In this document: positions 1 through 64,000 of the stretch, one piece after another | Layout of the letters: each line of letters opens with the position of its first letter | Numbering within the stretch: the first letter of the stretch is position 1 | From: Halobacteriales archaeon YIM A00013 | Lineage (GTDB): Archaea > Halobacteriota > Halobacteria > Halobacteriales > Haloarculaceae | Direction of reading: 5' to 3' | DNA: 64,000 nucleotides | Assembly: GCA_025041195.1 (NCBI GenBank) | Contig: JAKCFM010000001.1 | Coordinates: 744,001 to 808,000 of the forward strand | Program-made: the position numbers and the translations under genes | The notes under the pieces: generated by a model | Database searches by the model: none | Told to the model about the DNA's origin: nothing | The model's input: the letters and a program-made list of their open reading frames with translations, nothing else

Positions 1-944
1 GTTCGACTGACGACACGTGGCTTGAGATAACCGAGTATGCAAAGCAGTACAACGCTGAGCACTCGGCGACAAACGGTTACGATGCCCGCGTCGTTCCGAT
101 TCAGCACACGGTGAATCGGGGCGTCGGAGGAGCAATTAAAACCGGCTACCTCCAGGCGCTGGAGGACGGTATCGACGTGACGGCCGTCATGGGGGGTGAC
201 GGTCAGATGGATCCGGACGTGCTGACGAAGTTCATCGATCCAGTGGTCGAAGGGAAAGCCCACTACGCAAAGGGCAATCGGTTTATGAAATTCGAAACGC
301 TTGATGCGATGCCGCGCCTGCGGCTGGTCGGCAACACCATCCTTTCGTTACTCACGAAAATTTCCAGTGGCTACTGGAACATTTCCGATCCACAGAACGG
401 TTACACGGCCATCTCGCAGGAGGCGCTCCAGCGAGTGGACATCGATGGCATGTACGAGTATTACGGCTACTGCAACGATCTGCTAGTCCGACTCAATCTG
501 GCAGACTGTCGCGTTGCTGATGTCGTCCACTCGGCCGAAACGGTCTACGATGACGACTGGAAGAGCCATATCAATTACACGGAGTACGTGCCCAAGGTAT
601 CGTTCATGCTGTTGCACCGATTCCTGTGGCGAGTGAACCAGAAATACATCCTCAAAGACTTCCGGCCGTTCGCAGCGGCGTACTACCTCGGTGCGGGCGT
701 TATGGGACTTGGAGCGGGGAAACTCGTTTCGAGAATTGCCCGCCGGCGTGAGGAGTCCAACAACTGGTTTTTCACTGTGCTGTCGGGGATCGTCTTGCTT
801 CTCTCGGCGATGGTGCTTGACCGCAACGAGAACGAAGACAAAGGGGTCCAGGTCCGAGAGTCCCCTACCTCCCTACCGACAACCGCTACGGTGTCGAAAA
901 ACGGTCGGACCGAGTCGAAAGCCATTCCTGCCGACGACGATTGA
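1..944 (+). CDS. Family 2 glycosyltransferase, 5' end missing
   Basis: The reading frame is already open at base 3, so the N-terminus lies outside the window. The visible part shows NRGVGGAIKTGY followed by MGGDGQMDPD, the nucleotide-sugar and metal binding part of GT-A family 2 enzymes, and then SDPQNGYTAIS, as in dolichyl-phosphate sugar synthases and related polyprenyl sugar transferases. A hydrophobic stretch near the end (FFTVLSGIVLLLSAMV) is a membrane anchor, followed by a polar cytoplasmic tail. It probably moves a sugar onto a lipid carrier or glycan at the inner face of the membrane. The next gene starts 10 bases later, so the two are likely cotranscribed. The exact sugar cannot be told. 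Confidence 0.85.
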   Translation, partial: STDDTWLEITEYAKQYNAEHSATNGYDARVVPIQHTVNRGVGGAIKTGYLQALEDGIDVTAVMGGDGQMDPDVLTKFIDPVVEGKAHYAKGNRFMKFETLDAMPRLRLVGNTILSLLTKISSGYWNISDPQNGYTAISQEALQRVDIDGMYEYYGYCNDLLVRLNLADCRVADVVHSAETVYDDDWKSHINYTEYVPKVSFMLLHRFLWRVNQKYILKDFRPFAAAYYLGAGVMGLGAGKLVSRIARRREESNNWFFTVLSGIVLLLSAMVLDRNENEDKGVQVRESPTSLPTTATVSKNGRTESKAIPADDD

Positions 945-954
945 TCGGTAATCG

Positions 955-2991
955 ATGAGTACTCGACCAGGTCTCATCGGGATGGCTCGGAACGGCCGTC
1001 TCGATATCATCGCCGGTTTGCTTGGACTGCTGGCAGCGCTTGCTCTGTTGCCAGTGCAGTTGTTCCTCGACGATGTGTACGTCCGGACCCTTCCGGTCGT
1101 GCTCCTCGTCGCGTCGCTGTTGTATCTGATTGCAGCACGGTCTGAGTTCCCTGGCGAGCTTCCCGTGCTCTCAGCACGGATGTCTCGGCTGTTGCCATCG
1201 TTGATTGTCGTCGGCTGTGCAGTGTTGCTCGCGCTCGCTGGCCTGATGGGCAGCCGTGGAATGGTTTTCTACTACATCGCCACCGTGGTCGGTGCGGGCC
1301 TGTTAGTGTTGATACTGTTCGTCGATGAGGAGTATTTCTCACCAACGCTGTTGTTATTCCTGATCATCCTGTTCGGTGTCGTCATTCGGTTCAGTGCGCT
1401 CTACACCACGCCAGGATACATCGGAATCGACATCTGGTCACACGCGGCCGACTGGTCGACCGCCATACGCGATGCGGGATCGCTTGCGCCCATCGAAGGC
1501 CGAAAGTATTTCGCTGCACCCCTCTATCACCTGCTCGTTGTCGGTTCGAGCCTTTTGCTCGACGTGCCGGTCAAAACGGCGCTCTATCTCGTCCTTGGGA
1601 TTGCAATGCCGCTGTCGGTGGTGTTGATCTACTCGACGGCGACGTTTTTCGTTGAAAAACGCTGGGCAGTGTTCGCCACCGCGGTGTATGCGATGAGTGC
1701 AACGGTGATCGAGTGGGGGATTCACATCATCCCAACGAGTCTCGGGCTGGTGTTTTTCCTGGCGATCTTCTACGCACTCGATCGAATGCTGCGGATCGAT
1801 TATCGGCCACGCGATTTCCTGCTCGTCGTGTTCTTCAGCGTGGCGGTCATTCTCACACACCAGATCTCTTCGTTCATAATGGTGGTGTTCACCGGCTCTG
1901 GATTGATCGCGTATTTCCTCATCAGCCTCGGTGTCTTTGACATCGGGCAAGGCACCTGGAAACGCTCGTCGACGCGTGAGTCAGTAAACCTCACCGGGTT
2001 GATGGTGTTCGATCTGGGGCTGATGACGTTCATGTGGTCGCTAACACCACAGAGTGGGGATACGTTCCTCGTGGTGATGATGACCTATCTCGAAGAGGCC
2101 CTTGAGACGGGTGATACTGGAACGGTGTCACAGGGCAACATTCCAGAATCCGTGCTCCCGGCGCCAACGATGATGGACACGCTCGTCGAATATCTCGACG
2201 TGCTTGGCTTTTTGCTCGTGCTCATGCTGACGATCGTTGGCTGTTATTATATTATTCGCCAGGAGAACATCTCACACGCGACGTTCACGGCGGTTGTCGC
2301 CACGGTGTCGATGCTCGTCTTCGTGTTCGTCTTCCCGATGCTCGGGATTCGGACGTTCGTTCCGGGTCGGTGGTTCCCGTTCGTAGCCGCCCCGATGGCC
2401 GTCATTGGCGCGATCGGGCTCGCCTATCTCGTGGATAACACAAATCCGTCGATCGTACTCACGGTACTGCTCGTGTTCATCCTCATCTTCCCGGCTGCAT
2501 CAATGTTTTCGAGCGACAGCACGCTGGAGAGCCCGCCGTTCGAAGGGACCCAGCCCCGATACAGCTACACGAACGCTGAACTCGCAGCGGTCGATGCAAT
2601 GGAGCAGTACACCGCCCCACGCGATGAGAACAATACGAAGTACTGGGCCACCGATCACCCGTATCAGACGGTGTTCGACCGAACGCTCTACTGGCGGTCG
2701 ATCTCTGCCACGGAAGGACATGGCGTTCCGATCGGGCTGTACGATAACAACAACGGCTTCGTCTCCGGACGTGTTGGTCAAAATAACGCAGGGCTGGAAG
2801 TGAAAAACAACTCGGACGGGTTCATCTACCGCGAGTACGAGCAAAGTGGCGCGACCGTCTTCCAGCTGTTGTACAACCACACATCAACGGGACAGAGCCC
2901 TGAGGTACGACGCGAACAGGTCTGTGGGGGCAGCCGCGACGTCGTGTACACGAATGGAGAAGTCACAGTGTGCACGCAACCTGGCGCGTAA
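955..2991 (+). CDS. Large polytopic membrane protein, GT-C glycosyltransferase-like
   Basis: A 678-residue protein with about a dozen hydrophobic helices over the first 500 residues and a soluble, probably extracellular, C-terminal domain of about 150 residues with several N-x-S/T sequons. A loop after the early helices has acidic residues (GYIGIDIWSHAADW), which resembles the first external loop of GT-C glycosyltransferases, where an aspartate is catalytic. Its position 10 bases after a lipid-linked sugar transferase and before a phosphodiesterase supports a role in assembling or transferring a surface glycan. The family assignment is inference from topology and context; I see no decisive family motif. 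Confidence 0.7.
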   Translation: MSTRPGLIGMARNGRLDIIAGLLGLLAALALLPVQLFLDDVYVRTLPVVLLVASLLYLIAARSEFPGELPVLSARMSRLLPSLIVVGCAVLLALAGLMGSRGMVFYYIATVVGAGLLVLILFVDEEYFSPTLLLFLIILFGVVIRFSALYTTPGYIGIDIWSHAADWSTAIRDAGSLAPIEGRKYFAAPLYHLLVVGSSLLLDVPVKTALYLVLGIAMPLSVVLIYSTATFFVEKRWAVFATAVYAMSATVIEWGIHIIPTSLGLVFFLAIFYALDRMLRIDYRPRDFLLVVFFSVAVILTHQISSFIMVVFTGSGLIAYFLISLGVFDIGQGTWKRSSTRESVNLTGLMVFDLGLMTFMWSLTPQSGDTFLVVMMTYLEEALETGDTGTVSQGNIPESVLPAPTMMDTLVEYLDVLGFLLVLMLTIVGCYYIIRQENISHATFTAVVATVSMLVFVFVFPMLGIRTFVPGRWFPFVAAPMAVIGAIGLAYLVDNTNPSIVLTVLLVFILIFPAASMFSSDSTLESPPFEGTQPRYSYTNAELAAVDAMEQYTAPRDENNTKYWATDHPYQTVFDRTLYWRSISATEGHGVPIGLYDNNNGFVSGRVGQNNAGLEVKNNSDGFIYREYEQSGATVFQLLYNHTSTGQSPEVRREQVCGGSRDVVYTNGEVTVCTQPGA

Positions 2992-3174
2992 TTCGGACGC
3001 GCCTCCGTCGCAATGAAGGAATGAATAAGTGTCCGCGGGGCGTTTCGAAACAACAATGAGAACCCTATGGATGTCAGTCACATCACGATTATATCACGCG
3101 GTTCTAAAACGGATGATTCATACGCAAACGACCACTGAATATGAGACGACGATGCGGGTAGAGGGTGAGATTCG

Positions 3175-4800
3175 ATGACCGACCACAAGATGAAGGCGTT
3201 GTTGATTGGGATCGATGCCGGATGTCTCCCGGTGTTCGATCGATTGATCGAAGACGATGTCATTCCAAACATCCAGTCGATCTGTGAGAATGGTGCCGTC
3301 GGACCATTAACGTCACAGATTCCACCGTGGACGCCGAGTGCCTGGCCCTCGATGTACACGGGGGTCAATCCAGGCAAACACGGGACGTTTGGCTTCGTCG
3401 ATTACGATGGCTACGACTGGCACGTCGTAAGCGCAGACCATGTTCGCGAACACGCGATGTGGACGCTGCTCGAAGAACACGATCTCTCAAGCGTCGTCGT
3501 CAACGTTCCGGTGACACATCCACCGGACGAAATCGATGGCGCAATCATTCCAGGGTTCATTGGACCGGAGCATCCGGACTCACATCCGGCTGGCATTCTT
3601 GATGACGTGATCGACGAGATCGGAGAGTATCGTGTCTATCCGAAGTACGAACGCGATGACCAGGAGTGGACGGACGACGAGAAAATGGAGGAGTACACGT
3701 CGCTCGTTCGAATGCATGGGGAGGCGTTCCGATATCTCGAAGGGGAGTTCGAGCCGGATTTCGGGTTCGTGCAGTTCCAGAAGACGGACACGGTGTTTCA
3801 CGAATTCCTGGGCGACTGGGAGAAGGTAAAGCAGGTGTACGCAGAGGCCGACCGGCAGGTTGGCAAACTGCTTGCGGAGTGCGATGCCGAACAGGTGTTT
3901 TTGGCCAGCGACCACGGGATGGGTCCCTACGACAAACAGGAGTTCCGGGTCAACGAGTTCCTTCACGATGAGGGCTACGTTGAGACGACCCAGGGTGGAA
4001 AAGGGATGCCGTCCTGGAATCCAATCCGGAGTCAGCTCCGTGAGGGTGAAAACGAAGAGACATGGGAGCCAAACATTTTCGAGCGATTCGCTGCAACGAT
4101 CGCGAAACACGGGTTCACCGCCTCCCGCGTTGGGAAGTCGCTTCGCTCGATCGGGCTCGATTCGCTCATCAAGCCCTACGTTCCGGACAACGTCGCCAGA
4201 ACGGCGAGCGAACAGGTTGATTTCCCGGCCTCGACGGCGTATATGCGTGCACGAGTAGAACTCGGCGTCCGGATCAATCTCCAAGGACGCGAACCAGAGG
4301 GGATCGTCCCCAAATCGGAGTATGAAGACGTTCGCTCCGAGCTCATCGATCTGCTAGCAGGCGTCCAGACGCCAGAAGGTGAGCCAATGTTCGAGACGGT
4401 TGCGCCCAGAGAGGAGTATTACAACGGCGAGTTCACCGAAAGCTCCGTCGATATTGTCACTGTTCCTAAGGATTTCGAGTATTTCATCTCCGCACAGCTA
4501 CAGGGTGAACAGTTCGGTCCACCGACCGAGCCGTGGAATCACAAGCTCGATGGTGTGTTCGCAGCGATGGGCGAGGGAATTGATGAGTCTGCCTCGCTTG
4601 AGGACGCCCATCTGTACGACGTCGCCCCGACGATCATGGCCGCGATGGGGATTCAGTACAGCGAGCGGATGGATGGCCGCGTGCTGCCGGTAGTTGATGA
4701 TATTGGCGCAACCTCCTATCCCGAGTACGGTGACGAACTCGAGCGCAACGTCTCCGATGAGGAAGTTGAGAGTCGACTGGCTGATCTGGGGTATCTGTAG
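3175..4800 (+). CDS. Alkaline-phosphatase superfamily hydrolase (type I phosphodiesterase/nucleotide pyrophosphatase-like)
   Basis: A 541-residue protein of the alkaline phosphatase superfamily. The N-terminal LLIGIDAG gives the first metal aspartate (Asp14). PPWTPSAWPSMYTG holds the Thr/Ser nucleophile region, ASDHGMG gives Asp246-His247 and NHKLDG gives His456, so both metal sites look complete. Such enzymes hydrolyse phosphodiesters or pyrophosphates; in archaea they often sit in glycan clusters, where they may act on nucleotide sugars or phospho-lipid carriers. No signal peptide is visible, so it is probably cytoplasmic. The ATG at 3175 follows a GGTGA purine run; a second ATG at 3190 begins just before the first strand and is also possible. 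The substrate is unknown. Confidence 0.85.
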   Translation: MTDHKMKALLIGIDAGCLPVFDRLIEDDVIPNIQSICENGAVGPLTSQIPPWTPSAWPSMYTGVNPGKHGTFGFVDYDGYDWHVVSADHVREHAMWTLLEEHDLSSVVVNVPVTHPPDEIDGAIIPGFIGPEHPDSHPAGILDDVIDEIGEYRVYPKYERDDQEWTDDEKMEEYTSLVRMHGEAFRYLEGEFEPDFGFVQFQKTDTVFHEFLGDWEKVKQVYAEADRQVGKLLAECDAEQVFLASDHGMGPYDKQEFRVNEFLHDEGYVETTQGGKGMPSWNPIRSQLREGENEETWEPNIFERFAATIAKHGFTASRVGKSLRSIGLDSLIKPYVPDNVARTASEQVDFPASTAYMRARVELGVRINLQGREPEGIVPKSEYEDVRSELIDLLAGVQTPEGEPMFETVAPREEYYNGEFTESSVDIVTVPKDFEYFISAQLQGEQFGPPTEPWNHKLDGVFAAMGEGIDESASLEDAHLYDVAPTIMAAMGIQYSERMDGRVLPVVDDIGATSYPEYGDELERNVSDEEVESRLADLGYL

Positions 4801-4842
4801 TTGTCGGCGGTTCTCTGCATGGTTTTTCCGCTGTGATCCCCG

Positions 4843-5238
4843 TCACTCGAAAAAGCCGTAGGTGAGCGGATAGTCGTATGCTTCGTGTTCGCTTGCCTTG
4901 TACGCGCCAACTCCCATCAGGAGTAACCACGCCACCACTCCAACTGGGAAAAGAATCACTCCCACCCCCGCTCCTATCGTCGAAAATGCCACCGCAAGCC
5001 CGATTGTCCAGGTGAGCTGGAAATTCACCGCATTGCGGCCGTTTCGATCGAGGAACTCGCTTTCTTCTTTTTTCAACAGCCAGAGAACGAACGGACAGAT
5101 CACGTTCGCGAACGGGATCAAGAGAAGACAGACGTAGCCACTGGCGTGGAGCAAAATCGCCCACTGGCGTTCTTCAGCACTGATTGATTCGGCTCCGTCG
5201 CTCGGCACCTGTGAAGGGCCGTCAGTCGGTGATGCCAT
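4843..5238 (-). CDS. DUF4870-type small membrane protein
   Basis: 131 residues beginning MASPTDGPSQ. A hydrophilic N-terminus leads into a SAEERQWA segment and then three hydrophobic helices, with the charged loop KKEESEFLDRNGRNAVNFQ between the first two. This is the layout of DUF4870 (TIC20-like) proteins, whose conserved R-N-A-x-N-F-Q is present. The frame is open upstream, but the residues there do not look like protein, so the ATG at 5238 is preferred. Function is unknown; the family is thought to be membrane embedded. It lies downstream of, and in the same direction as, the AhpD-like gene. Confidence 0.8.
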   Translation of the reverse strand: MASPTDGPSQVPSDGAESISAEERQWAILLHASGYVCLLLIPFANVICPFVLWLLKKEESEFLDRNGRNAVNFQLTWTIGLAVAFSTIGAGVGVILFPVGVVAWLLLMGVGAYKASEHEAYDYPLTYGFFE

Positions 5239-5275
5239 ACCACGGATCAGCCATCCGTGAACGAAAGCCTGACGC

Positions 5276-5842
5276 TCACTCGCGTCCGATCGAGTAAAAC
5301 TCCTCGTTCGGTCGCATGTCAGCAACGATCGCCAGTCGATTCGAGAGATTGTAGAACGCAACGACGCTTGCAATGTCCCAGATCGCCTCTTCACTGAAGC
5401 CGTTGTTCCGCAGGACCAGCAGATCCTCCCTCGTAACGGATCCGGGATTGTTCGTGAGCGCCACTGCAAAGTCCAACATTGCGCGGTGGTGTGGTCCCAG
5501 ATCGGCAGCCCGGTGATTCGTGGCGAGTTGATCAGCCAGCTGTGGATCCTCTGCGTACACCCTACAGAGTGCACCGTGTGCAACAACGCAATACAGACAG
5601 TCATTAGCACCGCTGACGGTCACCACGATCATCTCGATCTCCTCTCGTTCTAGTGCGCTGTCATCTACGAGCGCGTCGTGGTAGTCGAAAAACGCCCAGA
5701 AGTGGCTGGGCTTATACGCCATAGCCGTGAATACGTTCGGCGTGAACCCCGCGTCCTCAGTCTCTTTTTCTATCCGCTCCTGGATCTCCTCCGGAAGCGC
5801 ATCGATTTCGGGCGCCTCGAAATTGGTCATAGGATCGGCCAT
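5276..5842 (-). CDS. AhpD-like/carboxymuconolactone decarboxylase family peroxidase-related protein
   Basis: An all-alpha protein of about 188 residues matching the peroxidase-related branch of the carboxymuconolactone decarboxylase family. The active-site signature is NDCLYCVVAHGA, a CxxC pair followed by a histidine, as in AhpD, where the cysteines reduce peroxides or disulfides. The N-terminal FTPNVFTAMAYKPSHFWAFF is also typical. Two starts are possible: ATG at 5842 (MADPMTNFE) and ATG at 5830 (MTNFE). It is probably a cytoplasmic redox enzyme. It is read away from the penicillin acylase gene, with about 115 bases between them. Confidence 0.85.
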   Translation of the reverse strand: MADPMTNFEAPEIDALPEEIQERIEKETEDAGFTPNVFTAMAYKPSHFWAFFDYHDALVDDSALEREEIEMIVVTVSGANDCLYCVVAHGALCRVYAEDPQLADQLATNHRAADLGPHHRAMLDFAVALTNNPGSVTREDLLVLRNNGFSEEAIWDIASVVAFYNLSNRLAIVADMRPNEEFYSIGRE

Positions 5843-5957
5843 ACACCAGCTACAGCTGGTATCCACTTACCGGTGATCCTTCCATGATTACGTGTTAAAA
5901 CCCCAGGTAGTACCGGAGATACTGATAAATACACATAATTTTAAATCATTGTTCGGG

Positions 5958-8465
5958 ATGAAAAGACGGACGTTTCTACGATCAACTGGTGCTGTCCTCG
6001 GGAGTACACTGCTTGGACAGACCGCACTCGGGGTACCGGGGGGTTCGACCGCGACGATTCTGACTGATGCACATGGTGTGAGTCATATCTACGCCGAGGA
6101 TCAGTACTCGCTGGTGTTCGCCAACGGCTACGTTCAGGCTCGCGATCGGCTGTTTCAGATGGACGTCCTCAGACACATTGGCTACGGAAACAGCGCTGAG
6201 GTGCTCGGACCGGGACAGCTTGCCTCTGATATCGAAGTTCGCCGGGATCTCTACACGCGCGATGAACTCCAGGCACAGTACGACGCCGCCTCCGAGCAAA
6301 TGAAAGAACTGCTTACGGGGTTCGCTGATGGCGTCAACAAACAGATGACGGAGATGGCTGCCGAGAACCGGCTTCCGGGAACGTTCACCGCACTCACTCA
6401 TTCGCCGGATCCCTGGGACCCTGTCGATTCGATTGCCGTGTTGAGCTATCTCATCGGCTATTTCGGGCTCGGTGGGGGCAGCGAGATCGGAAACGCCCGC
6501 GAGCTAGCCGTGTTGACCGACACGCTCGGAGAGCGGGCAGCCGCGTACGAAGCGTTTGGTGATCGCAACTGGCTCCGCGTGGGCGAAGAACACCCCGCGT
6601 CGCTCGACCCTGATGAACTGACCGTTGAAGGCGGTGAGACGGTCCCATCGTTCGAAGACGTCCCGGACGAACAGCTGTCGTACGTCGACGCCACGCTCGA
6701 TGCCGAGCCCTGGGGGATCGAATCGGAGTTTTCGCTCTCGGAGTTTCTCAGCGGCGTTGGCAAAGGGCTGATGGAGGGGTTCAAATTCGGCTCGAATGCG
6801 CTCATCGTTGGTGGCGAACACACCGAAACCGGCGCCCCAATGCTTGGTGGTGGCCCACAGATGGGCTATTTCAAGCCACCAGTGATTCACCAGGTCGGAC
6901 TCCACGGCGCAGGCTTTGACGTTACGGGCATCGGAACTGTTGGTGCACCGGGCGTGATCATTGGCCGCACACCAGAGTTCGCCTGGACCGTCACGAGCGG
7001 GCGTGACGACCAGACCGACACCATCGCTGTCGACCTCCATCCTGACGACGATCATCGCTACGAGTGGAACGGCGAGTATCACGAGATGGAAACGCACACG
7101 ATCGTTCACACGCCGTCGGTCGTCGGTTCGATCATCGAGGGCGACCCAGATATACAGCGCGTCGAGCAGGAGGTTGCGCGGATCGAAGAAGCTGGTGCAA
7201 CCATGCCGGTGGTCGCCTGGAATCCAGACGAACGCGTCGCCTGGTGTCAGCGAACGACGACGAGAATGCAAGAACTCGAAGGCGCGCTGATGTGGGCACA
7301 CGTTGGCACTGAGACCGATTACGAGGGCTTCAAATCGCGTCTCAGTGACTTTCCGTTCACGTTCAACTTCCATTACGTCGATGCGGACGACATCGGATTC
7401 GTTCACACCGGAGCGGTTCCGGAGCGCAATCCGGATCTCGACCACCGACTCCCCGCTCCCGCATCGCTTCACGAGTGGGGAGCGATCACCACCGGAACGG
7501 GGCTTGGGATTCACACGAAAAATCCCGACAGCGGGTATGTCGTCAACTGGAACAATGCACCGGTTGTTGGCTGGCGTGCCGGCGACGCTCCACAGCAGTG
7601 GGGTGGCCCCAATCGCGTGGTCCTCCTCGACGATCTGACCGCGTCGGCGATCGATGACGGCCCCCTCTCCCTTGCTGATGTAAAAGGAATCATCGAGGAT
7701 GCAGCGACTCACGACGCGGCAGCTGCCTACACTGTTCCGGCGATGATCGACGCCGCACGTGGGGCTGATGACTCACAGCTCCAGGCGATGGCTGACGAAC
7801 TCGATCAGTGGCGATCGCAGAATTATCGATGGAGTGACGCGAACGATGACGGTGCGTATGATTCGGGCGGCATGGCAATTTACGAGGAGACACGGCGAGA
7901 GCTCCAGATGATCGTGTTTGACGACGATATCAGGGCCGAGACACCCGGGCTCGCGTTTGATCCGCCACTCACCAGACACGCAGCTGATCACGGTCGTGCA
8001 CAACAGGACACGACGATTGTATCGGCGCTCTCGGGGGAGACAGCCCACGACTGGCTGAACGGCGAGGATTCCACCGCAATCTTCCAGCAAGCGCTCACAG
8101 CGGCCGCCTCGACGCTTGCGGAGCGCTACGGAACCGCCACACCGGGTGAATGGCAGCTGTCGGTTCGCCAGTCGACGTTCCGATCGCTGGGAGCAAGCAA
8201 CCAGACGGCGATCGAGATGGTTAATCGCGCCACGTACAATCAGGCAGTCGCGATGGGAACTGGGCTGGAGGGATCCCAGCATATTCTTGCGCCTGCAAAC
8301 AGCGGCCACATTACGCTTGGCGAGCTCACACTGGTGCAGCTTGGCTTTCCGGAGCCGGCGCGACTCACCGATCAGCTGGAGGAGTATACGATTTTCGAGT
8401 ACATTCCGAACGCATACAGCAGATCGCAGGTTGAATCAATCGCGACCGACGAACGGACGCTGTGA
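5958..8465 (+). CDS. Penicillin acylase family Ntn-hydrolase, Tat-exported
   Basis: An 835-residue precursor of the penicillin/acyl-homoserine-lactone acylase family. The ATG at 5958 gives an N-terminus with a twin-arginine motif (KRRTFLRS) and a hydrophobic core, so the protein is exported folded. An alpha-subunit region (TDAHGVSHIYAED, QARDRLFQMD) precedes GSNALIVGG; Ser279 would be the autoprocessing site and N-terminal nucleophile of the beta subunit. The usual HxPHLG-type region is replaced by PMLGGGPQMGY. An in-frame ATG at 5892 would push the Tat motif 22 residues inward and is unlikely. An AT-rich TATA-like element (GATAAATACA) lies about 30 bases before 5958, fitting a leaderless transcript. 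It hydrolyses an amide bond in an unknown acylated substrate. Confidence 0.9.
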   Translation: MKRRTFLRSTGAVLGSTLLGQTALGVPGGSTATILTDAHGVSHIYAEDQYSLVFANGYVQARDRLFQMDVLRHIGYGNSAEVLGPGQLASDIEVRRDLYTRDELQAQYDAASEQMKELLTGFADGVNKQMTEMAAENRLPGTFTALTHSPDPWDPVDSIAVLSYLIGYFGLGGGSEIGNARELAVLTDTLGERAAAYEAFGDRNWLRVGEEHPASLDPDELTVEGGETVPSFEDVPDEQLSYVDATLDAEPWGIESEFSLSEFLSGVGKGLMEGFKFGSNALIVGGEHTETGAPMLGGGPQMGYFKPPVIHQVGLHGAGFDVTGIGTVGAPGVIIGRTPEFAWTVTSGRDDQTDTIAVDLHPDDDHRYEWNGEYHEMETHTIVHTPSVVGSIIEGDPDIQRVEQEVARIEEAGATMPVVAWNPDERVAWCQRTTTRMQELEGALMWAHVGTETDYEGFKSRLSDFPFTFNFHYVDADDIGFVHTGAVPERNPDLDHRLPAPASLHEWGAITTGTGLGIHTKNPDSGYVVNWNNAPVVGWRAGDAPQQWGGPNRVVLLDDLTASAIDDGPLSLADVKGIIEDAATHDAAAAYTVPAMIDAARGADDSQLQAMADELDQWRSQNYRWSDANDDGAYDSGGMAIYEETRRELQMIVFDDDIRAETPGLAFDPPLTRHAADHGRAQQDTTIVSALSGETAHDWLNGEDSTAIFQQALTAAASTLAERYGTATPGEWQLSVRQSTFRSLGASNQTAIEMVNRATYNQAVAMGTGLEGSQHILAPANSGHITLGELTLVQLGFPEPARLTDQLEEYTIFEYIPNAYSRSQVESIATDERTL

Positions 8466-8471
8466 TGACAC

Positions 8472-9044
8472 TCACGGTCGGATGGCCGTCCCCGACACCC
8501 AGAACGCAAGCGCAAGCGCACCGACGGTTTCGGGCAGTGCAAGCCCGGGAACGAACGCTCGTAGTTGTAGCCCCCACACGATCCATCCGCCGAGCGTCAC
8601 ACCTCCAAGCAAAATCGTGAGCAAGCCTCGCCGTCGCTGCCCCGCAAGCACGTTGCCAATCCCGTACAGACACAACGACACTGTGAGCAATAGATAGAAC
8701 GACACGGCAACGGGAACGTGGAGCGGTGACCCCATCGGGAACAGTCCGATTGCTGCCATCGCAACGGCGGTGAGCCAGAAGGAGTAGACGCCCAGTCGTT
8801 CGAGTCGATTTTCTGCCCTCCCGAGCAGCCAGAGCCCAAACGGAACGGCGATACCGCCGCCGGTGATCAGACCGCCGTTGAAGAGCGTTGCAACGATTCC
8901 TCCTGCTACGCCGAGCTCGCTGAGTGCGCTGTGCGTCCACGAGAACGAGTGTGAGAGTATGGTCGCTAGCCCAATTGCGCCCAGTGCGACAATCGACGAA
9001 GCAATGCCGGATAGTGGCCCGATACGCTCGATTGGCTCGCTCAT
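8472..9044 (-). CDS. DUF998 family membrane protein
   Basis: 190 residues with six hydrophobic helices. The N-terminus (PLSGIASSIVALGAIGLA) is followed by FSWTHSALSELG, the conserved S-x-L-x-x-x-G region of DUF998 proteins, and LFNGGLITGG opens the next helix. FPMGSPLHVPVAV in the middle resembles the G-x-x-H part of the family. It is an integral membrane protein of unknown function, convergent with the acylase gene with six bases between the stop codons, so transcription of the two probably overlaps. Confidence 0.8.
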   Translation of the reverse strand: MSEPIERIGPLSGIASSIVALGAIGLATILSHSFSWTHSALSELGVAGGIVATLFNGGLITGGGIAVPFGLWLLGRAENRLERLGVYSFWLTAVAMAAIGLFPMGSPLHVPVAVSFYLLLTVSLCLYGIGNVLAGQRRRGLLTILLGGVTLGGWIVWGLQLRAFVPGLALPETVGALALAFWVSGTAIRP

Positions 9045-9292
9045 TAGGACTCTATCGGACGGCCATTCATATCAACCGAATGGACGACTAGCGGTTGCCG
9101 ACGTTGCGCAACAACTGTGGAGCCTTGTCGCGTTCTTGCCGACATTTTAGTCCTAATGCACAATTATTCACCATTCATTATGGATAATCGTTAAAAACTG
9201 GTCTGGGTGGTCGCAATATTTATCAGTATTGCTGACCAACGCTATGATAGTTAGTAACAAACAACTAGCAAACACGTATGTGGGTGACATAA
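9045..9292. other. AT-rich intergenic region, divergent promoters
   Basis: About 250 bases separate the DUF998 gene and the small helix-turn-helix gene. I see no coding sequence. AT-rich runs near 9190-9260 (AAAAACTGG, ATATTTATCAG) can serve as TATA elements for the rightward gene. Confidence 0.4.
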
Positions 9293-9553
9293 GTGAGTGT
9301 GAATTCGAAACAAACTGACGGACCGGATGGAGAGACGACAGAGTGGATGCTATCGGTGGATGATCAGCTGTTGGACCACTTCGCGTCGGCCGGGCCAGGG
9401 CTGTGTCCTGAGGCCGCGGGTCGACTGGGCTTACACGTTTCGTTCGCCAAAAAGCGGTGTGAGATGCTCTGTGAACACGGCCTCTTGTACGAGAGCGACA
9501 CGGTATACGACATAACGGAGCTGGGTGAAACGTATCTCGAAACGCGCGAGTGA
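9293..9553 (+). CDS. Small winged-helix regulator, phiH1-repressor-like
   Basis: 86 residues with a GTG start. The body WMLSVDDQLLDHF - GPGLCPEAAGRLG - FAKKRCEMLCEHGLL - YDITELGETYLE has the order helix, turn, recognition helix and short wing of the haloarchaeal phiH1-repressor-like regulators, which bind DNA as dimers. It has no effector domain. It is convergent with the aldo/keto reductase, whose stop codon is one base away. A second GTG two codons downstream is equally possible. The target is unknown. Confidence 0.75.
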   Translation: MSVNSKQTDGPDGETTEWMLSVDDQLLDHFASAGPGLCPEAAGRLGLHVSFAKKRCEMLCEHGLLYESDTVYDITELGETYLETRE

Positions 9554-9554
9554 A

Positions 9555-10529
9555 TCACTGGTGACCGGAGACGGTGACCGGCTGGTACGGGGCTTCTAGA
9601 AACTCGACGTCGCTATCAGACAACGAAATATCGAGAGCGGCGACGGCTGCTTCGAGGTGTTCGACGCTCGTTGTTCCGACGATCGGGGCAGTGACAACAT
9701 CCTTTGAGAGCACCCAGGCGAGTGCTATCTGAGCCATTGATGCGCCATACTCTTCTGCGAGCTGCTGGACGCGTTCGTTGATCTCACGGCCACCGCCCGA
9801 CAGATACGGGTGATCGTGGGCGTACTCGTCGGTTTGTCCCCGCGTAGTTGACTCCATTTTCTCGTGTGGACGGGCCAAGACGCCTCTTGCGAGCGGGCTC
9901 CACGGAATGACGGCCATCCCCTCGCGGTCGCAGTAGGGAAGCATCTCGCGCTCTTCTTCGCGGTAGCACAGATTGTAGTGGTTCTGCATCGTCTCGAAGG
10001 AGCGCAGTCCCAGTCGGTTGCTGGTTGCCATCGCTTCTGCGAGCTGATGGGTCCACATTGAACTCGCGCCAATGTGTCTGACGTGGCCGCGACGAACGGC
10101 GTCGTCAAGCGTGCGCATGGTGGTTTCGATCGGCGTCTCATCATCCCAGCGGTGGATCTGATAGAGATCGATCGTTTCGACGCCCAGTCGCTCACGGCTG
10201 GCAGCGAGCCCTTGCTCGATCGCCTTGCGAGAGAGCCCACCAGAGTTCGGATCGTCGTCGTCCATCTGGAAGTAGCATTTCGTGGCGATCACCTGCTCGT
10301 CCGCGCGATCACCGAGCGTTTCGCCGAGAATGCGCTCGGATTCGCCGCGGGAGTAGATGTTTGCCGTATCGAAGAAATTAATCCCAAGATCGAGCGCGCG
10401 TTCGATCAGCTCCTGGCCTTCGGATTCGTCCAGCACCCACTCGCGCCAGTCGCTGTCGCCAAAGCTCATGCAACCGAGACAGAGCTTGCTCACTGTCAGC
10501 CCAGTGTTGCCAAGGGTGGTATACTCCAT
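9555..10529 (-). CDS. Aldo/keto reductase
   Basis: 324 residues starting MEYTTLGNTG. The fold markers of the aldo/keto reductase family are all present: GINFFDTANIYSRGESE contains the catalytic Asp and Tyr, IATKCYF the lysine, and IDLYQIHRWD the histidine. An NADPH-binding C-terminal part follows (IPWSPLARGVL, AIVGTTSVEHL-like). It reduces an aldehyde or ketone with NADPH; the substrate cannot be told. The frame continues upstream to a TTG, but the ATG at 10529 matches the usual family N-terminus. Confidence 0.9.
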   Translation of the reverse strand: MEYTTLGNTGLTVSKLCLGCMSFGDSDWREWVLDESEGQELIERALDLGINFFDTANIYSRGESERILGETLGDRADEQVIATKCYFQMDDDDPNSGGLSRKAIEQGLAASRERLGVETIDLYQIHRWDDETPIETTMRTLDDAVRRGHVRHIGASSMWTHQLAEAMATSNRLGLRSFETMQNHYNLCYREEEREMLPYCDREGMAVIPWSPLARGVLARPHEKMESTTRGQTDEYAHDHPYLSGGGREINERVQQLAEEYGASMAQIALAWVLSKDVVTAPIVGTTSVEHLEAAVAALDISLSDSDVEFLEAPYQPVTVSGHQ

Positions 10530-11021
10530 ACCAGAGGCTGCGCTGGGTTCCACCAAATATCATTCGGTGAGAATACAAGCTGTTTTCAGGCAGAATCTCG
10601 GTACTCCACGTCGAATTCGAATATTCGTTTCTCTCGCCATCAGTGCTGTGATCTCTCTTGAGACCGTCTGATAGAGTCAATTCAATAAACTAATAGTAAT
10701 CATGCGTCTCTGGGTGGAAGTAAGGCGCTGATCCATTCGATGCTGCGGGTCAGACACATCCAGAAAACCGGAAGCCCAACGGTCCAACCTGGCACGATAG
10801 CGAGTGCTGACTTACTCCTCTGATGAAGTTCGCTCTGGCAATAGTATAATTGTCTTCATTATAAAATAATATCAGGGAAAGGGGTGATGGGGAAAATATA
10901 TCCCAATGTTTGCCGACGTTCTATCCATGGCAGCGTCGCCTTACAGGGATCTATCCAGAGTGTGGTCACGCCGATTCATCACTCGCGCCAATTAGTCCTT
11001 TGCCCATTAAATAGTTGATAT
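10530..11021. other. Intergenic region without a recognisable gene
   Basis: Nearly 500 bases between the aldo/keto reductase and the GAP-family gene. It is AT-rich with no convincing protein or RNA gene. A TTAAATAG sequence near 11006 and a TATAATTG-like run near 10845 are possible promoter elements. Confidence 0.4.
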
Positions 11022-11636
11022 ATGGCATTTCTCACAGTACTTCCGCTGGCGATTGTAATGGTAGCTGGACCACAGATTCTCAGTGCCATTTTCTTGGCAA
11101 CGAGCGAGGAGTGGCAGCGAAATTCTGCCTCATTCATAGTCGGGGCAACTGCTTCGATCAGCCTTATCACTGCTATTGCATACACTGTGGGTGAGGGCAC
11201 TACCCGAGGAGAGCGAAACGATACTCTTCTCTTCTTTGTAATAATCTTACTCGTGGTTGCAATGATATACGTTTACAGGAGAAGAGAACGGACTGAGCCA
11301 CCAAAATGGATGGGTACATTACAGACAGCGACGCCGAGATTTTCGTTCAGACTCGGATTTTTACTACTCGGGTTTTTTCCGACCAACATTCTCACAGCAA
11401 CTACTGTTGGGTCCACTCTCTCGGGAACCGGAGCACCGTTGGTGCATTCTCTCCCGTTTCTTTCGCTTACTGTTCTATTCATCTCACTGCCCTCGCTTGC
11501 TCTTTTCACATTTGGTGAGCGTGCGGAGGCCTCCCTCCCGACCGTTCGTGAGTGGATGAACACCCATTCCTGGATTGTCAACGAAGTCGTCCTCATCTTC
11601 TTTCTCATCCTAACCGCTAACAATCTGGTTGGGTGA
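11022..11636 (+). CDS. GAP/Sap-family membrane protein (LysE-like)
   Basis: 204 residues with six hydrophobic helices arranged in two halves, as in the Sap/GAP family (sulfolipid-1-addressing protein, related to LysE-type exporters). The N-terminal PLAIVMVAGPQILSAIFLAT has the small-residue-rich first helix of the family, and LGFFPTNILTATTVGS opens the second half with the matching F-x-P-T-N motif. It probably exports a small molecule or lipid precursor. The substrate is unknown and neighbouring genes give no clue. Confidence 0.7.
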   Translation: MAFLTVLPLAIVMVAGPQILSAIFLATSEEWQRNSASFIVGATASISLITAIAYTVGEGTTRGERNDTLLFFVIILLVVAMIYVYRRRERTEPPKWMGTLQTATPRFSFRLGFLLLGFFPTNILTATTVGSTLSGTGAPLVHSLPFLSLTVLFISLPSLALFTFGERAEASLPTVREWMNTHSWIVNEVVLIFFLILTANNLVG

Positions 11637-11829
11637 ACTGTTGCGTGGTAAAATTAAAGGAACCTTTTAGAGCTCTGGTCTCAGTACCTCTCCGAGAACC
11701 GTGCTCCTTCAAGGCTTTTGATCTGTATCCGATATGGATTATTTATAAAGGACATTCGGTGACGTGTACTCATCCTATCACCAAGAAAAGCGGATTTCAG
11801 GTGTGAAAGCCCACAATTTGGCTACTGGT

Positions 11830-14800
11830 TCAGTCCTCAGATTTTGGCTGTCCCCAGAACTCCTCGTGGTGGGGCCGATCGCTGACCGCCTGCACGTCGA
11901 GATCGTCATTTTTCGCCTCGATCGCCTCAAGTGCGGCGCGTGCGCTCGCGTCAGTCGAGAAGTACGTGACCGACTCCTCGACGGCGACCTCAAGTGGCTC
12001 ACGCTCACGGGAGATGATCAGGTCGATCTCGCCGTCACGAATCGCCTCCGCAAATGCCTCGGTCTCCTCGAACTCGACGATATCGAAATACTCCTCGAAG
12101 CCGTCCACATCGAGTGTCACCACGGCCGTCCCCTCGGTGGGAACTGGCTTGCCGGTGGCGTCCTGGGCTTTATCATACGCCTTCCCAAACGAGGTTGCGG
12201 TGCCCATAATCTCACCGGTCGATTTCATCTCGGGGCCAAGCCGTGGATCACTGCCCGGCAACCGATCGAACGGCAAGACGACCTCCTTGACGCTCGTGTG
12301 CGTTGGGACCATTTCGGTCACGTCCAACTCCGCGAGCGTCTCGCCGGCCATCACCTTTGCAGCAAGTTTTGCTATCGGCACGCCAGTGGCCTTCGAGACG
12401 AACGGAACCGTCCGGGACGCCCGTGGATTCGCTTCAAGCACGTACACCTCGCCGTCTTGCACGGCGAGCTGGACGTTCAACAATCCAACCGTCGAGAGCT
12501 CGATTGCGATGTCCTCGACGACTTCACGCACCCGGCGGTTCACGTCACGACCCAGCGAACGCGGTGGGATCATACAGGCCGAATCACCCGAGTGGATGCC
12601 AGCGCTCTCGACGTGTTCCATGATTCCACCGATCAGGACGTCTTCGCCGTCGGAGACGGCATCAACGTCGAGCTCGACGGCATCCTCAAGGAACCGGTCG
12701 ATGAGAATCGGTTTCTCGGGGCTGACCCGAACCGCTTCGTCGATATACTGTTCGAGCTCGTCGTCGTTGTGGACGACCCGCATTGCCCGACCACCGAGCA
12801 CGTAGGACGGCCGCACGAGCACCGGATAACCGATGTCGTGTGCCAGCGCAAGCGCCTCGTCTTCGCTTCGTGCAGCCCCACCCTCGGGCTGGGCGATATC
12901 GAGCGACTCCATCAGGGCGTTGAATCGGTCGCGGTCTTCTGCAAGATCCATCGCCTCGACCGACGTGCCCAGAACGGCACAGTCGAGTCCCCGGCGTTCG
13001 AGTTCGGCTTCGAGAGGCGTTCCAACGTTGACGGAGGTTTGGCCACCGAACTGGACCATCACACCGTCAGCGTTCGTCCGCTCGATCACGTCAGCGAGCT
13101 CCTCAGCAGTGATTGGCTCGAAAAAGAGCCCGTCTGAGGTGTCATAATCAGTGCTAACGGTCTCAGGGTTGTTGTTCACCACGTGCGCGTCAATATCGAG
13201 TTCGCCAAGCGCCTGCACGGCATGGACCGCACAGTAGTCGAACTCCACACCCTGGCCAATGCGGATCGGCCCACCGCCAACGACGACCACGCTGTCAACC
13301 TCGGTGTCGACTTTCACTTCCGAGTGCGTGCTGTCGATGTCGGCGATTGGATCGCGAGCCGAGTAGTAATACGGCGTCGAGGCGGCGAACTCGCCCGCAC
13401 ACGTATCGACCTGCTTGAACCCTCGATCAGTCGTCGTCGTCTCAACCGCCTCGATCGAGCCGGCAGACGCCGAGGCGGTGTAGCCGGCTGCCGCCGCAGT
13501 CGCGTTCGCGTGCGTCTCATCGTCGGTCGGACCAGCCTCAGTCAAACTCGCCACCTGTTCGTTGGTGAATCCTGCGTCGGCAGCGAGTTCGAGCTCGCCA
13601 AACTGTGCGTTCTGTGCCACACGAGCGATTCGCCCGAATCGCTCGACGTACCACTCCTCGATATCGGTTAGCTCGACGACTTCTTCGGTGGTGTAGCCGC
13701 GATCGAACGCTTCGAAGATGGCGAACGGGCGATCTGGAGAGGGACGTTCGAGATAGCGCGATTCGAGCGTTGCATCGCTGACCGTCTCCCAGTCAACGCT
13801 TGGCTCGTACTCACTCGATCGCAACGCCTTGAGCAGGCTCTCTTCGAACGTCCGACCGATAGCCATCGCCTCGCCGGTGGATTTCATCGCCGTGGTGAGC
13901 GTAAAGTCCACGTCATCGAACTTGTCCTGTGGCCACCGCGGCACTTTCGTCACCACGTAGTCGATTGCCGGCTCGAATGCCGCCGTCGTCTCGCCGGTGA
14001 TCTCGTTTGTAATCTCGTGGAGGCGCTTTCCGAGCGCGACCTTCGCTGTCACCCGCGCAATTGGATATCCCGTTGCCTTCGATGCGAGTGCTGATGAGCG
14101 CGAGACGCGCGGATTGACTTCGACGACGCGATACTCGCCCGAAGGCGTTCCGTCGTCACGCCAGGCGAACTGAATGTTACAGCCACCCTGAATTCCAAGC
14201 TCACGAATCACGTCGAGCGCAGCCGTCCGCATCACCTGGTGTCCGTCGTCCGGAATCACCTGACTCGGCGTGACAACAGTGGACTCACCCGTGTGAATGC
14301 CCATCGGGTCGATGTTCTCCATGTTGCAGATGATGATACACGAGTCGGACTTATCGCGCATCACTTCGTATTCGAGCTCAACCCAGCCAGAAATCGATTC
14401 GGTGATCTGTACTTCGTGATTCCGGGAGAGCTGAAAGCCCTTGCGGACCCGCTCTTTGAGCTCGTCCATCTCCTCGACGACGCCACTGCCGCTGCCACCG
14501 AGCGTGTACGCCGTCCGCATGATCACAGGCAGCCCGCCAACGGTCTCAACGGCGTTCTCGACCTCGTCCATCGCCGTGACGGTTTCGGACCGACAGACGG
14601 GCTGGCCGATCGATTTCATCCGCTCGCGGAACAGATCCCGATCTTCGGTCGCGTAGATCGTATCAAGGGGCGTCCCCATGATCTCGACATCGTACTCTTC
14701 GAGAACGCCTTCCTCGGCGAGCTCAGCTGTCACGTTCAGTCCAGTCTGTCCGCCGAGCCCGGCGATCACACCGTCGGGGTTCTCAGTGCGAACGATCTCC

Positions 14801-15018
14801 GCGATAGCCTCGGTGGTAATCGGTTCGATGTACACCTTATCGGCCATCTCCGGATCGGTCATGATCGTCGCTGGATTCGAATTGACGAGCACGACGCGTG
14901 CGCCTTCCTCCTGGAGCGCGCGACAGGCCTGTGCGCCTGAATAGTCGAATTCGGCGGCCTGACCGATCTGTATCGGTCCACTTCCGATCAACAAAATCGT
15001 CCGGTCCTCATCACTCAT
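11830..15018 (-). CDS. carB: Carbamoyl-phosphate synthase large subunit
   Basis: About 1,062 residues, the full length of CarB. It makes carbamoyl phosphate from ammonia (delivered by CarA), bicarbonate and two ATP for arginine and pyrimidine synthesis. The N-terminal ILLIGSGPIQIGQAAEFDYS and the internal VVVGGGPIRIGQGVEFDYC mark the two homologous halves, each with its ATP-grasp domain (RTAYTLGGSGSG and RPSYVLGGRAMR). The C-terminus carries the MGS-like regulatory domain. The ATG at 15018 (MSDEDRT) is preferred over one seven codons upstream because family members start there. An Ala/Ser/Thr-rich linker joins the halves. No carA is adjacent, so the small subunit must be encoded elsewhere. 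Confidence 0.97.
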   Translation of the reverse strand: MSDEDRTILLIGSGPIQIGQAAEFDYSGAQACRALQEEGARVVLVNSNPATIMTDPEMADKVYIEPITTEAIAEIVRTENPDGVIAGLGGQTGLNVTAELAEEGVLEEYDVEIMGTPLDTIYATEDRDLFRERMKSIGQPVCRSETVTAMDEVENAVETVGGLPVIMRTAYTLGGSGSGVVEEMDELKERVRKGFQLSRNHEVQITESISGWVELEYEVMRDKSDSCIIICNMENIDPMGIHTGESTVVTPSQVIPDDGHQVMRTAALDVIRELGIQGGCNIQFAWRDDGTPSGEYRVVEVNPRVSRSSALASKATGYPIARVTAKVALGKRLHEITNEITGETTAAFEPAIDYVVTKVPRWPQDKFDDVDFTLTTAMKSTGEAMAIGRTFEESLLKALRSSEYEPSVDWETVSDATLESRYLERPSPDRPFAIFEAFDRGYTTEEVVELTDIEEWYVERFGRIARVAQNAQFGELELAADAGFTNEQVASLTEAGPTDDETHANATAAAAGYTASASAGSIEAVETTTTDRGFKQVDTCAGEFAASTPYYYSARDPIADIDSTHSEVKVDTEVDSVVVVGGGPIRIGQGVEFDYCAVHAVQALGELDIDAHVVNNNPETVSTDYDTSDGLFFEPITAEELADVIERTNADGVMVQFGGQTSVNVGTPLEAELERRGLDCAVLGTSVEAMDLAEDRDRFNALMESLDIAQPEGGAARSEDEALALAHDIGYPVLVRPSYVLGGRAMRVVHNDDELEQYIDEAVRVSPEKPILIDRFLEDAVELDVDAVSDGEDVLIGGIMEHVESAGIHSGDSACMIPPRSLGRDVNRRVREVVEDIAIELSTVGLLNVQLAVQDGEVYVLEANPRASRTVPFVSKATGVPIAKLAAKVMAGETLAELDVTEMVPTHTSVKEVVLPFDRLPGSDPRLGPEMKSTGEIMGTATSFGKAYDKAQDATGKPVPTEGTAVVTLDVDGFEEYFDIVEFEETEAFAEAIRDGEIDLIISREREPLEVAVEESVTYFSTDASARAALEAIEAKNDDLDVQAVSDRPHHEEFWGQPKSED

Positions 15019-15165
15019 TACTCGATACCATTCGCTCATCGTAATAAGCTCGGCGAAATTCTACGAAAGTCGGAACGCAATTACGAAATTCGGAACCACC
15101 ACGACACCAGCCACGGCTGGCGCCCATCGAACCCGCCACGCGCCATAGCGTCCGTGCTGCGACGG

Positions 15166-15387
15166 CTATACCAGGCTGATCCGGTAACGATACGGTTGTT
15201 CTTCGATCACCTCAACCGTGCCGTCCGATTGGCGACCCAGAATCGTCGCGATCTGGTGTGAGCTATCGAACGCTTCGCCGTGTTCGTCGAGCAGTTCGTA
15301 GAGTTCGCGAGCCGTCAGTGGTTGCTCCGGGTCGATTTCCGCCAGTACCTGTCGTATCCGTTCGAACTCTCCCCGGTGGACGGACAT
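15166..15387 (-). CDS. Small haloarchaeal protein, winged-helix-like
   Basis: 73 residues: MSVHRGEFERIRQVLAEI, then LTARELYELLDEHG, then SSHQIATILGRQ, then a strand pair EVIEEQPYRYRI. The order helix-helix-helix-wing fits a small winged-helix fold, perhaps a DNA- or RNA-binding protein. I do not recognise a named family. It lies 147 bases upstream of carB in the same direction. Confidence 0.65.
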   Translation of the reverse strand: MSVHRGEFERIRQVLAEIDPEQPLTARELYELLDEHGEAFDSSHQIATILGRQSDGTVEVIEEQPYRYRISLV

Positions 15388-15468
15388 ACCAGTAGAAAGG
15401 GTGCCGAGCCCAATAAAGCCAGTACCCAGCTCCTTGGTGGTTTGTTACTAGATGGTTCGCTGGATGGG

Positions 15469-15999
15469 TCACGCTGGTCTGTCGTGCTCATCAGTGAACT
15501 CCCGAGCGTCGCGATACTGGTCGACAAAATCACTCACGTCGAACTCGTGCATTTGCCGTTCAAACGCACGCATAGCCTCGCTGTCTTCAGTGTGGCTGAT
15601 GGCGTGTTCCATCAGTTCAACGATAAGCTCGACGACGATTTCGTGGAGTCGTCTCGCATCGAACTGGGCGACCCAGACCATCGAATAGCCGACGGTTCCA
15701 TCCTCACCGACCGATTCGCTCACGATCGATTCTGGAAACTCCTCGCGGACAATACCCATGAGATGGAGGGTTGAAAATGGGGATCCGTCAGTGGTTTCGA
15801 CGACGTCGTTCAACACGGCCACGAGATCTTCGGGAACAAACCGACTCAACGGATGCACATCCTGAACGACTGCATGTCGATCACCACACGAACACGACAG
15901 CTCACGCAGTCCCATATCGAGCGTGTGGTAATCGACCGTCTCTCCACACGCAAGTCCAAGGTCCGATTCGTCCGCTCCGGGGACGCGTGGTTCTGCCAT
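15469..15999 (-). CDS. DUF5815 family haloarchaeal protein
   Basis: 176 residues, starting MAEPRVPGADESDLGL. The segment ELSCSCGDRHAVVQDVHP and the upstream LACGE provide three cysteines that may bind zinc. HPLSRFVPEDLV and FDARRLHEIVVELIVELMEHAI are helices typical of the haloarchaeal DUF5815 proteins as I remember them. It is a soluble acidic protein of unknown function with no membrane helix. It is in a run of four minus-strand genes with short gaps. Confidence 0.7.
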   Translation of the reverse strand: MAEPRVPGADESDLGLACGETVDYHTLDMGLRELSCSCGDRHAVVQDVHPLSRFVPEDLVAVLNDVVETTDGSPFSTLHLMGIVREEFPESIVSESVGEDGTVGYSMVWVAQFDARRLHEIVVELIVELMEHAISHTEDSEAMRAFERQMHEFDVSDFVDQYRDAREFTDEHDRPA

Positions 16000-16024
16000 A
16001 CGCGGTCGTACTTGCGGGCGACGG

Positions 16025-16237
16025 TTAAATTTCGCGCTCTGTGTCGTCAGCTAGCTGGTCCGCTTCGTCGTCGTCAGCGCCCTCGACTTCCACCTCGACT
16101 TCGATTTCTATCTCGAGCCCGTCAACCTCGAGCTCTGCCTCGGCCGTTCGTGTATCACCGACCTCGATTTCGAGTTCGTTCTCATCGACTTCAACCTCTA
16201 CTTCCACGTCGACTGCGACGTCGTTTGCAGTAGTCAT
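16025..16237 (-). CDS. Highly acidic Glu/Val-repeat miniprotein
   Basis: 70 residues made almost wholly of alternating Val/Ile/Leu and Glu/Asp: DVEVEVEVDENELEIEV, GLEIEIEVEVEVEG, ending in an Asp/Glu-rich tail. Alternating hydrophobic and acidic residues favour a single amphipathic beta sheet. The frame starts with ATG, begins 36 bases after the stop of the upstream gene and ends 25 bases before the next start, as expected for an operon member. The repetitive composition makes false coding likely in general, but position and start support a real gene. Function unknown. Confidence 0.6.
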   Translation of the reverse strand: MTTANDVAVDVEVEVEVDENELEIEVGDTRTAEAELEVDGLEIEIEVEVEVEGADDDEADQLADDTEREI

Positions 16238-16273
16238 CCGATATACAACTACTGGGTTCGAACGGTAAAGTCA

Positions 16274-16687
16274 CTACGGCCAGTCATCACGGTCCGTTTC
16301 GACGGTCGATCCGGTCGTCTCACCGTCAGTGAGCTCCCAGCCAGCCGCCGCCGCCGCATCTTCGAGCCCGAGATACTCCCAGTCAGTTTCTTCGGCGAGC
16401 GTCCGGTCGTCATCGGTTGTCCCGATGAACACGTGTCGGTCGGTGTCGAACTGCCCTTTGACGTTCTCTAAGCTCTCGCGCTTGCCTCGTGGCCCCGAAA
16501 AGAAGTCCTGTCGAATCCGCTTTTTCCGCGTGAAATTCGTGACGACGTAGGTCGGCTTCTCCGAAACGACACCGATGTAACTCGTCCACTGGCGTGCGTC
16601 GGAAAACACCGTATCGGGCTGTGCAAGCCGTTTGAGCGCCTCCAGCTCGAAGGCGAGCGTCATTTCGCTGCTCCCACTGGTTTGCAT
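16274..16687 (-). CDS. Uncharacterised haloarchaeal protein (DUF7124-like)
   Basis: 137 residues. The start MQTSGSSEMTLAFELEALK is followed by SDARQWTSYIGVVSEKPTYV and FTRKKRIRQDFFSGPRGK, a basic patch unusual for a halophile protein. DRHVFIGTTDDDRTLAEETDWEYL closes a compact domain before an acidic tail. I believe it belongs to a haloarchaeal family named DUF7124, but I cannot check. The basic segment could contact nucleic acid. It lies 44 bases after the oxidoreductase gene and is probably cotranscribed with it. Confidence 0.65.
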   Translation of the reverse strand: MQTSGSSEMTLAFELEALKRLAQPDTVFSDARQWTSYIGVVSEKPTYVVTNFTRKKRIRQDFFSGPRGKRESLENVKGQFDTDRHVFIGTTDDDRTLAEETDWEYLGLEDAAAAAGWELTDGETTGSTVETDRDDWP

Positions 16688-16731
16688 ACCGAAAGATACG
16701 TCGTCCGAGTCAAAACGACTTCGGAGTGGGC

Positions 16732-17994
16732 CTACTGCTCAGCTTCCTGTGGCGTGAACTGCTCCATCGAGATCGACTCCTCAAGCAGTGCTTCTTTGCG
16801 GTCGCTCACGTCAATCTGCTGGCGGGCGAGTCGTTTGAGTGTCGTCTGTGGGGCCAGATCGCCAATGAGCACGCCACCAATCACTTTGCCGTCTTTCAAC
16901 ACGACGCGGCGCCACTCGGAGTCGGAGTATTTGCGCTCGACGGCGTCGTCACCGATCGTCGGATGTCCAAACGAGAGAAATGGGAAATCAAAGTGGGTGA
17001 TCGAGTAGGATGACACCCAGTGGAAGCTGGCCTCATCACCATCGCCGCCCGTGTCGTACACCATGTTCGAAGCCGCGATCGAGCCCTGCTCTTTCGCACT
17101 TCCCCAGGCGCCGTTTTGCGCCTGCTCGCCAAGAATCTGATCGTAGAAATACGTCACGTCGCCGGCCGCATAGACGTTGTCGACGTTCGTTCGCATCTGT
17201 TCGTCGACGACGATCGAGCCATTCTCTGTGAGTTCAATTCCACTGCCGCGAAGAAATTCCGTGTTGAAATTCAGTCCGATCGCAATGCCGACGAAATCGG
17301 TCTCATATCGCTCGCCGTTCGGATCGATGACCGCACTCACGTGCCCTGCGTCATCCACTTCGAACCGTTCGACACCGCTTTCGAACACTGGCGTCACGTC
17401 GCGTTTACGCATCGCCTCGTGCATGATCCCAGCGCCGTCTTCATCGAGCGCGTATCGCCACCAGGCGTTGCCACGCATCAGGTAGTCAGCGCGGACGTCC
17501 TGTGCACCACAGATTGCCGCCAGGTCGATCCCTAGCAGTCCGGCGCCGATGATCACGCCGTTTTCGGCGCGGGCTGCGTGTTCTTCGATCGCACGTGCGT
17601 CTTCGAACGTCCAGAAATGATGAATCCCGTCAGCGCCGCTGTTCTCAACGGGCAACTGCGCCGGCGTTCCCCCGGTCGCCAACAACAGAGAATCGTACTC
17701 GATCGACTCGCCCGAGTGCGTATGAATAATCTGGGCGTCGGTGTCGATCCGCGTCACCATCGTGTTCAGTTTGAGTTCGATGTCCCGCTCGTCATACCAT
17801 TCCGGCTGGTGGATCGATATGGGACCCTCGGGCATTTTTCCCTTGGCAAACTCTTTGATCAAAATCCTGTTGTAAAGTGCCTCACCCTCGTCGGTGAGTA
17901 CAGTGATCTCGGCAGCGGGGTCAGCTTCACGAATCGTTTCCGCGGCTGAACTCCCCGCGATGCCGTCGCCAATAATTACGTGCGACGTGCCCAT
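16732..17994 (-). CDS. FAD-dependent pyridine nucleotide-disulfide oxidoreductase family
   Basis: 420 residues of the two-Rossmann FAD/NAD(P)H oxidoreductase fold. HVIIGDGIAGSSAAETIR binds the FAD dinucleotide, GVIIGAGLLGIDLAA the pyridine nucleotide, and NVYAAGDVTYFYD is the second FAD motif. No redox CxxC is present, so it resembles nitrite-reductase-type or rubredoxin/ferredoxin reductases rather than thioredoxin reductase. The C-terminal part (GGVLIGDLAPQTTLKRLARQ) matches the small dimerisation domain of that group. It probably moves electrons between NAD(P)H and a protein partner that is not encoded nearby. Confidence 0.85.
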   Translation of the reverse strand: MGTSHVIIGDGIAGSSAAETIREADPAAEITVLTDEGEALYNRILIKEFAKGKMPEGPISIHQPEWYDERDIELKLNTMVTRIDTDAQIIHTHSGESIEYDSLLLATGGTPAQLPVENSGADGIHHFWTFEDARAIEEHAARAENGVIIGAGLLGIDLAAICGAQDVRADYLMRGNAWWRYALDEDGAGIMHEAMRKRDVTPVFESGVERFEVDDAGHVSAVIDPNGERYETDFVGIAIGLNFNTEFLRGSGIELTENGSIVVDEQMRTNVDNVYAAGDVTYFYDQILGEQAQNGAWGSAKEQGSIAASNMVYDTGGDGDEASFHWVSSYSITHFDFPFLSFGHPTIGDDAVERKYSDSEWRRVVLKDGKVIGGVLIGDLAPQTTLKRLARQQIDVSDRKEALLEESISMEQFTPQEAEQ

Positions 17995-18216
17995 GCAGAG
18001 ACGATACGGAGCCGCGCTTAATGTGGATTGCTATCTCGATTATTCACCATATTTTTCCAGACCGGCCACCCAGACACGCTTCTCATCCACTCTCGGTGCA
18101 GAAAACGGATGATAAACGGCATCATGACACGAATAAGTTTATTTTCATTATTCGTGTAGAATACAACCGTTCCTGGCGATCAACATTCTTGAGGCTCTGT
18201 CGAGTAGTGGTACTAC

Positions 18217-18810
18217 ATGAAGATCAAACAGACTGCCCGTCACTGGGCCACCAAACAGGCGTTGACCGTTCCGGGGGTCCGATCGGTCACGCGATCGGGG
18301 CTCGTCTACCTCCACACCCGGATCTTCCTCTCGAAGGCTGACCCCTCCCATCGAGACGAACGAGAAGCCCATCTGGATGCCCTCTTTGCGGGGACGATCG
18401 ATGCGTACACTGCTGGACTAACGGCTGGCTATACGGAGGCAGAGGCGCGTGAAATCACGCACATTCAGGCCAACTTCGATTTCTACAATCACGGCTGGGT
18501 CGAGATGATGGAGATCCCCGTGAACGAAATCGAGACCCATTACGACCGGTATCGGGAGTTCTTCGAAGCCCACGACATCACGATCAGGCAACCGCTTGGA
18601 GAATTTCGACCCGACACGGTGCCACCGGCTCCGAAAACGCCGGACAAACTCGACGCGCTCGATCCAGAACGGGATCAACCGAACGCAGAGGGCGGATACG
18701 CTGACGACGTCTACGTCGAAGATGCGTCTGGAAACGTCCAGGTTGGTGACACCGAGCAACCAGACGATGTTGATCTTTCCGATGCCGTTGGTTCGCCGGA
18801 CGACTCGTGA
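18217..18810 (+). CDS. DUF6149 family haloarchaeal protein
   Basis: 197 residues. The N-terminal two thirds is helical: KIKQTARHWATKQALTVPG, LYLHTRIFLSKADPSHRDER-like, then the conserved REITHIQANFDFYNHGW and EMMEIPVNEIETHYDRY. This matches the haloarchaeal family I know as DUF6149. A proline- and acid-rich tail follows. It has no signal or membrane helix; function unknown. It is convergent with the flavin oxidoreductase to its right, with four bases between the stop codons. Confidence 0.75.
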   Translation: MKIKQTARHWATKQALTVPGVRSVTRSGLVYLHTRIFLSKADPSHRDEREAHLDALFAGTIDAYTAGLTAGYTEAEAREITHIQANFDFYNHGWVEMMEIPVNEIETHYDRYREFFEAHDITIRQPLGEFRPDTVPPAPKTPDKLDALDPERDQPNAEGGYADDVYVEDASGNVQVGDTEQPDDVDLSDAVGSPDDS

Positions 18811-18814
18811 GTAG

Positions 18815-20167
18815 CTACTGCGGCGTCGGAGTGGACACGTCGGTCTCGCTGGTTGGATCGATCTGTTCGGTGATCAGATCGGCACACGAATAGCCGGCTT
18901 CGATAGCCCCGTTGAGACTTCGTTCTGGATACTGTGCGTTACTGGCCATGCCGGCGTAGTAGAGCCCTTCTGCCACGTCGTCACCGAGATCGTACGGAAC
19001 AACCATATCGAGATAGCCACGCTCGTAAATCGGAGCCGTGCGTGGATTCCGAGCGATTCGGACGTTCGAGACCACGTCCCGATCGAACGATGGGAACAGC
19101 GATTCGATTCCCGAGAGCCAGTGCTCGGTGAGTGCATCGTCATCAAACTGCCAGAGCTGTTCCGTTTCGTCTTGAACGTAGCTGGCAACATAGAGGAGAT
19201 GATCACCACCGTATCGGTCCGTTGGAATGAAGTTCGTGTGCTCGATCAACGCCCCAAACGGTGCGTCGTCGGCGACGTTGAGCCAGTAGGTGTCCATCAA
19301 CGATTCTTCCATCTCGATGACGGCGCAGACGGAGGCCTGAAAGTCGATTTCGCACGGATAGCCCGAGAGCGCTTTGAGTACGTTTGGCATCGTCGCAACA
19401 ACGACGCCATCAACATCGTAGTCGGTCGTTCCATCGGCGGTTTCGACAGTCATCGTTTGGACATGGTCGTCGTGTTCCAGTTCGGTTACCCGAGCGTCCG
19501 TGGTGATGTTCGCTTCGCCAACCGCATCGATGAGCGCATCGAGGAATACGCCAAAGCCACCGTTGATGTATCCCAGCACCTCTCCGTTGAGGAGATCTCG
19601 CTCGCCACGGAATTTGATACGACCCAGCAACCAGGCCGCACTTACGTCCTCTTTTCGACTCCCGAATTTGGCGTCGAGTAGGGGTTCAAAGAAGGTCTCG
19701 TACACCGTTTCGGTCGTGTGCTCAATGGCAAACTCTTTGACCGACGTTTCTTCGAAATCGGAGAGCCGTTCGTAGGTGTCGAACGACGGAACGCCACCAC
19801 GCACGTCGATATCGAGCGTCAACATCCCGAGTCTGAATTTATCGTACAGACTCCAGTGTGGAAAGGTAAGAATCTCCCACGGCGTATCCATCGGATGGAT
19901 TGCTCCATCGACGTAGTAGGCGTTTTCCCCCACGTGCCACTCGACGCGGTCGCCGATACCAAGCTCTTCTGCCAGATCAACGATCGTTTGCTCAGATTTA
20001 GAAAGATGGTGATAGAATGCTTCGATGCGGTCTCCGGCCGTTGGGTACGTCCGGGCGAGTCCTCCCACGTCGCTGCTCGCCTCGAACACCTGTACGTCGT
20101 AGCCAGCCTGCTGGAGGCGATACGCTCCAGCGAGTCCCGCGATTCCGCCGCCAACGATCCCGATCAT
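18815..20167 (-). CDS. FAD-dependent amine oxidase/protoporphyrinogen oxidase-like protein
   Basis: 450 residues starting MIGIVGGGIAGLAGAYRLQ, a clean FAD-binding beta-alpha-beta unit with VFEASSDVGGLARTY as the second dinucleotide motif. GLYYAGMASNAQYPERSLNGAIEAG is the C-terminal FAD motif of the amine oxidase fold. The central part with FYHHLSKSEQTI and the phrase EPLLDAKFGS resembles the UDP-galactopyranose mutase/desaturase-like members found in archaea. It probably oxidises an amine, a polyprenoid or a sugar lipid. The frame runs 15 codons further upstream, but the ATG at 20167 sits right before the first strand. Confidence 0.85.
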   Translation of the reverse strand: MIGIVGGGIAGLAGAYRLQQAGYDVQVFEASSDVGGLARTYPTAGDRIEAFYHHLSKSEQTIVDLAEELGIGDRVEWHVGENAYYVDGAIHPMDTPWEILTFPHWSLYDKFRLGMLTLDIDVRGGVPSFDTYERLSDFEETSVKEFAIEHTTETVYETFFEPLLDAKFGSRKEDVSAAWLLGRIKFRGERDLLNGEVLGYINGGFGVFLDALIDAVGEANITTDARVTELEHDDHVQTMTVETADGTTDYDVDGVVVATMPNVLKALSGYPCEIDFQASVCAVIEMEESLMDTYWLNVADDAPFGALIEHTNFIPTDRYGGDHLLYVASYVQDETEQLWQFDDDALTEHWLSGIESLFPSFDRDVVSNVRIARNPRTAPIYERGYLDMVVPYDLGDDVAEGLYYAGMASNAQYPERSLNGAIEAGYSCADLITEQIDPTSETDVSTPTPQ

Positions 20168-20366
20168 AGCTGTGGTAGGGCCAGCCGTCCGTAAGTTTGT
20201 TGTCATCGACAATCGCCGTGTACGCTTTCTCTCAACGGCGCGAAAACCCCGTCAGGGATCGACGCCGAAGGGGGATGGAAATGCGGACGCCCTGGTGAGC
20301 GGGGTTCACGACGAGGGAGGATGTCATTCGGGTACATTTATCCGATCGCTCGGCTAACCAGATGAC

Positions 20367-21248
20367 ATGGTTACCGTCCGGGCCCCCGCGACGAGTGCGA
20401 ATCTCGGGAGCGGATTCGACGTGTTTGGCGTTGCTCTCGAACACCCGGCGGATGTCGTGCAAGTGGAAAAAGCCACAGAAACAACGATTGACGTCACTGG
20501 TGCCGGCAGTCAGTATATCCCGGAAGACCCGGAGAAGAACACCGTGGGTGCGGTTGCCCGTGCCCTCGAAGCACCGGCGCACATATCGATCGATAAGGGC
20601 ATACGACCGTCCTCAGGGCTGGGCTCATCGGCTGCGAGTGCGGCAGGTGCGGCAGTCGCGCTCAATGCGCTGTACGACCGCGGGTATGCGCCAAAAGAAC
20701 TGGTGCCAATTGCAGCGAAAGGCGAAGCCGTCGTTTCGGGAACGCCACACGCAGACAACGTTGCACCGGCGATACTCGGTGGCTTTACGATCGCGACCGA
20801 CCAGGGATTCACGCAGATCGAAGCCGACATATCTCTGGTCGTCTGCCTTCCCGACCTCATCATCTCTACGCGCGAGGCTCGGTCGGTGTTGCCACCACAG
20901 GCTCCCCTCGACGATGTCGTCGACACCGTTGGCAGGGCCGCTACACTGACCGCAGGTATGTGTCGAAGCGATCCAGAGCTCGTCGGCAACGGCCTCGACG
21001 ACCGGATCGTTACCCCCGTCCGTGCTGAACTCATCGATGGGTACGATTCGGTCCGTACCGCAGCGCTTGAGGCGGGTGCACACGGTGTGACGATCAGTGG
21101 TGCTGGCCCAGGAATGCTTGGGGTCTGTCCGTCAGATGCGCAACGCTCGGTCGCAAATGCAATGATCGACGCGTTCGACGATGTCGACGTCATGGCCCGA
21201 GCGTTCCAGACTGGTATTGGTACCGGCGCAGAGATCTGCTCCCGATAG
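20367..21248 (+). CDS. thrB: Homoserine kinase
   Basis: 293 residues of the GHMP kinase family. It phosphorylates homoserine in threonine synthesis. VRAPATSANLGSGFDVFGVA is the first conserved motif, PSSGLGSSAASAAGAAVALN the glycine-rich ATP-binding loop and TISGAGPGMLGVCP the third motif. Length fits archaeal ThrB. A TATA-like ACATTTATC about 30 bases before the ATG suggests a leaderless transcript. It ends two bases before the convergent hypothetical gene. No other threonine genes are adjacent. Confidence 0.93.
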   Translation: MVTVRAPATSANLGSGFDVFGVALEHPADVVQVEKATETTIDVTGAGSQYIPEDPEKNTVGAVARALEAPAHISIDKGIRPSSGLGSSAASAAGAAVALNALYDRGYAPKELVPIAAKGEAVVSGTPHADNVAPAILGGFTIATDQGFTQIEADISLVVCLPDLIISTREARSVLPPQAPLDDVVDTVGRAATLTAGMCRSDPELVGNGLDDRIVTPVRAELIDGYDSVRTAALEAGAHGVTISGAGPGMLGVCPSDAQRSVANAMIDAFDDVDVMARAFQTGIGTGAEICSR

Positions 21249-21250
21249 GG

Positions 21251-22222
21251 CTACTCTGCGACCACTTTCCGTGGCGTCTGAGCAATCGATTCGAATTGGT
21301 TGGAGCCGACCACTCCAGGCGTGTCTGCCGCAAGCAACTTTTCTGCTGTGGTGCAAAACTGTGACAGAGAGTCATCGCAGAGCGGGAATTTCCAGTGAAT
21401 CACATCATTGTCGGCCGCCTCGGACCGGTCTCTGAGCGACTGCATCCGCGCAAGTCGCGCCGTATCGATCGGAATTCCGAGTGAGCAGTCTGTGGTGTCG
21501 CTACTGAGCGATATTCCGCCTACGATGCTGCCCGTTTCGTTCGCGTCGATCGCCTGGACAATGGAGAGCAACCGCTTGTGTGGGGTGGCTCCCAGTCGCA
21601 GCTCCACTTTGAACTGGCCGAGATCGTAATCGCGGCGACGGTACTCTTGTGCACGATCGAGCTGTTCTCGAAGCGCAGCTGCTGGGAGTCCAACACGAAT
21701 GAGGCCGAGGACCCGCTCATCAGCAGTGGCTGGGAGATGACACTCCGGCAGCTGTGGCGTGTACGTCCCACCGATCAGTGGATGGATAGCAGACTGTTGT
21801 CGGAGGGCGCTTGCAACCACGGGCTGGGATTCGACTGCCGCTATCCGTTTCTCGGAGAGGGCTTCGAGTTCATACTCACGATATGGGCTCTGATCGAGCA
21901 CCAGCTCGACGCGCGTGCGAGCAGACTCTTGATCGTCTGCCACCACACAGATCACACACTCGCGTCGGCGTTCGTACGTTGCGCCGCGATCGTCGATCGA
22001 CGCCGATCGTTTGAACATATCGAGAAAGACGCCTGCTGCACGAGGGGTCCACGAACCCCAATCGATCGTGTGGCGAGAAATCCGCCGCCGAGCACGAATC
22101 GCCCACGGATTGATCGCAGTGGGTACCACCCCTGTCGATCTGTACGGCTCTTGATCAACCACGAGGTCAGCGTGATACCAGAATCGTTCGTCGGTGCTCG
22201 ATCCAACGACGTTCGTTCGCAT
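21251..22222 (-). CDS. Hypothetical protein of 323 residues
   Basis: I do not recognise this protein. It starts MRTNVVGSSTDERFWYHADL; the frame extends five codons upstream only to a TTG. It looks soluble, with mixed alpha/beta predicted structure. A central segment LGQFKVELRLGATPHKRLL and the C-terminal FPLCDDSLSQFCTTAEKLL are the most patterned parts. The arginine content is high for a halophile protein. Codon use is normal and the frame is long, so it is very likely a real gene. Convergent with thrB. Confidence 0.7.
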   Translation of the reverse strand: MRTNVVGSSTDERFWYHADLVVDQEPYRSTGVVPTAINPWAIRARRRISRHTIDWGSWTPRAAGVFLDMFKRSASIDDRGATYERRRECVICVVADDQESARTRVELVLDQSPYREYELEALSEKRIAAVESQPVVASALRQQSAIHPLIGGTYTPQLPECHLPATADERVLGLIRVGLPAAALREQLDRAQEYRRRDYDLGQFKVELRLGATPHKRLLSIVQAIDANETGSIVGGISLSSDTTDCSLGIPIDTARLARMQSLRDRSEAADNDVIHWKFPLCDDSLSQFCTTAEKLLAADTPGVVGSNQFESIAQTPRKVVAE

Positions 22223-22314
22223 ACGGGTCACTACCAACCCGTTTGTTGTTAAATTTCATTAGTGTTATTTGACGTTATTTGTCAGAAGAGAATACGATCG
22301 CCCTGACTAACAAC

Positions 22315-23223
22315 TCACACGCCGCGGTCCTGCAGCCGATCCTCTTCGTCCATCTGGACGTTTGACTGTCCTTTCATGCCACTACCGATGTCCGAGGCGA
22401 TCTCGGCGAGGCGTTCGGGATCGTCCCAGTTGTTGACGGCTTCGACGATCGCGCGTCCCATTGCGTTTGGATCTTCGGCACCGAAGATCCCAGAGCCGAC
22501 GAAGATGCCATCACAGCCCAGCGACATCATCAGCGCAGCATCGGCTGGCGTTGCGATGCCTCCAGCGGCGAAGTTGACAACCGGCAACCGGCCGCGTTCG
22601 GCGGTGTCGTGAACGAGTGGGGCTGGCGCTTCGTGTTCGCGCGCCCAGCGCTCGCGTTCTTCGTGGGTTTTCCCCTCGATCTCTCGAATTGCGCTTTTGA
22701 TCGTTCGCTGGTGGGTAACAGCCTGGTTTACGTCGCCCGTTCCTGCTTCGCCTTTCGTTCGGATCATCGCTGCTCCTTCGTCGATTCGGCGCAACGCTTC
22801 CGGCAGTGAGCGCGCTCCACAGACGAATGGTGCGGTGAACGCTTCTTTTTCGATGTGGTAGTCGTTGTCTGCCGGCGTGAGTACCTCGCTCTCGTCGATC
22901 ATGTCCGCCCCGGTGGCTTCGAGAATCTGCGCTTCGGTGGAGTGACCGATCCGGCATTTGCCCATCACTGGGATCGACACCTCATCGATGATTTCTGTGA
23001 GCGCGCCTGGGTCTGCCATTCGGGCGACCCCACCGCGTTTGCGGATATCTGCCGGCACCGCTTCGAGCGACATCACCGCGACTGCACCGGCGTCTTCGGC
23101 CACGCGGGCTTGTTCGCGGGTAACGACGTCCATGATGACGCCCCCCTTTTGCATTTTCGCGAAGCCGCGTTTGACCAGCTCCGTCCCACGCTTCAGTTCC
23201 CCAATGTCTGTTGAACTGCTCAT
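22315..23223 (-). CDS. pdxS: Pyridoxal 5'-phosphate synthase subunit PdxS
   Basis: 302 residues, one of the most conserved enzymes in the window. With PdxT it makes vitamin B6 (PLP) from ribose 5-phosphate, glyceraldehyde 3-phosphate and glutamine-derived ammonia. [17 protein letters not shown] carries the N-terminal catalytic lysine region, [17 protein letters not shown] and [17 protein letters not shown] the phosphate loop with the second lysine, and [12 protein letters not shown] the C-terminal phosphate site. The ATG at 23223 (MSSSTDIGE) is preferred over one eight codons upstream. No pdxT is adjacent. Confidence 0.96.
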
Positions 23224-23293
23224 AGCAGAACACAGTCGTGGATACACTTAACCGGCGTGTCTGGGGGTTGTGCCACATTCCCGCAGAGATGAC

Positions 23294-23485
23294 TCACGAT
23301 TTGCGGTTTTCCCACAGGAGATAGACCGCCGCAAACAGCGCACCACCGAGGTATGCGATCCAGTTTGCACCGCGTATTGAGAACGTCACCATGAGAAGGA
23401 CTGCCACGAGAAACCCAATCAGAGCCAACCCAAATGTGTTCAGTAGTACGAGCCACTCCGGTCGCCCCTCACCTGTCTCGTCCAT
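23294..23485 (-). CDS. Small two-helix membrane protein
   Basis: 63 residues beginning MDETGEGRPEWLVLLNTF with two hydrophobic helices (NTFGLALIGFLVAVLLMVTF and WIAYLGGALFAAVYLLW) and a basic end (ENRKS). An ATG eight codons upstream is also possible, but a TATATCTTA-like element centred about 28 bases before 23485 fits a leaderless start there. Function unknown. Confidence 0.65.
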   Translation of the reverse strand: MDETGEGRPEWLVLLNTFGLALIGFLVAVLLMVTFSIRGANWIAYLGGALFAAVYLLWENRKS

Positions 23486-23597
23486 GCCGGACCGATGGGG
23501 ATCGCGCATTTATATCTTATCTGTGGTATATTGAAAATAATCTGCTGCGTTCGGTGTCAACGGACACAGGTATGGTTTTGCACACATGAGATCAGGT

Positions 23598-24257
23598 ATG
23601 TCCGATGCGTTACCGTGGTATGTGGCCCCGCTGCCTGACGCTCTTGAGGAGTTTGGGCTCCGGTTGGCCTGGGTTGTCGTCGCGATCAATCTGGCTGGAA
23701 CGGGATTTGGCTTCTGGTATTATTCGGCTCAGTTCTCCCAGACACCAGTTGTGATGTGGCCGTTCGTGCCCGACAGCCCGATGGCGACACTGTTGATAGC
23801 ACTCGCGATCGGGGCCTGGAAGCTTGGACACTCGAACGAATATTTGAACGCGCTGGCATTTTTCGGCTGCATCAAGCTCGGGCTCTGGACACCCTACGTC
23901 CTCCTCGCGTTCTTTCCATACTGGGACTACCAGCACCCGGCGATGTACAACTTCCTCTTCTGGAGCCACCTGGCAATGGTCGTCCAGGCGTTCGTCATCC
24001 ACCGGTTCAGTGACTTTCCCGTGCGGGCAATCGCGCTCGCAACAGGGTGGTACACGGTCGATCTCATCGTGGATTACTTCTATCCGATCGTCGGCGAGCC
24101 ACACCACACGATACTGCCGGTCGGCGATTACGAGTTCTATCTCGGCGTCCCAGCGCTGCAGATCGCCGCAGCAGGGGCGGTGGTGTTGACAATTATCCCG
24201 GTGTTTCTCGCGCTCACGACCCGAGTGAAAAAACTAGAATGGGGACACACGGTTTGA
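23598..24257 (+). CDS. DUF1405 family membrane protein
   Basis: 219 residues with six or seven hydrophobic helices. It has the DUF1405 signatures: GFGFWYYSAQFSQTP after the first helix, MWPFVPDSPMATLL, and AFFGCIKLGLWTPYVLL. FYPIVGEPHHTILPV near the end is a conserved loop of the family. The family is restricted to archaea and some Firmicutes and has no known function. ATG 23598 follows a weak AGGT; ATG 23586 is an alternative. Confidence 0.85.
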   Translation: MSDALPWYVAPLPDALEEFGLRLAWVVVAINLAGTGFGFWYYSAQFSQTPVVMWPFVPDSPMATLLIALAIGAWKLGHSNEYLNALAFFGCIKLGLWTPYVLLAFFPYWDYQHPAMYNFLFWSHLAMVVQAFVIHRFSDFPVRAIALATGWYTVDLIVDYFYPIVGEPHHTILPVGDYEFYLGVPALQIAAAGAVVLTIIPVFLALTTRVKKLEWGHTV

Positions 24258-24421
24258 TCTGCTACACCGCTCCCAGTGGATCGACGGAAGAGAACACGGC
24301 GGCGTGACCCTTGGAGACCACCAGCTGACCTGTGGAACACCTCCGATCCTATTGTCTGCTTGATTATCTCTGAATTGTTTTTCAATAGATATTATACGAT
24401 AGCAATCAACAACTGCGTATC

Positions 24422-25091
24422 ATGAGTGACACGGGGAATTCGCACCTCACCCGACGCCACGCCCTCCAGATGTTTGGTGCAGGATCGGTAGGGCTCGCAG
24501 TCGGAACTGGTATCTCGACGGTGTCCACACGTCCGAACGGGTTGATTCCCTCGCGTTGGAAACCGGGATCGAGCAGTTTGGCGGGCGCTCCGTTACTGTA
24601 GGACGGGTACAGACTGATGAGGCCTACCGAGCGGTGTCGTTCGAAGCGTCGTTTTCCACAAGACCCGTTGTGTTCACACAATCGATGACAACCAATGGAT
24701 ACAATCCCATCGTCACCCGTCAACGAAACGTTTCCACAACAGGAATGGAGGTTCGCCTCCAGGAAGCGGAATCGGATGTGCCCATTACGACGAGACTATT
24801 GGGTATGTGGACATCACCCCAGGAACCGGGACAACTGATGGGAGATCGTTCGAGGTGAGGGAAACGAAAAATGCCGTCACCAACCAGTGGCTCCGGATCA
24901 CTTTCGAACGATCGTACAGCGATCCCCGTTTCGTGGCGTCGATGCAGACCGCTGATGGAACAAACACAGCTGGGGTACGATATCGCAATCGCACGGCTAC
25001 CAGCGTCGAAATCAGGATCGAAGAAGAACATAGTGTCGATTCGGAAACCTACCACACCACCGAACGTGTTGGATATCTCGTGAGCGAGTGA
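24422..25091 (+). pseudogene. Frameshifted secreted protein with tandem beta-domain repeats
   Basis: Three reading frames carry one protein. The first (24422-24601) starts with a Tat signal (RRHALQMFGAGS) but stops after 59 residues. From about 24500 a second frame reads WYLDGVHTSERVDSLALE and continues to EVRLQEAES near 24775. A third frame resumes with HYDETIGYVDITPG and runs to the stop at 25091. The second and third parts are two copies of a beta-rich repeat whose units end in a (V/M)E-(V/I)R-(L/I)-(Q/E)-E stretch followed by a Y/H-rich T-x-G-Y or S-E-R-V loop, which I have seen in secreted haloarchaeal proteins of H-type-lectin-like fold. Two frameshifts, and very little between signal and first repeat, suggest an internal deletion plus decay. 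Confidence 0.75.
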
Positions 25092-25131
25092 CTCTGGTAC
25101 CACTTCGGTGCGTGACGACGAACCGAACCGA

Positions 25132-26043
25132 TCACCGGTCATCCGCGTGTGATCGCACCCACAGCTCGCCGATTTGCGATAGTCGTGTTCGGTAGGATTT
25201 ACCCTGCTCATCCTGTTCGATGTAGCCTTTCCCTCCCGGTCCGAGACGGTCGACGTTGTAAATCACCTTTGAACGGAAGCTGTTGGTGTACTCCTCGCTG
25301 AGCTCGCGTGCGAGCGTCTGCGCGAGTTCAGAGACGCTCCGAAACTCTTCGTGTTCTCCCAGCGTAAAGAGGATCAGCTCTTCAAACGGTTTGACGTTCG
25401 AAAACGATGCCACTGGGAGCTCAATGATGTGGCTCGATCCGACCTTTTTAGCGCCGATCGTCGTGCCGCGTTCGTCGAACTCGTTCAGCATCGATTTTGC
25501 ATCGTCCATCCAGTCCGCGACGCGATCGGCGTCAATCCCATCGCGTTGAACTGCTCCCAGCAGATCGAGCGCACGCCGGAGCTGCTCGGCCAGTTCGGTT
25601 TCGAGATACTTCTCGGGAACCGTATAGTAGGTGTGAATCCGATCACGATCGCTCTGACGCTCGACCATAATCGAATGCGCCGCGGTTGCAAATGCAAAAC
25701 TCACCGTTCGGGGCATTGACGATACGTTCACCCACACCTCGTTGCCTTCGGCTCGCTCGACGTGTATGCCGTCGAGCTCAGCATTGATGAGCTCGTACGC
25801 CTGCTCGAACGCTGCATCGTAATCGTACACGTCCGCGATCACGAACCGCTCAGTTGTCGCACCGAGCAAATTGCGAAAATCCGTCTCCAACTTCTCTGCG
25901 AGGCGCTGTGAGTACTCAACGTTCGCCTCACTTCCAACAGCGCCCTCAAGCAGAATCACCCGATCGACGTCGAGCTGATCGCGGACGAGTGGTGCTATGA
26001 GCCGATCGTAATCGAAACCGACCGGAACGATGTGTGTCTGCAT
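25132..26043 (-). CDS. HFX_2341/DUF6293-type regulator, CARF-like domain plus winged helix
   Basis: 303 residues. The N-terminus (HIVPVGFDYDRLIAPLV, DRVILLEG) and VWVNVSSMPRTVSFAFATAA resemble the two ligand loops of a CARF-like Rossmann fold, as in Csa3 proteins that sense cyclic oligonucleotides. The C-terminal third (FTLGEHEEFRSVSELAQTLA, VIYNVDRL, GYIEQDEQGKSYRTRLSQIG) is a winged helix. The family is, as I recall it, the haloarchaeal HFX_2341 regulator group. There are no cas genes in the window, so any link to signalling by cyclic oligonucleotides is inference. The gene stands alone in the opposite direction to its neighbours. Confidence 0.75.
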   Translation of the reverse strand: MQTHIVPVGFDYDRLIAPLVRDQLDVDRVILLEGAVGSEANVEYSQRLAEKLETDFRNLLGATTERFVIADVYDYDAAFEQAYELINAELDGIHVERAEGNEVWVNVSSMPRTVSFAFATAAHSIMVERQSDRDRIHTYYTVPEKYLETELAEQLRRALDLLGAVQRDGIDADRVADWMDDAKSMLNEFDERGTTIGAKKVGSSHIIELPVASFSNVKPFEELILFTLGEHEEFRSVSELAQTLARELSEEYTNSFRSKVIYNVDRLGPGGKGYIEQDEQGKSYRTRLSQIGELWVRSHADDR

Positions 26044-26556
26044 AGCGTTCGTTTCTTTCGTTGTCGAGTTAAACGTTCAGTCATTCCGGGCGTCGAGTGA
26101 GCGGATACGATCAGCTGGTGGGACGAGCTGATCACGAAAACTATAATCAGCTGACGCTTTTTGGAGGGGCATTGATCATCAAAAGAGTTGATTATCTTAT
26201 GGATATCTCTAGTCAATCTTACTGTATCGTGAAGAGAGAGACCAGATGGGGGTCGGCGGGGGATGGCCTAACCGTTCGAAAGCGTAACTGGGCTATCTTT
26301 TGGCTCACGGTGCATTCCCGCTCGACATCACATTTAATGTCCAACTCCTGTAAAAATCTTTCTATTCGCCTGGAATTGTCTGACAAGCATGTATCTATTG
26401 ACACCCATCGAACAGACTGGACAGGCCCAACGAAAGAATGTCCCCCTGATTGGCCCAGAGATGCATCCACAGATCACCATACGGATAAAATATCAATTGT
26501 AAATCAATTATGTTTGGCCGATGTATTTCGGAAGGGATATTAGTTGGGGATAGAAT
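26044..26556. other. AT-rich stretch with no confident gene
   Basis: About 510 bases. Both strands have frames of 80 to 148 codons, but neither has the codon pattern of the surrounding genes. The leftward frame 26219-26470 contains a plausible helical piece (LSDNSRRIERFLQELDIKC) and might be the remnant of a regulator. I do not call a gene here. Confidence 0.4.
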
Positions 26557-26565
26557 GTGCTATAC

Positions 26566-26853
26566 ATGCCAACGCATCTCCGTCCACTCATCCCTCTCGA
26601 CGTTTTATGTCTGCTGAGTGGATTATTCTTCCTTTCTATTGGAATGCTGATGGAATGGGTGCGGATTCGTCACCGAGGATACGCAGTTGGTGGGATGATT
26701 AGCTCGACCTCGTTCGTCGGTATTGCCACAAATATCATCGATGTGCAGTATGCGGCGAGAGTTGGACTGTTTATCTGTCAATTGTTCGGATTGTATTGCA
26801 TTGTTCTGCTCATTCGCCATCACCAGCGCGCCTCCACTCCAACGATTCGGTGA
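26566..26853 (+). CDS. Hypothetical three-helix membrane protein
   Basis: 95 residues starting MPTHLRPLIPLDVLCLL (an ATG three codons upstream is also possible). Three hydrophobic helices are visible: LDVLCLLSGLFFLSIGMLM, YAVGGMISSTSFVGIAT and VGLFICQLFGLYCIVLLI, with a basic C-terminus. The base composition is richer in AT than the neighbours, so recent acquisition or weak constraint is possible. No family recognised. Confidence 0.45.
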   Translation: MPTHLRPLIPLDVLCLLSGLFFLSIGMLMEWVRIRHRGYAVGGMISSTSFVGIATNIIDVQYAARVGLFICQLFGLYCIVLLIRHHQRASTPTIR

Positions 26854-26933
26854 ACAATCGCTGGAAGGAGACGATCAAACAACAAATTGATCCATCAAAA
26901 AGATCATAGAAGGTGACGATATACAGTAAACTG

Positions 26934-27479
26934 ATGAGTTTGTTGCCGCTACGAGGGGAGTCACAGTCAACCCCGAACGAACCTCGTGTACTGGGCCTCG
27001 ACAACGAGGCAGCTGACGAGGCGTTCGAGACCCTGACGGCTTCGACCACACGAACGGTGCTCTCGATCATCTACGAACAACCCTCGACACCAACCGAGAT
27101 CCGTGATGAGATCGACACGTCGCTACAGAACGTGCATTATCATCTCGGAAAGCTCGAAGACGCAGGGTTGATCGAACCATCGGGTGTTGGCTATTCGGAG
27201 AAAGGAACTGAAATGACAGTGTACGCACCGGCAAACGAGGCGGTTGTGCTGTTCGCCGGTAGACAGTCCGACCACCGACGGCTCCGGGATTTTCTTCGTC
27301 GAACGCTCGGGGCTGTGATCGTCTTTTCGGGTGTGACAGCGGCGTATGGATTTCTCTGGCGGGTGACGATGGCGGGCGCGGGAAAGTTCTGGATTGATTC
27401 GATGATTCCGTTTTTCGTCGGCGGAATCATCGCCCTGTGTATCCTTGGGGTAATCTGGCAGTTCGATCCTCGATCGTGA
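26934..27479 (+). CDS. Membrane-anchored winged-helix regulator
   Basis: 181 residues. The region AFETLTASTTRTVLSIIYE - PSTPTEIRDEI - SLQNVHYHLGKLEDAGLIE is an ArsR-type winged helix with a clear recognition helix, followed by the wing (GVGYSEKGTEMTVYAP). After a basic linker (RRLRDFLRRT) come two membrane helices at the C-terminus (AVIVFSGVTAAYGFLW, FFVGGIIALCILGVIW). This DNA-binding-plus-membrane layout is common in haloarchaea, where the membrane part may sense the envelope. The ATG at 26934 is preferred to a GTG seven codons upstream. It is convergent with btuD, stop codons six bases apart. Confidence 0.8.
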   Translation: MSLLPLRGESQSTPNEPRVLGLDNEAADEAFETLTASTTRTVLSIIYEQPSTPTEIRDEIDTSLQNVHYHLGKLEDAGLIEPSGVGYSEKGTEMTVYAPANEAVVLFAGRQSDHRRLRDFLRRTLGAVIVFSGVTAAYGFLWRVTMAGAGKFWIDSMIPFFVGGIIALCILGVIWQFDPRS

Positions 27480-27485
27480 CAGACC

Positions 27486-28286
27486 TCAGTTCAGATCAGC
27501 GGCCCGCTCGTCGATCGTCGTTACAGAGGGCGTTTTTGTGACTGGATTCTGATGGACATGAACGTCCACTGACTCGCCATAGGCCGTTTCGATCGTCGAT
27601 GGAGTCATCACCGCTTCTGGCGGTCCGCTGTCGAGAATAGACCCACCAGAGAGGACGGCCACAACATCACAGTATCGAGCCGCAAGGTCCAGGTCGTGGA
27701 TCGCAGCGACCGCAGCTTTTCCCTCGTTTACGAGCGACCGGACGAGCTCAAGCGTGCGCACCTGATGGGTAATGTCAAGACTCGCGGTTGGCTCGTCAAG
27801 CACCAGCGCTGGTGTTTCCTGTGCAACCGCCCTGGCAATGCGTACGCGCTGGCGTTCGCCACCGCTGAGGGTGTCGATGGTTCGGTCGGCAAGCGCGATG
27901 GTTTCCGTTCGCTCCATTGCGCGAGTTATCGCCGCTTGTGGCTCGCTCCGATCGAATCGAGAGCGGTGTGGATGGCGTCCCATCGCGACGATATCCCGAA
28001 CCGGGAATGAAAACCCACGTGGACCATCCTGTGGGACGGTCCCAACGCGCTGGGCGATATCGCGTGCTGAGGCGCTCTGGACTGATGTTCCCTGAACCGT
28101 GACGGTGCCAGCATCTGGCGTCGTAACGCCGTTTATTGTCTGCAGAAGTGTCGTTTTACCGGCACCGTTGGGGCCAACGAGACCGACGAACGATCCCGCA
28201 TTCACCGTCAACGAAACGTTTTCGAGGACCGTCCGTTCGTCGTAGCTGACACGGACGCCATCGACAACGATGACTGGGTCGCTCAC
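27486..28286 (-). CDS. btuD: Vitamin B12/siderophore ABC transporter ATP-binding protein
   Basis: 266 residues, the ATPase of the B12 importer. Walker A is GLVGPNGAGKTTLL, the Q-loop lies in GTVPQDGPRG, the signature is LSGGERQRVRIARA and Walker B is PALVLDEPTASLD, with His in AIHDLDLA. These are the features of BtuD/FhuC type ATPases. The start codon overlaps the permease stop by four bases (ATGA), so the two are translationally linked. The partner btuF on the opposite strand supports B12 as the substrate, though iron-chelate transporters look alike. Confidence 0.92.
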   Translation of the reverse strand: MSDPVIVVDGVRVSYDERTVLENVSLTVNAGSFVGLVGPNGAGKTTLLQTINGVTTPDAGTVTVQGTSVQSASARDIAQRVGTVPQDGPRGFSFPVRDIVAMGRHPHRSRFDRSEPQAAITRAMERTETIALADRTIDTLSGGERQRVRIARAVAQETPALVLDEPTASLDITHQVRTLELVRSLVNEGKAAVAAIHDLDLAARYCDVVAVLSGGSILDSGPPEAVMTPSTIETAYGESVDVHVHQNPVTKTPSVTTIDERAADLN

Positions 28287-29377
28287 AGCTGATGCACCTC
28301 CCGGTTGCGAAGGAGATAGAGGAAAAACGGCGCCCCCAGGGCTGCCGTCACGATCCCCACTGGAAGCTGTGCTGGGCCACTGCGAGCAAGTGTGTCGGTT
28401 GCGACCAGAAAGATCGCACCCGACAGCGCACTCGTCGGGAGCAAAATTCGGTGGTCCGGGCCAACGACGAGCCGAAGCATATGCGGAACGATCAATCCCA
28501 CGAATCCAATAACTCCAGCGACCGCCACGGCAGCAGCGGTTGCGAGGCTTGCAAGCCCCAGCAACACCTGTTTGGTCCGCTCGACATCGATCCCAAGCGT
28601 GATCGCCTGTTCTTCACCGAGTAACAACACGTTCAGATCGCGACTATAGCCAACAAGGACACAGAACGCCGTCCCCGAGCCGACTGCCGCCACCCCAACA
28701 TCGCCCCAGGTCGCTGCGGCCAGATCTCCCATCAACCAGTGTAACACGGTTTCGACGCTCTCTCCCGCGTGGAGGAGCAGATACGACACCACAGCGCCGA
28801 GAAACGTCTGTACGGCGACGCCCGCGAGCAACAACGTGGCGACCGGCGTTCGGCCGTCGCTACTCGCCAGGAGATAGACGCCAAAGGCGGTGACAATCGC
28901 AGCGAAAAACGCGATCAATGGCACGCCAAACGGCAGCGCAATCGGGAGGACGAGCACTGCGACTGCGCCAACGGCTGCACCAGAGGAGACGCCAATAATC
29001 GAAGGGTCGGCCATGGGGTTGCGGAACAGCCCCTGCATCACCGTCCCCGCCGTGGCCAACCCAAAGCCGACGGCGGCGGCCAGCGCGATCCGCGGGAGGC
29101 GAATCCGGGTGACGATCACCTGCGCCGATTCGCTGACAGCGAACGAAAATGGATGGACAAATTCAAGATCGATGCCTGGAACACTCAGTACTGTGCCACC
29201 AGCGTTAGCAGAGTGCATCCCAATGGATGTCGGAATCCCAATCTCGTTAAGCAGTATCTTACACACCGTGAGTGGATCGATGGCGACTGGACCGACGGTG
29301 ACACTCCAGACGACCGTTGCGACGAACGCCAGGAGCAACCAGAGGATCCACCAGCCTGTCCGTTTCCATCGATCCAT
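28283..29377 (-). CDS. btuC: Vitamin B12 ABC transporter permease (FecCD family)
   Basis: 364 residues with about ten membrane helices, the permease of the importer. Family signatures seen: RLPRIALAAAVGFGLATAGTVMQ, then FRNPMADPSIIGVSSGAAVG, and the cytoplasmic coupling segment GFVGLIVPHMLRLVVG. An extended loop between the first helix and RLPR is longer than usual. The ATG at 29377 is preferred to a TTG nine codons upstream. It is transcribed from the short region it shares with btuF, which is read away from it. Confidence 0.93.
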   Translation of the reverse strand: MDRWKRTGWWILWLLLAFVATVVWSVTVGPVAIDPLTVCKILLNEIGIPTSIGMHSANAGGTVLSVPGIDLEFVHPFSFAVSESAQVIVTRIRLPRIALAAAVGFGLATAGTVMQGLFRNPMADPSIIGVSSGAAVGAVAVLVLPIALPFGVPLIAFFAAIVTAFGVYLLASSDGRTPVATLLLAGVAVQTFLGAVVSYLLLHAGESVETVLHWLMGDLAAATWGDVGVAAVGSGTAFCVLVGYSRDLNVLLLGEEQAITLGIDVERTKQVLLGLASLATAAAVAVAGVIGFVGLIVPHMLRLVVGPDHRILLPTSALSGAIFLVATDTLARSGPAQLPVGIVTAALGAPFFLYLLRNREVHQL

Positions 29378-29437
29378 GTTCACAACCTGGTTTGGATTAG
29401 CCAAATATTTATTGCATCCGAATCCTCCACTCTGGTG
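29378..29437. promoter_or_regulatory. Shared btuC/btuF promoter with inverted repeat
   Basis: Only 60 bases lie between the two start codons. AAATATTTA at 29403-29411 is placed about 28 bases from both ATGs, so one AT-rich box may serve both leaderless promoters. TTTGG-ATTAG-CCAAA at 29391-29405 is a perfect inverted repeat overlapping the box and the btuC transcription start, as expected of an operator that would control both operons. Confidence 0.65.
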
Positions 29438-30502
29438 ATGAAACGACTAGTTGGACTGTTGATCGTTCTCGTCGTCGCAGCAATCGCACCGGCCACAGCG
29501 CTCCCAACGGAAGTGGCCGCACAAACTGACGGACCGACGTGTGCGATGCCATTTACCGCGACGGATGGGACTGGAACCGAGGTGACGATTGAAGCCGAAC
29601 CCGAACGGGTTGTGGCGCTGCAGCCAAGTGCGGCCCAGACCATGTGGGAAATCGGCTCACAGGAGAAGGTGGTAGGAATGCCCGTTGGGACGACCACGTC
29701 GTACCTTGAGGGGAGTGATTCGAAGACCGACATCACCGGCAGCGATGGCTACAGCGCGTCGGTAGAGAAGGTCGTCGCACAGGAACCCGATCTCGTGTTG
29801 GCACCAAACGCGGTCCCCAACGAGACGGTGTCGAAGCTTCGCAGCGCAGGACTCACCGTGTATAAGTTCGGCTTTGCGGCCGCAATCGACGACGTCGTCT
29901 CGAAAACCCTGCGCACGGGACAACTCGTCGGCAACTGTTCTGGCGCAGCCGACCGAGTCGATGCGATGAACGAGACCGTTGCATCGATTGAAACGGCCGT
30001 CAGCGACGCAGAGCAACCACGCGTTCTCTTCATGATGAGCGGCGGTTACACCCCCGGTGAGGGAACCTTCATCCATCAGCTCATCACCACGGCTGGTGGG
30101 ACGAACGTCGCTGCAGAGGCGAACATCACCGGCTATCAGCAGATCAATCCGGAAACGGTCGTTGCGGAGGATCCCGAGTGGATCGTCACCCAGAACCACA
30201 TGGAGTCCGTTCCGAACGGTACTGAGCTGTCCGCAACGACGGCTATGAACGAAGAGCAGATCGTGACTGTCAATTCGAACTTCGTCAGTCAGCCGGCGCC
30301 ACGCGTTGTGCAGCCCCTCTCGACGATGGCAAACGCGTTCCATCCCGACGCGGTTGCATCATCGACTGAGACGGCGTCGGATGCGGATAGCCACCCGTCA
30401 GCAACCGAGACGACCGAGACGAATGGCCCCGGATTTGGCGTTGTCGCCACGGTACTGGCCGTCCTCGCGCTACTTGGTGGGCTGTTCACCCGCGCGAACT
30501 GA
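29438..30502 (+). CDS. btuF: Vitamin B12-binding surface protein with PGF-CTERM tail
   Basis: 354 residues. A cleavable signal (KRLVGLLIVLVVAAIAPATA) precedes a periplasmic-binding fold: PERVVALQPSAAQTMWEIG, VVAQEPDLVLAPNAV and PRVLFMMSGGYTPGEGTF. The C-terminus has a Thr/Ser/Glu-rich stalk and then NGPGFGVVATVLAVLALLG with basic end, a PGF-CTERM signal, so archaeosortase would replace the helix by a lipid anchor. It delivers B12 to BtuC. The open frame extends far upstream but is non-coding there; the ATG at 29438 is right after the promoter box. Confidence 0.93.
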   Translation: MKRLVGLLIVLVVAAIAPATALPTEVAAQTDGPTCAMPFTATDGTGTEVTIEAEPERVVALQPSAAQTMWEIGSQEKVVGMPVGTTTSYLEGSDSKTDITGSDGYSASVEKVVAQEPDLVLAPNAVPNETVSKLRSAGLTVYKFGFAAAIDDVVSKTLRTGQLVGNCSGAADRVDAMNETVASIETAVSDAEQPRVLFMMSGGYTPGEGTFIHQLITTAGGTNVAAEANITGYQQINPETVVAEDPEWIVTQNHMESVPNGTELSATTAMNEEQIVTVNSNFVSQPAPRVVQPLSTMANAFHPDAVASSTETASDADSHPSATETTETNGPGFGVVATVLAVLALLGGLFTRAN

Positions 30503-30544
30503 CCAAGCCGAAAGATTGGTTTTCTGGCGACTGGTAGCCCATCT

Positions 30545-30823
30545 ATGGTCGAAAACGTGATCTGGCCGGCGGCGCTCGACGCAACCTGTTCGCGGAGTGA
30601 TGGGCGTCGCGTCCCAGAAGATCTCGCAGTCGAACGGCCGACCGTGGACGAAATCGCGTCTGCCGTCCAGCAGATCGGCTACGACGCGGTGATCGAACGT
30701 GACGTCACGTATCCCCGCGAGTACGAACCACGGGGTCGTGTACTCATCAAAAACGCCGACGACGCAAGCAAGAGCGACCTGTTGCAGGCAGTCGGCGCGT
30801 ACGTACAGGCGATCCGCGGATGA
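30545..30823 (+). CDS. srp19: Signal recognition particle 19-kDa protein
   Basis: 92 residues of the SRP19 family, which binds 7S RNA and helps SRP54 load. [19 protein letters not shown] is the conserved N-terminus; [15 protein letters not shown] matches the RNA-contacting loop of the archaeal proteins. The acidic sequence suits a halophile. Its last codons overlap the gar1 start (ATGA). Confidence 0.93.
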
Positions 30824-31062
30824 ACGCTTCCATCCAGCGCCTCGGTACCGTCGTCAACACTGCACAGAACCTCGCCGTCGTCAGGACGCCTGAATCCGCC
30901 TCGCCCTCGATCGGTACCGCAGTGATCGACGAATCGCTCGATGACGTTGGCCGGATCGTGGACGTGTTTGGCCCGGTTGAGCGGCCCTACGTCGCTATCG
31001 ATCCTCGCAGCGATACGCAGGTAGTGGGGCTGCTTGGCACCACGGTGTATGCCCGCCCCTGA
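30820..31062 (+). CDS. gar1: H/ACA ribonucleoprotein subunit Gar1
   Basis: 80 residues, a small beta barrel. The order [36 protein letters not shown] and RPYVAIDP is that of archaeal Gar1, which helps H/ACA guide RNPs turn uridine into pseudouridine in rRNA. Translation is coupled to srp19 by a four-base overlap, a pairing common in haloarchaea. Confidence 0.93.
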
Positions 31063-31109
31063 GAGGTCGAACGCCGACGTTTAACTGGACTGGGCGTGAT
31101 TGGTCCGCT

Positions 31110-32018
31110 GTGAACCGACGTGTCGTCCCGTCCGTTATCGGAACGGTTGTGTTGTTTCTTCTCGTTCAGCTGGGTGCGATTGCGCTCGTCGTGCCGTTTC
31201 AGTCGGCCGGCTACCAGCCGGTGTCGAATCCATCAGATCCGACGAACTCGCTGTTGTATCTAGCGGGCGTTCTCGTCGCGACGGGAGTGATGCTCGCGGC
31301 GATTCGGTACGAACTCCGGTCGCTGATTCGACTGTTCGTCATCGGAGCGAGCGTCTTACTGTGTTACTATGTGTTTTCAGTGTTCGTGCCACCGTTCATT
31401 GCCCCCGGTGGGGTGCATGTTCTGGCGATTGCGCTCGCCACAAGCTGTGGAATCGTGCTCTGGCTCTATCCGGAGTGGTATGTGATCGACGCCATCGGTG
31501 CAATCATCGGGATGGCCGCCGCCGGGCTGTTTGGCATCAGCCTGGGCATCGTTCCAGCCCTGTTATTGCTCGGCGTGCTCGCCGTGTACGACGCGATCAG
31601 CGTCTATAAAACCGAGCACATGCTCACGCTCGCCGAGGGGTTAATGGCCCTGAAGATCCCGATCGTGTTGGTGATCCCGCTCACTCGCTCCTACTCGTTT
31701 CTGACGGTCGATGATGAAGAGCAACCGGACCGCGATGCACTCTATATCGGACTCGGTGATGCGGTGATGCCGTCAATTCTGGTGGCCAGCTCGATCGCAT
31801 TTCTACCGGTAGCGCCGATCATTGACGGTCTGGTGCTCACAGTTCCAGCGCTCTTTGCCATGGGCGGGACGATAGTTGGCCTGCTCGTGTTGATCAAACT
31901 CGTGCTCGCTGGGCGCGCCCATGCTGGACTGCCGCTACTGAATGGCTGTACGATCGTGGGCTATTTCGTCGGTGCGCTCAGCAGCGGGCTCTCGCTGCTC
32001 GAAGCCGCTGGCGTGTAA
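31110..32018 (+). CDS. Presenilin-type intramembrane aspartyl protease
   Basis: 302 residues with nine hydrophobic helices and a GTG start. The two catalytic motifs are AVYDAISVYK (Asp161) and GLGDAVMPS (Asp217), separated by a charged loop containing DDEEQPDRD, and the PAL-like motif of the family is represented by the final helix (AGLPLLNGCTIVGYF). It cleaves substrates inside the membrane, like PSH of Methanoculleus. The upstream srp19-gar1 pair is in the same direction, 47 bases away. Confidence 0.9.
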   Translation: MNRRVVPSVIGTVVLFLLVQLGAIALVVPFQSAGYQPVSNPSDPTNSLLYLAGVLVATGVMLAAIRYELRSLIRLFVIGASVLLCYYVFSVFVPPFIAPGGVHVLAIALATSCGIVLWLYPEWYVIDAIGAIIGMAAAGLFGISLGIVPALLLLGVLAVYDAISVYKTEHMLTLAEGLMALKIPIVLVIPLTRSYSFLTVDDEEQPDRDALYIGLGDAVMPSILVASSIAFLPVAPIIDGLVLTVPALFAMGGTIVGLLVLIKLVLAGRAHAGLPLLNGCTIVGYFVGALSSGLSLLEAAGV

Positions 32019-32023
32019 TTCGC

Positions 32024-33013
32024 TCAGCGACCATCGAGCGCATCGCTGGCCGCAGAAATCTCGATCTCGGTCCCCAGCCCCTCCTCTTGAGCACGATCGT
32101 ACAACATCGAGGCGACCGCAACGGTTTCAACGCCCGTTCCCCCGCTATCGAACACAGTGATCTCTTCTGGGGACGTTCGCCCGTCAACTGCGCCGGACAA
32201 CACTGCACCGAGATCGCCGTGGAGATGCGATTCGTCGATCTCGTTCTCCTCGATCGCCTGGAGAAAGGCTCCAGCATCGCGCATCGCCCTGTCTTCGAGA
32301 TCGGTCACGTATGTTGCACGCGCAACGGTTGTGGTGTCGATCTCGCGGACCCCCCGATCGTACTGGCCCATCGCCGTGACGTGCGTTCCAGGAGCAAGCC
32401 ACTCGCCGTCGAACACTGGCTCGGTGGCGTTCGTCGCCGTAATCACCACGTCGGCCCCGCGGACTGCTGTTTCGCTCGATTCGACTGGCTCGACAGGAAC
32501 CCCGATTCGGTCGGTCATTTCAGCCGCAAACGCCTCTCGGTTTGCCGCAGTCGGTGAGTAGACCTGGACCCTGTCAAACGATCGGACTGTGACCGTCGAG
32601 GCAACCTGTCCACGCGCCTGTGGACCGCTCCCGATGACGGCCAGCGTTTCGACATCCGGCCGAGCGAGCGCGTCAACGCCAACCGCTCCAACGGCCCCCG
32701 TTTTATACGGATTCATGCTCGCACCGTCGAGCAACGCGAGCAGTTGCCCACTCTCTCCGTCGAACAACGGCAACAGAAACTGCGCATCTTCGGCCTCGAA
32801 TCCGGCGGCGTAGATGTATCCCCCCATTCGACCAGTTTCCGGGAGGATGGAGAGATAGCTAGTAAGCATCCCACGTGGCGCATCTGACACCAGCTTTGTC
32901 CGTGGTTGGGCTGGCCCACGCTGTTGGTATCCCGAACGAACGGCAGCAACACAATCTTCTACCGAGAGCAACGACCGAAGCTCATCGCTGTGCAGTAGTA
33001 CAACAGTGGACAT
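32024..33013 (-). CDS. Ornithine cyclodeaminase/alanine dehydrogenase family protein
   Basis: 329 residues of the mu-crystallin family. GTGVETVAVA and the Rossmann motif VETLAVIGSGPQARGQ bind NAD(H); RGPAQPRTKLV provides the conserved basic substrate contact near the N-terminus and DVVITATNATEPVFDGEWL a typical stretch of the family. Members are ornithine cyclodeaminases, alanine dehydrogenases or ketimine reductases, and sequence alone does not separate them. Convergent with the presenilin gene. Confidence 0.9.
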   Translation of the reverse strand: MSTVVLLHSDELRSLLSVEDCVAAVRSGYQQRGPAQPRTKLVSDAPRGMLTSYLSILPETGRMGGYIYAAGFEAEDAQFLLPLFDGESGQLLALLDGASMNPYKTGAVGAVGVDALARPDVETLAVIGSGPQARGQVASTVTVRSFDRVQVYSPTAANREAFAAEMTDRIGVPVEPVESSETAVRGADVVITATNATEPVFDGEWLAPGTHVTAMGQYDRGVREIDTTTVARATYVTDLEDRAMRDAGAFLQAIEENEIDESHLHGDLGAVLSGAVDGRTSPEEITVFDSGGTGVETVAVASMLYDRAQEEGLGTEIEISAASDALDGR

Positions 33014-33055
33014 GTGCCAGAAAGGAGTCCACGGCTCTTAGTTCTATCCGACCGC

Positions 33056-33304
33056 TCACTCAGAATTGACTGGGTTCGTCTCAACGCGAGACGATGGAGG
33101 AGGTGACTGACTGGAATCCGTTTCGGTCCGAACTGTGCCAGTAGGGGTTCGGACGAACAGCGCGTGTCCCATACAACCGATCGCGATCGTTCCTGCGACG
33201 AAGATCGCGTGGTTCATCTCAAGTCCTGCGACGGTCAACACTCCCGATACGCCGAACAGGGACAGGGGGATAAGTCCCAGTACAATATCGTAGTATCCAG
33301 TCAT
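33056..33304 (-). CDS. Small two-helix membrane protein
   Basis: 82 residues with two helices (IVLGLIPLSLFGVSGVLTV and AIFVAGTIAIGCMGHALFV) and a polar, Pro/Ser-rich C-terminal tail outside the helices. It looks like the small haloarchaeal membrane proteins seen next to many metabolic genes. No function can be given. About 270 bases without a gene follow to its right, AT-rich and without features I can name. Confidence 0.65.
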   Translation of the reverse strand: MTGYYDIVLGLIPLSLFGVSGVLTVAGLEMNHAIFVAGTIAIGCMGHALFVRTPTGTVRTETDSSQSPPPSSRVETNPVNSE

Positions 33305-33573
33305 AGTCTACCATAACGTAGTGCATACTTCTGTAATAAGTCTTTCGCCGTCACCCACCTGTAGCTTAGAATATAGCCATCGCATACCCACAATGAAACA
33401 GTAGGAAAACCCTCTCATAACTTATGAAGATGTTAATCTCCTAATCGGGCCTCTTTCGGGCGGTTTTGAAAATATATAAATATTACGGCCATATTCAGTG
33501 ACAGCGCTCTGTCTAGTGACGATTAAACGCATATGAATCGAATCGCTTGCAGGCGATCACCGCCTTCCTGTGG

Positions 33574-34527
33574 TCACAACGGGTCCAGACCGTGTTGTTC
33601 TCGCAGCACGCTAACGTACGCAGTAATTCCAGCCTCAAGATCGTACGCAGGTTCGTAGCCCATATCGTTCTGAATCGCACTCATATCGAGCTGTTGTGTC
33701 CATGGGAGTTCCCCCGAATCGGAAACCTCAATTGTCGCGTTGGGGACGATAGATTCGACCATTTCTGCTGCGGTGCGTATCGTGGCACATTCTCCTCGAA
33801 CGTTGTACACCGCTTGCGTGAGTTCACTCTCATCGGTGAGCGTGGCCAACCGGAACGCAGTGGCGATGTCTTTGACGTACTGCCAGTCGATGATCTGATC
33901 ACCGTATTCGACGCTGAACGACTCATCGAGCGCTGGTCGTTCGATAAGTTCGGTGAGAAAGGCCGATCCGCCGGTCTCGCGGTACGGTCCATACGCAACC
34001 GTTGGTCGGAGACCGACCAGCGAACAGCCGTACTCACTGCTGTAGAGCCGCGCCTGGTGTTCGTTGTACGCCTTAGTGGCTCCGTACAGCGTATCGGGAT
34101 AGATCAGGGCATCTTCATCCACCCAGCCGTCGTATCGATCCGGTGGAGCATACACTGCGGCGCTTGATGCCCACGCAACCCGCTCGATCTGCGCATCACA
34201 GATTCGCGCAGCCTCGAACACGGCGTTAGTGCCGCCGATGTTCACCTCCTGTGCAAGCCGCGGGTTTTTCTGAGCGCCGTTTGTCAACAGCGAAGCCAGG
34301 TGAACGATGTGTGTCGTGTCAGTCTCTCTGACCGCACGTAGCACTGCCGTGGGGTCGGTCACATCACCACGCCGTATCGTCACTGCATCGCCGATACCGA
34401 GGCGGTCGAGAATCTCCTGGCCTGGAGAAACGTCAAACGCGACAACATCGTGGCCTTCCTGTTCGAATGTGGCCCCAACGTAGGAGCCGATGAACCCTGT
34501 CCCACCGGTGATGAGTACCGTAGCCAT
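33574..34527 (-). CDS. NAD-dependent sugar epimerase/dehydratase
   Basis: 317 residues of the extended short-chain dehydrogenase family. VLITGGTGFIGSYVG binds NAD(P). The catalytic serine lies in AWASSAAVYA and the Tyr-x-x-x-Lys is YGATKAYNEH. GLRPTVAYGPYRETGG is the sugar-nucleotide contact region. UDP-glucose epimerase-like enzymes have this layout, but the substrate cannot be read off. It is upstream in the row from an acetolactate-synthase-like gene in the same direction, so the two may share a transcript. Confidence 0.88.
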   Translation of the reverse strand: MATVLITGGTGFIGSYVGATFEQEGHDVVAFDVSPGQEILDRLGIGDAVTIRRGDVTDPTAVLRAVRETDTTHIVHLASLLTNGAQKNPRLAQEVNIGGTNAVFEAARICDAQIERVAWASSAAVYAPPDRYDGWVDEDALIYPDTLYGATKAYNEHQARLYSSEYGCSLVGLRPTVAYGPYRETGGSAFLTELIERPALDESFSVEYGDQIIDWQYVKDIATAFRLATLTDESELTQAVYNVRGECATIRTAAEMVESIVPNATIEVSDSGELPWTQQLDMSAIQNDMGYEPAYDLEAGITAYVSVLREQHGLDPL

Positions 34528-34611
34528 ACCACTCGATTCAACAAGGTAGTTGAAAACAATGCCGAATGCGTTTCATTTTTTAACCCATGCTACAACATTA
34601 ATATCTTCAGC

Positions 34612-36297
34612 TCACTCGTGGAGTCCACCAACACGTTCGTAGAACGAGGAGGCGAGCTGATCGCTCATCTGGACGGACGGGTCGATGGGGATGTCGACCA
34701 CGACCGGTCTGGACTGGCCGATTGCTTCACTGAGTGTTGATTCGAGCGTTGCTGGGTTTTCGATACGGATCCCGTGGGCGCCAAATGCCTCGGCAATGGC
34801 CACGAAATCAGTCTCGGGGAACGTGACGCCCGGAATCGACTCGTCCATCTGGCGGACCATACCAAGTCCGGCGTCGTTCAGGATGACGAACGTCGGCGCG
34901 CGGTCGTACTCGACGGCGGTTTCGACGGCGGTCATCGTCATTGCAAAGCCACCGTCGCCGGTGACACAGACAACATCGTTCTCCGTGGTGAGCGACGCAC
35001 TGAGGGCGGCCGGAGCTGCCCACCCCATTCCACCAACGCCACCACTACCGAAGTAGGTCGCCGGTGCGGCGGTCTGTAGATACTGCAGGAGCCAGAATCT
35101 GTTGTTTCCGGAATCAGCAGTGACAATTGTCTCTGCATCGATCGCGTTGGAGATGGCCGTCGCGGCGTGTTGTGGCGCGACGGTATCGCCGTCGTTTGCG
35201 GATGCCGAGGGCGTGAACGCAGATCGAGCGTCACGCGCTCGATCGAGTGCCCAGTCGTTTGTCCCACCATCGTGTTCTGCCAGCGCCCGTAGCGTGGCAG
35301 CCGCATCGCCAATCAGTCCGATAGCAGCTGGATACACCCACCCAGCGTTCCGGGGGTCCACATCGGCGTGAATGAGCGTCTGTTCGTCCGGTCGAATGAA
35401 ACCGTCGGCCAGCCAGTTCGTGTCCATGGGGTTCAACCGGGAGCCAACGACCAGTAGCACATCTGCCTCACTCACGATCTTGTTGGCCGGCTCGTGACCG
35501 AACGATCCGATGACGCCGGCCGCACGGTCGTGTGTTTCTGCGATCGTGGATTTGCCCAGATACGACGTGGTAACGACGGCGTCAAACGTTTCTGCCACCG
35601 CCAGGAGCTCCTCGTACGCAGCAGCCGCGTGGACACCGTTGCCAGCGACGATCACCGGACGGTCGGCCGCTGCGAGTTCGACACCAGCCTGTTCGAGATC
35701 GTCGATTGCAGGTCTCGCATGCCACGTGCGTGCCTGGGCATCGCCATCCCACACTGGTGGCATTGGATTGCTCGGATACTCCGCCGTGATCGCGTCGCCA
35801 TCGAAAACCACGGCGGTTGGTCCGGGCCGACCAGCCTGCGCGTGTTTGAACGCCAACTGGACCGCGCGGACGGTTTCGGCCGGCGTTCCTGGCTGCCACT
35901 GTTCTGTAGTGATTCCTTCAAGAACGGAGCCAATATCGAGCCCGCCGTAGTCGCCGCTAGCCTGTTGATACGGAGCAAGCTGTGCGTACTCACCGCGCTC
36001 AGACGCTTCGGTTAACACCACCATCGGTGAGGAGCCGAGTCTGGCTTCCATCTGCCCGATTGCACCAATGCTGGCGATCCAGGGGCCCTGTCCGGCGAGC
36101 ACGCCCGGCTTTCCGGTTCGTCTACCGTACAGCTCAGCCATCACGCTTGCCTGTCGCTCGTCTCGTGGACGAATCACCTCGATCGGAGACGCAGTCAGTG
36201 CCTCGAACAGTTCGATCACGCGACCGCCCGGATAGCCAAAGACGTACTCGACAGAAAGCGATTCTAACGTCTTGACAACTGCCTCGACGGTTCTCAT
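34612..36297 (-). CDS. Thiamine-diphosphate enzyme, acetolactate-synthase-like
   Basis: 561 residues of the ThDP-dependent decarboxylase/acetolactate synthase family. SVEYVFGYPGGRVIELFEAL holds the cofactor-activating glutamate region; the central domain has DRPVIVAGNGVH; GDGGFAMTMTAVETAVEYD and LNDAGLGMVRQ form the C-terminal Mg-ThDP motif (GDG...N). The usual PFVYFVN-like and RQWQ features of biosynthetic IlvB are absent, so it may be a different carboligase or decarboxylase. The ATG at 36297 gives a normal N-terminus; an upstream GTG at 36351 is possible. Confidence 0.88.
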   Translation of the reverse strand: MRTVEAVVKTLESLSVEYVFGYPGGRVIELFEALTASPIEVIRPRDERQASVMAELYGRRTGKPGVLAGQGPWIASIGAIGQMEARLGSSPMVVLTEASERGEYAQLAPYQQASGDYGGLDIGSVLEGITTEQWQPGTPAETVRAVQLAFKHAQAGRPGPTAVVFDGDAITAEYPSNPMPPVWDGDAQARTWHARPAIDDLEQAGVELAAADRPVIVAGNGVHAAAAYEELLAVAETFDAVVTTSYLGKSTIAETHDRAAGVIGSFGHEPANKIVSEADVLLVVGSRLNPMDTNWLADGFIRPDEQTLIHADVDPRNAGWVYPAAIGLIGDAAATLRALAEHDGGTNDWALDRARDARSAFTPSASANDGDTVAPQHAATAISNAIDAETIVTADSGNNRFWLLQYLQTAAPATYFGSGGVGGMGWAAPAALSASLTTENDVVCVTGDGGFAMTMTAVETAVEYDRAPTFVILNDAGLGMVRQMDESIPGVTFPETDFVAIAEAFGAHGIRIENPATLESTLSEAIGQSRPVVVDIPIDPSVQMSDQLASSFYERVGGLHE

Positions 36298-36421
36298 GGC
36301 TGTCTCCTGTGTGGTGATTCGGGACGCAAACTCTGTTTCGGGACCATCCACTCCCTAGGCGTTGTGACGAACTATTGTTCTAGGGGTATCGGAACGAAAC
36401 TATTGTCCCGACTGGATTGTG

Positions 36422-36700
36422 TTACCCGCCGCTCACGGGTGGAAAGAGCGCCAATTCGTCGTCAGGACCAACGTCGGCATCGAAGCCATCACCAGTCAAA
36501 AATGGATCGTCGCCGTTCTGGAGCAATCGAATGTGGTTGTACAGCTCACCCTGTGGTGAAAACAGCTCGTCTTCGAGTTCAGGATGGCTCGTTAACAACG
36601 CATCCAGTGCATCTCGAATCGTCGCGCCCTCCTCGATCTCGACCGCCACCTCCTGATGGCCAGTGGCCTCACGGAGTGTGGCAAACAGCTTCCAGTGCAT
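36422..36700 (-). CDS. samp1: Ubiquitin-like small archaeal modifier protein SAMP1
   Basis: 92 residues with a beta-grasp fold and C-terminal VSGG. The start MHWKLFATLREATG and the end DELALFPPVSGG match SAMP1 of Haloferax volcanii. After adenylation by UbaA the diglycine is linked to lysines of target proteins or carries sulfur for molybdopterin. No partner genes are adjacent. Confidence 0.93.
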   Translation of the reverse strand: MHWKLFATLREATGHQEVAVEIEEGATIRDALDALLTSHPELEDELFSPQGELYNHIRLLQNGDDPFLTGDGFDADVGPDDELALFPPVSGG

Positions 36701-36746
36701 ATACAGCACTTTCGGTTACAGATACAAGAGCCTAGCCGTCTGCGCA

Positions 36747-38165
36747 TCAAATTCTGAAGTTCCGATCGAGAATGGCAACGTCGGTGTCGAGGGTATCGAT
36801 TCGATTGAAGGTTGGTGGCGATATGAATCGTGAGGCAGCGCTCCGATCCTGACTTGCCCCAACGATAACGAGATCGTAGCTATGGACGTAGGTGTCGAGG
36901 AAATCTTCGATCGACGTGAGTGCAACGCGGGTTTCGACCATCGCCTCGATCGTTTCCGTGAGGTGGGCAAGCATCTCTTCGGCCGTGCGCCGGTGTCGTT
37001 CGTCACCGATGCAGTGGGCGACTGAGATCCCACCGGTGTGACCGACGAGCCGAACCGCAAAATCGAGCATGCTATGGGCCACATCACTTTCTCGACGGAC
37101 CGTCACCATCACACGATTCCAGTTCGTTCGGTCGTCAGCTGACCGGTGGACGAGAACGTCAGTGTCGCCGTTGAACAGCTCTCTGATGAACGGTGAGAGC
37201 GATCCGTATCTCGTCTCGAACGGGACCGCAATGAGATCACAGTTCGTCTCGTGTGCCGTGTGGATCACTGTTCGGGCGGGACTTTTTCCCGCACTCGCCA
37301 CGACCACCTCGCACGGGACCCCAATTTTCGTCCGAATTTTGCTCGCTCGGCCTTCGAGGTCGGCCGCATACGCACTCACGGCGCGCTCCTGCGAGGACTG
37401 TTCCGAGTCGCTATCGTCTCCGTTTTCGATCGACTCGTCGTCAGAGAGCTTCAGTAACACCACCTTCCCCGCGTCGTGTGCGCTTGCCAGTCGGGCACCG
37501 AGCATCGCCGTCGCGTTGGCGTGTGGCCCGCGCATTGGGATCAGGACGTGGTCGTCTCCCTTCGTCGATTGGTAGAGATACTGTGCGCGCTCAGCGTACA
37601 CCTTGCGACGCCAGAAGTAGAACACCACTGCAACCAGCACGCTCGAAATCGCAATACTCAGCACGTAGATACCAGCTTCGTCGGGCGTGTTGGTCAACAA
37701 CACCAACAGAGCGGTCGAAAACGCAGCTGAGAGCTCAACGTCTAGCAACCACGTCAGCACACCCGTCATAAAAATCGACAGTGCGGCGCCAATCGGCGAC
37801 ACGGTTGCAACGTCGTTTGCGACCGGGAGCCAGCCGAGATGGCGAACCACAAGCGTCAACCAGCCACACAGCGCTCCGATGGTCAACCCGCCAACGAGAT
37901 TCACTGGCGTCGAATACTTTCCTTTCGGGTCGGAAAACAAGGTGTGCGTCCCCGAAGCCAACGGCGGAAACAACAAAAATGAAAGTGCGGGATTCACATG
38001 CGAGAGAAATGTCACAATTGCAAGGAGGAGCGGAATAACGAGCAAGCTCGTGAGTCGGATCAGGTTCCGCGTCGTCTCAATCCAGGCCCGGAACTCCTGG
38101 AGCTCACGCCGCTCAAAGCGACGAGCACGACGAAAAAGCGACACCACAGAGTGCAACAAACGCAT
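36747..38165 (-). CDS. HPP-family membrane protein fused to two UspA-like domains
   Basis: 472 residues. After a basic N-terminus come four to five helices of the HPP family (FLLFPPLASGTHTLFSDPKGKYSTP is the signature region, read with care). Two Rossmann-like universal-stress-type domains follow: DDHVLIPMRGPHANATAML and VMVTVRRESDVAHS start them, and CDLIAVPFETRYGSLS and YDLVIVGASQDRSAAS are the nucleotide-loop regions. In bacteria HPP proteins are linked with nitrite uptake. The fusion suggests a membrane protein regulated by nucleotides or stress signals. Gene stands alone. Confidence 0.85.
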   Translation of the reverse strand: MRLLHSVVSLFRRARRFERRELQEFRAWIETTRNLIRLTSLLVIPLLLAIVTFLSHVNPALSFLLFPPLASGTHTLFSDPKGKYSTPVNLVGGLTIGALCGWLTLVVRHLGWLPVANDVATVSPIGAALSIFMTGVLTWLLDVELSAAFSTALLVLLTNTPDEAGIYVLSIAISSVLVAVVFYFWRRKVYAERAQYLYQSTKGDDHVLIPMRGPHANATAMLGARLASAHDAGKVVLLKLSDDESIENGDDSDSEQSSQERAVSAYAADLEGRASKIRTKIGVPCEVVVASAGKSPARTVIHTAHETNCDLIAVPFETRYGSLSPFIRELFNGDTDVLVHRSADDRTNWNRVMVTVRRESDVAHSMLDFAVRLVGHTGGISVAHCIGDERHRRTAEEMLAHLTETIEAMVETRVALTSIEDFLDTYVHSYDLVIVGASQDRSAASRFISPPTFNRIDTLDTDVAILDRNFRI

Positions 38166-38206
38166 ACCAGTTCATTCGGCGTGCGCCCGAAAATCCGTTT
38201 TGCTAT

Positions 38207-38938
38207 TTAAAGTGTCGTAACGGCATCAAGTGTGAGCTGAATGGCTCGTCCGACGTTGTTCTGTGCCTTTTCTGGCAGCTCGTCCTCCTCGGTCTCGCCC
38301 TTTTGTGTGCCTTCGACGAGATTGCCGTCAACAGTACAGATCGCTCCGGCCGAGAGCCCCTTTCGGCGGGCCAGCGTGAACAGCGCTGCTGCCTCCATTT
38401 CGACGGCAAGCATGCCTGCGCGCTCCCAGGCAGAGACGTGTTCGTCAGTTTCCGCGTAGAATGCATCATCGGTCACGATCGCGCCAGTGTGGATCGTCTC
38501 GTTGTTGTCGCTTGCCGCACGCTGGAGTGCGTTCACAACCCCAACATCGGCAACGGCCGGGATCGTTGGATCTTCGTATCGCTTCGTCGTTCCCTCTGCC
38601 TTCGCGGCTGCGGTGGCGACGATCATGTCTCCGATCTCGATCTCGGACTGCAGCGCTCCGATCGTGCCGACACGAACGAACGTTTCGACACCAACAGCCG
38701 CGAGCTCTTCGACAGCAATCGTTGCGGATGGCGAACCGATACCCGTTGAACAGATCGTTAGTTGTCGGCCCTCATAGGTCGCGTTCACAACGCGGTACTC
38801 CCTGTTTTCCGCCACGATTTCAGTGTCCTCACAGTAGCTTGCGATCCGGTCGACGCGACCGGGATCACCGGGAACGAGTGCGATATCAGCGACGTCTCCA
38901 GGCTCGACCAACAGATGTGGCTGTTTTGCGCCAGTCAT
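38207..38938 (-). CDS. udp: Uridine phosphorylase-like nucleoside phosphorylase
   Basis: 243 residues of the NP-1 family. VPGDPGRVDRIASY carries the phosphate-binding glycine and Arg, STGIGSPSATIAVEEL the ribose site, and VEMEAAALFTLARRKG the Glu-Met-Glu that contacts ribose. It splits uridine or a related nucleoside with phosphate to ribose 1-phosphate. It lies next to a PfkB kinase and near deoC; together they make a nucleoside-breakdown set. Confidence 0.9.
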   Translation of the reverse strand: MTGAKQPHLLVEPGDVADIALVPGDPGRVDRIASYCEDTEIVAENREYRVVNATYEGRQLTICSTGIGSPSATIAVEELAAVGVETFVRVGTIGALQSEIEIGDMIVATAAAKAEGTTKRYEDPTIPAVADVGVVNALQRAASDNNETIHTGAIVTDDAFYAETDEHVSAWERAGMLAVEMEAAALFTLARRKGLSAGAICTVDGNLVEGTQKGETEEDELPEKAQNNVGRAIQLTLDAVTTL

Positions 38939-38977
38939 ACGACGTGTTGTAGATCACAGGGAAAACGGTTGTCGAAA

Positions 38978-39895
38978 TCAGCCATCGAGCTCGGCCGTGG
39001 AATCGAGCGTACAATCGTCGGCTCGGACTGGCTGTTCGTCCGAACCACGCTGTATCGATTCGAGCAGCTCCCAGCGCAGGGTTGCTCGCGTTCCCGAGTG
39101 CTGTGCAGTGAGTGCGCCACAGGCGTTTGCAACCTGCAGTGCACCCTCGAATCCGTGTTCGGGTGCGAAGAGCCAGGTCACCACAAATCCGGCCGCAAAT
39201 GCGTCGCCAGCACCGGTCGAATCGACAGCATCGACGGCGTAGCCAGGATGCGTGACGGTTCGGTCCCCGGTTTCGACGGTGGCACCACCTTCGCCGAAGG
39301 TACGCACCACAACACAGTCGTCCGGCACGTCGATCTGCTTGCCTTCCTGTCGGTTCAAAAATAGTAGATCAGTGTGTTCGAGTGTTCGCTCGTACGGCCG
39401 ACCGGACGATCGCCGGCCCGGATCGAAGCTCACCGTGAGGCCATGCTCAGCTGCGAGTTCGGCGAGCACGGCAGCCGTCTGCGGGTCCTGGCCGGTGAGA
39501 TGGAGATGTTCACCACTGGTGACGGTGTCGGCAGCTATGGCGGCCGGATCGAACACTTCGTTGACGCCATCCGTGCCGAGGACGAACGCTTCGCCGTCAG
39601 GTGCCACCACGAGATACTTCACCGCCGTCTGGCCGTCGATGATCTGCAGACTAGCGGTATCGACGCCGTGGGCGGTGAGTTCGTCCTGTGCAGCGCGGCC
39701 GTTTGGATCAGTACCAACGCTCCCGACTATTGCTGGATCCGCCCCGAGTTTTGTGAACGCCACGGCTGCGTTCGCTGCGCTTCCGCCACCACCACTGTTG
39801 CGCGACCGAATGGTGGCCTCACTGTCAGCAGATGGTAGATGATCAACGTGGAGTGTAACGTCCCAATTGACGTGGCCAGCACAGATGACGCGCAT
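38978..39895 (-). CDS. PfkB family carbohydrate/nucleoside kinase
   Basis: 305 residues of the ribokinase fold. GGGGSAANAAVAFTKLGAD is the first PfkB signature and DSTGAGDAFAAGF the second, with the catalytic Asp. GHVNWDVTLHVDHLP fits the substrate lid. Haloarchaeal PfkB kinases beside nucleoside phosphorylases have been proposed to phosphorylate nucleosides or sugar phosphates in pentose bisphosphate pathways. The ATG at 39895 (MRVICAGHVN) is preferred; upstream codons start with a poor match. Confidence 0.88.
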   Translation of the reverse strand: MRVICAGHVNWDVTLHVDHLPSADSEATIRSRNSGGGGSAANAAVAFTKLGADPAIVGSVGTDPNGRAAQDELTAHGVDTASLQIIDGQTAVKYLVVAPDGEAFVLGTDGVNEVFDPAAIAADTVTSGEHLHLTGQDPQTAAVLAELAAEHGLTVSFDPGRRSSGRPYERTLEHTDLLFLNRQEGKQIDVPDDCVVVRTFGEGGATVETGDRTVTHPGYAVDAVDSTGAGDAFAAGFVVTWLFAPEHGFEGALQVANACGALTAQHSGTRATLRWELLESIQRGSDEQPVRADDCTLDSTAELDG

Positions 39896-39952
39896 ACGTT
39901 GAGGATTGCCGACCACGGACAAAACACCTCGTCTTTACATCGTCTACCTGCC

Positions 39953-40801
39953 TCAGGATGCGATCGTAAACAGGACGATATTGTGGATCCCTGGTCCGAG
40001 ACCGACAGCAGCGACGACGGCGAGCAAGAGATTCCCCTCCGACGGCGATTCCCTGACGTACTCGGCGAGCACCCAGATAACAAACACCGCCAACAACAGT
40101 TTCACGCCAACGAACAGCCAGACCCCCCCAAGATCGATCAGCAGCCGCGAGAGTGGCGTCTGTTCGCCAAAGCCCAGCTGTGTCATTCCGACCGCGGTTG
40201 AGACGCCATCAAGCAGGTGGCCAATCACCACAAGGAGCCCAGGTCCGCCTGTAACCCTGGTAATGTCGGGCGCTACCTGCCGTATGACTGCCCACACCGC
40301 GCCGCTCGCTAGGATCGATCCACCGACGGCGATCGCAGGCCACGCAATCGAAACCGGTGGATGCGCAAGTGTGGCCTGGACGGCGAGCATGCCGACACCG
40401 CTCAGGACGAGCAGTCCGATTACTCCGATCAGACCGGGCGTGCTCCGAACGGCGTACGTTTCTGGCTCTCGATCGCCAAAAAGCACCAACAGGGCACCGA
40501 CCACGACAAACACCGTGAGATACACGATCGGGGCGGTGGTGAACGGGCGGATGAATGCCGGCAGCCACTGGACCTGCGAGAGTGCATACAGCGTTGCGCC
40601 GGTGGCCATCCACGGCGTGAGTGCGACGACGAGTGGTTGTGTAATTGCCGGCGGGCGCTTGAAGAGCCCCCACAACACACCGAGTGCAGCGCCGACAACA
40701 ACGAGCAGATATTTCGTCGGCGGCAACTCGAAGCCTGCTGGCAGTAACAGCGGTTCCATCACTCGTGTGATCAGTGTCGCCAAAGAAATGGCTACCGACA
40801 T
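39953..40801 (-). CDS. DUF63 family membrane protein
   Basis: 282 residues with about eight helices. The family signature region [25 protein letters not shown] is present as a stretch with HLLDG and the charged FGEQTPLSR, and [13 protein letters not shown] closes the protein. DUF63 proteins are archaeal integral membrane proteins of unknown function. It is divergent from deoC, with only 45 bases between the starts. Confidence 0.85.
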
Positions 40802-40846
40802 CCGCCGAGCGATGGACGTAACTCAGTAGCTCCATTCAGTGGTCCT

Positions 40847-41479
40847 ATGACTGCATTTCCAGAGCGTATCGATCACACCGTTCTCGGCGTGGAAACGACC
40901 CGCGACGATGCAATCAGGGTTGTTGAGCAAGCCCAGGACTACGGCATGAATGCCTGTATTCCACCCTGTTTCGTGGAGTCGATACAGACCGATGTGACGA
41001 TCGCGACCGTCATTGGTTTTCCCCACGGCCAACACACGACGCACACCAAACGCGCTGAAGCGATCGAAGCCTACGAAAACGGCTGTGATGAGCTTGATAT
41101 GGTACTCAACGTCGGTGCGCTCCGGGCGAACGAGTGGCGCACTGTCGAACGCGACATTGCAGCCGTCGTTTCTGCGGTTCCAATTCCAGTGAAAGTCATC
41201 ATCGAGACCGCAGTGCTCTCCGACGATGAAACGCATCGTGCCTGTGCGATCGCAGCCGACGCTGGTGCGGCGTACGTGAAGACGTCCACGGGATTTGCAG
41301 ACCACGGCGCGACAATCGACGATGTCGAACTCATGAGCGAGTATCTCCCCGTAAAAGCCAGCGGTGGAATCGGGTCGTATGAGCGGGCAACAGCGATGCT
41401 TGATGCAGGTGCCGACCGGATCGGTGCCTCAAGTGGTGTCAAAATTGTCGAAGCGTATCTGGCAACGGTTCAGGAGTGA
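40847..41479 (+). CDS. deoC: Deoxyribose-phosphate aldolase
   Basis: 210 residues of DeoC, which splits 2-deoxyribose 5-phosphate into acetaldehyde and glyceraldehyde 3-phosphate. [15 protein letters not shown] is the family start, [12 protein letters not shown] the conserved Asp/Asn region, and [10 protein letters not shown] contains the Schiff-base lysine. [13 protein letters not shown] forms the phosphate site. Its stop is 32 bases before the cobalamin adenosyltransferase start. Confidence 0.95.
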
Positions 41480-41511
41480 GAGTCAAGGGAGTTGGCACCG
41501 ACGTCTGCAGT

Positions 41512-42045
41512 ATGAAGATCTACACCGGCAGAGGTGACGACGGGCTGACTGATCTCCGCGATATGACTCGGGTTTCAAAGACGAATCCACGTATTGCAGC
41601 CTACGGGACGGTCGATGAGGCAAACGCCCTCATTGGGACGCTTATTCCGACGGAGTACGACGACGTCGACGAACGGTTACAGGCCGTCCAAAACCACCTT
41701 CATATCGTGCAAGCAGACTTTGCAGATCCGAATGAACAAAGCGATGGCCCCCGACTCGAAGCGGAGCAGGTCGAAACGATCGAGTCGTGGATCGACGAGT
41801 ACGACGCCGAACTTGAGCCACTGGAGTCGTTCATCCTCCCTGGCGGCAGTGATCACGGAAGCCGGCTCCACCATGCTCGGACGGTCGTCCGCCGCGCAGA
41901 ACGCAAGGCGGTGGACCTGGCCAGCAACGAAGCGGTGAACGAGCCAGCAATCACGTATCTCAACCGACTTTCGGATCTGCTGTTTGTGATGGCCAGAGTC
42001 GTGAATGATCGGAACGGGGTCACAGAGCACGCTCCAACGTATTAA
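41512..42045 (+). CDS. pduO: PduO-type cob(I)alamin adenosyltransferase
   Basis: 177 residues. MKIYTGRGDDGLTDLRD is the ATP-binding N-terminus, RIAAYGTVDEANALIG the conserved helix, and FILPGGSDHGSRLHHARTV with VRRAERKAV holds the catalytic arginines. NRLSDLLFVMARV is the last signature. It attaches the adenosyl group to B12 and pairs functionally with btuCDF at 27486-30502. The gene starts at the ATG 41512 rather than at the upstream in-frame codon. Confidence 0.93.
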   Translation: MKIYTGRGDDGLTDLRDMTRVSKTNPRIAAYGTVDEANALIGTLIPTEYDDVDERLQAVQNHLHIVQADFADPNEQSDGPRLEAEQVETIESWIDEYDAELEPLESFILPGGSDHGSRLHHARTVVRRAERKAVDLASNEAVNEPAITYLNRLSDLLFVMARVVNDRNGVTEHAPTY

Positions 42046-42155
42046 AAGGACAGACAGGTGCTGCCGACTGAAGCAGGAAACACCCGACAGCACGCGATTC
42101 CCACTGTCGTTTTCGATCGATGCTCACAGCCCGGGGTCTCGATCCAGGCCGTGGT

Positions 42156-42171
42156 TTTAGGTTGGCCTAAA
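42156..42171. promoter_or_regulatory. DtxR/SirR-type palindrome without a gene
   Basis: TTTAGG-TTGG-CCTAAA, a perfect dyad of the kind used by the DtxR-family iron regulators of haloarchaea. It sits between the pduO stop and attL, with an AT-rich tract after it. The only reading frame downstream is 16 codons (42174), so there is no gene left to control. Confidence 0.55.
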
Positions 42172-42303
42172 GATGGATAAGTGTTTTGGCATCCCTCGGA
42201 TTTCGGCTGCGTTGCTCACTTGAGCGCAACTATCAAAAAAGTAAACAAAAGCCAGTACTGTGGCTCAAACTACAGTAGAGAATGTGGATTACACGCAAAA
42301 TGC

Positions 42304-42320
42304 AGTGGGTTGGGGCAGAT
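42304..42320. repeat. attL, 17-bp direct repeat
   Basis: Identical to 49176-49192 (sequence AGTGGGTTGGGGCAGAT). The flanking bases differ on both sides, so the repeat has clear limits. Confidence 0.85.
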
Positions 42321-42331
42321 ACCGATTTTCG

Positions 42332-43429
42332 TCATTCGTCACCACCCCCGTCAAGCCCAAGACGATCCAGGTGTTGCCGCCTGCGCTTCTCCATCTCCTC
42401 CATGTGATTCGGTTTATCGTAGTGCGTCTCGATGACACGCACTGAAGAGTTGACACGCTTGGAAACTACGTCAGCAGGAACGCCTCTATTGCGTTGCCAT
42501 ATGATCGATCCTGTCCGAACCTGGTGCGGACTCCGCGAGGATGGACATTGGCTCGCAGTCGCTTGAACGAGATAGTCACATGACTCTGGATCTTCACCGT
42601 GTGGACACTGAGAATAATGACATGGGACTGTAGCGAGATACATCCATGCCCGAATTGTGTTCGTAACCGGCCGCCCATCCTCGCTGGCTAACAGAGGCAC
42701 ACGACCGTAGTCGTCGTGTACTCTGTGTCGATTCGTTCGGATGTATTCGTCCAGAATATCGCAGGTATCTCGGTTGAGTCCGACGACACGCTCGCCGTCT
42801 TGTCCGTTCTTTAATGGCGTATCTTCTCGTGGCTGATGTTCGAATCGAACGCATTTACTCCCGGAACTATAATCCTCCAGATCAAGCGAGCGAAGTGCAC
42901 CCAATCGAGCACCTGTAAACCAGGCGAGTTCGAGCAGTGCGTGATCACGTGAGGCTCGCTTAGTCGGTGACGCTCGATAGTGATCGATGAGTTCGATTGC
43001 ATCGTCTGGATGGAGTTTTGTGTCGTCTACCGCTGCATCCCGTGGCACATCCGGCGGATCTACCTTCGATGGAAGCGATTCGTCAACCAGCTCAACCTGT
43101 GCACAGTATTCGAGAAAGCCTTGGATTGTACCCATCTCGTGACTGAGTGTCACTGGCGCGAGCTCGCGGTTGCGCCTCTGTGTCTCGTACGTCTCGATAT
43201 CCCATCCCGTGAGTTCTCTGAGTGTGTCGATCCCCTGCTCTTCGCAGAAGTCGATGAAGTGCTTGAGACGGTAATGGTACGACGAAACCGTCGATTCGGC
43301 TTTCGAAACCTTGAGCTTACTAAGCCACTGCTCACTCGCCTCACGTGGCGAAAGATCCGGTATACGATCCCCACCGTCTGGAGTACCAGCGACCGTAAGC
43401 GTGTATGTCCCTGCGTTGGATTCACTCAT
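42332..43429 (-). CDS. Tyrosine-family site-specific integrase
   Basis: 365 residues of the XerC/phage integrase family. An N-terminal SAM-like core-binding domain (SEQWLSKLKVSKAESTVSSY) precedes the catalytic domain with Arg175 in FTGARLGALR, His302 and Arg305 in SPHQVRTGS, and Tyr337 in ETHYDKP. A four-cysteine insert (Cys270, Cys275, Cys284, Cys295) just before the HxxR motif probably binds zinc, as in other halophile integrases. The ATG at 43429 overlaps the stop of the upstream 29-residue gene (ATGA). It would drive integration into, and excision from, tRNA-Val. Confidence 0.95.
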   Translation of the reverse strand: MSESNAGTYTLTVAGTPDGGDRIPDLSPREASEQWLSKLKVSKAESTVSSYHYRLKHFIDFCEEQGIDTLRELTGWDIETYETQRRNRELAPVTLSHEMGTIQGFLEYCAQVELVDESLPSKVDPPDVPRDAAVDDTKLHPDDAIELIDHYRASPTKRASRDHALLELAWFTGARLGALRSLDLEDYSSGSKCVRFEHQPREDTPLKNGQDGERVVGLNRDTCDILDEYIRTNRHRVHDDYGRVPLLASEDGRPVTNTIRAWMYLATVPCHYSQCPHGEDPESCDYLVQATASQCPSSRSPHQVRTGSIIWQRNRGVPADVVSKRVNSSVRVIETHYDKPNHMEEMEKRRRQHLDRLGLDGGGDE

Positions 43430-43515
43430 ACGACACTCACCACCACAGTGAGAATCGACACTACACCGAGCAGTACGAACCACCCAATCCAGAGCAGTTT
43501 GTCGAACGAGTTCAT
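43426..43515 (-). CDS. 29-residue single-helix membrane peptide
   Basis: A frame of 29 codons. Residues are polar at first (MNSFDK), then a hydrophobic helix from LLWIGWFVLLG to the C-terminus VVVSVV. Both ends are locked to neighbours: its ATG overlaps the stop of the DUF4258-like gene by ATGA and its stop overlaps the integrase ATG by ATGA. Such double coupling is hard to explain by chance. It may be a holin-like or anchoring peptide, but no function can be shown. Confidence 0.6.
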   Translation of the reverse strand: MNSFDKLLWIGWFVLLGVVSILTVVVSVV

Positions 43516-43823
43516 ACGCTCACCTCCCGATCACCGTGAACGCCAGGCGCGTACGCCGTAATTGCGACTGGATCGCCAGCACCGAAGCCCACCACAAGCC
43601 GCCAGCGAACCCCACGAACATCATTCTCATAGAGCAGTGTGGAACCTCGACCTGGAGTTACCTCCCCGTGCTTGATGCACGTCTCTACCACCTCACTCGT
43701 GATCGACGGATTACGCCGTCGCTTGAACCGATCGACGAAATGCGTCGTTGGACGAATCTCGCGAGGATTGCGTGGTGGCTTGTCTGTACCTTTCTGCGGT
43801 TTCGTATTTCTGCTATCTTGCAC
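43512..43823 (-). CDS. DUF4258-like small protein
   Basis: 103 residues if the GTG at 43823 is used; the frame continues upstream without a good ATG. The pattern THFVDRFKRRRNP - ITSEVVETCIKHGEVTPG - LLYENDVRGVRWRLVVGF - VAITAYAPG resembles the DUF4258/BrnT-like toxin or nuclease fold (small alpha-beta with basic face). It is first in a chain of overlapping genes leading to the integrase. The N-terminal part is basic and low complexity. Function as a toxin is inference. Confidence 0.5.
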   Translation of the reverse strand: MQDSRNTKPQKGTDKPPRNPREIRPTTHFVDRFKRRRNPSITSEVVETCIKHGEVTPGRGSTLLYENDVRGVRWRLVVGFGAGDPVAITAYAPGVHGDREVSV

Positions 43824-44046
43824 TTGTATTGTAGACGAGGTAACGAACGACCGACGAGCACAGCAGAGCAACGAATTTAACCCCAGTGAACCTAAGATCC
43901 ACCACGGATTGCACCCCCATGCGTGCTCGTCGGACAACCTGCGTGTTGTCTCCGCACGCAAGTGTGTCCGTATTTGTCAGTGCTTGACGAACGTGACTCC
44001 GGCCAAAGAATCGACGTTCGTCAAGTAGACCCTCACATATCGTGAG

Positions 44047-44178
44047 TCACGTCTCTACTTCGTCGAGCAGCGCCTGCACCGCCTCGTTGTAATCGCCCAG
44101 CTCTCGATCCTGCTGGAACGCCTTGAGGCGATCGCGGACAGATTTCTCGACTGTGAGTGACGTAATTGGTAACGTCAT
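44047..44178 (-). CDS. 43-residue ribbon-helix-helix/antitoxin-like protein
   Basis: 43 codons with ATG and TGA. MTLPITSLTVEKSVRDRLKA starts a strand-helix pattern and RELGDYNEAVQALLDEVE the second helix, as in small VapB/RHH-like DNA-binding antitoxins of haloarchaea (DUF7557-like, unverified). It is 223 bases before the DUF4258-like gene, in the same direction, and the two could be an antitoxin-toxin pair. A cluster of palindromes lies 134 bases upstream. Confidence 0.6.
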   Translation of the reverse strand: MTLPITSLTVEKSVRDRLKAFQQDRELGDYNEAVQALLDEVET

Positions 44179-44311
44179 GAAATTGGTTTTGAGATGGAAG
44201 GTTAAAAGATGATGGGTTCATTCTCACAACAGATTGTAGATATTTGTACTGCGTGTAGTGATGTGAGCTACCAGTGCGAAAGTGCGAATTCGGACGCGTT
44301 GGAACTTACTA

Positions 44312-44351
44312 AGGTTAACCTGTTTACGGTAAACGCGCGTCATACTGTATG
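44312..44351. promoter_or_regulatory. Cluster of three palindromes, possible operator
   Basis: Three perfect dyads follow one another: AGGTTAACCT (44312-44321), GTTTAC-G-GTAAAC (44322-44334) and CATAC-T-GTATG (44341-44351). They lie in non-coding sequence upstream of the antitoxin-like gene and downstream of the cysteine-rich gene 44440-44667. Confidence 0.5.
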
Positions 44352-44439
44352 ACAAAATGTGGTTACTTAGTTATTAACGAACTCAGATGCCCTGATAAAT
44401 GGCGAGGCGAAGCCGGCTAAGACTACGCCTACAGCCCGT

Positions 44440-44667
44440 TCACGGCCAGCGAAGGCTAAATGGCAGTTTGAACGCCTCGCTATCTCTTGATCGTTCGCCA
44501 CAGAAATGCCCGACACTGCACCGGAGTATGGTTCTCTCTGCTGGGTTCGTGCTCGACCGTTCTGTGTGGATCGAGCGACGGCACCACGGTTTCACACACT
44601 CATCAATCGGTATCTCAACGCCATCACGACCGATACTTTTCTCTACGTTAGGTTCGTTAGCATCCAT
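44440..44667 (-). CDS. Small cysteine-rich element protein
   Basis: 75 residues from ATG 44667 (MDANEPNVEKSIGRDGVEIP). The middle has CVKPWC and, after a polar stretch, CSVGHFC, two cysteine pairs that could bind zinc. The C-terminus is basic (SLRWP). I do not recognise a family; codon use is ambiguous and a frame of similar length exists on the other strand. Confidence 0.4.
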   Translation of the reverse strand: MDANEPNVEKSIGRDGVEIPIDECVKPWCRRSIHTERSSTNPAERTILRCSVGHFCGERSRDSEAFKLPFSLRWP

Positions 44668-45084
44668 TGGTGTTCTCCTCGCGTAAGCGAGCTGCATGAC
44701 ACCACCTGTTCGGATGTTCCAGCATCCGGACGCTTTCGCGTCGTGGCGATGTCAATCAACACCACACAACACTGGATCAAAAAGCTGTCTCTTGGTAACT
44801 AACTGGACAGTGTAGACTGTGTGGACAGTTTCGAAACATGCTGTAGTGAACCCGTGTTTTTATAATTCAAGTACCGCCCGGAGAGTGAGCCGACTCCCGA
44901 GGCGATCGAGGCGAAGTGCATGAGATTGTTTTTTGAAAATAGCTACGCGCGCGTTGGGCGTGTCCGAAAAGTCCGAAAAGACGAACTCGTCACCGGCCGG
45001 CCGTCGACGATCAAGGCGAGTGCCATGGGCTGATTGTTTGTGAAAGCAGCTCGTCGACGGCAAACGTGTTCTCTCGTATCCTAT

Positions 45085-45275
45085 TTTGTGGGGTAACAAT
45101 CTTACCCCATAGATTGAGATAGCTATCCATTATCCAAAGACACGTACCCACAATACACCAATAAGAGGCAAAAATCTCCTATTATAGTAGCCGATAGAAG
45201 CTATCTCACCACATTCTGATTGGTTTGTTTGAGAAATAAAGGATAATACATACTCAATCAGATACGTTCTCAGCA
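45085..45275. other. AT-rich palindrome cluster, candidate element origin
   Basis: Between the first and later repeats lies an AT-rich stretch with TGGGGTAA-CAATC-TTACCCCA (45089-45109), the 10-base palindrome GATAGCTATC (45118-45127) and GATAG-AAG-CTATC (45193-45205). AT-rich DNA with dyads beside repeated blocks is typical of replication origins. No gene is present. That it is an origin is inference. Confidence 0.4.
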
Positions 45276-45557
45276 ATCGCCACCTCTGTTATGGCAACCG
45301 ACGCATGGGGGTTGTTTGTTATCAACCGCTTCGAACGACGGTAAGCCAACGCCAGCCGTCGATTCGTACTGTCACTACAATTCGAGCCAACTACTCTGTT
45401 CGCGCAATCCCATAGCCTACGCGCGCGTAACCCTCTACGAGAACTACGATAGAGCAATCGCATGGGGGTTGTTTGTGAAAGATCGAGCCGACCGTCCATG
45501 AGGTTCGAATCGTCCATGAGGTAGCACCGTGAGCGAACTGATCGAGGCGCACCCCCT

Positions 45558-46125
45558 GTTGCAATACCCCGTGAGGTTCGACGACCGTTGCATGGCTGAG
45601 CAGCTCGATAAACATCCCCAGACGATTCGGTTGCAATACCCCGTGAGGTTCGACGACCGTTGCATGGGGGTTATTTTCTGAGAGAGTTTTTGCAACAGCT
45701 ACGCGCGCGTGACCCTCTCGGAAAACTCGGAAAAGAGTTGCAACACCCCCTGAGCTTCGACGACCGTTGCATGGGGTGTTTGTCTAACAGCGCAACGCGC
45801 GCGCGTGAAGGCTTCCCGAAACTTCTTCTCAGGTTGCAACACTCCCTGAGGTTCGATGGGTACTGTAACGCTTCATCCGAATTTGCAGAAACGCTCTTGG
45901 AAACGTTTCCAGAAGCGTGTTGCAATACCCCGTGAGGTTCGATGGGTACTGTAACTCGATGACTCCCTTGTCGCCCGAGTGTGTAAAAATCTGCAAGCGC
46001 AGATAATTACACATGCACGGTTGCAATACCCCTTGAGGTTCGACGGCCGTTGCATGTTTCTGAATTGGGAAGTACCTACTTCCCAAATGGTTGCAATACC
46101 CCTGGCGGTTCGACGGCCGTTGCAT
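45558..46125. repeat. Seven 36-base repeats with palindromic intervals
   Basis: Copies start at 45558, 45630, 45737, 45833, 45919, 46020 and 46090. Each begins GTTGCAA and carries a GAGGTTCGA-like core (GAGCTTCGA in the third copy, GCGGTTCGA in the seventh); the first two copies are identical. Copies 4 and 5 change their right half to GATGGGTACTGTAA. Intervals are 36, 71, 60, 50, 65 and 34 bases. Several intervals are built round inverted repeats: 45891-45918 (14-base arms, two mismatches), 45981-46012 (14-base arms), 46065-46086 (10-base perfect arms, 2-base loop). No cas genes are in the window. Confidence 0.75.
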
Positions 46126-46287
46126 GGGATTGTTTGCTGAGTACGACGTCGCCACCATGATCGAGGCGAGACGCATGGGGGTTATTTTTGAGAATAGCCT
46201 ACGCGCGCGTAACCCTCTGCGAAAACTCGGAAAACTCAAATTGAGCAATCGCATGGGATGATTGTTTTCTCACCTCCAGCTCGTGGC

Positions 46288-46625
46288 GATCGAGGCGACC
46301 TGGACGCCGGCGAGCCAAAGACCACAGGCGAACACGAAACGATTGGCTACATGGCAACGATGTTTGCCACCCTCCCTTAGGGTAGTGCCTCTAACGAGGA
46401 GGAGAAAACAACAACACATCGCTCGCATAGCGCTCGCTCTTACAACGCACCGCCACCGCACCGAGGCTAAGCGAAAAGTGGCGGTAAGACGGCCGTGCTC
46501 ATAATAACAGACTTTGCCAGATTGTCTTAGGATAGTATGATTAAGCCCGAATCACCAACGATCCGCGAAAATGGTAATGGTTGCTCCCTGAGCAGTACCC
46601 AGCGTGATTACTCACAGCCAGTGCG
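46288..46625. other. Intergenic stretch of the element
   Basis: About 340 bases between the repeat array and the next gene. It contains one last partial block-1 copy and no frame with convincing coding content. Confidence 0.35.
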
Positions 46626-46979
46626 CTACACTACATCGATGAACTCCAAACCCGTGAATGCCTCTTTGCGTGAGCCTGAGCCATTGCTGTAGAGCATTCC
46701 ACACCGATAGATACCCTCTGGTTCCTCAACGATCGATCCTCTCCACTCTTCCCAGTCTGGCCCATCAATCTCAAGCTTGCTGTTGACTGTAAACTCGATA
46801 ACACGCTCTGGAACCACGTCAGAACTGTATGTGTCCACCCGACTCACTTCCTCCTCGAACGTTCTTCCATCGACTTTCACAACGATTGTGTCGCCAATCT
46901 CAATCAGTGGAACATCTAACTCTGCGAGGCGATCAGGATCATTCACAGCTGGAATGTCCAACTCGTCAAGCTTCGTCAT
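46626..46979 (-). CDS. Hypothetical acidic element protein
   Basis: 117 residues, strongly acidic, beginning MTKLDELDIPAVNDPDRLAE. GDTIVVKVDGRTFEEEVSRV and RVIEFTVNSKLEIDG read as a small beta barrel. WEEWRGSIVEEPEGIYRCG ends the core. I do not recognise the family. It starts 39 bases after the zinc-ribbon gene and is probably translated from the same transcript. Confidence 0.65.
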   Translation of the reverse strand: MTKLDELDIPAVNDPDRLAELDVPLIEIGDTIVVKVDGRTFEEEVSRVDTYSSDVVPERVIEFTVNSKLEIDGPDWEEWRGSIVEEPEGIYRCGMLYSNGSGSRKEAFTGLEFIDVV

Positions 46980-47018
46980 GCAAGTACAGTAGGCGTTTTC
47001 GATGGTAAGGCTATGGTT

Positions 47019-47126
47019 TCAGTAAGCGAAGGTACACCCACAATTCTTACAGCTCATCTTATCCTGGGCTTTGCCAGACGGTGGTGAGTTACTGGTTCCA
47101 CATTCTGGGCATTTTGCTGATGCCAT
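47019..47126 (-). CDS. 35-residue zinc-ribbon microprotein
   Basis: 35 codons, ATG to TGA. Two knuckles, CPECG near the start and CKNCGC near the end, are joined by a short basic-polar loop (TSNSPPSGKAQDKMS). This is the layout of the small haloarchaeal zinc-ribbon proteins. A TATA-like TTTATAGGATAAATATG stretch lies about 27 bases upstream. It may act in regulation of the element. Confidence 0.65.
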   Translation of the reverse strand: MASAKCPECGTSNSPPSGKAQDKMSCKNCGCTFAY

Positions 47127-47364
47127 GGATTATTATAATCATATTTATCCTATAAATAATTAGTTATCATGATGTACCTTCACATGATATAGAGTAGCAA
47201 ATAATCCTGGGGCTGACTCAGTTTTGCACCAATACTATACCGAAGATATGAGTCAGAAAATAACTTGTTTATCGACAGAATCAGAGTCAACAGACAAAAT
47301 AACGATCCGAAACACGCAGCTGTCGCTCACGGCCCCCTGCGAACACAACCCGCGATAGTCCCCA

Positions 47365-48984
47365 CTAAGCTATCGCAGACGCCTGTGCCTCTAACTCAGG
47401 CTTATCACGGACCCTTACGTCCTGCTCTGTGAGTACGCCAGCTGCGATCAATCCAGACAACTGTTCAGGCGTCACGCCCACGTCGCAAATGTATTGGAAC
47501 AGCGCACGCTCCGAAGACGATTGCTCATCAGGCTCGTCGCCATCATCACTGTCCGTATCGGAATCCGACCCTTCGCGCGCCTCGATCCGTTCGTCACGCC
47601 GCTCTTGGCGAGCGTTATCCTCAGTTCCAACCGTATCCACGCCCGCCTTCTCGATAGCCTCCTCAACCAGCTCACCAACGTATGGCGAGGCGAAGACAAC
47701 GAGCACCGGATTGCTGATACGCTCCACGAAACCCAACTCTGCGAAACGTCTGACGTGGTATCGTATGCACGAGCGAGACAATCCGGTTTCCTCTTCGAGT
47801 GTGTCGTACGTCGCTCCATCATGGCGTTTGACCACGGAGATGATATCGTACGGAGCCTTCGTCTGAGTCTTCGACACTTCACGCATAACCGGTAGCTCAA
47901 GATCGTCGTAGCGTGCACGGAGATCGTCACGACGCCCTTCGAGGCAAGGCGCGTCGACCAAATCCGCAGCTGCACCGTCATAGAAGTCGTCAGCAACCAA
48001 ATCCGACGGTTCGATCCCCGACCACTGAGCATGTTGAACGACTTTGTCACGCAACTGTGCAACGATAGTATCCCACTCGTCGAGCGTCGGATGAGCGTCG
48101 CGCTTACCCTGCTGATACTCAGATTCAATCTTCGGATGATGCAACGGATCGCCTCGACTACGCTTGTGCCAATCTCCCGCCTGGTAGATCTTGATTTGCG
48201 TCGTGTAGTCCACCGCCTCGAACCCGAGCAAATCCCACCGATCCGACCGAGTTCGAGCCTCAAGCCACCCCTCTTCTTGTCGTCGACGCCAGGTATCTAT
48301 CTCTGCACCACCACCCCAGGCGATCAACCCCTCCGAACGCTGGAGGCATTCGACAGCTGCATCCTTGCGATCGATATCGAACCGGAGATGCGTCTCAAGT
48401 TTTGTAATACGCGCGCTATCGCTAATCCACGAGCCAACGTCACAACCGACAACCTCTGATAAGGGGCTCACACCGCGTAGAATGGCCTCGTGACCGTCGT
48501 TTGGGTATGTCGTTTGGATCTTGCACAACGATCCTTCTCCAAATGGCAGCGGAAAGTCATTGCCGTCAGGATACACCAGCTCACCTGTTTGTGGCGCAAC
48601 CTCGACTTTTAGCGAGATTGGAGGCTTTACCCAGTTATCGCCTCGCTTTTCTCTCAGCTTCAGGATGTATTCGTAGTATTGTGTGTAATCGCTGTCGCTA
48701 TCCTCAACACCCGCCATCCAACCTGAACTGGACAGAAACACCGCGTATTCGCCGTCAGGCAAGAAGTCCGGTTGGTAGTTGCAGAGACGGTAGCCGTCGT
48801 TTGGCTCATCCTCAACCCCCCCGACTCTGTCATACCACAGCTCACGCAGAGCGTCGTAAATGCCCGTATCAGAGAAGTTGCACGAAAGCCCAACCCCATG
48901 CACCACAGGCGACGGATAGAATTCACGAGCCGCCTCGACCGATGGACCAGAGGCGTTTGTGCTACTGTCGTGGGATTGGCTCAT
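47365..48984 (-). CDS. Large element protein with winged helix, possible replication protein
   Basis: 539 residues. The ATG at 48984 follows a strong ribosome binding site (GGAGGTG). The N-terminal 300 residues are mixed alpha/beta and have SARITKLETHLRFDIDRKDA, a pattern like plasmid replication initiators, but I see no catalytic motif of rolling-circle or primase enzymes. Residues from about 365 (PYDIISVVKRHDGATYDTL, TGLSRSCIRYHVRRFAELG) form a winged helix. An acidic low-complexity linker and a short helical end follow. It is the largest protein of the element and the best candidate for starting replication; this is inference. Confidence 0.6.
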   Translation of the reverse strand: MSQSHDSSTNASGPSVEAAREFYPSPVVHGVGLSCNFSDTGIYDALRELWYDRVGGVEDEPNDGYRLCNYQPDFLPDGEYAVFLSSSGWMAGVEDSDSDYTQYYEYILKLREKRGDNWVKPPISLKVEVAPQTGELVYPDGNDFPLPFGEGSLCKIQTTYPNDGHEAILRGVSPLSEVVGCDVGSWISDSARITKLETHLRFDIDRKDAAVECLQRSEGLIAWGGGAEIDTWRRRQEEGWLEARTRSDRWDLLGFEAVDYTTQIKIYQAGDWHKRSRGDPLHHPKIESEYQQGKRDAHPTLDEWDTIVAQLRDKVVQHAQWSGIEPSDLVADDFYDGAAADLVDAPCLEGRRDDLRARYDDLELPVMREVSKTQTKAPYDIISVVKRHDGATYDTLEEETGLSRSCIRYHVRRFAELGFVERISNPVLVVFASPYVGELVEEAIEKAGVDTVGTEDNARQERRDERIEAREGSDSDTDSDDGDEPDEQSSSERALFQYICDVGVTPEQLSGLIAAGVLTEQDVRVRDKPELEAQASAIA

Positions 48985-49094
48985 GGGTAGCACCTCCTAC
49001 TGTCGTCGCGAGCCGGACAGAGTTGCCCCTCTTCGAGAATAACCCCTCCACAGAAGTCACAGATTGGAGGAGCGAGTTCGACTATCTGACTCAC
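48981..49094 (-). CDS. 37-residue cysteine-rich microprotein
   Basis: 37 codons with a GTG start. CDFCGG in the first half and CPARDDSRRC near the end give four cysteines in a CxxC...C...C arrangement, likely a zinc site. The stop overlaps the next gene's ATG (CCATGA), and the ribosome binding site of that gene lies inside this frame, so translation is coupled. Nothing is known of its role. Confidence 0.55.
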   Translation of the reverse strand: MSQIVELAPPICDFCGGVILEEGQLCPARDDSRRCYP

Positions 49095-49175
49095 TGCGAC
49101 CACCCCAGAACACCACTCTGTCTACCTGATTTTGGAGTGAAAACTGCCGCTACCCGAAGACTTCCTATATAAGTA

Positions 49176-49192
49176 AGTGGGTTGGGGCAGAT
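49176..49192. repeat. attR, 17-bp direct repeat inside the tRNA 3' end
   Basis: Same 17 bases as 42304-42320. It covers the acceptor 3' strand and part of the T arm of tRNA-Val, so the tRNA gene remains complete after integration. Confidence 0.85.
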
Positions 49193-49252
49193 TTGAACTG
49201 CCGACTTCCTCCGTGTGAAGGAGGTATCATAACCAGCCTAGATCACCAACCC
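49178..49252 (-). tRNA. tRNA-Val(CAC)
   Basis: 75 nucleotides fold into a cloverleaf: acceptor GGGTTGG with CCAACCC, anticodon stem CCTCC/GGAGG with loop TTCACAC (anticodon CAC, valine), T stem GGCAG/CTGCC with loop TTCAAAT, discriminator A. CCA is not encoded. A TATA-like TTCTTAAGTA with a purine-rich BRE lies about 29 bases upstream, overlapping the end of the next gene. Confidence 0.95.
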
Positions 49253-49275
49253 GCAGTAGAAAGCAAAGACCCCTC

Positions 49276-49572
49276 TTACTTAAGAATTCCTTTCGACTGT
49301 GAGCGATTCTGTTGTTGGAGTTGCTGTTGAATGTCCTCAATCTGTTCGCGGGCATGTGAGAACAGTCGCTCTGACTCTAGTTCGGTCTGGGCCCTGATCG
49401 TCTCAAGTTCTTCTTTGAGCCGATCAGTCTGTGTTTCGTCAGATTGTTGCTCCATTCCGAGACGGTCGCGGGCTCTCATCTCCATGGTTGTGGATGATTC
49501 CGATAGCCCCGACAGCAGCTCCTCACCCGCTCGCTTGATGTAATACCAGGCGTCACTGTAATGTTTGTTCAT
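49276..49572 (-). CDS. Coiled-coil haloarchaeal protein (DUF7553-like)
   Basis: 98 residues starting MNKHYSDAWYYIKRAGEELL, a conserved N-terminus of a small haloarchaeal family (DUF7553, as I recall it). The rest is a long Glu/Gln-rich helix with heptad spacing (RLKEELETIRAQTELESERL), so it probably forms a coiled coil. It lies beside the tRNA and its last codons overlap the tRNA promoter. Confidence 0.7.
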   Translation of the reverse strand: MNKHYSDAWYYIKRAGEELLSGLSESSTTMEMRARDRLGMEQQSDETQTDRLKEELETIRAQTELESERLFSHAREQIEDIQQQLQQQNRSQSKGILK

Positions 49573-49703
49573 GTCACACAATTCAGCGGTCCGGAATAAA
49601 GCGATTCTGACGGACCGCTGCTGAATTGGATCGGAATTACACGACCAATTGTTGTACTCACCTCTCGTTCACCGACGGCTTTGTCAGTGACACCGAACGT
49701 ATT

Positions 49704-50057
49704 TCAGTTTCCGGTTCGGTCTTTGTACTCGCTTCTGGCCGCCGTGACTGCGGAGGCCACAATCGCGAGCATATCGAACATATCGAGTTCACGGTTGCCG
49801 TTACCGGTTGCTACGTCAACGACGGAATCGTCATTGGTGTCGTCTTCGTCAGCTGTTGCGGTGGTTGCGATCGATCTGGACGGCTCCGACTCGTCCGCAT
49901 CCGTTTCAGTTGTGTCTGTGGATGCGGATTTACGGCGGCGCAAAAGCACAAACAGACCACTTGCGACTGCGATGAGCAACAGCCCAGTGTGTTTTTTTGA
50001 ACCAGGACCCGTCGTTCCGAGCAGTGACGTGCTGGCCAGGCGTGAGCGAATTGTCAT
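49704..50057 (-). CDS. Hypothetical single-helix membrane protein
   Basis: 117 residues. A short Ser/Thr-rich N-terminus leads to one helix (HTGLLLIAVASGLFVLL) with basic RRRKS on the inside, followed by a long acidic Thr/Asp/Glu-rich cytoplasmic tail. The end (LDMFDMLAIVASAVTAARSE) may form a second amphipathic helix. No family recognised. Confidence 0.55.
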   Translation of the reverse strand: MTIRSRLASTSLLGTTGPGSKKHTGLLLIAVASGLFVLLRRRKSASTDTTETDADESEPSRSIATTATADEDDTNDDSVVDVATGNGNRELDMFDMLAIVASAVTAARSEYKDRTGN

Positions 50058-50153
50058 AGATCCGTGTACGGTGATTCACGCCGCTCCCCTGTATAGTTAT
50101 TTGATTTTCAGTCCGCGATCGATACCAATTTCCCACGGCGCGGTTGGACTCCC

Positions 50154-50657
50154 TTACAGCAGACAACTCGCCAGAGTGGGGCCTCCCGAACGAAACAGCT
50201 CAGCAGCCAGTACCGGAACGACTGCCGCACACAACGAAAATCCCGCTGCTCTGAATTCTGGAGATCCACTCGCCGCACCAGCGAGTTCGCGCATAGCGCG
50301 GAGCAAGAATTTCAAGGCAAACAGCCCGATCGTAATCTGCACCACGGTGCCAACCAAGCCCGGGATCCCTACCCCGAACCATTGGGACTGACAGACGACT
50401 CGCGGTATGTCAAAGCCGATCCACTGTGCAAATCCGAGACCCACCCACAGTGGACAAAAGATCGCTACTGTGATTCGGATTGAACTCCACAGATCTGCTT
50501 TGCCGTCCTGTAATAATAGCCCGATAACAGTTGACCACACCCACCCGACGGTCCCCGACAGACCGGCCATGAGTCCTCCACCGCCGAACGCTGGAACAAT
50601 ACCTAGCAAGCTACTAATCCCACCTACGTACCTAGGTGTACGTAATTCCACGAGCAT
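50154..50657 (-). CDS. Yip1-like multipass membrane protein
   Basis: 167 residues with five helices. WVWSTVIGLLLQDGKADLW and VGLGFAQWIGFDIPRVV frame the middle helices; GLFALKFLLRAMRELAGAAS precedes the last. The pattern resembles Yip1-domain proteins, common in haloarchaea, but support is weak. Function unknown. Confidence 0.55.
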   Translation of the reverse strand: MLVELRTPRYVGGISSLLGIVPAFGGGGLMAGLSGTVGWVWSTVIGLLLQDGKADLWSSIRITVAIFCPLWVGLGFAQWIGFDIPRVVCQSQWFGVGIPGLVGTVVQITIGLFALKFLLRAMRELAGAASGSPEFRAAGFSLCAAVVPVLAAELFRSGGPTLASCLL

Positions 50658-50809
50658 AATTTATTTTATTGGAAATTAATGCATTAGACAAGTGTTTTCA
50701 TCTGCTAATAATGGGGTCAAAAATAGAACTCGCACTTCACATAACAAGTCTCGTGAGTGATAGCAACTGGGAAGTACTGTAGCGTACTACACTATCGAGA
50801 GAACAACAC

Positions 50810-53215
50810 ATGACTGTACGTCACGGTCGCTCCAGGCAGGCACTCTCCTTTCTACTTGTCTGGCTGATTGGAGCAATCGCGGTAATCGTTATCCTTCGAA
50901 CAATCGAATCAAGCATACCGTTTACTATCCACAATAATGATGTCTATCTCATCAGTGTTGTCGTTTCGGGCATAGTCCTTCTTGGAGCCAACGCCTACAC
51001 AAAATACCGGGCGACCCAGCGGTCCCGTATCGATCAGCTCTATCATAACGGTGACCCAACAGACGTCTCAACCGCGCTTGATTCGTTAACGGCTCGTGAC
51101 GATCAAGTGCGAGCGGTGGCTGCGCAGTTCGTTGCCGAACAGGTTCGAGACGCCCCAGGAAAGGTCGTAAAACACGCATCAATGGACGTCGAATCGATCG
51201 TCACGCGCATTAGTGCGTGTCTCTCTGACAACGCGGCATCGATCGATGAGCATGCCGCCGTATCGATCAAATTTTTTGCACGGGACTACCCAGGTGCCGT
51301 CCTCGATCACGCCGTGGGGCTCCAGCAGATGTTGGCTACGAAAAACTCACGCGTTCAGGCGAACGTTGCAATCGCACTCGGCAATCTCTCGGCCGCATTT
51401 CCGGAGTTTGGGGCCACGTTCGAGGCAGATTTGCGTGCGCTCGCCGACGACGAAGACCCTGAAGTGAGAGCTGCAGCCTGTATTGCCATGGTACATCTCC
51501 CGTCGGTCGAACCCCACAAACTCCCCGAGTTTACAGACGATACCAGCCCGCTCGTCACCAACGCCGTTGCTGGGGCAACGGCGATGGCAAACGGAGATTC
51601 GAGCGTGGTAGAGCCGTTGTTTCAGGGCGTTGCACTGCCCGAGCAATCGAACACTGCCGGCACCGACCTCCAACCCGCTCCTGCGATGGATTTCGACGCG
51701 GTTGTGGGAATGAATTCAGTGACTGAACTCCTCACAGAACAGGTGATCGACCCCGTTAACGGTGCACTCCCATTTGAGAAATATGGCGCGAATCCCGTTA
51801 CGGGCGTCTTGTTACACGGACCGCCTGGAACGGGAAAATCACATATTGCACGGTGTCTCGCCGGCGAACTTGGCTGGGAGATGCTCGAACTCGATGGAAG
51901 CCGAACGGCACGGTGGGACGAAAATCACCTTCCAGAGCTCTTCGAACAAGCACACCAGAACCAGCCATGTCTCCTCGTTCTCGATGAACTCGACGCAATC
52001 GCCTCGGAGCGATCGAGCACTGGCCAGGGATCGACCACAATGCGTGTTTCGCAGCTACTGCGGGCACTTTCCGACATCGAATCGTCCGATGATATCGTGG
52101 TTGTTGGAACGACTAATCGGCCTGAAGCGATCGATGAAGCAATGCTACGAACTGGTCGATTCGACACGAAAATCCAGGTGCCTGTACCGGATGGATCTAC
52201 TCGCCTGGCGATATTCGACCACCATCTTTCCGTGCCGATTTCACAGTTCGACACGGAGCGATTCGAACGAGAAACGGAGGGGCTCGTCGCTTCGGACATG
52301 GTCGAAATCGCACGCCGAACGACTATCAGGGCGGCCCGTCGAGAGCACGAACAGAACGTTCAGGGATCCGTTACAAACGATGATGTGTTCACCGCCGTGG
52401 CATCGATTTCCGATGAACGAGAGCTCACGGGCGAGTTCGTCCAACGACCGCCGAATCTCACGTTCGATGACGCAGTTGGCGCAGAATCGGTGAAAAACCG
52501 GCTGCAAGAAGTGATCATCGATCCCCTCCAACGGCCAGAGGAACACGAAGCGTACGGCGTTGGCATCGAAAACGGCGTGTTGCTCTATGGACCCCCCGGC
52601 ACGGGGAAAACCCATATGGCTCGATGTCTCGCCGGAGAGCTCGGGTGTGCCTTCGTCAGTATTCAAGCCAGTGATCTGGTGAGCAAATGGGTCGGCGAAG
52701 GCGCACAAAACGTTGCCGCGCTGTTTCGTGAGGCCCGAGACAGCCAGCCGTGTTTGATTGTTATTGATGAGCTGGATGCGCTTGCCACCGACCGTGGTGC
52801 ACAACAGACGATGAGTGAACGACAACAAGTCACACAGCTCCTCACCGAACTCTCTGCCTGCCACGACGATGGTGATTCAGTCGTCGTTGTCGGAGCGACG
52901 AACCGAATCAGCGCGATCGACCCAGCGATGCTCCGAACGGGACGATTCTCTCAAACGATCGAAATTGGGCCGCCGGACGCAGAGGCGCGCGCTGCACTGT
53001 TCGAACACACACTTGACGCACCGACTGGCGAGATTCAGTTCGATGAACTGGGCGCGCAAACGCCAGGATTCGTTGCAAGTGATATCGAACACGTCACCGA
53101 ACGCGCCGCACGCGCCGCATTGGGGCGGACGGAAGACGAAGCGGAGCCGACGCACGTCACCCACTCCGACCTACTCGATGCAATAGCGGACGTCCGGACG
53201 CGAGCAATCGAGTGA
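50810..53215 (+). CDS. Membrane-anchored HEAT-repeat double AAA+ ATPase (CDC48-like)
   Basis: 801 residues in four parts. Two helices near the N-terminus (SFLLVWLIGAIAVIVIL and VYLISVVVSGIVLLGA) anchor it. Residues from about 80 to 270 are HEAT-like helical repeats (RVQANVAIALGNLSAAFPEF, DPEVRAAACIAMVHL). Then two AAA+ domains follow: D1 with Walker A GPPGTGKS at 337-344 and Walker B LLVLDELDAIA; D2 with Walker A GPPGTGKT at 594-601 and Walker B LIVIDELDALA. D2 has the normal pore-loop region (VSKWVGEGAQN), while D1 reads RTARWDENH there, so D1 may not thread substrate. It is convergent with a PH-domain protein. Confidence 0.9.
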   Translation: MTVRHGRSRQALSFLLVWLIGAIAVIVILRTIESSIPFTIHNNDVYLISVVVSGIVLLGANAYTKYRATQRSRIDQLYHNGDPTDVSTALDSLTARDDQVRAVAAQFVAEQVRDAPGKVVKHASMDVESIVTRISACLSDNAASIDEHAAVSIKFFARDYPGAVLDHAVGLQQMLATKNSRVQANVAIALGNLSAAFPEFGATFEADLRALADDEDPEVRAAACIAMVHLPSVEPHKLPEFTDDTSPLVTNAVAGATAMANGDSSVVEPLFQGVALPEQSNTAGTDLQPAPAMDFDAVVGMNSVTELLTEQVIDPVNGALPFEKYGANPVTGVLLHGPPGTGKSHIARCLAGELGWEMLELDGSRTARWDENHLPELFEQAHQNQPCLLVLDELDAIASERSSTGQGSTTMRVSQLLRALSDIESSDDIVVVGTTNRPEAIDEAMLRTGRFDTKIQVPVPDGSTRLAIFDHHLSVPISQFDTERFERETEGLVASDMVEIARRTTIRAARREHEQNVQGSVTNDDVFTAVASISDERELTGEFVQRPPNLTFDDAVGAESVKNRLQEVIIDPLQRPEEHEAYGVGIENGVLLYGPPGTGKTHMARCLAGELGCAFVSIQASDLVSKWVGEGAQNVAALFREARDSQPCLIVIDELDALATDRGAQQTMSERQQVTQLLTELSACHDDGDSVVVVGATNRISAIDPAMLRTGRFSQTIEIGPPDAEARAALFEHTLDAPTGEIQFDELGAQTPGFVASDIEHVTERAARAALGRTEDEAEPTHVTHSDLLDAIADVRTRAIE

Positions 53216-53216
53216 A

Positions 53217-53699
53217 CTATCCGCCATCCGAATGATCGATAATGAGATTCGCGACGTATGACGGTCGTGGAACCTCTTCCAACACAATCTCGGTAGCATT
53301 CGTTCCCGCCGATTCCACTTCGACAGTTCCAACGTTCAACAGTCGTTGAAGCGGTGATTGGGAGTACGACGTGTTCTGAACACTCCGCAGAGAGAGCGTA
53401 TCGATTGTCAGCGAGAACCAGCCCGAACGCTTGTACAGCTCGGTCTCTGTCAGTAGGTAAATGTGCCGTCGGTGGCGAATTATCGCGACAGCACCGCCTA
53501 ACACCCCTACGGCCACCACGACAATCGAGCCGATTCTAATCGTGGCGTCGAACTGAATGGCGCCGTATGCGCCCACCACAACAGCGACCATCGCAGCCAA
53601 CAGCCGATCCGCAATCTGCCAGTGTGTCGGGGTAGCACGCCACACGACGCTCGTCTCACTCTCCGTCTCCACCCAACTTGGTGGGTCATTGGCACTCAT
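53217..53699 (-). CDS. PH-domain membrane protein (bPH2/YdbT-like)
   Basis: 160 residues. Two helices (LLAAMVAVVVGAYGAIQF, GSIVVVAVGVLGGAVAII) precede a small PH-like beta domain with HIYLLTETELYKRSGWFSL, SLRSVQNTSYSQSPLQRLL and VGTVEVES, the typical bacterial PH2 pattern. Members of this family are membrane adaptors. The stop codon is one base from that of the AAA+ gene. Confidence 0.85.
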   Translation of the reverse strand: MSANDPPSWVETESETSVVWRATPTHWQIADRLLAAMVAVVVGAYGAIQFDATIRIGSIVVVAVGVLGGAVAIIRHRRHIYLLTETELYKRSGWFSLTIDTLSLRSVQNTSYSQSPLQRLLNVGTVEVESAGTNATEIVLEEVPRPSYVANLIIDHSDGG

Positions 53700-53772
53700 C
53701 GTACGCCTTTTCGCTGCTTACAACTAATAAACATGTGCCACTGAAGACTGCTCAAGACGAGCAGAGATTCAT

Positions 53773-54354
53773 TTACTCGTCTTCAGGCTCAACCACTTCG
53801 GGATCAGCCATCGCGACCTGCAGACTTCGCAGGCCGGTGACCCAGTCAGCAACCGGACCGTACTCGAACTCCTCACCGGTCGATGGATCGAGCTCAGCGC
53901 CGTCGATGATCGATGCGCCGGCCTTGGCGCAGAATTCGAGCGCGGCTTCTATCTCCTCGTCTTGTTCTGCCTCGCGCGCGGCATCAATACACTCTTCGAC
54001 GCCAGCGCGCTCATCGGTGACGATGAACTCTTCGGCGGCGTAAAACACACAGACGAGCGCCGTCTGGACGGCGTTAATCAGCATCAGTGTGTTCTCATTG
54101 TCGGAATCGAGCTCGACTTCGGATAGGACGATCTCACGAACATCAGCGAGCTCCGTGAGCGCCGTTTCATCCTCCAGAACGCCTTCTTCGAAGTCAGAGA
54201 CAATTTTGGCGATCGCGATCACCGTATCATCCTGGAAATTCTGGAGTAGGCGGCCTGATTCTTCGTCTTCGAGGTCGATCTCTTCGGTGGTTAACCGGTC
54301 AATCCAGTTCTGCCACCGTTCTTCGGTGTAATACTCACCCTCGGGAGCACTCAT
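53773..54354 (-). CDS. DUF2150 family protein
   Basis: 193 residues, very acidic and mostly helical. YYTEERWQNWIDRL is the conserved start of DUF2150; ENTLMLINAVQTALVCVFYA and GPVADWVTGLRSLQVAMAD are further family regions. The family is restricted to archaea and its function is unknown. The ATG at 54354 is used; the frame runs four codons further upstream. Confidence 0.85.
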   Translation of the reverse strand: MSAPEGEYYTEERWQNWIDRLTTEEIDLEDEESGRLLQNFQDDTVIAIAKIVSDFEEGVLEDETALTELADVREIVLSEVELDSDNENTLMLINAVQTALVCVFYAAEEFIVTDERAGVEECIDAAREAEQDEEIEAALEFCAKAGASIIDGAELDPSTGEEFEYGPVADWVTGLRSLQVAMADPEVVEPEDE

Positions 54355-54449
54355 ACCACGATACAACAGCCTATCGATGATATGCCTTTCTCACTCACCG
54401 CCGAAATTTGGGGCCAATCACTGCAAACTTCTGTACATTCGATTGGTTC

Positions 54450-55289
54450 TCACGACAGTGTTTCTCGCGTCTCGATACCATACACTGCTCGGGGCGTTTT
54501 CACGTGCGCAATTTCTAGTGCAGTGTCGTAGCCTTCATCGCGCATCCAGGCGGTTCGACGCGGGACGGTTTTGGGCCCCATTACGGCACCTGGTCGGTCT
54601 GGATCGTCAATAAAGTCCGTTTCCATCATGAACGGCGCTCCCGCAGACGCGGCCCGCTTGAGCTCGTCTTTGTCAACGATAACACTCGGTGTTGGCCCGG
54701 ACAATCTCCCGGCTGCGTAATGTTTCACGACTCGGTTGGCAGCCATGCCAGCAGATTCTGCCCACTCGGCCACCGCCGTCATTTCCTCGCTCTGTTCGGT
54801 ATGGAGCTGCACCGCACAGTCGAGCGCTCCCCCGAGTGAGAACGCATGACGCATCACCGCATTCGACGCTTCCCACACGGCAGTCGATACGTCGTAATGT
54901 GGCCGTCCGGATTTCAACGCCAGCGCCTCGCCCGAGCGGACGTACTCTGCGGCGACGTCGAGACCAGTTTGCATCAGCGCGGTCGCTTCGTCCGGATTGT
55001 ATCCCCGCTCAAGTAGCGTCGAAATCAGACCCGGATGAACGCCAAGGACGGGCCAGGCGGTCCCGGGAACGACCGAGCTCGCCGCCTCCGTGACCGAAAG
55101 CGTATGCTCGTACGCGACCCGAAAATCCGAGGCGTCGCTAACGTCGACGCCGTAATGCCATGACGGTTTGTTCACGACGAGCAGATGCGTACCACCTGCC
55201 GCAGCGAACGTCTCGGCTGCCTCAACGCCACGACCGTTGACAGGATCGAGATGCAGATGATTGTCGAGAATCGGCTGTTGGGTGGTCAT
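54450..55289 (-). CDS. TatD-related metal-dependent hydrolase
   Basis: 279 residues of the TatD/amidohydrolase fold. LDNHLHLDPVNGRGVEA is the metal-binding His-x-His start, PVLGVHPGLI and VQLHTEQSEEM carry further histidines, VVKHYAAGR another, and METDFIDDP the final Asp. This is the archaeal TatD-like branch; TatD itself is a DNA exonuclease, but the substrate here is not known. Confidence 0.88.
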   Translation of the reverse strand: MTTQQPILDNHLHLDPVNGRGVEAAETFAAAGGTHLLVVNKPSWHYGVDVSDASDFRVAYEHTLSVTEAASSVVPGTAWPVLGVHPGLISTLLERGYNPDEATALMQTGLDVAAEYVRSGEALALKSGRPHYDVSTAVWEASNAVMRHAFSLGGALDCAVQLHTEQSEEMTAVAEWAESAGMAANRVVKHYAAGRLSGPTPSVIVDKDELKRAASAGAPFMMETDFIDDPDRPGAVMGPKTVPRRTAWMRDEGYDTALEIAHVKTPRAVYGIETRETLS

Positions 55290-55328
55290 TGCTCGACTAC
55301 TCGGGGCTCGGGCCGGAAAAACGCACTG

Positions 55329-55769
55329 TCAGTCGATGGTGACCCCTGTGTGGGCCGCGTTCTGCAATGCGTCCGATCGACCGTGTTCGACGGGGGCAAC
55401 TGCCACAGTTTCGAGACCTTCGCGCGCTGCACGCTCAAGGACGGGTTTGAAATCCATATCCCGAGAGACGATCGTGAGCGTGTCAACGTCACCACTGACG
55501 GCGATCGCCGTGCTGTCGACCGCGAGCTTTACGTCCACATCACCGCTCGTCACGATCGTTTCGAACCCATGCGCCTCGGCCGCCTGTATCAGCCCCGGTG
55601 TGGCGTGCTCATCAACGTAGAGACGCATCACGGTGGGAGTTCCGTGTTCAAGCGTTGCCTCCCGTAAATCGTCGAGATCAACGTCGAACTCCGATCGCAA
55701 CACGTTGGGCCCATCGACGAACACCCCAACACGATCGGTCCGTTCTCCCCGGCGTAACAGCCTATCCAT
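55329..55769 (-). CDS. NYN domain protein (TIGR00288-like)
   Basis: 146 residues with the PIN-like NYN fold. VGVFVDGPNVLRSEF gives the first Asp and Asn, VDVKLAVDSTAIAV the second acidic cluster and TIVSRDMDFKPVLERA the third, so the metal-binding active site of a ribonuclease is complete. Such proteins cut or process RNA. It lies 40 bases upstream of the TatD-like gene in the same direction. Confidence 0.85.
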   Translation of the reverse strand: MDRLLRRGERTDRVGVFVDGPNVLRSEFDVDLDDLREATLEHGTPTVMRLYVDEHATPGLIQAAEAHGFETIVTSGDVDVKLAVDSTAIAVSGDVDTLTIVSRDMDFKPVLERAAREGLETVAVAPVEHGRSDALQNAAHTGVTID

Positions 55770-55927
55770 GCAAATTCCACTCGCTCAGTGGTGAAAGTCG
55801 TTACTAGACGCTCGATCGACTCAGCTGGTACGCGCTGGCGAATCCAAATTTGTCATAAGGATATGGGTTACAAGTGTCATTTATGGCGAGCGATAGGAAG
55901 ATTTAACGTAACCTTGGCACATTCTGA

Positions 55928-57517
55928 ATGCAGAGCATGAACGACCGTTCAGGGCTTGCCCGTCGGAATTTCTTGCGGTTGAGTAGTATTGCCGGCGTTG
56001 GGATGCTCCCTGGTGTTGGATCAGCAACACCAGGACGGGATCCGGGGACTAAAGAGAATGAATGGGTCGTGGGGGTGAGCACTGGCGATGAGTCACCAGG
56101 CCGTCTTCTCACCGAGCAGTTGCCCTCGTACTCGACAGTCGTCCACGAAAACGACCGTATGGGCTATGCTTGTGTTACGAGTCCAACCGACCATCGGTCG
56201 AAACGATCCCTGTTCGAAACCCTGTCGACGGCGATTGAAGCTCCAGGACCGGTCAAATACGTCGAACAGAACAGTACGTATTGTGCACAGTATCTTCCAA
56301 ACGACCCGCATTTCGACGAGCAGTACGCTGCCACGACGATCGGGGCGCCAACAGCATGGGATGAAACGCTTGGGAGCAATGATGTGACGATTGCCGTGAT
56401 CGATCAGGGGATGCAGTATGATCATCCCGACCTCTCGGAAAACGTCGCTGCTAACCCTGGTTGGGATTTCATCACAAATTCGCCCGATCCATATCCAGAC
56501 GATCTGGAGGCAGAGCCCCACGGCACCCACGTTGCTGGTATTGCCGGGGCCCGAACCGACAACAACAGCGGGGTCACAGGCATTGGAAACTTTCGTCTCC
56601 TCTCCGCGCGAGTGCTGGACAGGGCGGGACGAGGCTCCGTGACGGATATTGCCGACGGGATTGAGTGGGCCGTCGATCGAGGGGCAGATGTGATCAACCT
56701 CTCGCTCGGTGGCGGTCGCTACTCACAGACGATGCAGAACGCCGTTCGATATGCGAGTGCACACGACGTTCTCGTTGTCGTAGCGGCCGGAAACAGCTCT
56801 GATGGGAAATCGATGTATCCGGCGTCCTATGACGAATGCATCGCCGTATCGGCGCTTGACCCGGATGGAACGCTCTCGTCGTTTTCGAACTACGGTCCCG
56901 CGATAGAACTCGCAGCTCCCGGTCGAAATGTCGTTTCAACCTGGCCGGGGGATGGCTATCGACCGGCGTCTGGAACGTCGATGGCAACGCCGGTGGTGGC
57001 GGGCGTGGCAGGGTTGACACTCTCGAAATGGGATCTCACCAGCGAGCAACTCCGTAGACAGTTGAAACGAACGGCCGTCGATATCGGCCTCTCGGAGCTC
57101 GAACAGGGTGCCGGTCGCATTGACGCCGCGGCAGCGGTACACGCCAGACCGCGTGGCGGGGTTGAAACCGCCATGGAAGAGCAAACACCTGATTCGAATT
57201 CGTTCCGAAACCGCGTCTCTGGTCGGCTTACGGCCCTTGACGATACAGCATATTTCTCGTATTCCTGGGGAACTGACGATCCAGAGTCGATATCAGTCAC
57301 CGTACTGGGTCCAGAGAGCGCTGATTTTGATCTCTATGTAAATGATGGGCGAACTGAGATGCCCGGAACAGACGAGTTCGATTACGCCGGGCGCACAAGC
57401 GCTAGTCACGAACGGGTGACGATTGAGCGTCCCACAACCAGTGTCCCCCTCCAGGTCACCGTCCATGCCTACCATGGGTCGGGTTCGTTCTCACTTGGGT
57501 TTGAAGAGAACTATTGA
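55928..57517 (+). CDS. Subtilisin-family serine protease, Tat-exported
   Basis: 529 residues. The N-terminus has a Tat motif (ARRNFLRLSS), a propeptide to about residue 120, then the S8 catalytic domain: Asp159 in AVIDQGMQYDHPDL, His198 in PHGTHVAGIAG, Asn in VVAAGNSSDG and Ser351 in GTSMATPVVAG. The C-terminal 110 residues are a beta-rich domain of the pre-peptidase type (SFRNRVSGRLTALDD, DFDLYVNDG), as in halolysins. Start is ATG 55928 or 55937. It would degrade proteins outside the cell. Confidence 0.93.
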   Translation: MQSMNDRSGLARRNFLRLSSIAGVGMLPGVGSATPGRDPGTKENEWVVGVSTGDESPGRLLTEQLPSYSTVVHENDRMGYACVTSPTDHRSKRSLFETLSTAIEAPGPVKYVEQNSTYCAQYLPNDPHFDEQYAATTIGAPTAWDETLGSNDVTIAVIDQGMQYDHPDLSENVAANPGWDFITNSPDPYPDDLEAEPHGTHVAGIAGARTDNNSGVTGIGNFRLLSARVLDRAGRGSVTDIADGIEWAVDRGADVINLSLGGGRYSQTMQNAVRYASAHDVLVVVAAGNSSDGKSMYPASYDECIAVSALDPDGTLSSFSNYGPAIELAAPGRNVVSTWPGDGYRPASGTSMATPVVAGVAGLTLSKWDLTSEQLRRQLKRTAVDIGLSELEQGAGRIDAAAAVHARPRGGVETAMEEQTPDSNSFRNRVSGRLTALDDTAYFSYSWGTDDPESISVTVLGPESADFDLYVNDGRTEMPGTDEFDYAGRTSASHERVTIERPTTSVPLQVTVHAYHGSGSFSLGFEENY

Positions 57518-57541
57518 GGCGCTACGACAGCATCCACTGGC

Positions 57542-57970
57542 CTACTCCGGGGTTTCTGGAGTGGACGTCACCGTTGGGCTGACGGTCGGCGAGGGGGTCG
57601 CCGTCGGTGTGGCAGTTGGCGTTGCAGTGGATGTCGGACTCGGGGATGGTGTTGGGGATGGACTCGCCGTCGGACTCGACGTGCCTGTTGCTGTATCTGT
57701 TGGTGAGTCCGTTGGCGTACTCGTGTTTTCAGCCGTTGGTGTGACTGTCGGCGTTCCGGTGGGGAGTACGGTCTCCGTGGGCTGTTGTGTTGTTTCGTTT
57801 TCAGATGGTGGTGGTCCGAACCCTCCAAGGAGGGATATCAGAATCCCGACGACGAACAGTCCGATCCCCAAGAGCACGAGCCCTGCCTGCAGGAGTCGCT
57901 TGTTACTGACAGAATCGTTCCACCGTCTGTTGCTGCGAGATCGTCTCTGAAACCTATCGCGACTACCCAT
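57542..57970 (-). CDS. Single-helix protein with Thr/Pro/Ser stalk
   Basis: 142 residues. A basic start (GSRDRFQRRSRSNRRW) precedes one helix (LLQAGLVLLGIGLFVVGILI) and then about 85 residues almost wholly of Thr, Pro and Ser (repeats such as TPTATPTATPSPT). That stalk would stand outside the membrane and be O-glycosylated. No enzyme domain is present. The frame upstream of 57970 starts with a TTG. Confidence 0.7.
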   Translation of the reverse strand: MGSRDRFQRRSRSNRRWNDSVSNKRLLQAGLVLLGIGLFVVGILISLLGGFGPPPSENETTQQPTETVLPTGTPTVTPTAENTSTPTDSPTDTATGTSSPTASPSPTPSPSPTSTATPTATPTATPSPTVSPTVTSTPETPE

Positions 57971-58288
57971 GTACAACGTAGGTTATTCACGGTTTAATTA
58001 TTTTAGCACGCATCAGCGTGATATATACACTCGCCGGTGAGATCAACGCCGCGGACAGATCAATAGCCCGGAGAACGGTGCGTCGGTCGATTAGTTGTCA
58101 AACCGCAGGAAGCAGCCGTGAGACGGACACCGAGAGTGGTTGGCAGGCAACTGCTCGGTCTCGGTGGCGTCTGCAACTGTCTGCTCTGACACCCGGGCAG
58201 GTGTCAAGACTACCTTGGTAGCAAACGACCTTCGTTACCGACACCGTACCCACCGGCTGGCTCGGGAAGCAGCGTGAACCGAACCCAC
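57971..58288. other. Intergenic region, one hairpin
   Basis: About 320 bases without a gene. TGACACC-CGGGCA-GGTGTCA at 58187-58206 is an inverted repeat that could form a hairpin just beyond the stop of the next gene; it may help end transcription. I see nothing else. Confidence 0.4.
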
Positions 58289-59113
58289 TCAGGCCGAACA
58301 GACCGAGTTTGCGAACTCGGCAAGCAGTGATTCGAGCTTCGCGCCCTGTTCGCCGCCGAATATTGCCTGTCCGTGTTTACCAGTTGCGAGCTCTTCTTTT
58401 TGCTTTGGATCGCTTGCTGCGGTGTACATCGCCTGCGCGACCTGCTGATAGTTCTGCTCGTCACCAGTTCCGACGACGACCAACAGCTGTCCAGAAATAT
58501 CCGGGGCAATCTGTGCCGCACTCGCAGATTCTGGAGAGATCGCCACGGTGCCATCGATCGCATTCGTGGAGTTATTCGCTCGAATAACGGCCTCTGCACC
58601 CGATCCCGCACCAACCGCGACGACAGCCGACGCGCCCAGTTGATCTTTGAGGTGGGCAACGCCACCGGCAACCCGTTCGGCGTTGGCTGTCGCGGAGCCG
58701 GCACTCGCGTCGATTGAGAGGGCCGCATGCCCCGCATCGGCAATCGCGCTGGCCTGTGGTGCCCAGTCGGTGTAGGAGTGTTCGCTGCCATGCACCAGCA
58801 CCACGCCACAGGAGCCATCTCCGTGGATCGTGGCTGATACGCTGGAGCCACCGCTCGTCTCCACCGTCACCTCTTCGCCAGAATCCGCGCCAGGAGTCGC
58901 GGTTGCGGTCTCGGTCGCCGTCGGCTGTTCAGTTTCCTGTGGTGGCGTCGGCGTACTGTTACCCGATGGCGGCGTTGGTGTCTGGTTGCTATCCGTTTCT
59001 GGGTCAACGGCGGTCCCCGTCTGTTCATCACTGGTACAGCCGGCAAGCCCTGTGGTAAGGGCTATTCCCCCGACGAACTTCATGGCCTCTCGTCTACTGA
59101 CTTCTCGGTCCAT
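58289..59113 (-). CDS. Tat-lipoprotein with alpha/beta hydrolase-like domain
   Basis: 274 residues. DREVSRREAMKFVGG is a Tat motif and LTTGLAGC the lipobox, so Cys becomes lipid-linked outside. A Thr/Pro-rich spacer of about 60 residues follows. The domain then shows CGVVLVHGSEHSYTDW, AALSIDASAGSATANAERV, AVGAGSGAEAVIRA (AGSGA nucleophile elbow) and a late histidine in TGKHGQ, as in dienelactone-hydrolase-like proteins. Substrate unknown. Confidence 0.75.
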   Translation of the reverse strand: MDREVSRREAMKFVGGIALTTGLAGCTSDEQTGTAVDPETDSNQTPTPPSGNSTPTPPQETEQPTATETATATPGADSGEEVTVETSGGSSVSATIHGDGSCGVVLVHGSEHSYTDWAPQASAIADAGHAALSIDASAGSATANAERVAGGVAHLKDQLGASAVVAVGAGSGAEAVIRANNSTNAIDGTVAISPESASAAQIAPDISGQLLVVVGTGDEQNYQQVAQAMYTAASDPKQKEELATGKHGQAIFGGEQGAKLESLLAEFANSVCSA

Positions 59114-59125
59114 ACACGTTCCCAT

Positions 59126-59420
59126 TCAGTGGCCCCTGGTATTACTATCCTGATCTTAAGTCGGTCGGCAACTGTTTCTCAACGGTTGCACTATCAATCA
59201 ACAGTTCGTTGGATTTGGACGTATACATGGGCCGTATCACGTACTGTAAGGACATATTACCACATATCATCATCCACTGATTCGGATTGCAAATGAATGA
59301 ATATGGCATACAGCAGATCTTACTATCAATCAATTTGTGATAAATTAACACCATGCCTATGGTATCGCTCGAATCGAACCGATAAAGGCAACACCCGCCA
59401 GACGTTCGTGTGAACAACGC
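59126..59420. other. Divergent intergenic region
   Basis: Nearly 300 bases between the lipoprotein and flippase genes. It is AT-rich in the middle (59240-59350) and should hold promoters for both directions; I see no gene. Confidence 0.4.
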
Positions 59421-61487
59421 GTGAAACGGAATCTCGTTACTGCATTCGCTGCAATTGCTGGGTCCCAGGTTATCATCCTGCTTGGGCAGACGCTGTTCTC
59501 ACCGTTTTTGGTCCGGCTGCTCGGTCCGGCAACCTACGGGGAGTACGCTACACTCGTCTCCGCATTTGGGTTGCTGATGATCCTCGTTAGTTCCGGAATC
59601 AACGGTGGTGTGCGCAAATTCATCGCTGAAGAGCGGTCAGACGACCTCTGGAAGAGCGACGTGTTCGCGTACTACTTCCGGTTGGCGCTTATCTTCGCCA
59701 TCATCGCCGCTGGACTGTTAGTGCTCGCTGCGGAGTTCGGCGTCGTGAGCGCAATCTTTGAGCCCAAGTACGTGCCGTATTTCTATCTATTGGCGCTGCT
59801 CGTGCTCGCTTCGCAGTTCAGAGAGTACGTTCGCAGAGCGATCATGGGACTCAAGCTAGAGGGCGTCGGGAGCATGCTGAACGTTGTGTATAAGATCTCC
59901 TATCAGATTCTTGCGCTCGGCTTGCTGCTGATTGGCTTTAAGGTTGAGGGCGTTCTGGGCGCACAGATCATTTCCAGCATGGTGGTGTTCGTGCTCGGAA
60001 TCGTCTACGTCTCGAAAACGCTCTCGCTCAAGGAGATCCTCAGACCAACGCCAGTGGATTTCCCGCGGAAAAAGCTCTTTTATTTCAATCATAACTCGGT
60101 CATCTACTTCTTCTTGCTAAACTCCCTGTATAAGATCGACGTATTGATGCTGGGTTCGTTCACCAACAGTGAGCTGACTGGCTACTACAACGCTGCGCTA
60201 GTTCTCGCGGAGATTCTCTGGCTACTACCAACCTCGTTACAGGGGCTGATGATCCAGTCCACCTCTGATCACTGGGCGAAGGGGCGAGTGCAGCAGATCG
60301 AAGAGATTGCCACACGGTCGATCCGATATGTGGCGCTGTTGATGTTGTTGCTCGCGATCGGGCTCGGCTCGCTCGCTGAAGTGTTCGTACCGTGGTACTT
60401 TGGTGTGGAGATGAAACCGGCCACGACGCCGTTGATAATTCTACTCCCCGGTGTGGTTGGCTTTGCGGTGGCCAGGCCGCTGTTAACGATCAATCAGGCG
60501 AAAGGCGACATGCGGGTGTTGATCGCTGCGACGGGAATTTCCGCCGCGATCAATCTCGTGCTGAACTACCTTCTCATCCCATACTACGGCATGGTTGGTG
60601 CGGCGGTGTCTACCTCGATCGGATACGGGTCGCTCCCACTGCTTCAGATGTGGGCCGCCCGAACGCTTGGATATAAGCCGTTCCGTCGGGCACGGCTGGG
60701 TCGCATCACCGCCACCGCAGTGTTGAGCGCAAGCGTTATCGTCTTTCTCTCGCTTTCGATCGGATCGACGAAAGTGTCTGACCTTGGACTGACCGGTCTA
60801 AGTCTCCTGGGTGAGTTTCCCATCGCCCTGCTCATCGTCCCACTGGCTGGCTTCTTGCTCTACTCATTGATCGCGATTTCGACGGGAGCAATCGATCTCG
60901 GAGAGATCTTTGAGATTCTGGTTAAAGTCCCAGGGATTTCGGGCCATGTCAAGCCCATTCAGGAGAAATTTGAGAAATCAAATCGCTTTGGCAACGATCA
61001 GAGTCGAGAGTCGGCAATGAAGCTCATTATCGCGATAGCGCTCGTAATCGCCCTCGTTATCGCTGCTGTGAGCGTCGCTGGCTTCCCGATTCTTTCGATG
61101 ACGCCGCTCGGCTCGACAGATTCAGGGGTACTCGGATCGTTCGTCGAGCAGAATCCATCACCACCATCGAGTGGTCCAGCCGACTCTGGAACGCTCCAAT
61201 CGCCAACCGACACGACAACGCCACCGCCTACTGACGGGTCACCCACACCCGATGAAACCGTTCCATCCACACCCACAGAAACATCGACTCCGCCGCCTAC
61301 GGAGCCTGGGACGTCCACTACGACATCGCAAACGCCATCGGCCACGCCGTCCGAATCGCCATCCCCGGTGGAAACGACGCAGGAATCCGCTACACCCACA
61401 ACAACAGTGACGACTACCGCCACCCCCACACTAACGGACGTAGGCACTGATGGGGAGTCGCAGCTACTGATTGGCGCTGTGTTCTGA
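59421..61487 (+). CDS. Wzx-type flippase with C-terminal membrane helix and Thr/Pro stalk
   Basis: 688 residues, GTG start. The first 500 residues are the MATE/Wzx polysaccharide flippase fold with about 14 helices (LVRLLGPATYGEYATLVSAF is the usual first loop). A short cytoplasmic segment (PIQEKFEKSNRFGNDQ) is followed by one more helix (LIIAIALVIALVIAAVSVAG) and about 140 residues of Thr/Pro/Ser repeats. Flippases normally end near residue 500, so this is an unusual added surface stalk. It would flip lipid-linked sugars across the membrane. The neighbouring glycosyltransferase genes fit. Confidence 0.88.
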   Translation: MKRNLVTAFAAIAGSQVIILLGQTLFSPFLVRLLGPATYGEYATLVSAFGLLMILVSSGINGGVRKFIAEERSDDLWKSDVFAYYFRLALIFAIIAAGLLVLAAEFGVVSAIFEPKYVPYFYLLALLVLASQFREYVRRAIMGLKLEGVGSMLNVVYKISYQILALGLLLIGFKVEGVLGAQIISSMVVFVLGIVYVSKTLSLKEILRPTPVDFPRKKLFYFNHNSVIYFFLLNSLYKIDVLMLGSFTNSELTGYYNAALVLAEILWLLPTSLQGLMIQSTSDHWAKGRVQQIEEIATRSIRYVALLMLLLAIGLGSLAEVFVPWYFGVEMKPATTPLIILLPGVVGFAVARPLLTINQAKGDMRVLIAATGISAAINLVLNYLLIPYYGMVGAAVSTSIGYGSLPLLQMWAARTLGYKPFRRARLGRITATAVLSASVIVFLSLSIGSTKVSDLGLTGLSLLGEFPIALLIVPLAGFLLYSLIAISTGAIDLGEIFEILVKVPGISGHVKPIQEKFEKSNRFGNDQSRESAMKLIIAIALVIALVIAAVSVAGFPILSMTPLGSTDSGVLGSFVEQNPSPPSSGPADSGTLQSPTDTTTPPPTDGSPTPDETVPSTPTETSTPPPTEPGTSTTTSQTPSATPSESPSPVETTQESATPTTTVTTTATPTLTDVGTDGESQLLIGAVF

Positions 61488-61499
61488 ACCGTCAGCTAC

Positions 61500-62147
61500 T
61501 CAGTACCGGTGTCGCACAATGACCAGCAGAAAGCCACCAAGAACGAGACTCGCGAGTAGCTCGCCAGCAATCGAAATCAGTCCCACAGTTTGTGCGACGA
61601 TGAGGAGCAGACTCACACCCGTGACCACACTAGCACCTGCAAGCAGCCCCCAGTCATCAGTTGCCCCTCCGGAGCTAACGGACTCGACGGACCGTGGCGC
61701 CGGTGTGGTATCTCCCCCCGTTTTCGATCGTGGCGCTTGAGGGGCGGGCTCGACGTTTAGATACGCATCGAGCTGATCGGCGAGTGGTGTTCGTTTGACG
61801 ATCCCTCGTTCTTGATTGTACGACAGCACGCCAGCCCCATCGAGCTTCGGTAGATGCGACTGATAAAGCGCGATATACACCCGCTGGCGTTCGTTTGAGT
61901 CCAACGCAGCGACCGTCGTTTCGTTCTCCCATGCGGCAACTTGCTCTGCGATTTCACGCATGTCGACCGCGCCGTCGGTGTCCTGGAGGAATTCGAGAAC
62001 GCGCCGCCGTCGCTCATTCTGCAGTAGATGAAACAGGTCGTCTTTGGACAAGCGCGGGTGTGTGTCGGAGTCGTCGGTCGACGTCGCTGTCACCGCAGCG
62101 GTGCGCTCGGTCTCGCCGCCAGGATCGCTGTTTGCCACTGGACTCAT
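61500..62147 (-). CDS. DUF7344-type helix-turn-helix protein with membrane anchor
   Basis: 215 residues. LSKDDLFHLLQNERRRRVLE - MREIAEQVAAWE - RQRVYIALYQSHLPKLDGAG is the winged-helix domain named DUF7344 in haloarchaea. A Pro/Ser linker leads to two C-terminal helices (LLAGASVVTGVSLLLIVA and GELLASLVLGGFLLVIV). It is likely a regulator tied to the membrane, perhaps of the adjacent surface genes. Convergent with the flippase. Confidence 0.85.
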   Translation of the reverse strand: MSPVANSDPGGETERTAAVTATSTDDSDTHPRLSKDDLFHLLQNERRRRVLEFLQDTDGAVDMREIAEQVAAWENETTVAALDSNERQRVYIALYQSHLPKLDGAGVLSYNQERGIVKRTPLADQLDAYLNVEPAPQAPRSKTGGDTTPAPRSVESVSSGGATDDWGLLAGASVVTGVSLLLIVAQTVGLISIAGELLASLVLGGFLLVIVRHRY

Positions 62148-62195
62148 GAGGGGCTCTCCGTGCGCGGGGTGCCTTCACAAAAGTAAGTGCGAGAT

Positions 62196-63122
62196 TCAGT
62201 TAAGAACCTTCTGATAAACGCGAGTGATACCGTCGCCAAGCCGATCGAGCGATCGATCGGTCACAGCCCGGCCGTTTGATCGTCTGTCACCGGCAAGGAT
62301 CTCTGCGAGGCCGTCGCGAAGTCTGTCCTCGTCGTTGCTAATAACGGAGGGCTCGACGCCATCCAGCACGTCGGTGACAAAGCCCACATCACGGCTCACC
62401 ACCGGAACGTTGCAGGCAGCCGCTTCGCAGACCGAGAGCGGCCCGCTTTCGTAGTCGGAGGTGATCAACAGAGCATCGCTCGCGTTCATGTACGTCGGCA
62501 TCGATTCGTACGGCACACCAGTGACAGTTTCGAGCCGAACCCCATCGAGCTGGTCGGTGAGACGCCGCGCGAGCGCAACGTTCTTTTCCGACCGCTCTGG
62601 ATCGTATGGGAATAAAACAACGTTTTCGTCGGTTGACCAGTCGAGTGCTTCACGCGCGCTAGCTCGATCACTCGGTTGAAACAAGCTGTAATCAATACCG
62701 AATGGAACGAACTCGGACGGAACAGAGAGCGCTCTCTGGAGTGGTTTCGTCGGTGCGATCACGGCGTCACTGAATCGGACGGACGTTTCGCTCAGCAGCT
62801 GTAACCAGCGGGGCCCGAGCACATCGGAGCCCCACAGCGTCACCACGAGCGGTCGACCGAGCTGACAGACGCCCATGGGCGCTAAGAGTCCATAGTTCAC
62901 GTGGATCAGATCAAAATCTGCCAGCCCCTTGCCGAGCAGCTGGAGATAGACGCTGAGATAGGATCGGATGCCTCGGCTCCCCGCACGTGGGCGCGGAACG
63001 ATGAGCGTTTCACACTCGATATTCCGGTCTTCGAGGACGGACACCTGCTGGCTAAAAAACGACCTGTTCGATGTTGCGACCTGGAGGACGCGAAGCGGCT
63101 CATCGAAGGCGTTAGCTGCCAT
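62196..63122 (-). CDS. Family 4 glycosyltransferase
   Basis: 308 residues of the GT-B type. LHVLQVATSNRSFFS-like start (read LRVLQVATSNRSFF), LIHVNYGLLAPMGV, VTLWGSDVLGPRW and, in the C-terminal domain, MPTYMNASDALLITSDYESG with PLSVCEAAACNVPVV, the sugar-nucleotide binding E-x7-E motif region. It transfers a sugar to an acceptor lipid or glycan. The ATG at 63122 is chosen; the long upstream extension overlaps the next gene. It overlaps that gene by 11 bases, so they are coupled. Confidence 0.88.
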   Translation of the reverse strand: MAANAFDEPLRVLQVATSNRSFFSQQVSVLEDRNIECETLIVPRPRAGSRGIRSYLSVYLQLLGKGLADFDLIHVNYGLLAPMGVCQLGRPLVVTLWGSDVLGPRWLQLLSETSVRFSDAVIAPTKPLQRALSVPSEFVPFGIDYSLFQPSDRASAREALDWSTDENVVLFPYDPERSEKNVALARRLTDQLDGVRLETVTGVPYESMPTYMNASDALLITSDYESGPLSVCEAAACNVPVVSRDVGFVTDVLDGVEPSVISNDEDRLRDGLAEILAGDRRSNGRAVTDRSLDRLGDGITRVYQKVLN

Positions 63123-64000
63123 CGAGTGCCTCCAGAATGACTGCCGTCGTATCCGTTCGTGCTTCGAGCAACTGTGCTTGCCGTTCGTCCCACGCAGTGT
63201 CGCTTTCGAGCATCGCGACGGCGCTGTCGATCGCACGCTGATGTCGGTATGCTCCCTGGCAGTTGACGAGCAGTCCGTATTTTGCTTCAATCTCGTCGGT
63301 GTATCCCATGCGAAGCGAATTCACGTAGACGGCTGGCGTTCCAAGCACGGCGCTTTCGGCCGCCATTGTTGCACCTTCGCCGACGAAACAGTCCGCATAC
63401 GCAAGGAGATCGTGCATTCGATGGGGTGGAATCTGCGCCTGTCGATCGCGGAGCTCGCTCGGGACGCCGGCTTCTGCTGTAATGAGCACGTTGGCTCCCG
63501 TCGACTCCAATCGCGTGACGACATCGACCACGTCGTTGAATCCGCCCTCGCCGATGTCGTGTGATGCCTCCCAGGAGACAATCCGTAGGACCACAAACCG
63601 ATCGTCGGGATCGATATCGAGCGAGTCGAACACGCTTGGGTCGGGTTCGAACCGATCGGGATGCAGATAGGCGAGTTCGTGATAGCCGTCGTAACGATGC
63701 TGTTTCTCGCCAATATCATCGGTGTAACAGCTCGGCGTCCAGATTTCGTCGGCAAACGGGAACGTGATCGTATTCCCTGGCGCGTGTTCGGTGTCGGTGA
63801 AGACGACGCTTCTGGCACCAATCAGTGTTCCCACGTGTGCAACTGCCGTTCCGCCGATCGCACACATGACATCAGGCTCTAGTTCGCGCGCGCGTTGTAA
63901 CAGATGGAGCTCCCACCGCGGTTGGTCCACGAGGAGGCCGCGCATTCCGTCGGATTGCCCCCGAATCAACAGTTCGTAGTCGATGTCGGCAGCGTCGAGC
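63112..64000 (-). CDS. DUF354 family protein, 5' end missing
   Basis: The frame stays open to the window end, so the N-terminus is missing; the visible part has about 296 residues. PDVMCAIGGTAVAHVGTL and the pairing VFTDTEHAPGNTITFPFAD match the DUF354 family, GT-B-like glycosyltransferase relatives, and CFVGEGATMAAESAVLGTPA is its C-terminal donor-site region. It is read into the family 4 glycosyltransferase. Members are found in archaeal surface-polysaccharide clusters; the sugar is unknown. Confidence 0.88.
   Translation of the reverse strand, partial: LDAADIDYELLIRGQSDGMRGLLVDQPRWELHLLQRARELEPDVMCAIGGTAVAHVGTLIGARSVVFTDTEHAPGNTITFPFADEIWTPSCYTDDIGEKQHRYDGYHELAYLHPDRFEPDPSVFDSLDIDPDDRFVVLRIVSWEASHDIGEGGFNDVVDVVTRLESTGANVLITAEAGVPSELRDRQAQIPPHRMHDLLAYADCFVGEGATMAAESAVLGTPAVYVNSLRMGYTDEIEAKYGLLVNCQGAYRHQRAIDSAVAMLESDTAWDERQAQLLEARTDTTAVILEALDGS

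What the first reader, a model, noticed from the sequence alone, without database searches (positions are those of the whole stretch)
43426..43515. Twenty-nine-residue membrane peptide locked between two genes by ATGA overlaps
The peptide is a single hydrophobic helix; its start and stop each overlap a neighbour by four bases. Three genes thus form one translational chain ending in the integrase, which ties integrase levels to a toxin-like protein and a membrane peptide.
Basis: partly seen in the sequence, partly recalled or inferred. Interest (0 to 1): 0.7.

Follow-up and report, generated by a model that had tools for sequence, protein, structure and literature searches.

The report
Membrane mini-gene in an integrase translation chain
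A 29-codon reading frame that would make one membrane helix sits in a run of overlapping genes in a small integrated archaeal element; it probably hands ribosomes from one gene to the integrase, and when the element pops out as a circle the run appears to continue across the join to the replication gene.

Summary
ORF 43426-43515 (-) is 29 codons, strongly hydrophobic, and overlaps each neighbour by ATGA. Its start has a full Shine-Dalgarno motif (GGAGGTGA), which few ATGs in the window have. It has no detectable homologue, and codon usage does not show that it is translated. It lies in a 6.9-kb SNJ2-type integrative element in tRNA-Val (17-bp att repeats; empty site in a sister species) with an IntSNJ2-type integrase and a Rep-Arvir replicase. 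Integrase relatives commonly overlap a small upstream gene by exactly 4 nt, but the occupant varies and is not a membrane peptide in any other of 134 loci. So the chain is ordinary for this family and the membrane occupant is unique to this element. The 'toxin' label is unsupported. An unexpected finding: joining the att copies (excised circle) extends the chain. Integrase -ATGA- att-crossing ORF -GTGA- CxxC ORF -ATGA- Rep gives six ORFs with five 4-nt overlaps. A comparable two-step link occurs in 13 of 20 related elements, against 0-2 of 20 in controls. SNJ2's published ORF26 occupies the same place. I read the 29-codon ORF as a ribosome relay, possibly also a membrane anchor. No expression data exist.

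The parts
43426..43515 (-). 29-codon ORF predicting one transmembrane helix; ATGA overlap at both ends
43520..43527 (-). Shine-Dalgarno motif GGAGGTGA, 4 nt before the ATG of the 29-codon ORF, inside the end of the upstream gene
43437..43444 (-). GGTGGTGA, weaker SD-like motif before the integrase ATG, inside the 29-codon ORF (encodes part of its Val-rich tail)
   Evidence: 5-nt exact core GGTGA
43512..43823 (-). upstream ORF, 103 aa from GTG 43823, DUF4258-like (below Pfam cutoff)
42332..43429 (-). IntSNJ2-type tyrosine integrase, 365 aa
42304..42320 (.). attL copy of the 17-bp core AGTGGGTTGGGGCAGAT
49176..49192 (.). attR copy of the core, the 3' end of tRNA-Val(CAC)
49177..49252 (-). tRNA-Val(CAC), the integration target
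   Evidence: empty site in L175
42304..42335 (-). 5' part of the attP-crossing ORF (38 aa only in the circle: 42335 through att to 49091); starts ATGA on the integrase stop; in the integrated state it ends after 21 codons at 42270
49091..49192 (-). 3' part of the attP-crossing ORF in the circle; ends GTGA on the CxxC ORF
48981..49094 (-). 37-aa CxxC ORF (CDFCG...CPARDD...C), conserved in related elements; ends ATGA on the Rep start
47365..48984 (-). Rep-Arvir-type replication initiator, 539 aa, DUF7845 (PF25227) plus winged helix
   Evidence: family described in PMC13107129

Best explanation
The 29-codon ORF is a middle link in a translational chain of an SNJ2-type integrative element. Ribosomes that finish the DUF4258-like gene restart at its ATGA, read 29 codons, and restart again at the integrase's ATGA. 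It thus bridges 82 nt that ribosomes could not otherwise cross, and ties integrase translation to the upstream gene. Any membrane function of the peptide is a second, optional role. When the element excises, the same handing-on is predicted to continue past the integrase through an att-crossing ORF and a CxxC ORF to Rep. Shown here: geometry, SD motif, att sites, empty site, recurrence in relatives. Inferred: translation, reinitiation, and effect on integrase and Rep levels.
For: Double ATGA and SD GGAGGTGA. In H. volcanii, translation at AUGA overlaps depends strictly on the upstream gene, and SD is not used for de novo initiation (PMC6728339); a gap of about 20 nt nearly abolishes coupling (PMC10666635), whereas without this ORF the gap would be 82 nt. 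In 41 loci with a conserved small gene directly before the integrase, the overlap is exactly 4 nt in 34. Overlaps at both ends of the small gene recur in L030, L031 and L036. The circle chain is; 13 of 20 elements against 2, 0 and 2 of 20 in controls. Att-crossing ORFs keep the overlaps although their sequence is not conserved (median pairwise score 22 vs 80 for the CxxC ORF), as expected of relays.
Against: No expression data. No homologue of the peptide, so no test of selection on its frame. Codon usage is neutral. Relay ORFs in relatives are not hydrophobic (KD19 at most 1.42; this one 2.56), so a pure relay role does not explain the membrane helix. Any NTGA start contains TGA, so part of the overlap signal is compositional. 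One search picked the integrase start nearest to the slot gene, which favours small gaps.
Confidence: 0.6

Rival explanations
1. The peptide itself matters: a single-pass membrane protein that tethers or regulates the integrase or the DUF4258-like protein, with the overlap ensuring equal or local production.
For: Hydropathy is unusual for a short ORF (2 of 384 in the window; none of the ATGA-ATGA frames in 30 shuffles). [quoted passage not shown] phiCh1 and some other DUF4258-like loci have small membrane proteins 200-350 nt downstream.
Against: No homologue, no other membrane peptide in this slot in 134 integrase loci, and the downstream membrane proteins near DUF4258-like genes are longer and not overlapping.
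Confidence: 0.22
2. The ORF is a chance or decaying frame in the gap between two genes and is not meaningfully translated; the integrase is expressed from its own signal.
For: No homologue, neutral synonymous codon usage; an open frame of this length alone has probability about 0.4. SD motifs also encode the common C-terminal REVS of upstream genes.
Against: SD and both overlaps together with extreme hydropathy are not expected by chance; the same geometry recurs around real genes in relatives.
Confidence: 0.15
3. A toxin-antitoxin module (DUF4258-like toxin with the membrane peptide or the upstream 43-aa ORF as partner) placed in front of the integrase to stabilise the element.
For: Weak DUF4258 match; a 43-aa ORF at 44047-44178 resembles DUF7557 only at E 0.06; SNJ2 carries HicAB near its integrase operon.
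Against: Match below cutoff, no PADLOC hit, no usable fold match; the 43-aa ORF is 220 nt away.
Confidence: 0.05

Closest known systems
SNJ2 integrase operon (IntSNJ2 with Orf2 and Orf3), Wang et al. 2018 as reviewed in PMC8371274
   Same: Same integrase family (38.5% identity); integrase at the element edge beside the att site at a tRNA 3' end; small overlapping genes directly upstream
   Different: SNJ2 Orf2 (111 aa) and Orf3 (140 aa) are a coiled-coil and a MarR-like protein that raise recombination; here the slot holds a 29-aa membrane peptide and a DUF4258-like protein; overlaps in SNJ2 are 8 and 20 nt
SNJ2 replication operon formed on excision, with ORF26 across attP (PMC13107129)
   Same: Circularisation joins the integrase to Rep-Arvir (DUF7845) through a new ORF spanning attP; the matching SNJ2 ORF ends in GTGA in the record
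   Different: Here the link is by 4-nt overlaps at every step in a 6.9-kb element; in SNJ2 the ORF starts 2 nt after the integrase stop; a search of the published text found no mention of translational coupling
[quoted passage not shown]
   Same: AUGA overlap and intragenic SD
   Different: Published cases are cellular gene pairs; here a very short ORF is the middle link, and part of the chain exists only in the excised circle
Tiny integrative plasmids with pleolipovirus-like replicase in tRNA genes (PMC11431627)
   Same: About 6.5 kb, tRNA at one end, integrase at the other, replicase, no spike gene
   Different: Those use tRNA-Ala and an alphapleolipovirus-type replicase; this one uses tRNA-Val

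Membership tests
SNJ2-type integrative element | IntSNJ2-type tyrosine integrase | tested here: met
   Phage_int_SAM plus Phage_integrase domains (the latter slightly below its cutoff); 33-46% identity over most of the protein to pleolipovirus and SNJ2 integrases
SNJ2-type integrative element | Short att repeat at a tRNA 3' end with the integrase next to it | tested here: met
   17-bp repeat, only two copies in the genome; empty site in sister species G227
SNJ2-type integrative element | Accessory proteins Orf2/Orf3 that raise recombination | tested here: inconclusive
   Two ORFs sit in that position; relation to Orf2/Orf3 was not directly compared and the function is not testable here; many SNJ2-like elements lack them (PMC8371274)
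Rep-Arvir replication initiators | N-terminal DUF7845 with central winged helix | tested here: met
   PF25227 E 4.1e-14 at residues 29-339 and MarR-type winged helix near 382-429
Rep-Arvir replication initiators | Downstream origin hairpin | not tested
   No origin search was made downstream of 47365
Translational coupling by termination-reinitiation | Short stop-start overlap with intragenic SD | tested here: met
Translational coupling by termination-reinitiation | Downstream translation depends on upstream translation | not testable with these tools
   needs a reporter experiment
DUF4258 / RelE-like toxin | Score above the family cutoff | tested here: not met
   18.7 bits (149-aa form) and 19.9 bits (103-aa form) against a cutoff of 25

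The most novel reading that the evidence does not exclude
In SNJ2-type elements excision itself closes a ribosome path: only in the circle can ribosomes pass by 4-nt overlaps from the integrase operon through an att-crossing relay ORF and a CxxC ORF to the replication initiator, so replication is switched on at the level of translation by the physical state of the element. The 29-codon ORF is a relay on the integrase side of the same path. This would also offer a reason why nonsense mutations in every ORF of the SNJ2 replication operon abolished replication although Rep alone can replicate a plasmid (PMC13107129): polarity through coupling rather than need for each protein.
Probability: 0.4. 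Interest if true: 0.8.

Novelty: new variant of a known kind. Interest (0 to 1): 0.6.

Why it matters
Short ORFs with no conserved sequence but conserved overlaps suggest that some small 'genes' in mobile elements exist to pass ribosomes along rather than to make a product. In this family the arrangement would link the integrase to replication only after excision. That gives a direct test of why nonsense mutations in every SNJ2 replication-operon ORF block replication. It also predicts that frame, not sequence, of attP ORFs is under selection, which may limit which tRNA genes an element can use.

Tried and rejected
Peptide homologues: none in phages, plasmids or 392 genomes of the order, and no exact back-translated match in IMG/VR contigs; the weak hit L187 is not beside an integrase. 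Integrase relatives in IMG/VR: none confirmed. The count of 107 of 134 integrases with an NTGA start was not used as proof, because NTGA always contains TGA; the homology-backed count was used instead. Decay of a CPxHR slot gene into the membrane ORF: the DNA alignment showed no clear remnant beyond the SD region (two rows, L035 and L036, were in the wrong orientation there and were ignored). Single-sequence fold of the DUF4258-like protein: pLDDT 54, no significant match. Folding it with its homologues was not tried, because those sequences came from a source not listed as allowed for that tool. CRISPR reading of the 38-nt repeats was set aside, because spacing and repeats are irregular.

Full report
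The ORF at 43426-43515 on the minus strand has 29 codons and reads MNSFDKLLWIGWFVLLGVVSILTVVVSVV. Its start and stop each form ATGA with a neighbour. It is the only hydrophobic one among ten ATGA-to-ATGA frames of 22-60 codons in the window, and 30 shuffled windows gave none. Only 2 of 384 ORFs of 22-45 codons are as hydrophobic. Its ATG is preceded, 4 nt away, by GGAGGTGA; 4 of 1545 ATGs in the window have an SD match of 8 nt or more. Codon usage neither supports nor opposes translation.

Setting. A 17-bp repeat at 42304-42320 and 49176-49192 marks an element of about 6.87 kb; the right copy is the 3' end of tRNA-Val. In the sister species G227 the two flanks are joined at tRNA-Val with no element between them (L175). 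The element has an IntSNJ2-type integrase and a DUF7845 plus winged-helix protein, which is the Rep-Arvir family described for SNJ2 (PMC13107129). Small integrative plasmids of this general kind are known (PMC11431627).

Upstream slot. Among 134 integrase relatives, small genes of several conserved families lie directly before the integrase. Where such a family is recognisable (41 loci) the overlap is exactly 4 nt in 34 (the start nearest to the slot gene was taken, which favours small gaps). The closest integrases (57-64% identity) mostly carry a 52-60-aa CxxxC...CPxHR gene there, and in L030, L031 and L036 that gene is itself joined by ATGA to the gene before it. No other locus has a membrane ORF in the slot. 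So the three-gene chain is a family habit, and the membrane peptide is this element's own occupant. SNJ2's Orf2 and Orf3 sit in the same place and raise recombination (PMC8371274).

Mechanism. In H. volcanii translation at AUGA overlaps depends on the upstream gene and SD does not act de novo (PMC6728339); gaps of about 20 nt nearly abolish coupling (PMC10666635). Without the 29-codon ORF the gap would be 82 nt. A relay role is therefore the simplest reading. The hydrophobic sequence is not explained by it, because att-crossing relay ORFs in relatives reach a 19-residue hydropathy of at most 1.42 against 2.56 here.

Excised form. Joining the att copies gives, on the minus strand, DUF4258-like -ATGA- 29 codons -ATGA- integrase -ATGA- 38-codon ORF across attP -GTGA- 37-codon CxxC ORF -ATGA- Rep. 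In the integrated state the ORF after the integrase ends after 21 codons in chromosomal DNA. I then applied one rule to 61 integrase loci; 20 had an att pair in a tRNA 3' end. In 13 of these 20 the integrase stop is linked to an att-crossing ORF that is linked to a further ORF of at least 25 codons. For the integrated flank the count is 2 of 20, and for joins shifted by one or two bases 0 and 2 of 20 (Fisher p 0.0004 against the integrated flank). Some elements are close relatives (L207/L209, L233/L235), so the p value overstates independence, and the rule was written after the pattern had been seen in the first 12 elements. A fourteenth case, L195, works with a shorter repeat that the rule did not choose. 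Att-crossing ORFs are not conserved in sequence; the CxxC ORF is. SNJ2's ORF26, shown to be expressed, holds the same position; in the record an ORF starts 2 nt after the integrase stop and ends in GTGA. A search of the published text found no mention of translational coupling.

A consequence. The SNJ2 study found that nonsense mutations in each of orf19 to orf26 stop replication, while Rep alone suffices for plasmid replication. Strict coupling would make such mutations polar. This is my inference; the authors suggest addiction modules instead.

What is not supported. 'Toxin-like' rests on a sub-threshold DUF4258 match. Tying of integrase levels is a prediction. No expression evidence for any of these ORFs was available.

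Noticed in passing
window 42335 to att to 49091 (circle only), 48981-49094, 47365-48984: The integrase stop starts an ORF that, in the excised circle only, crosses attP and links by 4-nt overlaps to a CxxC ORF and Rep; the same in most related elements with identifiable att sites.
   Followed up: yes
window 45558-46127: Seven irregularly spaced copies of a 38-nt repeat (GTTGCAATACCCCGTGAGGTTCGACGACCGTTGCATGG) plus several shorter repeat families with CGCGCG between 44900 and 46260; possibly an iteron-like or partition site.
   Followed up: partly
L060-L072 and phiCh1 (L161): Several relatives of the DUF4258-like protein have a small membrane protein about 200-350 nt downstream.
   Followed up: partly
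window 44047-44178: 43-aa ORF resembling a ribbon-helix-helix antitoxin (DUF7557 at E 0.06), 220 nt before the DUF4258-like ORF.
   Followed up: no
window 47019-47126: 35-aa ORF with two CxxC motifs, upstream of the 117-aa ORF 46626-46979 on the same strand.
   Followed up: no
window 42304-49192: The element has lower G+C (52.5%) than the preceding 42 kb (57.5%).
   Followed up: no
published SNJ2 nonsense mutants (PMC13107129): The phenotype of nonsense mutants across orf19-orf26 could be translational polarity rather than a need for each protein (inference).
   Followed up: no

Follow-up and report, generated by a model that had tools for sequence, protein, structure and literature searches.

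A predicted membrane-anchored HEAT-repeat double AAA+ ATPase of hypha-forming haloarchaea, distinct from the Cdc48 family and a prime suspect in their development

What does a protein that joins two membrane helices, HEAT repeats, and two AAA+ domains do in archaea that form hyphae, and is it a Cdc48, as its published name suggests? The question bears on work on strain YIM 93972, which forms hyphae and spores (Tang et al. 2023, PMC10067837). According to the main text of that paper, 61 genes are present in all 7 morphogenetic strains and absent from the other Halobacteria that it considers, and one of these, ORF_0238, encodes a "distinct homolog of Cdc48". Three bald (non-differentiating) mutants all carried a "non-synonymous" change, G1067A, in ORF_0238, and no other gene had a mutation in all of them that alters the protein. 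The mutants also shared a synonymous change in ORF_0964 and a change upstream of ORF_2797, and the ORF_0238 protein was 3.9-fold down in them. The same main text records that transcripts of transitional mutants, whose weak aerial hyphae persist, also contain G1067A; its sections on these mutations report no complementation of ORF_0238. An addendum (PMC10834514) corrects the genus name only. Here, we describe what is almost certainly the corresponding gene of the related archaeon YIM A00013, which lies in a window of 64,000 nucleotides (positions 744,001 to 808,000 of contig JAKCFM010000001.1; Table 1).

Table 1. Features of the HEAT-AAA+ gene and its conserved neighbors, in window coordinates.
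Feature	Position	Strand	Basis
Complete gene, 801 aa, TM-TM-HEAT-AAA(D1)-AAA(D2)	50810..53215	+	ORF, Pfam, orthologs in genus
Predicted membrane hairpin of two hydrophobic helices (residues 11-29 and 45-63)	50840..50998	+	Kyte-Doolittle scan
HEAT/ARM solenoid, residues 64-275	50999..51634	+	HEAT_2 profile, model, PDB matches
AAA domain D1, residues about 291-540	51680..52429	+	Pfam, intact motifs
Codon 356, TGG (Trp); equivalent YIM 93972 codon predicted to become TAG by G1067A	51875..51877	+	Codon in both genes; PMC10067837
D1 pore-loop-1 region SRTAR-WDEN, residues 364-372	51899..51925	+	Lacks four residues relative to D2, H. marina, and H. morrhuae
AAA domain D2, residues about 541-801	52430..53212	+	Pfam, alignment
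D2 full pore loop LVSKWVGEG	52676-52702	+	Alignment
Small hydrophobic protein, 167 aa, head-to-head with AAA gene, candidate partner or client	50154..50657	-	Synteny
Small protein with one hydrophobic stretch (small TM), conserved genus neighbor	49704..50057	-	Synteny
DUF7553 protein, conserved genus neighbor	49276..49581	-	Pfam, synteny
DUF2150 protein, opens conserved DUF2150-TatD-NYN-S8 flank	53773..54366	-	Pfam, synteny

The first-pass annotation had proposed that two helices, HEAT-like repeats, and two AAA+ domains are joined in one chain. This architecture was confirmed by the open reading frame, hydropathy, Pfam, and structural models, and it is conserved among orthologs. The AAA profile PF00004 matched the protein twice (248.5 bits against a Pfam cut-off of 21.2), which, with the motifs described below, makes it an AAA+ protein. 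An AlphaFold model of the whole chain, built from 15 sequences, reached a mean pLDDT of 78.4 and a pTM of 0.40, so that its single domains can be used, but not their arrangement; its best matches in the PDB were p97, CDC48A, and NVL. Between YIM A00013 and YIM 93972, the dN/dS ratio of the whole gene was 0.107.

Helices in the whole-chain model, at residues 6-35 and 42-80, match the predicted hairpin region. Both hydrophobic segments were detected at the same threshold in 6 of 7 orthologs, the one from Halococcus morrhuae showing the first segment only, and the dN/dS of the helices between the two YIM strains was 0.39. For the part that follows (dN/dS 0.09), the HEAT_2 profile scored 25.9 bits with the full chain as query, just below the Pfam cut-off of 27.7; with the N-terminus alone, it exceeded the cut-off in all 7 distinct orthologs (35.7 to 65.5 bits). 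Modeled alone from 9 aligned sequences, this part formed an alpha-solenoid with a pLDDT of 85.8 and a pTM of 0.83. Its best structural matches were armadillo/HEAT repeats (Z 18.6 over 192 residues, rmsd 3.2; Foldseek E 1.8e-4). The first-pass annotation had staked its reading on a HEAT fold, and the predicted structure shows one; profile and fold together make this a HEAT/ARM domain. Relatives of the N-terminus also occur by themselves: one locus (L050:828-10491) holds two adjacent HEAT-only membrane ORFs, and in their vicinity a pair of Hsp70 ORFs (380.5 and 435.8 bits) and two ORFs without a Pfam match.

AAA motifs were found in D1 and D2 of all 7 orthologs; in every one of them, D1 has intact Walker A, Walker B, and sensor 1 motifs and has kept both of its Arg-finger positions. 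Aligned with D2, SIQASDLVSKWVGEGAQNVA, the D1 segment ELDGSRTAR----WDENHLPE has a pore loop 1 that is four residues short. The first-pass annotation had noted that D1 lacks the normal aromatic pore-loop sequence, and had named homologs with a standard loop as counterevidence. The abnormal D1 loop is confirmed, and such counterevidence exists in part: five of the 7 distinct orthologs have the shortened loop (YIM A00013, YIM 93972, YIM A00010, G361, and Halocatena pleomorpha), whereas Halocatena marina (SRWVGE) and H. morrhuae (SKLVGE, without an aromatic residue) keep a full-length one. The five short-loop sequences group together as a clade when D1 is considered (96/95) and again, independently, when D2 is (97/98), in trees from alignments that retained the pore-loop columns. 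As the short-loop species are monophyletic on D2 as well, a single loss of the loop within the genus is enough to explain the pattern. D1 (dN/dS 0.092 between YIM A00013 and YIM 93972) is constrained as strongly as D2 (0.086), and so is kept in use, without the usual grip in the short-loop species. A weakened grip in the first ring, without an aromatic residue, is also found in p97, so that the loss of the D1 loop is unusual, but not unheard of. D2 had been likened to CDC48; at the level of motifs this holds, as its SKWVGEG resembles the pore loop of archaeal CDC48 D2, but it does not extend to family membership.

The full chain has a narrow distribution. Using the N-terminal 327 residues as query, strong full-chain matches (E 4.5e-41 or better) were found in 6 of 391 genomes of the class (YIM A00013, G183, G361, G277, G338, and G253). 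For 6 further genomes of this search, which were not orthologous, larger loci were read at 7 places (G067, G085, G230, G077, G358 twice, and G366); G358, G265, G274, G355, and G149 were read for their double-AAA genes, and G447 and G448 were added from the family profile search. The gene is present in all 7 genome records of the Halocatena/Actinarchaeum genus of hypha-forming haloarchaea; as two of them, G277 and G391, do not differ over 20 kb, these represent 6 distinct loci. Named carriers are Actinarchaeum halophilum YIM 93972, archaeon YIM A00010, H. marina, H. pleomorpha, and H. morrhuae DSM 1307. A profile search of 146 genomes of its own family confined the full chain to the genus, the next-best match (E 9.8e-33) being a HEAT-only membrane protein. 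In the Halococcus family, 1 of 18 genomes carries the full chain, and H. morrhuae is the only place outside the genus where it was found. We rejected recent mobile or viral cargo as an origin: within the genus, both the gene and the module around it are fixed, 80 pattern matches in viral contigs yielded no confirmed relative, and none of 2086 matching plasmid records or 240 matching phage records matched 80% of the protein at a single place. A plasmid search with D2 alone and a viral fold search returned just general AAA kinship.

The gene order DUF7553, small TM protein, and small hydrophobic protein, the last head-to-head with the AAA gene, is identical in all 6 distinct genus loci, and the DUF2150-TatD-NYN-S8 flank follows the AAA gene in 5 of the 6. 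In H. marina (L041, 3579-12615), the four genes from DUF7553 to AAA are reversed between the same flanking genes, an arrangement that looks as if the module had been inverted as one unit. No Pfam family matched the small hydrophobic protein, and two cysteines are common to all six copies at the AAA loci. Its family was detected in 8 of the 146 family genomes: each of the 7 genus records has 4 to 6 matches, and G398 has a weak one. This family with paired cysteines is largely genus-specific, and its other copies that we examined (L132-L137) lie in different neighborhoods. By its position, the small hydrophobic protein is the first candidate for a partner or client of the ATPase. The small TM neighbor is not restricted to the genus, being matched in 17 other genomes of the family. 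In five relatives with a weak match to it (L123-L127), where we looked for an empty site, this match was not accompanied by the rest of the locus, and no empty site was shown. On its other side, the AAA gene is met by a convergent gene for a bPH_2 membrane-type protein (53217-53699, minus strand). It adjoins the AAA gene in YIM A00013 and YIM 93972, where the DUF2150 flank lies behind it, and is located about 2.8 kb off, on the other side, in H. marina; it was not found in the remaining three genus loci.

ORF_0238 (halo.06695) is almost certainly the ortholog at 229418-231823 of CP071306.1, judging by family, position, and distribution. The protein encoded there is 88% identical to that of YIM A00013, in the same synteny, and the locus is the only one with PF00004 before 457 kb. 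As a check on the ORF number, the 2803 genes in 2,676,592 bp given by PMC10067837 predict about 240 genes up to the locus; a rough count with a crude finder, which undercounts, placed about 207 ahead of it. With the only in-frame start found, nucleotide 1067 of the YIM 93972 gene falls on the middle base of codon 356 (TGG), and G1067A turns this codon into TAG, a stop. Of the non-synonymous G-to-A changes that the gene allows, 465 in all, 8 create stops. On the deposited sequence, the product would be a protein of 355 aa that comprises the helices, the HEAT domain, and the beginning of D1 to just past Walker A, with most of D1 and all of D2 lost. The main text of PMC10067837 describes ORF_0238 only as a distinct Cdc48 homolog with a non-synonymous change, and "nonsense", "stop codon", and "truncat" are absent from it. 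If the stop reading is right, the bald strains would be without the motor altogether, and the drop in ORF_0238 protein would fit a truncated product.

Several observations bear on how far this can be carried. With an identical set of three changes in each of them, the bald mutants could be siblings. As G1067A also occurs in the transitional mutants with their weak aerial hyphae, the stop alone may not explain baldness. H. morrhuae carries an ortholog though it is outside the morphogenetic clade, and H. marina, which a reference cited in PMC10999741 calls filamentous in its title, keeps the full-length loop; neither presence of the gene nor loss of the loop therefore tracks morphology one-to-one. 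As regards the numbering of the paper, a SPOUT methyltransferase gene (PF02598) at 898 kb on the minus strand has G, not C, at nucleotide 309, as against the synonymous C309T of the paper. It fits that change only if the letters were given on the plus strand; by codon reading, G-to-A there (CCG to CCA) keeps proline. An M6 peptidase (PF05547), sought for the same check of gene numbering, gave no match anywhere, controls included. Among the open-access journal papers that we searched, we found no follow-up work on the gene and no publication on a HEAT-repeat membrane-anchored archaeal AAA ATPase.

Given this anatomy, we consider it very improbable that the protein is an ordinary Cdc48 paralog acting on soluble clients. 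The parts of PMC10067837 that treat ORF_0238 place it in the Cdc48 family, and p97 and CDC48 are its closest solved structures, with which it shares the two tandem AAA+ domains. However, the CDC48 family model TIGR01243 scored 334.5 bits against a cut-off of 802.65, and a Cdc48 N-domain was not among the matches at E 0.1 or better for any of the 7 N-termini, which contain HEAT instead. Both D1 and D2 also fall outside a 15-row group of CDC48, PAN, and FtsH sequences (support 100/100), in a tree whose deeper split is weak (78/85) and which has no Vps4, AFG2, or NVL rows; three rows (own7k_D1, G274_D2, and Wino_D1) were removed before the second tree. In contrast to p97, CDC48, and VAT, HEAT repeats and predicted membrane helices replace the Cdc48 N-domain, the AAA domains form a separate group, and the D1 pore loop is short. 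An assignment to ordinary Cdc48 was rejected on score, N-domain, and tree position, and we conclude that the protein is not a member of the Cdc48 family, but, judging by its fold, probably works like one. Membrane-tethered AAA motors are known in Msp1/ATAD1 and FtsH, whose chains each contain a single AAA domain, joined in FtsH by a protease; neither is known to have HEAT repeats. The predicted tether is the likeness to these systems, the second AAA domain and the HEAT domain the difference. FtsH itself was rejected: the score was 334.9 bits against 600, and the chain stops just after the D2 lid, without a C-terminal protease. An IetAS-type defense ATPase, paired with an S8 protease whose gene lies 2.7 kb downstream, is extremely unlikely. 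PADLOC models for IetA match with up to 211 bits, and a subtilase-like ORF (55928-57517) is conserved nearby, but the NCBIfam IteA model scored 205.9 bits against 510, and in YIM A00013 four genes separate the AAA gene from the S8 ORF, on the other strand, so that no protease gene adjoins it and IetA/IteA was rejected; moreover, this is a core gene of the genus, with no confirmed relative in viral contigs.

The remaining alternatives concern function. The first-pass annotation saw in the protein an archaeal counterpart of the membrane unfoldases that clear damaged membrane proteins. A membrane anchor, HEAT repeats, and an AAA+ motor in one protein would suit such general quality control, as would the Hsp70 genes that adjoin HEAT-only membrane relatives in one genome. 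Confinement to one genus and one Halococcus among the genomes searched is odd for a housekeeping function, however, and the Hsp70 link is limited to that single genome, no relative of those Hsp70s being found in 12 loci compared, 7 of them with HEAT-only relatives. Together with the lineage-specific membrane neighbors and a viable putative-stop mutant that loses aerial hyphae, this leaves general quality control unsupported, and we regard it as unlikely. It is less likely still that the shortened D1 loop continues to grip, with Trp369 replacing the usual aromatic residue: W369 is present in both YIM A00013 and YIM 93972 and a dN/dS of 0.109 shows purifying selection on the region, but the other three short-loop orthologs have QRG, without any aromatic.

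The nearest AAA rows in our trees are not Cdc48 proteins, but accessory haloarchaeal double-AAA proteins with varied N-termini (L110-L114). They differ from the HEAT-AAA+ protein in their N-terminal domains, and a scan of five N-termini found no HEAT. Two are 961-aa ORFs from other haloarchaeal genomes (L113:5562-8447, plus strand; L110:9099-11984, minus strand), and the N-terminal part of the L110 protein, scanned alone, matched Tubulin/FtsZ (61.7 bits) and CetZ_C (37.4 bits), making it a CetZ-AAA-AAA fusion. Members of another double-AAA subfamily (L111:7310-10602 and L112:7515-10757) lie directly 3' of a gene of the phosphopantothenate synthetase type, which in L111, the one locus scanned, matched PF02006 with 243 bits. 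Separately, a CDC48-type ATPase on a Halobacterium salinarum plasmid (L115:3141-5791) adjoins an Hsp20 gene.

On balance, we think that the protein is probably a lineage-specific, membrane-anchored, two-ring AAA+ unfoldase or remodeler of hypha-forming haloarchaea that is needed for aerial hyphae. A developmental role is suggested by the confinement of the gene to the genus and one Halococcus, by its lineage-specific membrane neighbors, and by the viable putative-stop mutant without aerial hyphae. AAA+ machines form hexameric rings whose pore loops grip the substrate, and in p97, D2 is the main motor. By analogy, six subunits would assemble into stacked rings under the membrane, with six HEAT arms between membrane and motor that bind clients or adaptors and present membrane-associated clients to the rings. 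D2 would be the principal puller, and a D1 with the short loop may serve as an ATP-binding, nucleotide-controlled structural or gating ring without grip. Membrane-associated proteins would thus be extracted or disassembled, and their removal would let aerial hyphae form. The first-pass proposal that the HEAT repeats capture membrane clients for extraction fares well in its anatomy, which is right and conserved; a capture arm is also the best mechanical reading, one that we infer. A bolder version, in which hyphal development runs on a purpose-built HEAT-AAA+ double ring that evolved outside Cdc48, with D1 turned into a gate by the loss of its pore loop, D2 pulling, a lineage-specific family of small membrane proteins (including the head-to-head one) as what is processed, and baldness as the null phenotype, is possible, if rather doubtful as a whole.

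Streptomyces-like development in archaea was reported in 2023 without a mechanism, and the gene described here is a prime suspect in the development of hypha-forming archaea. If the protein-altering change common to the bald mutants is a stop in this gene, the leading candidate would shift from a substituted Cdc48 to the loss of a membrane-anchored HEAT-AAA+ motor. Among the orthologs, nature also offers a comparison of D1 domains that have a complete pore loop 1 with others that do not, the double-AAA motors being otherwise intact.
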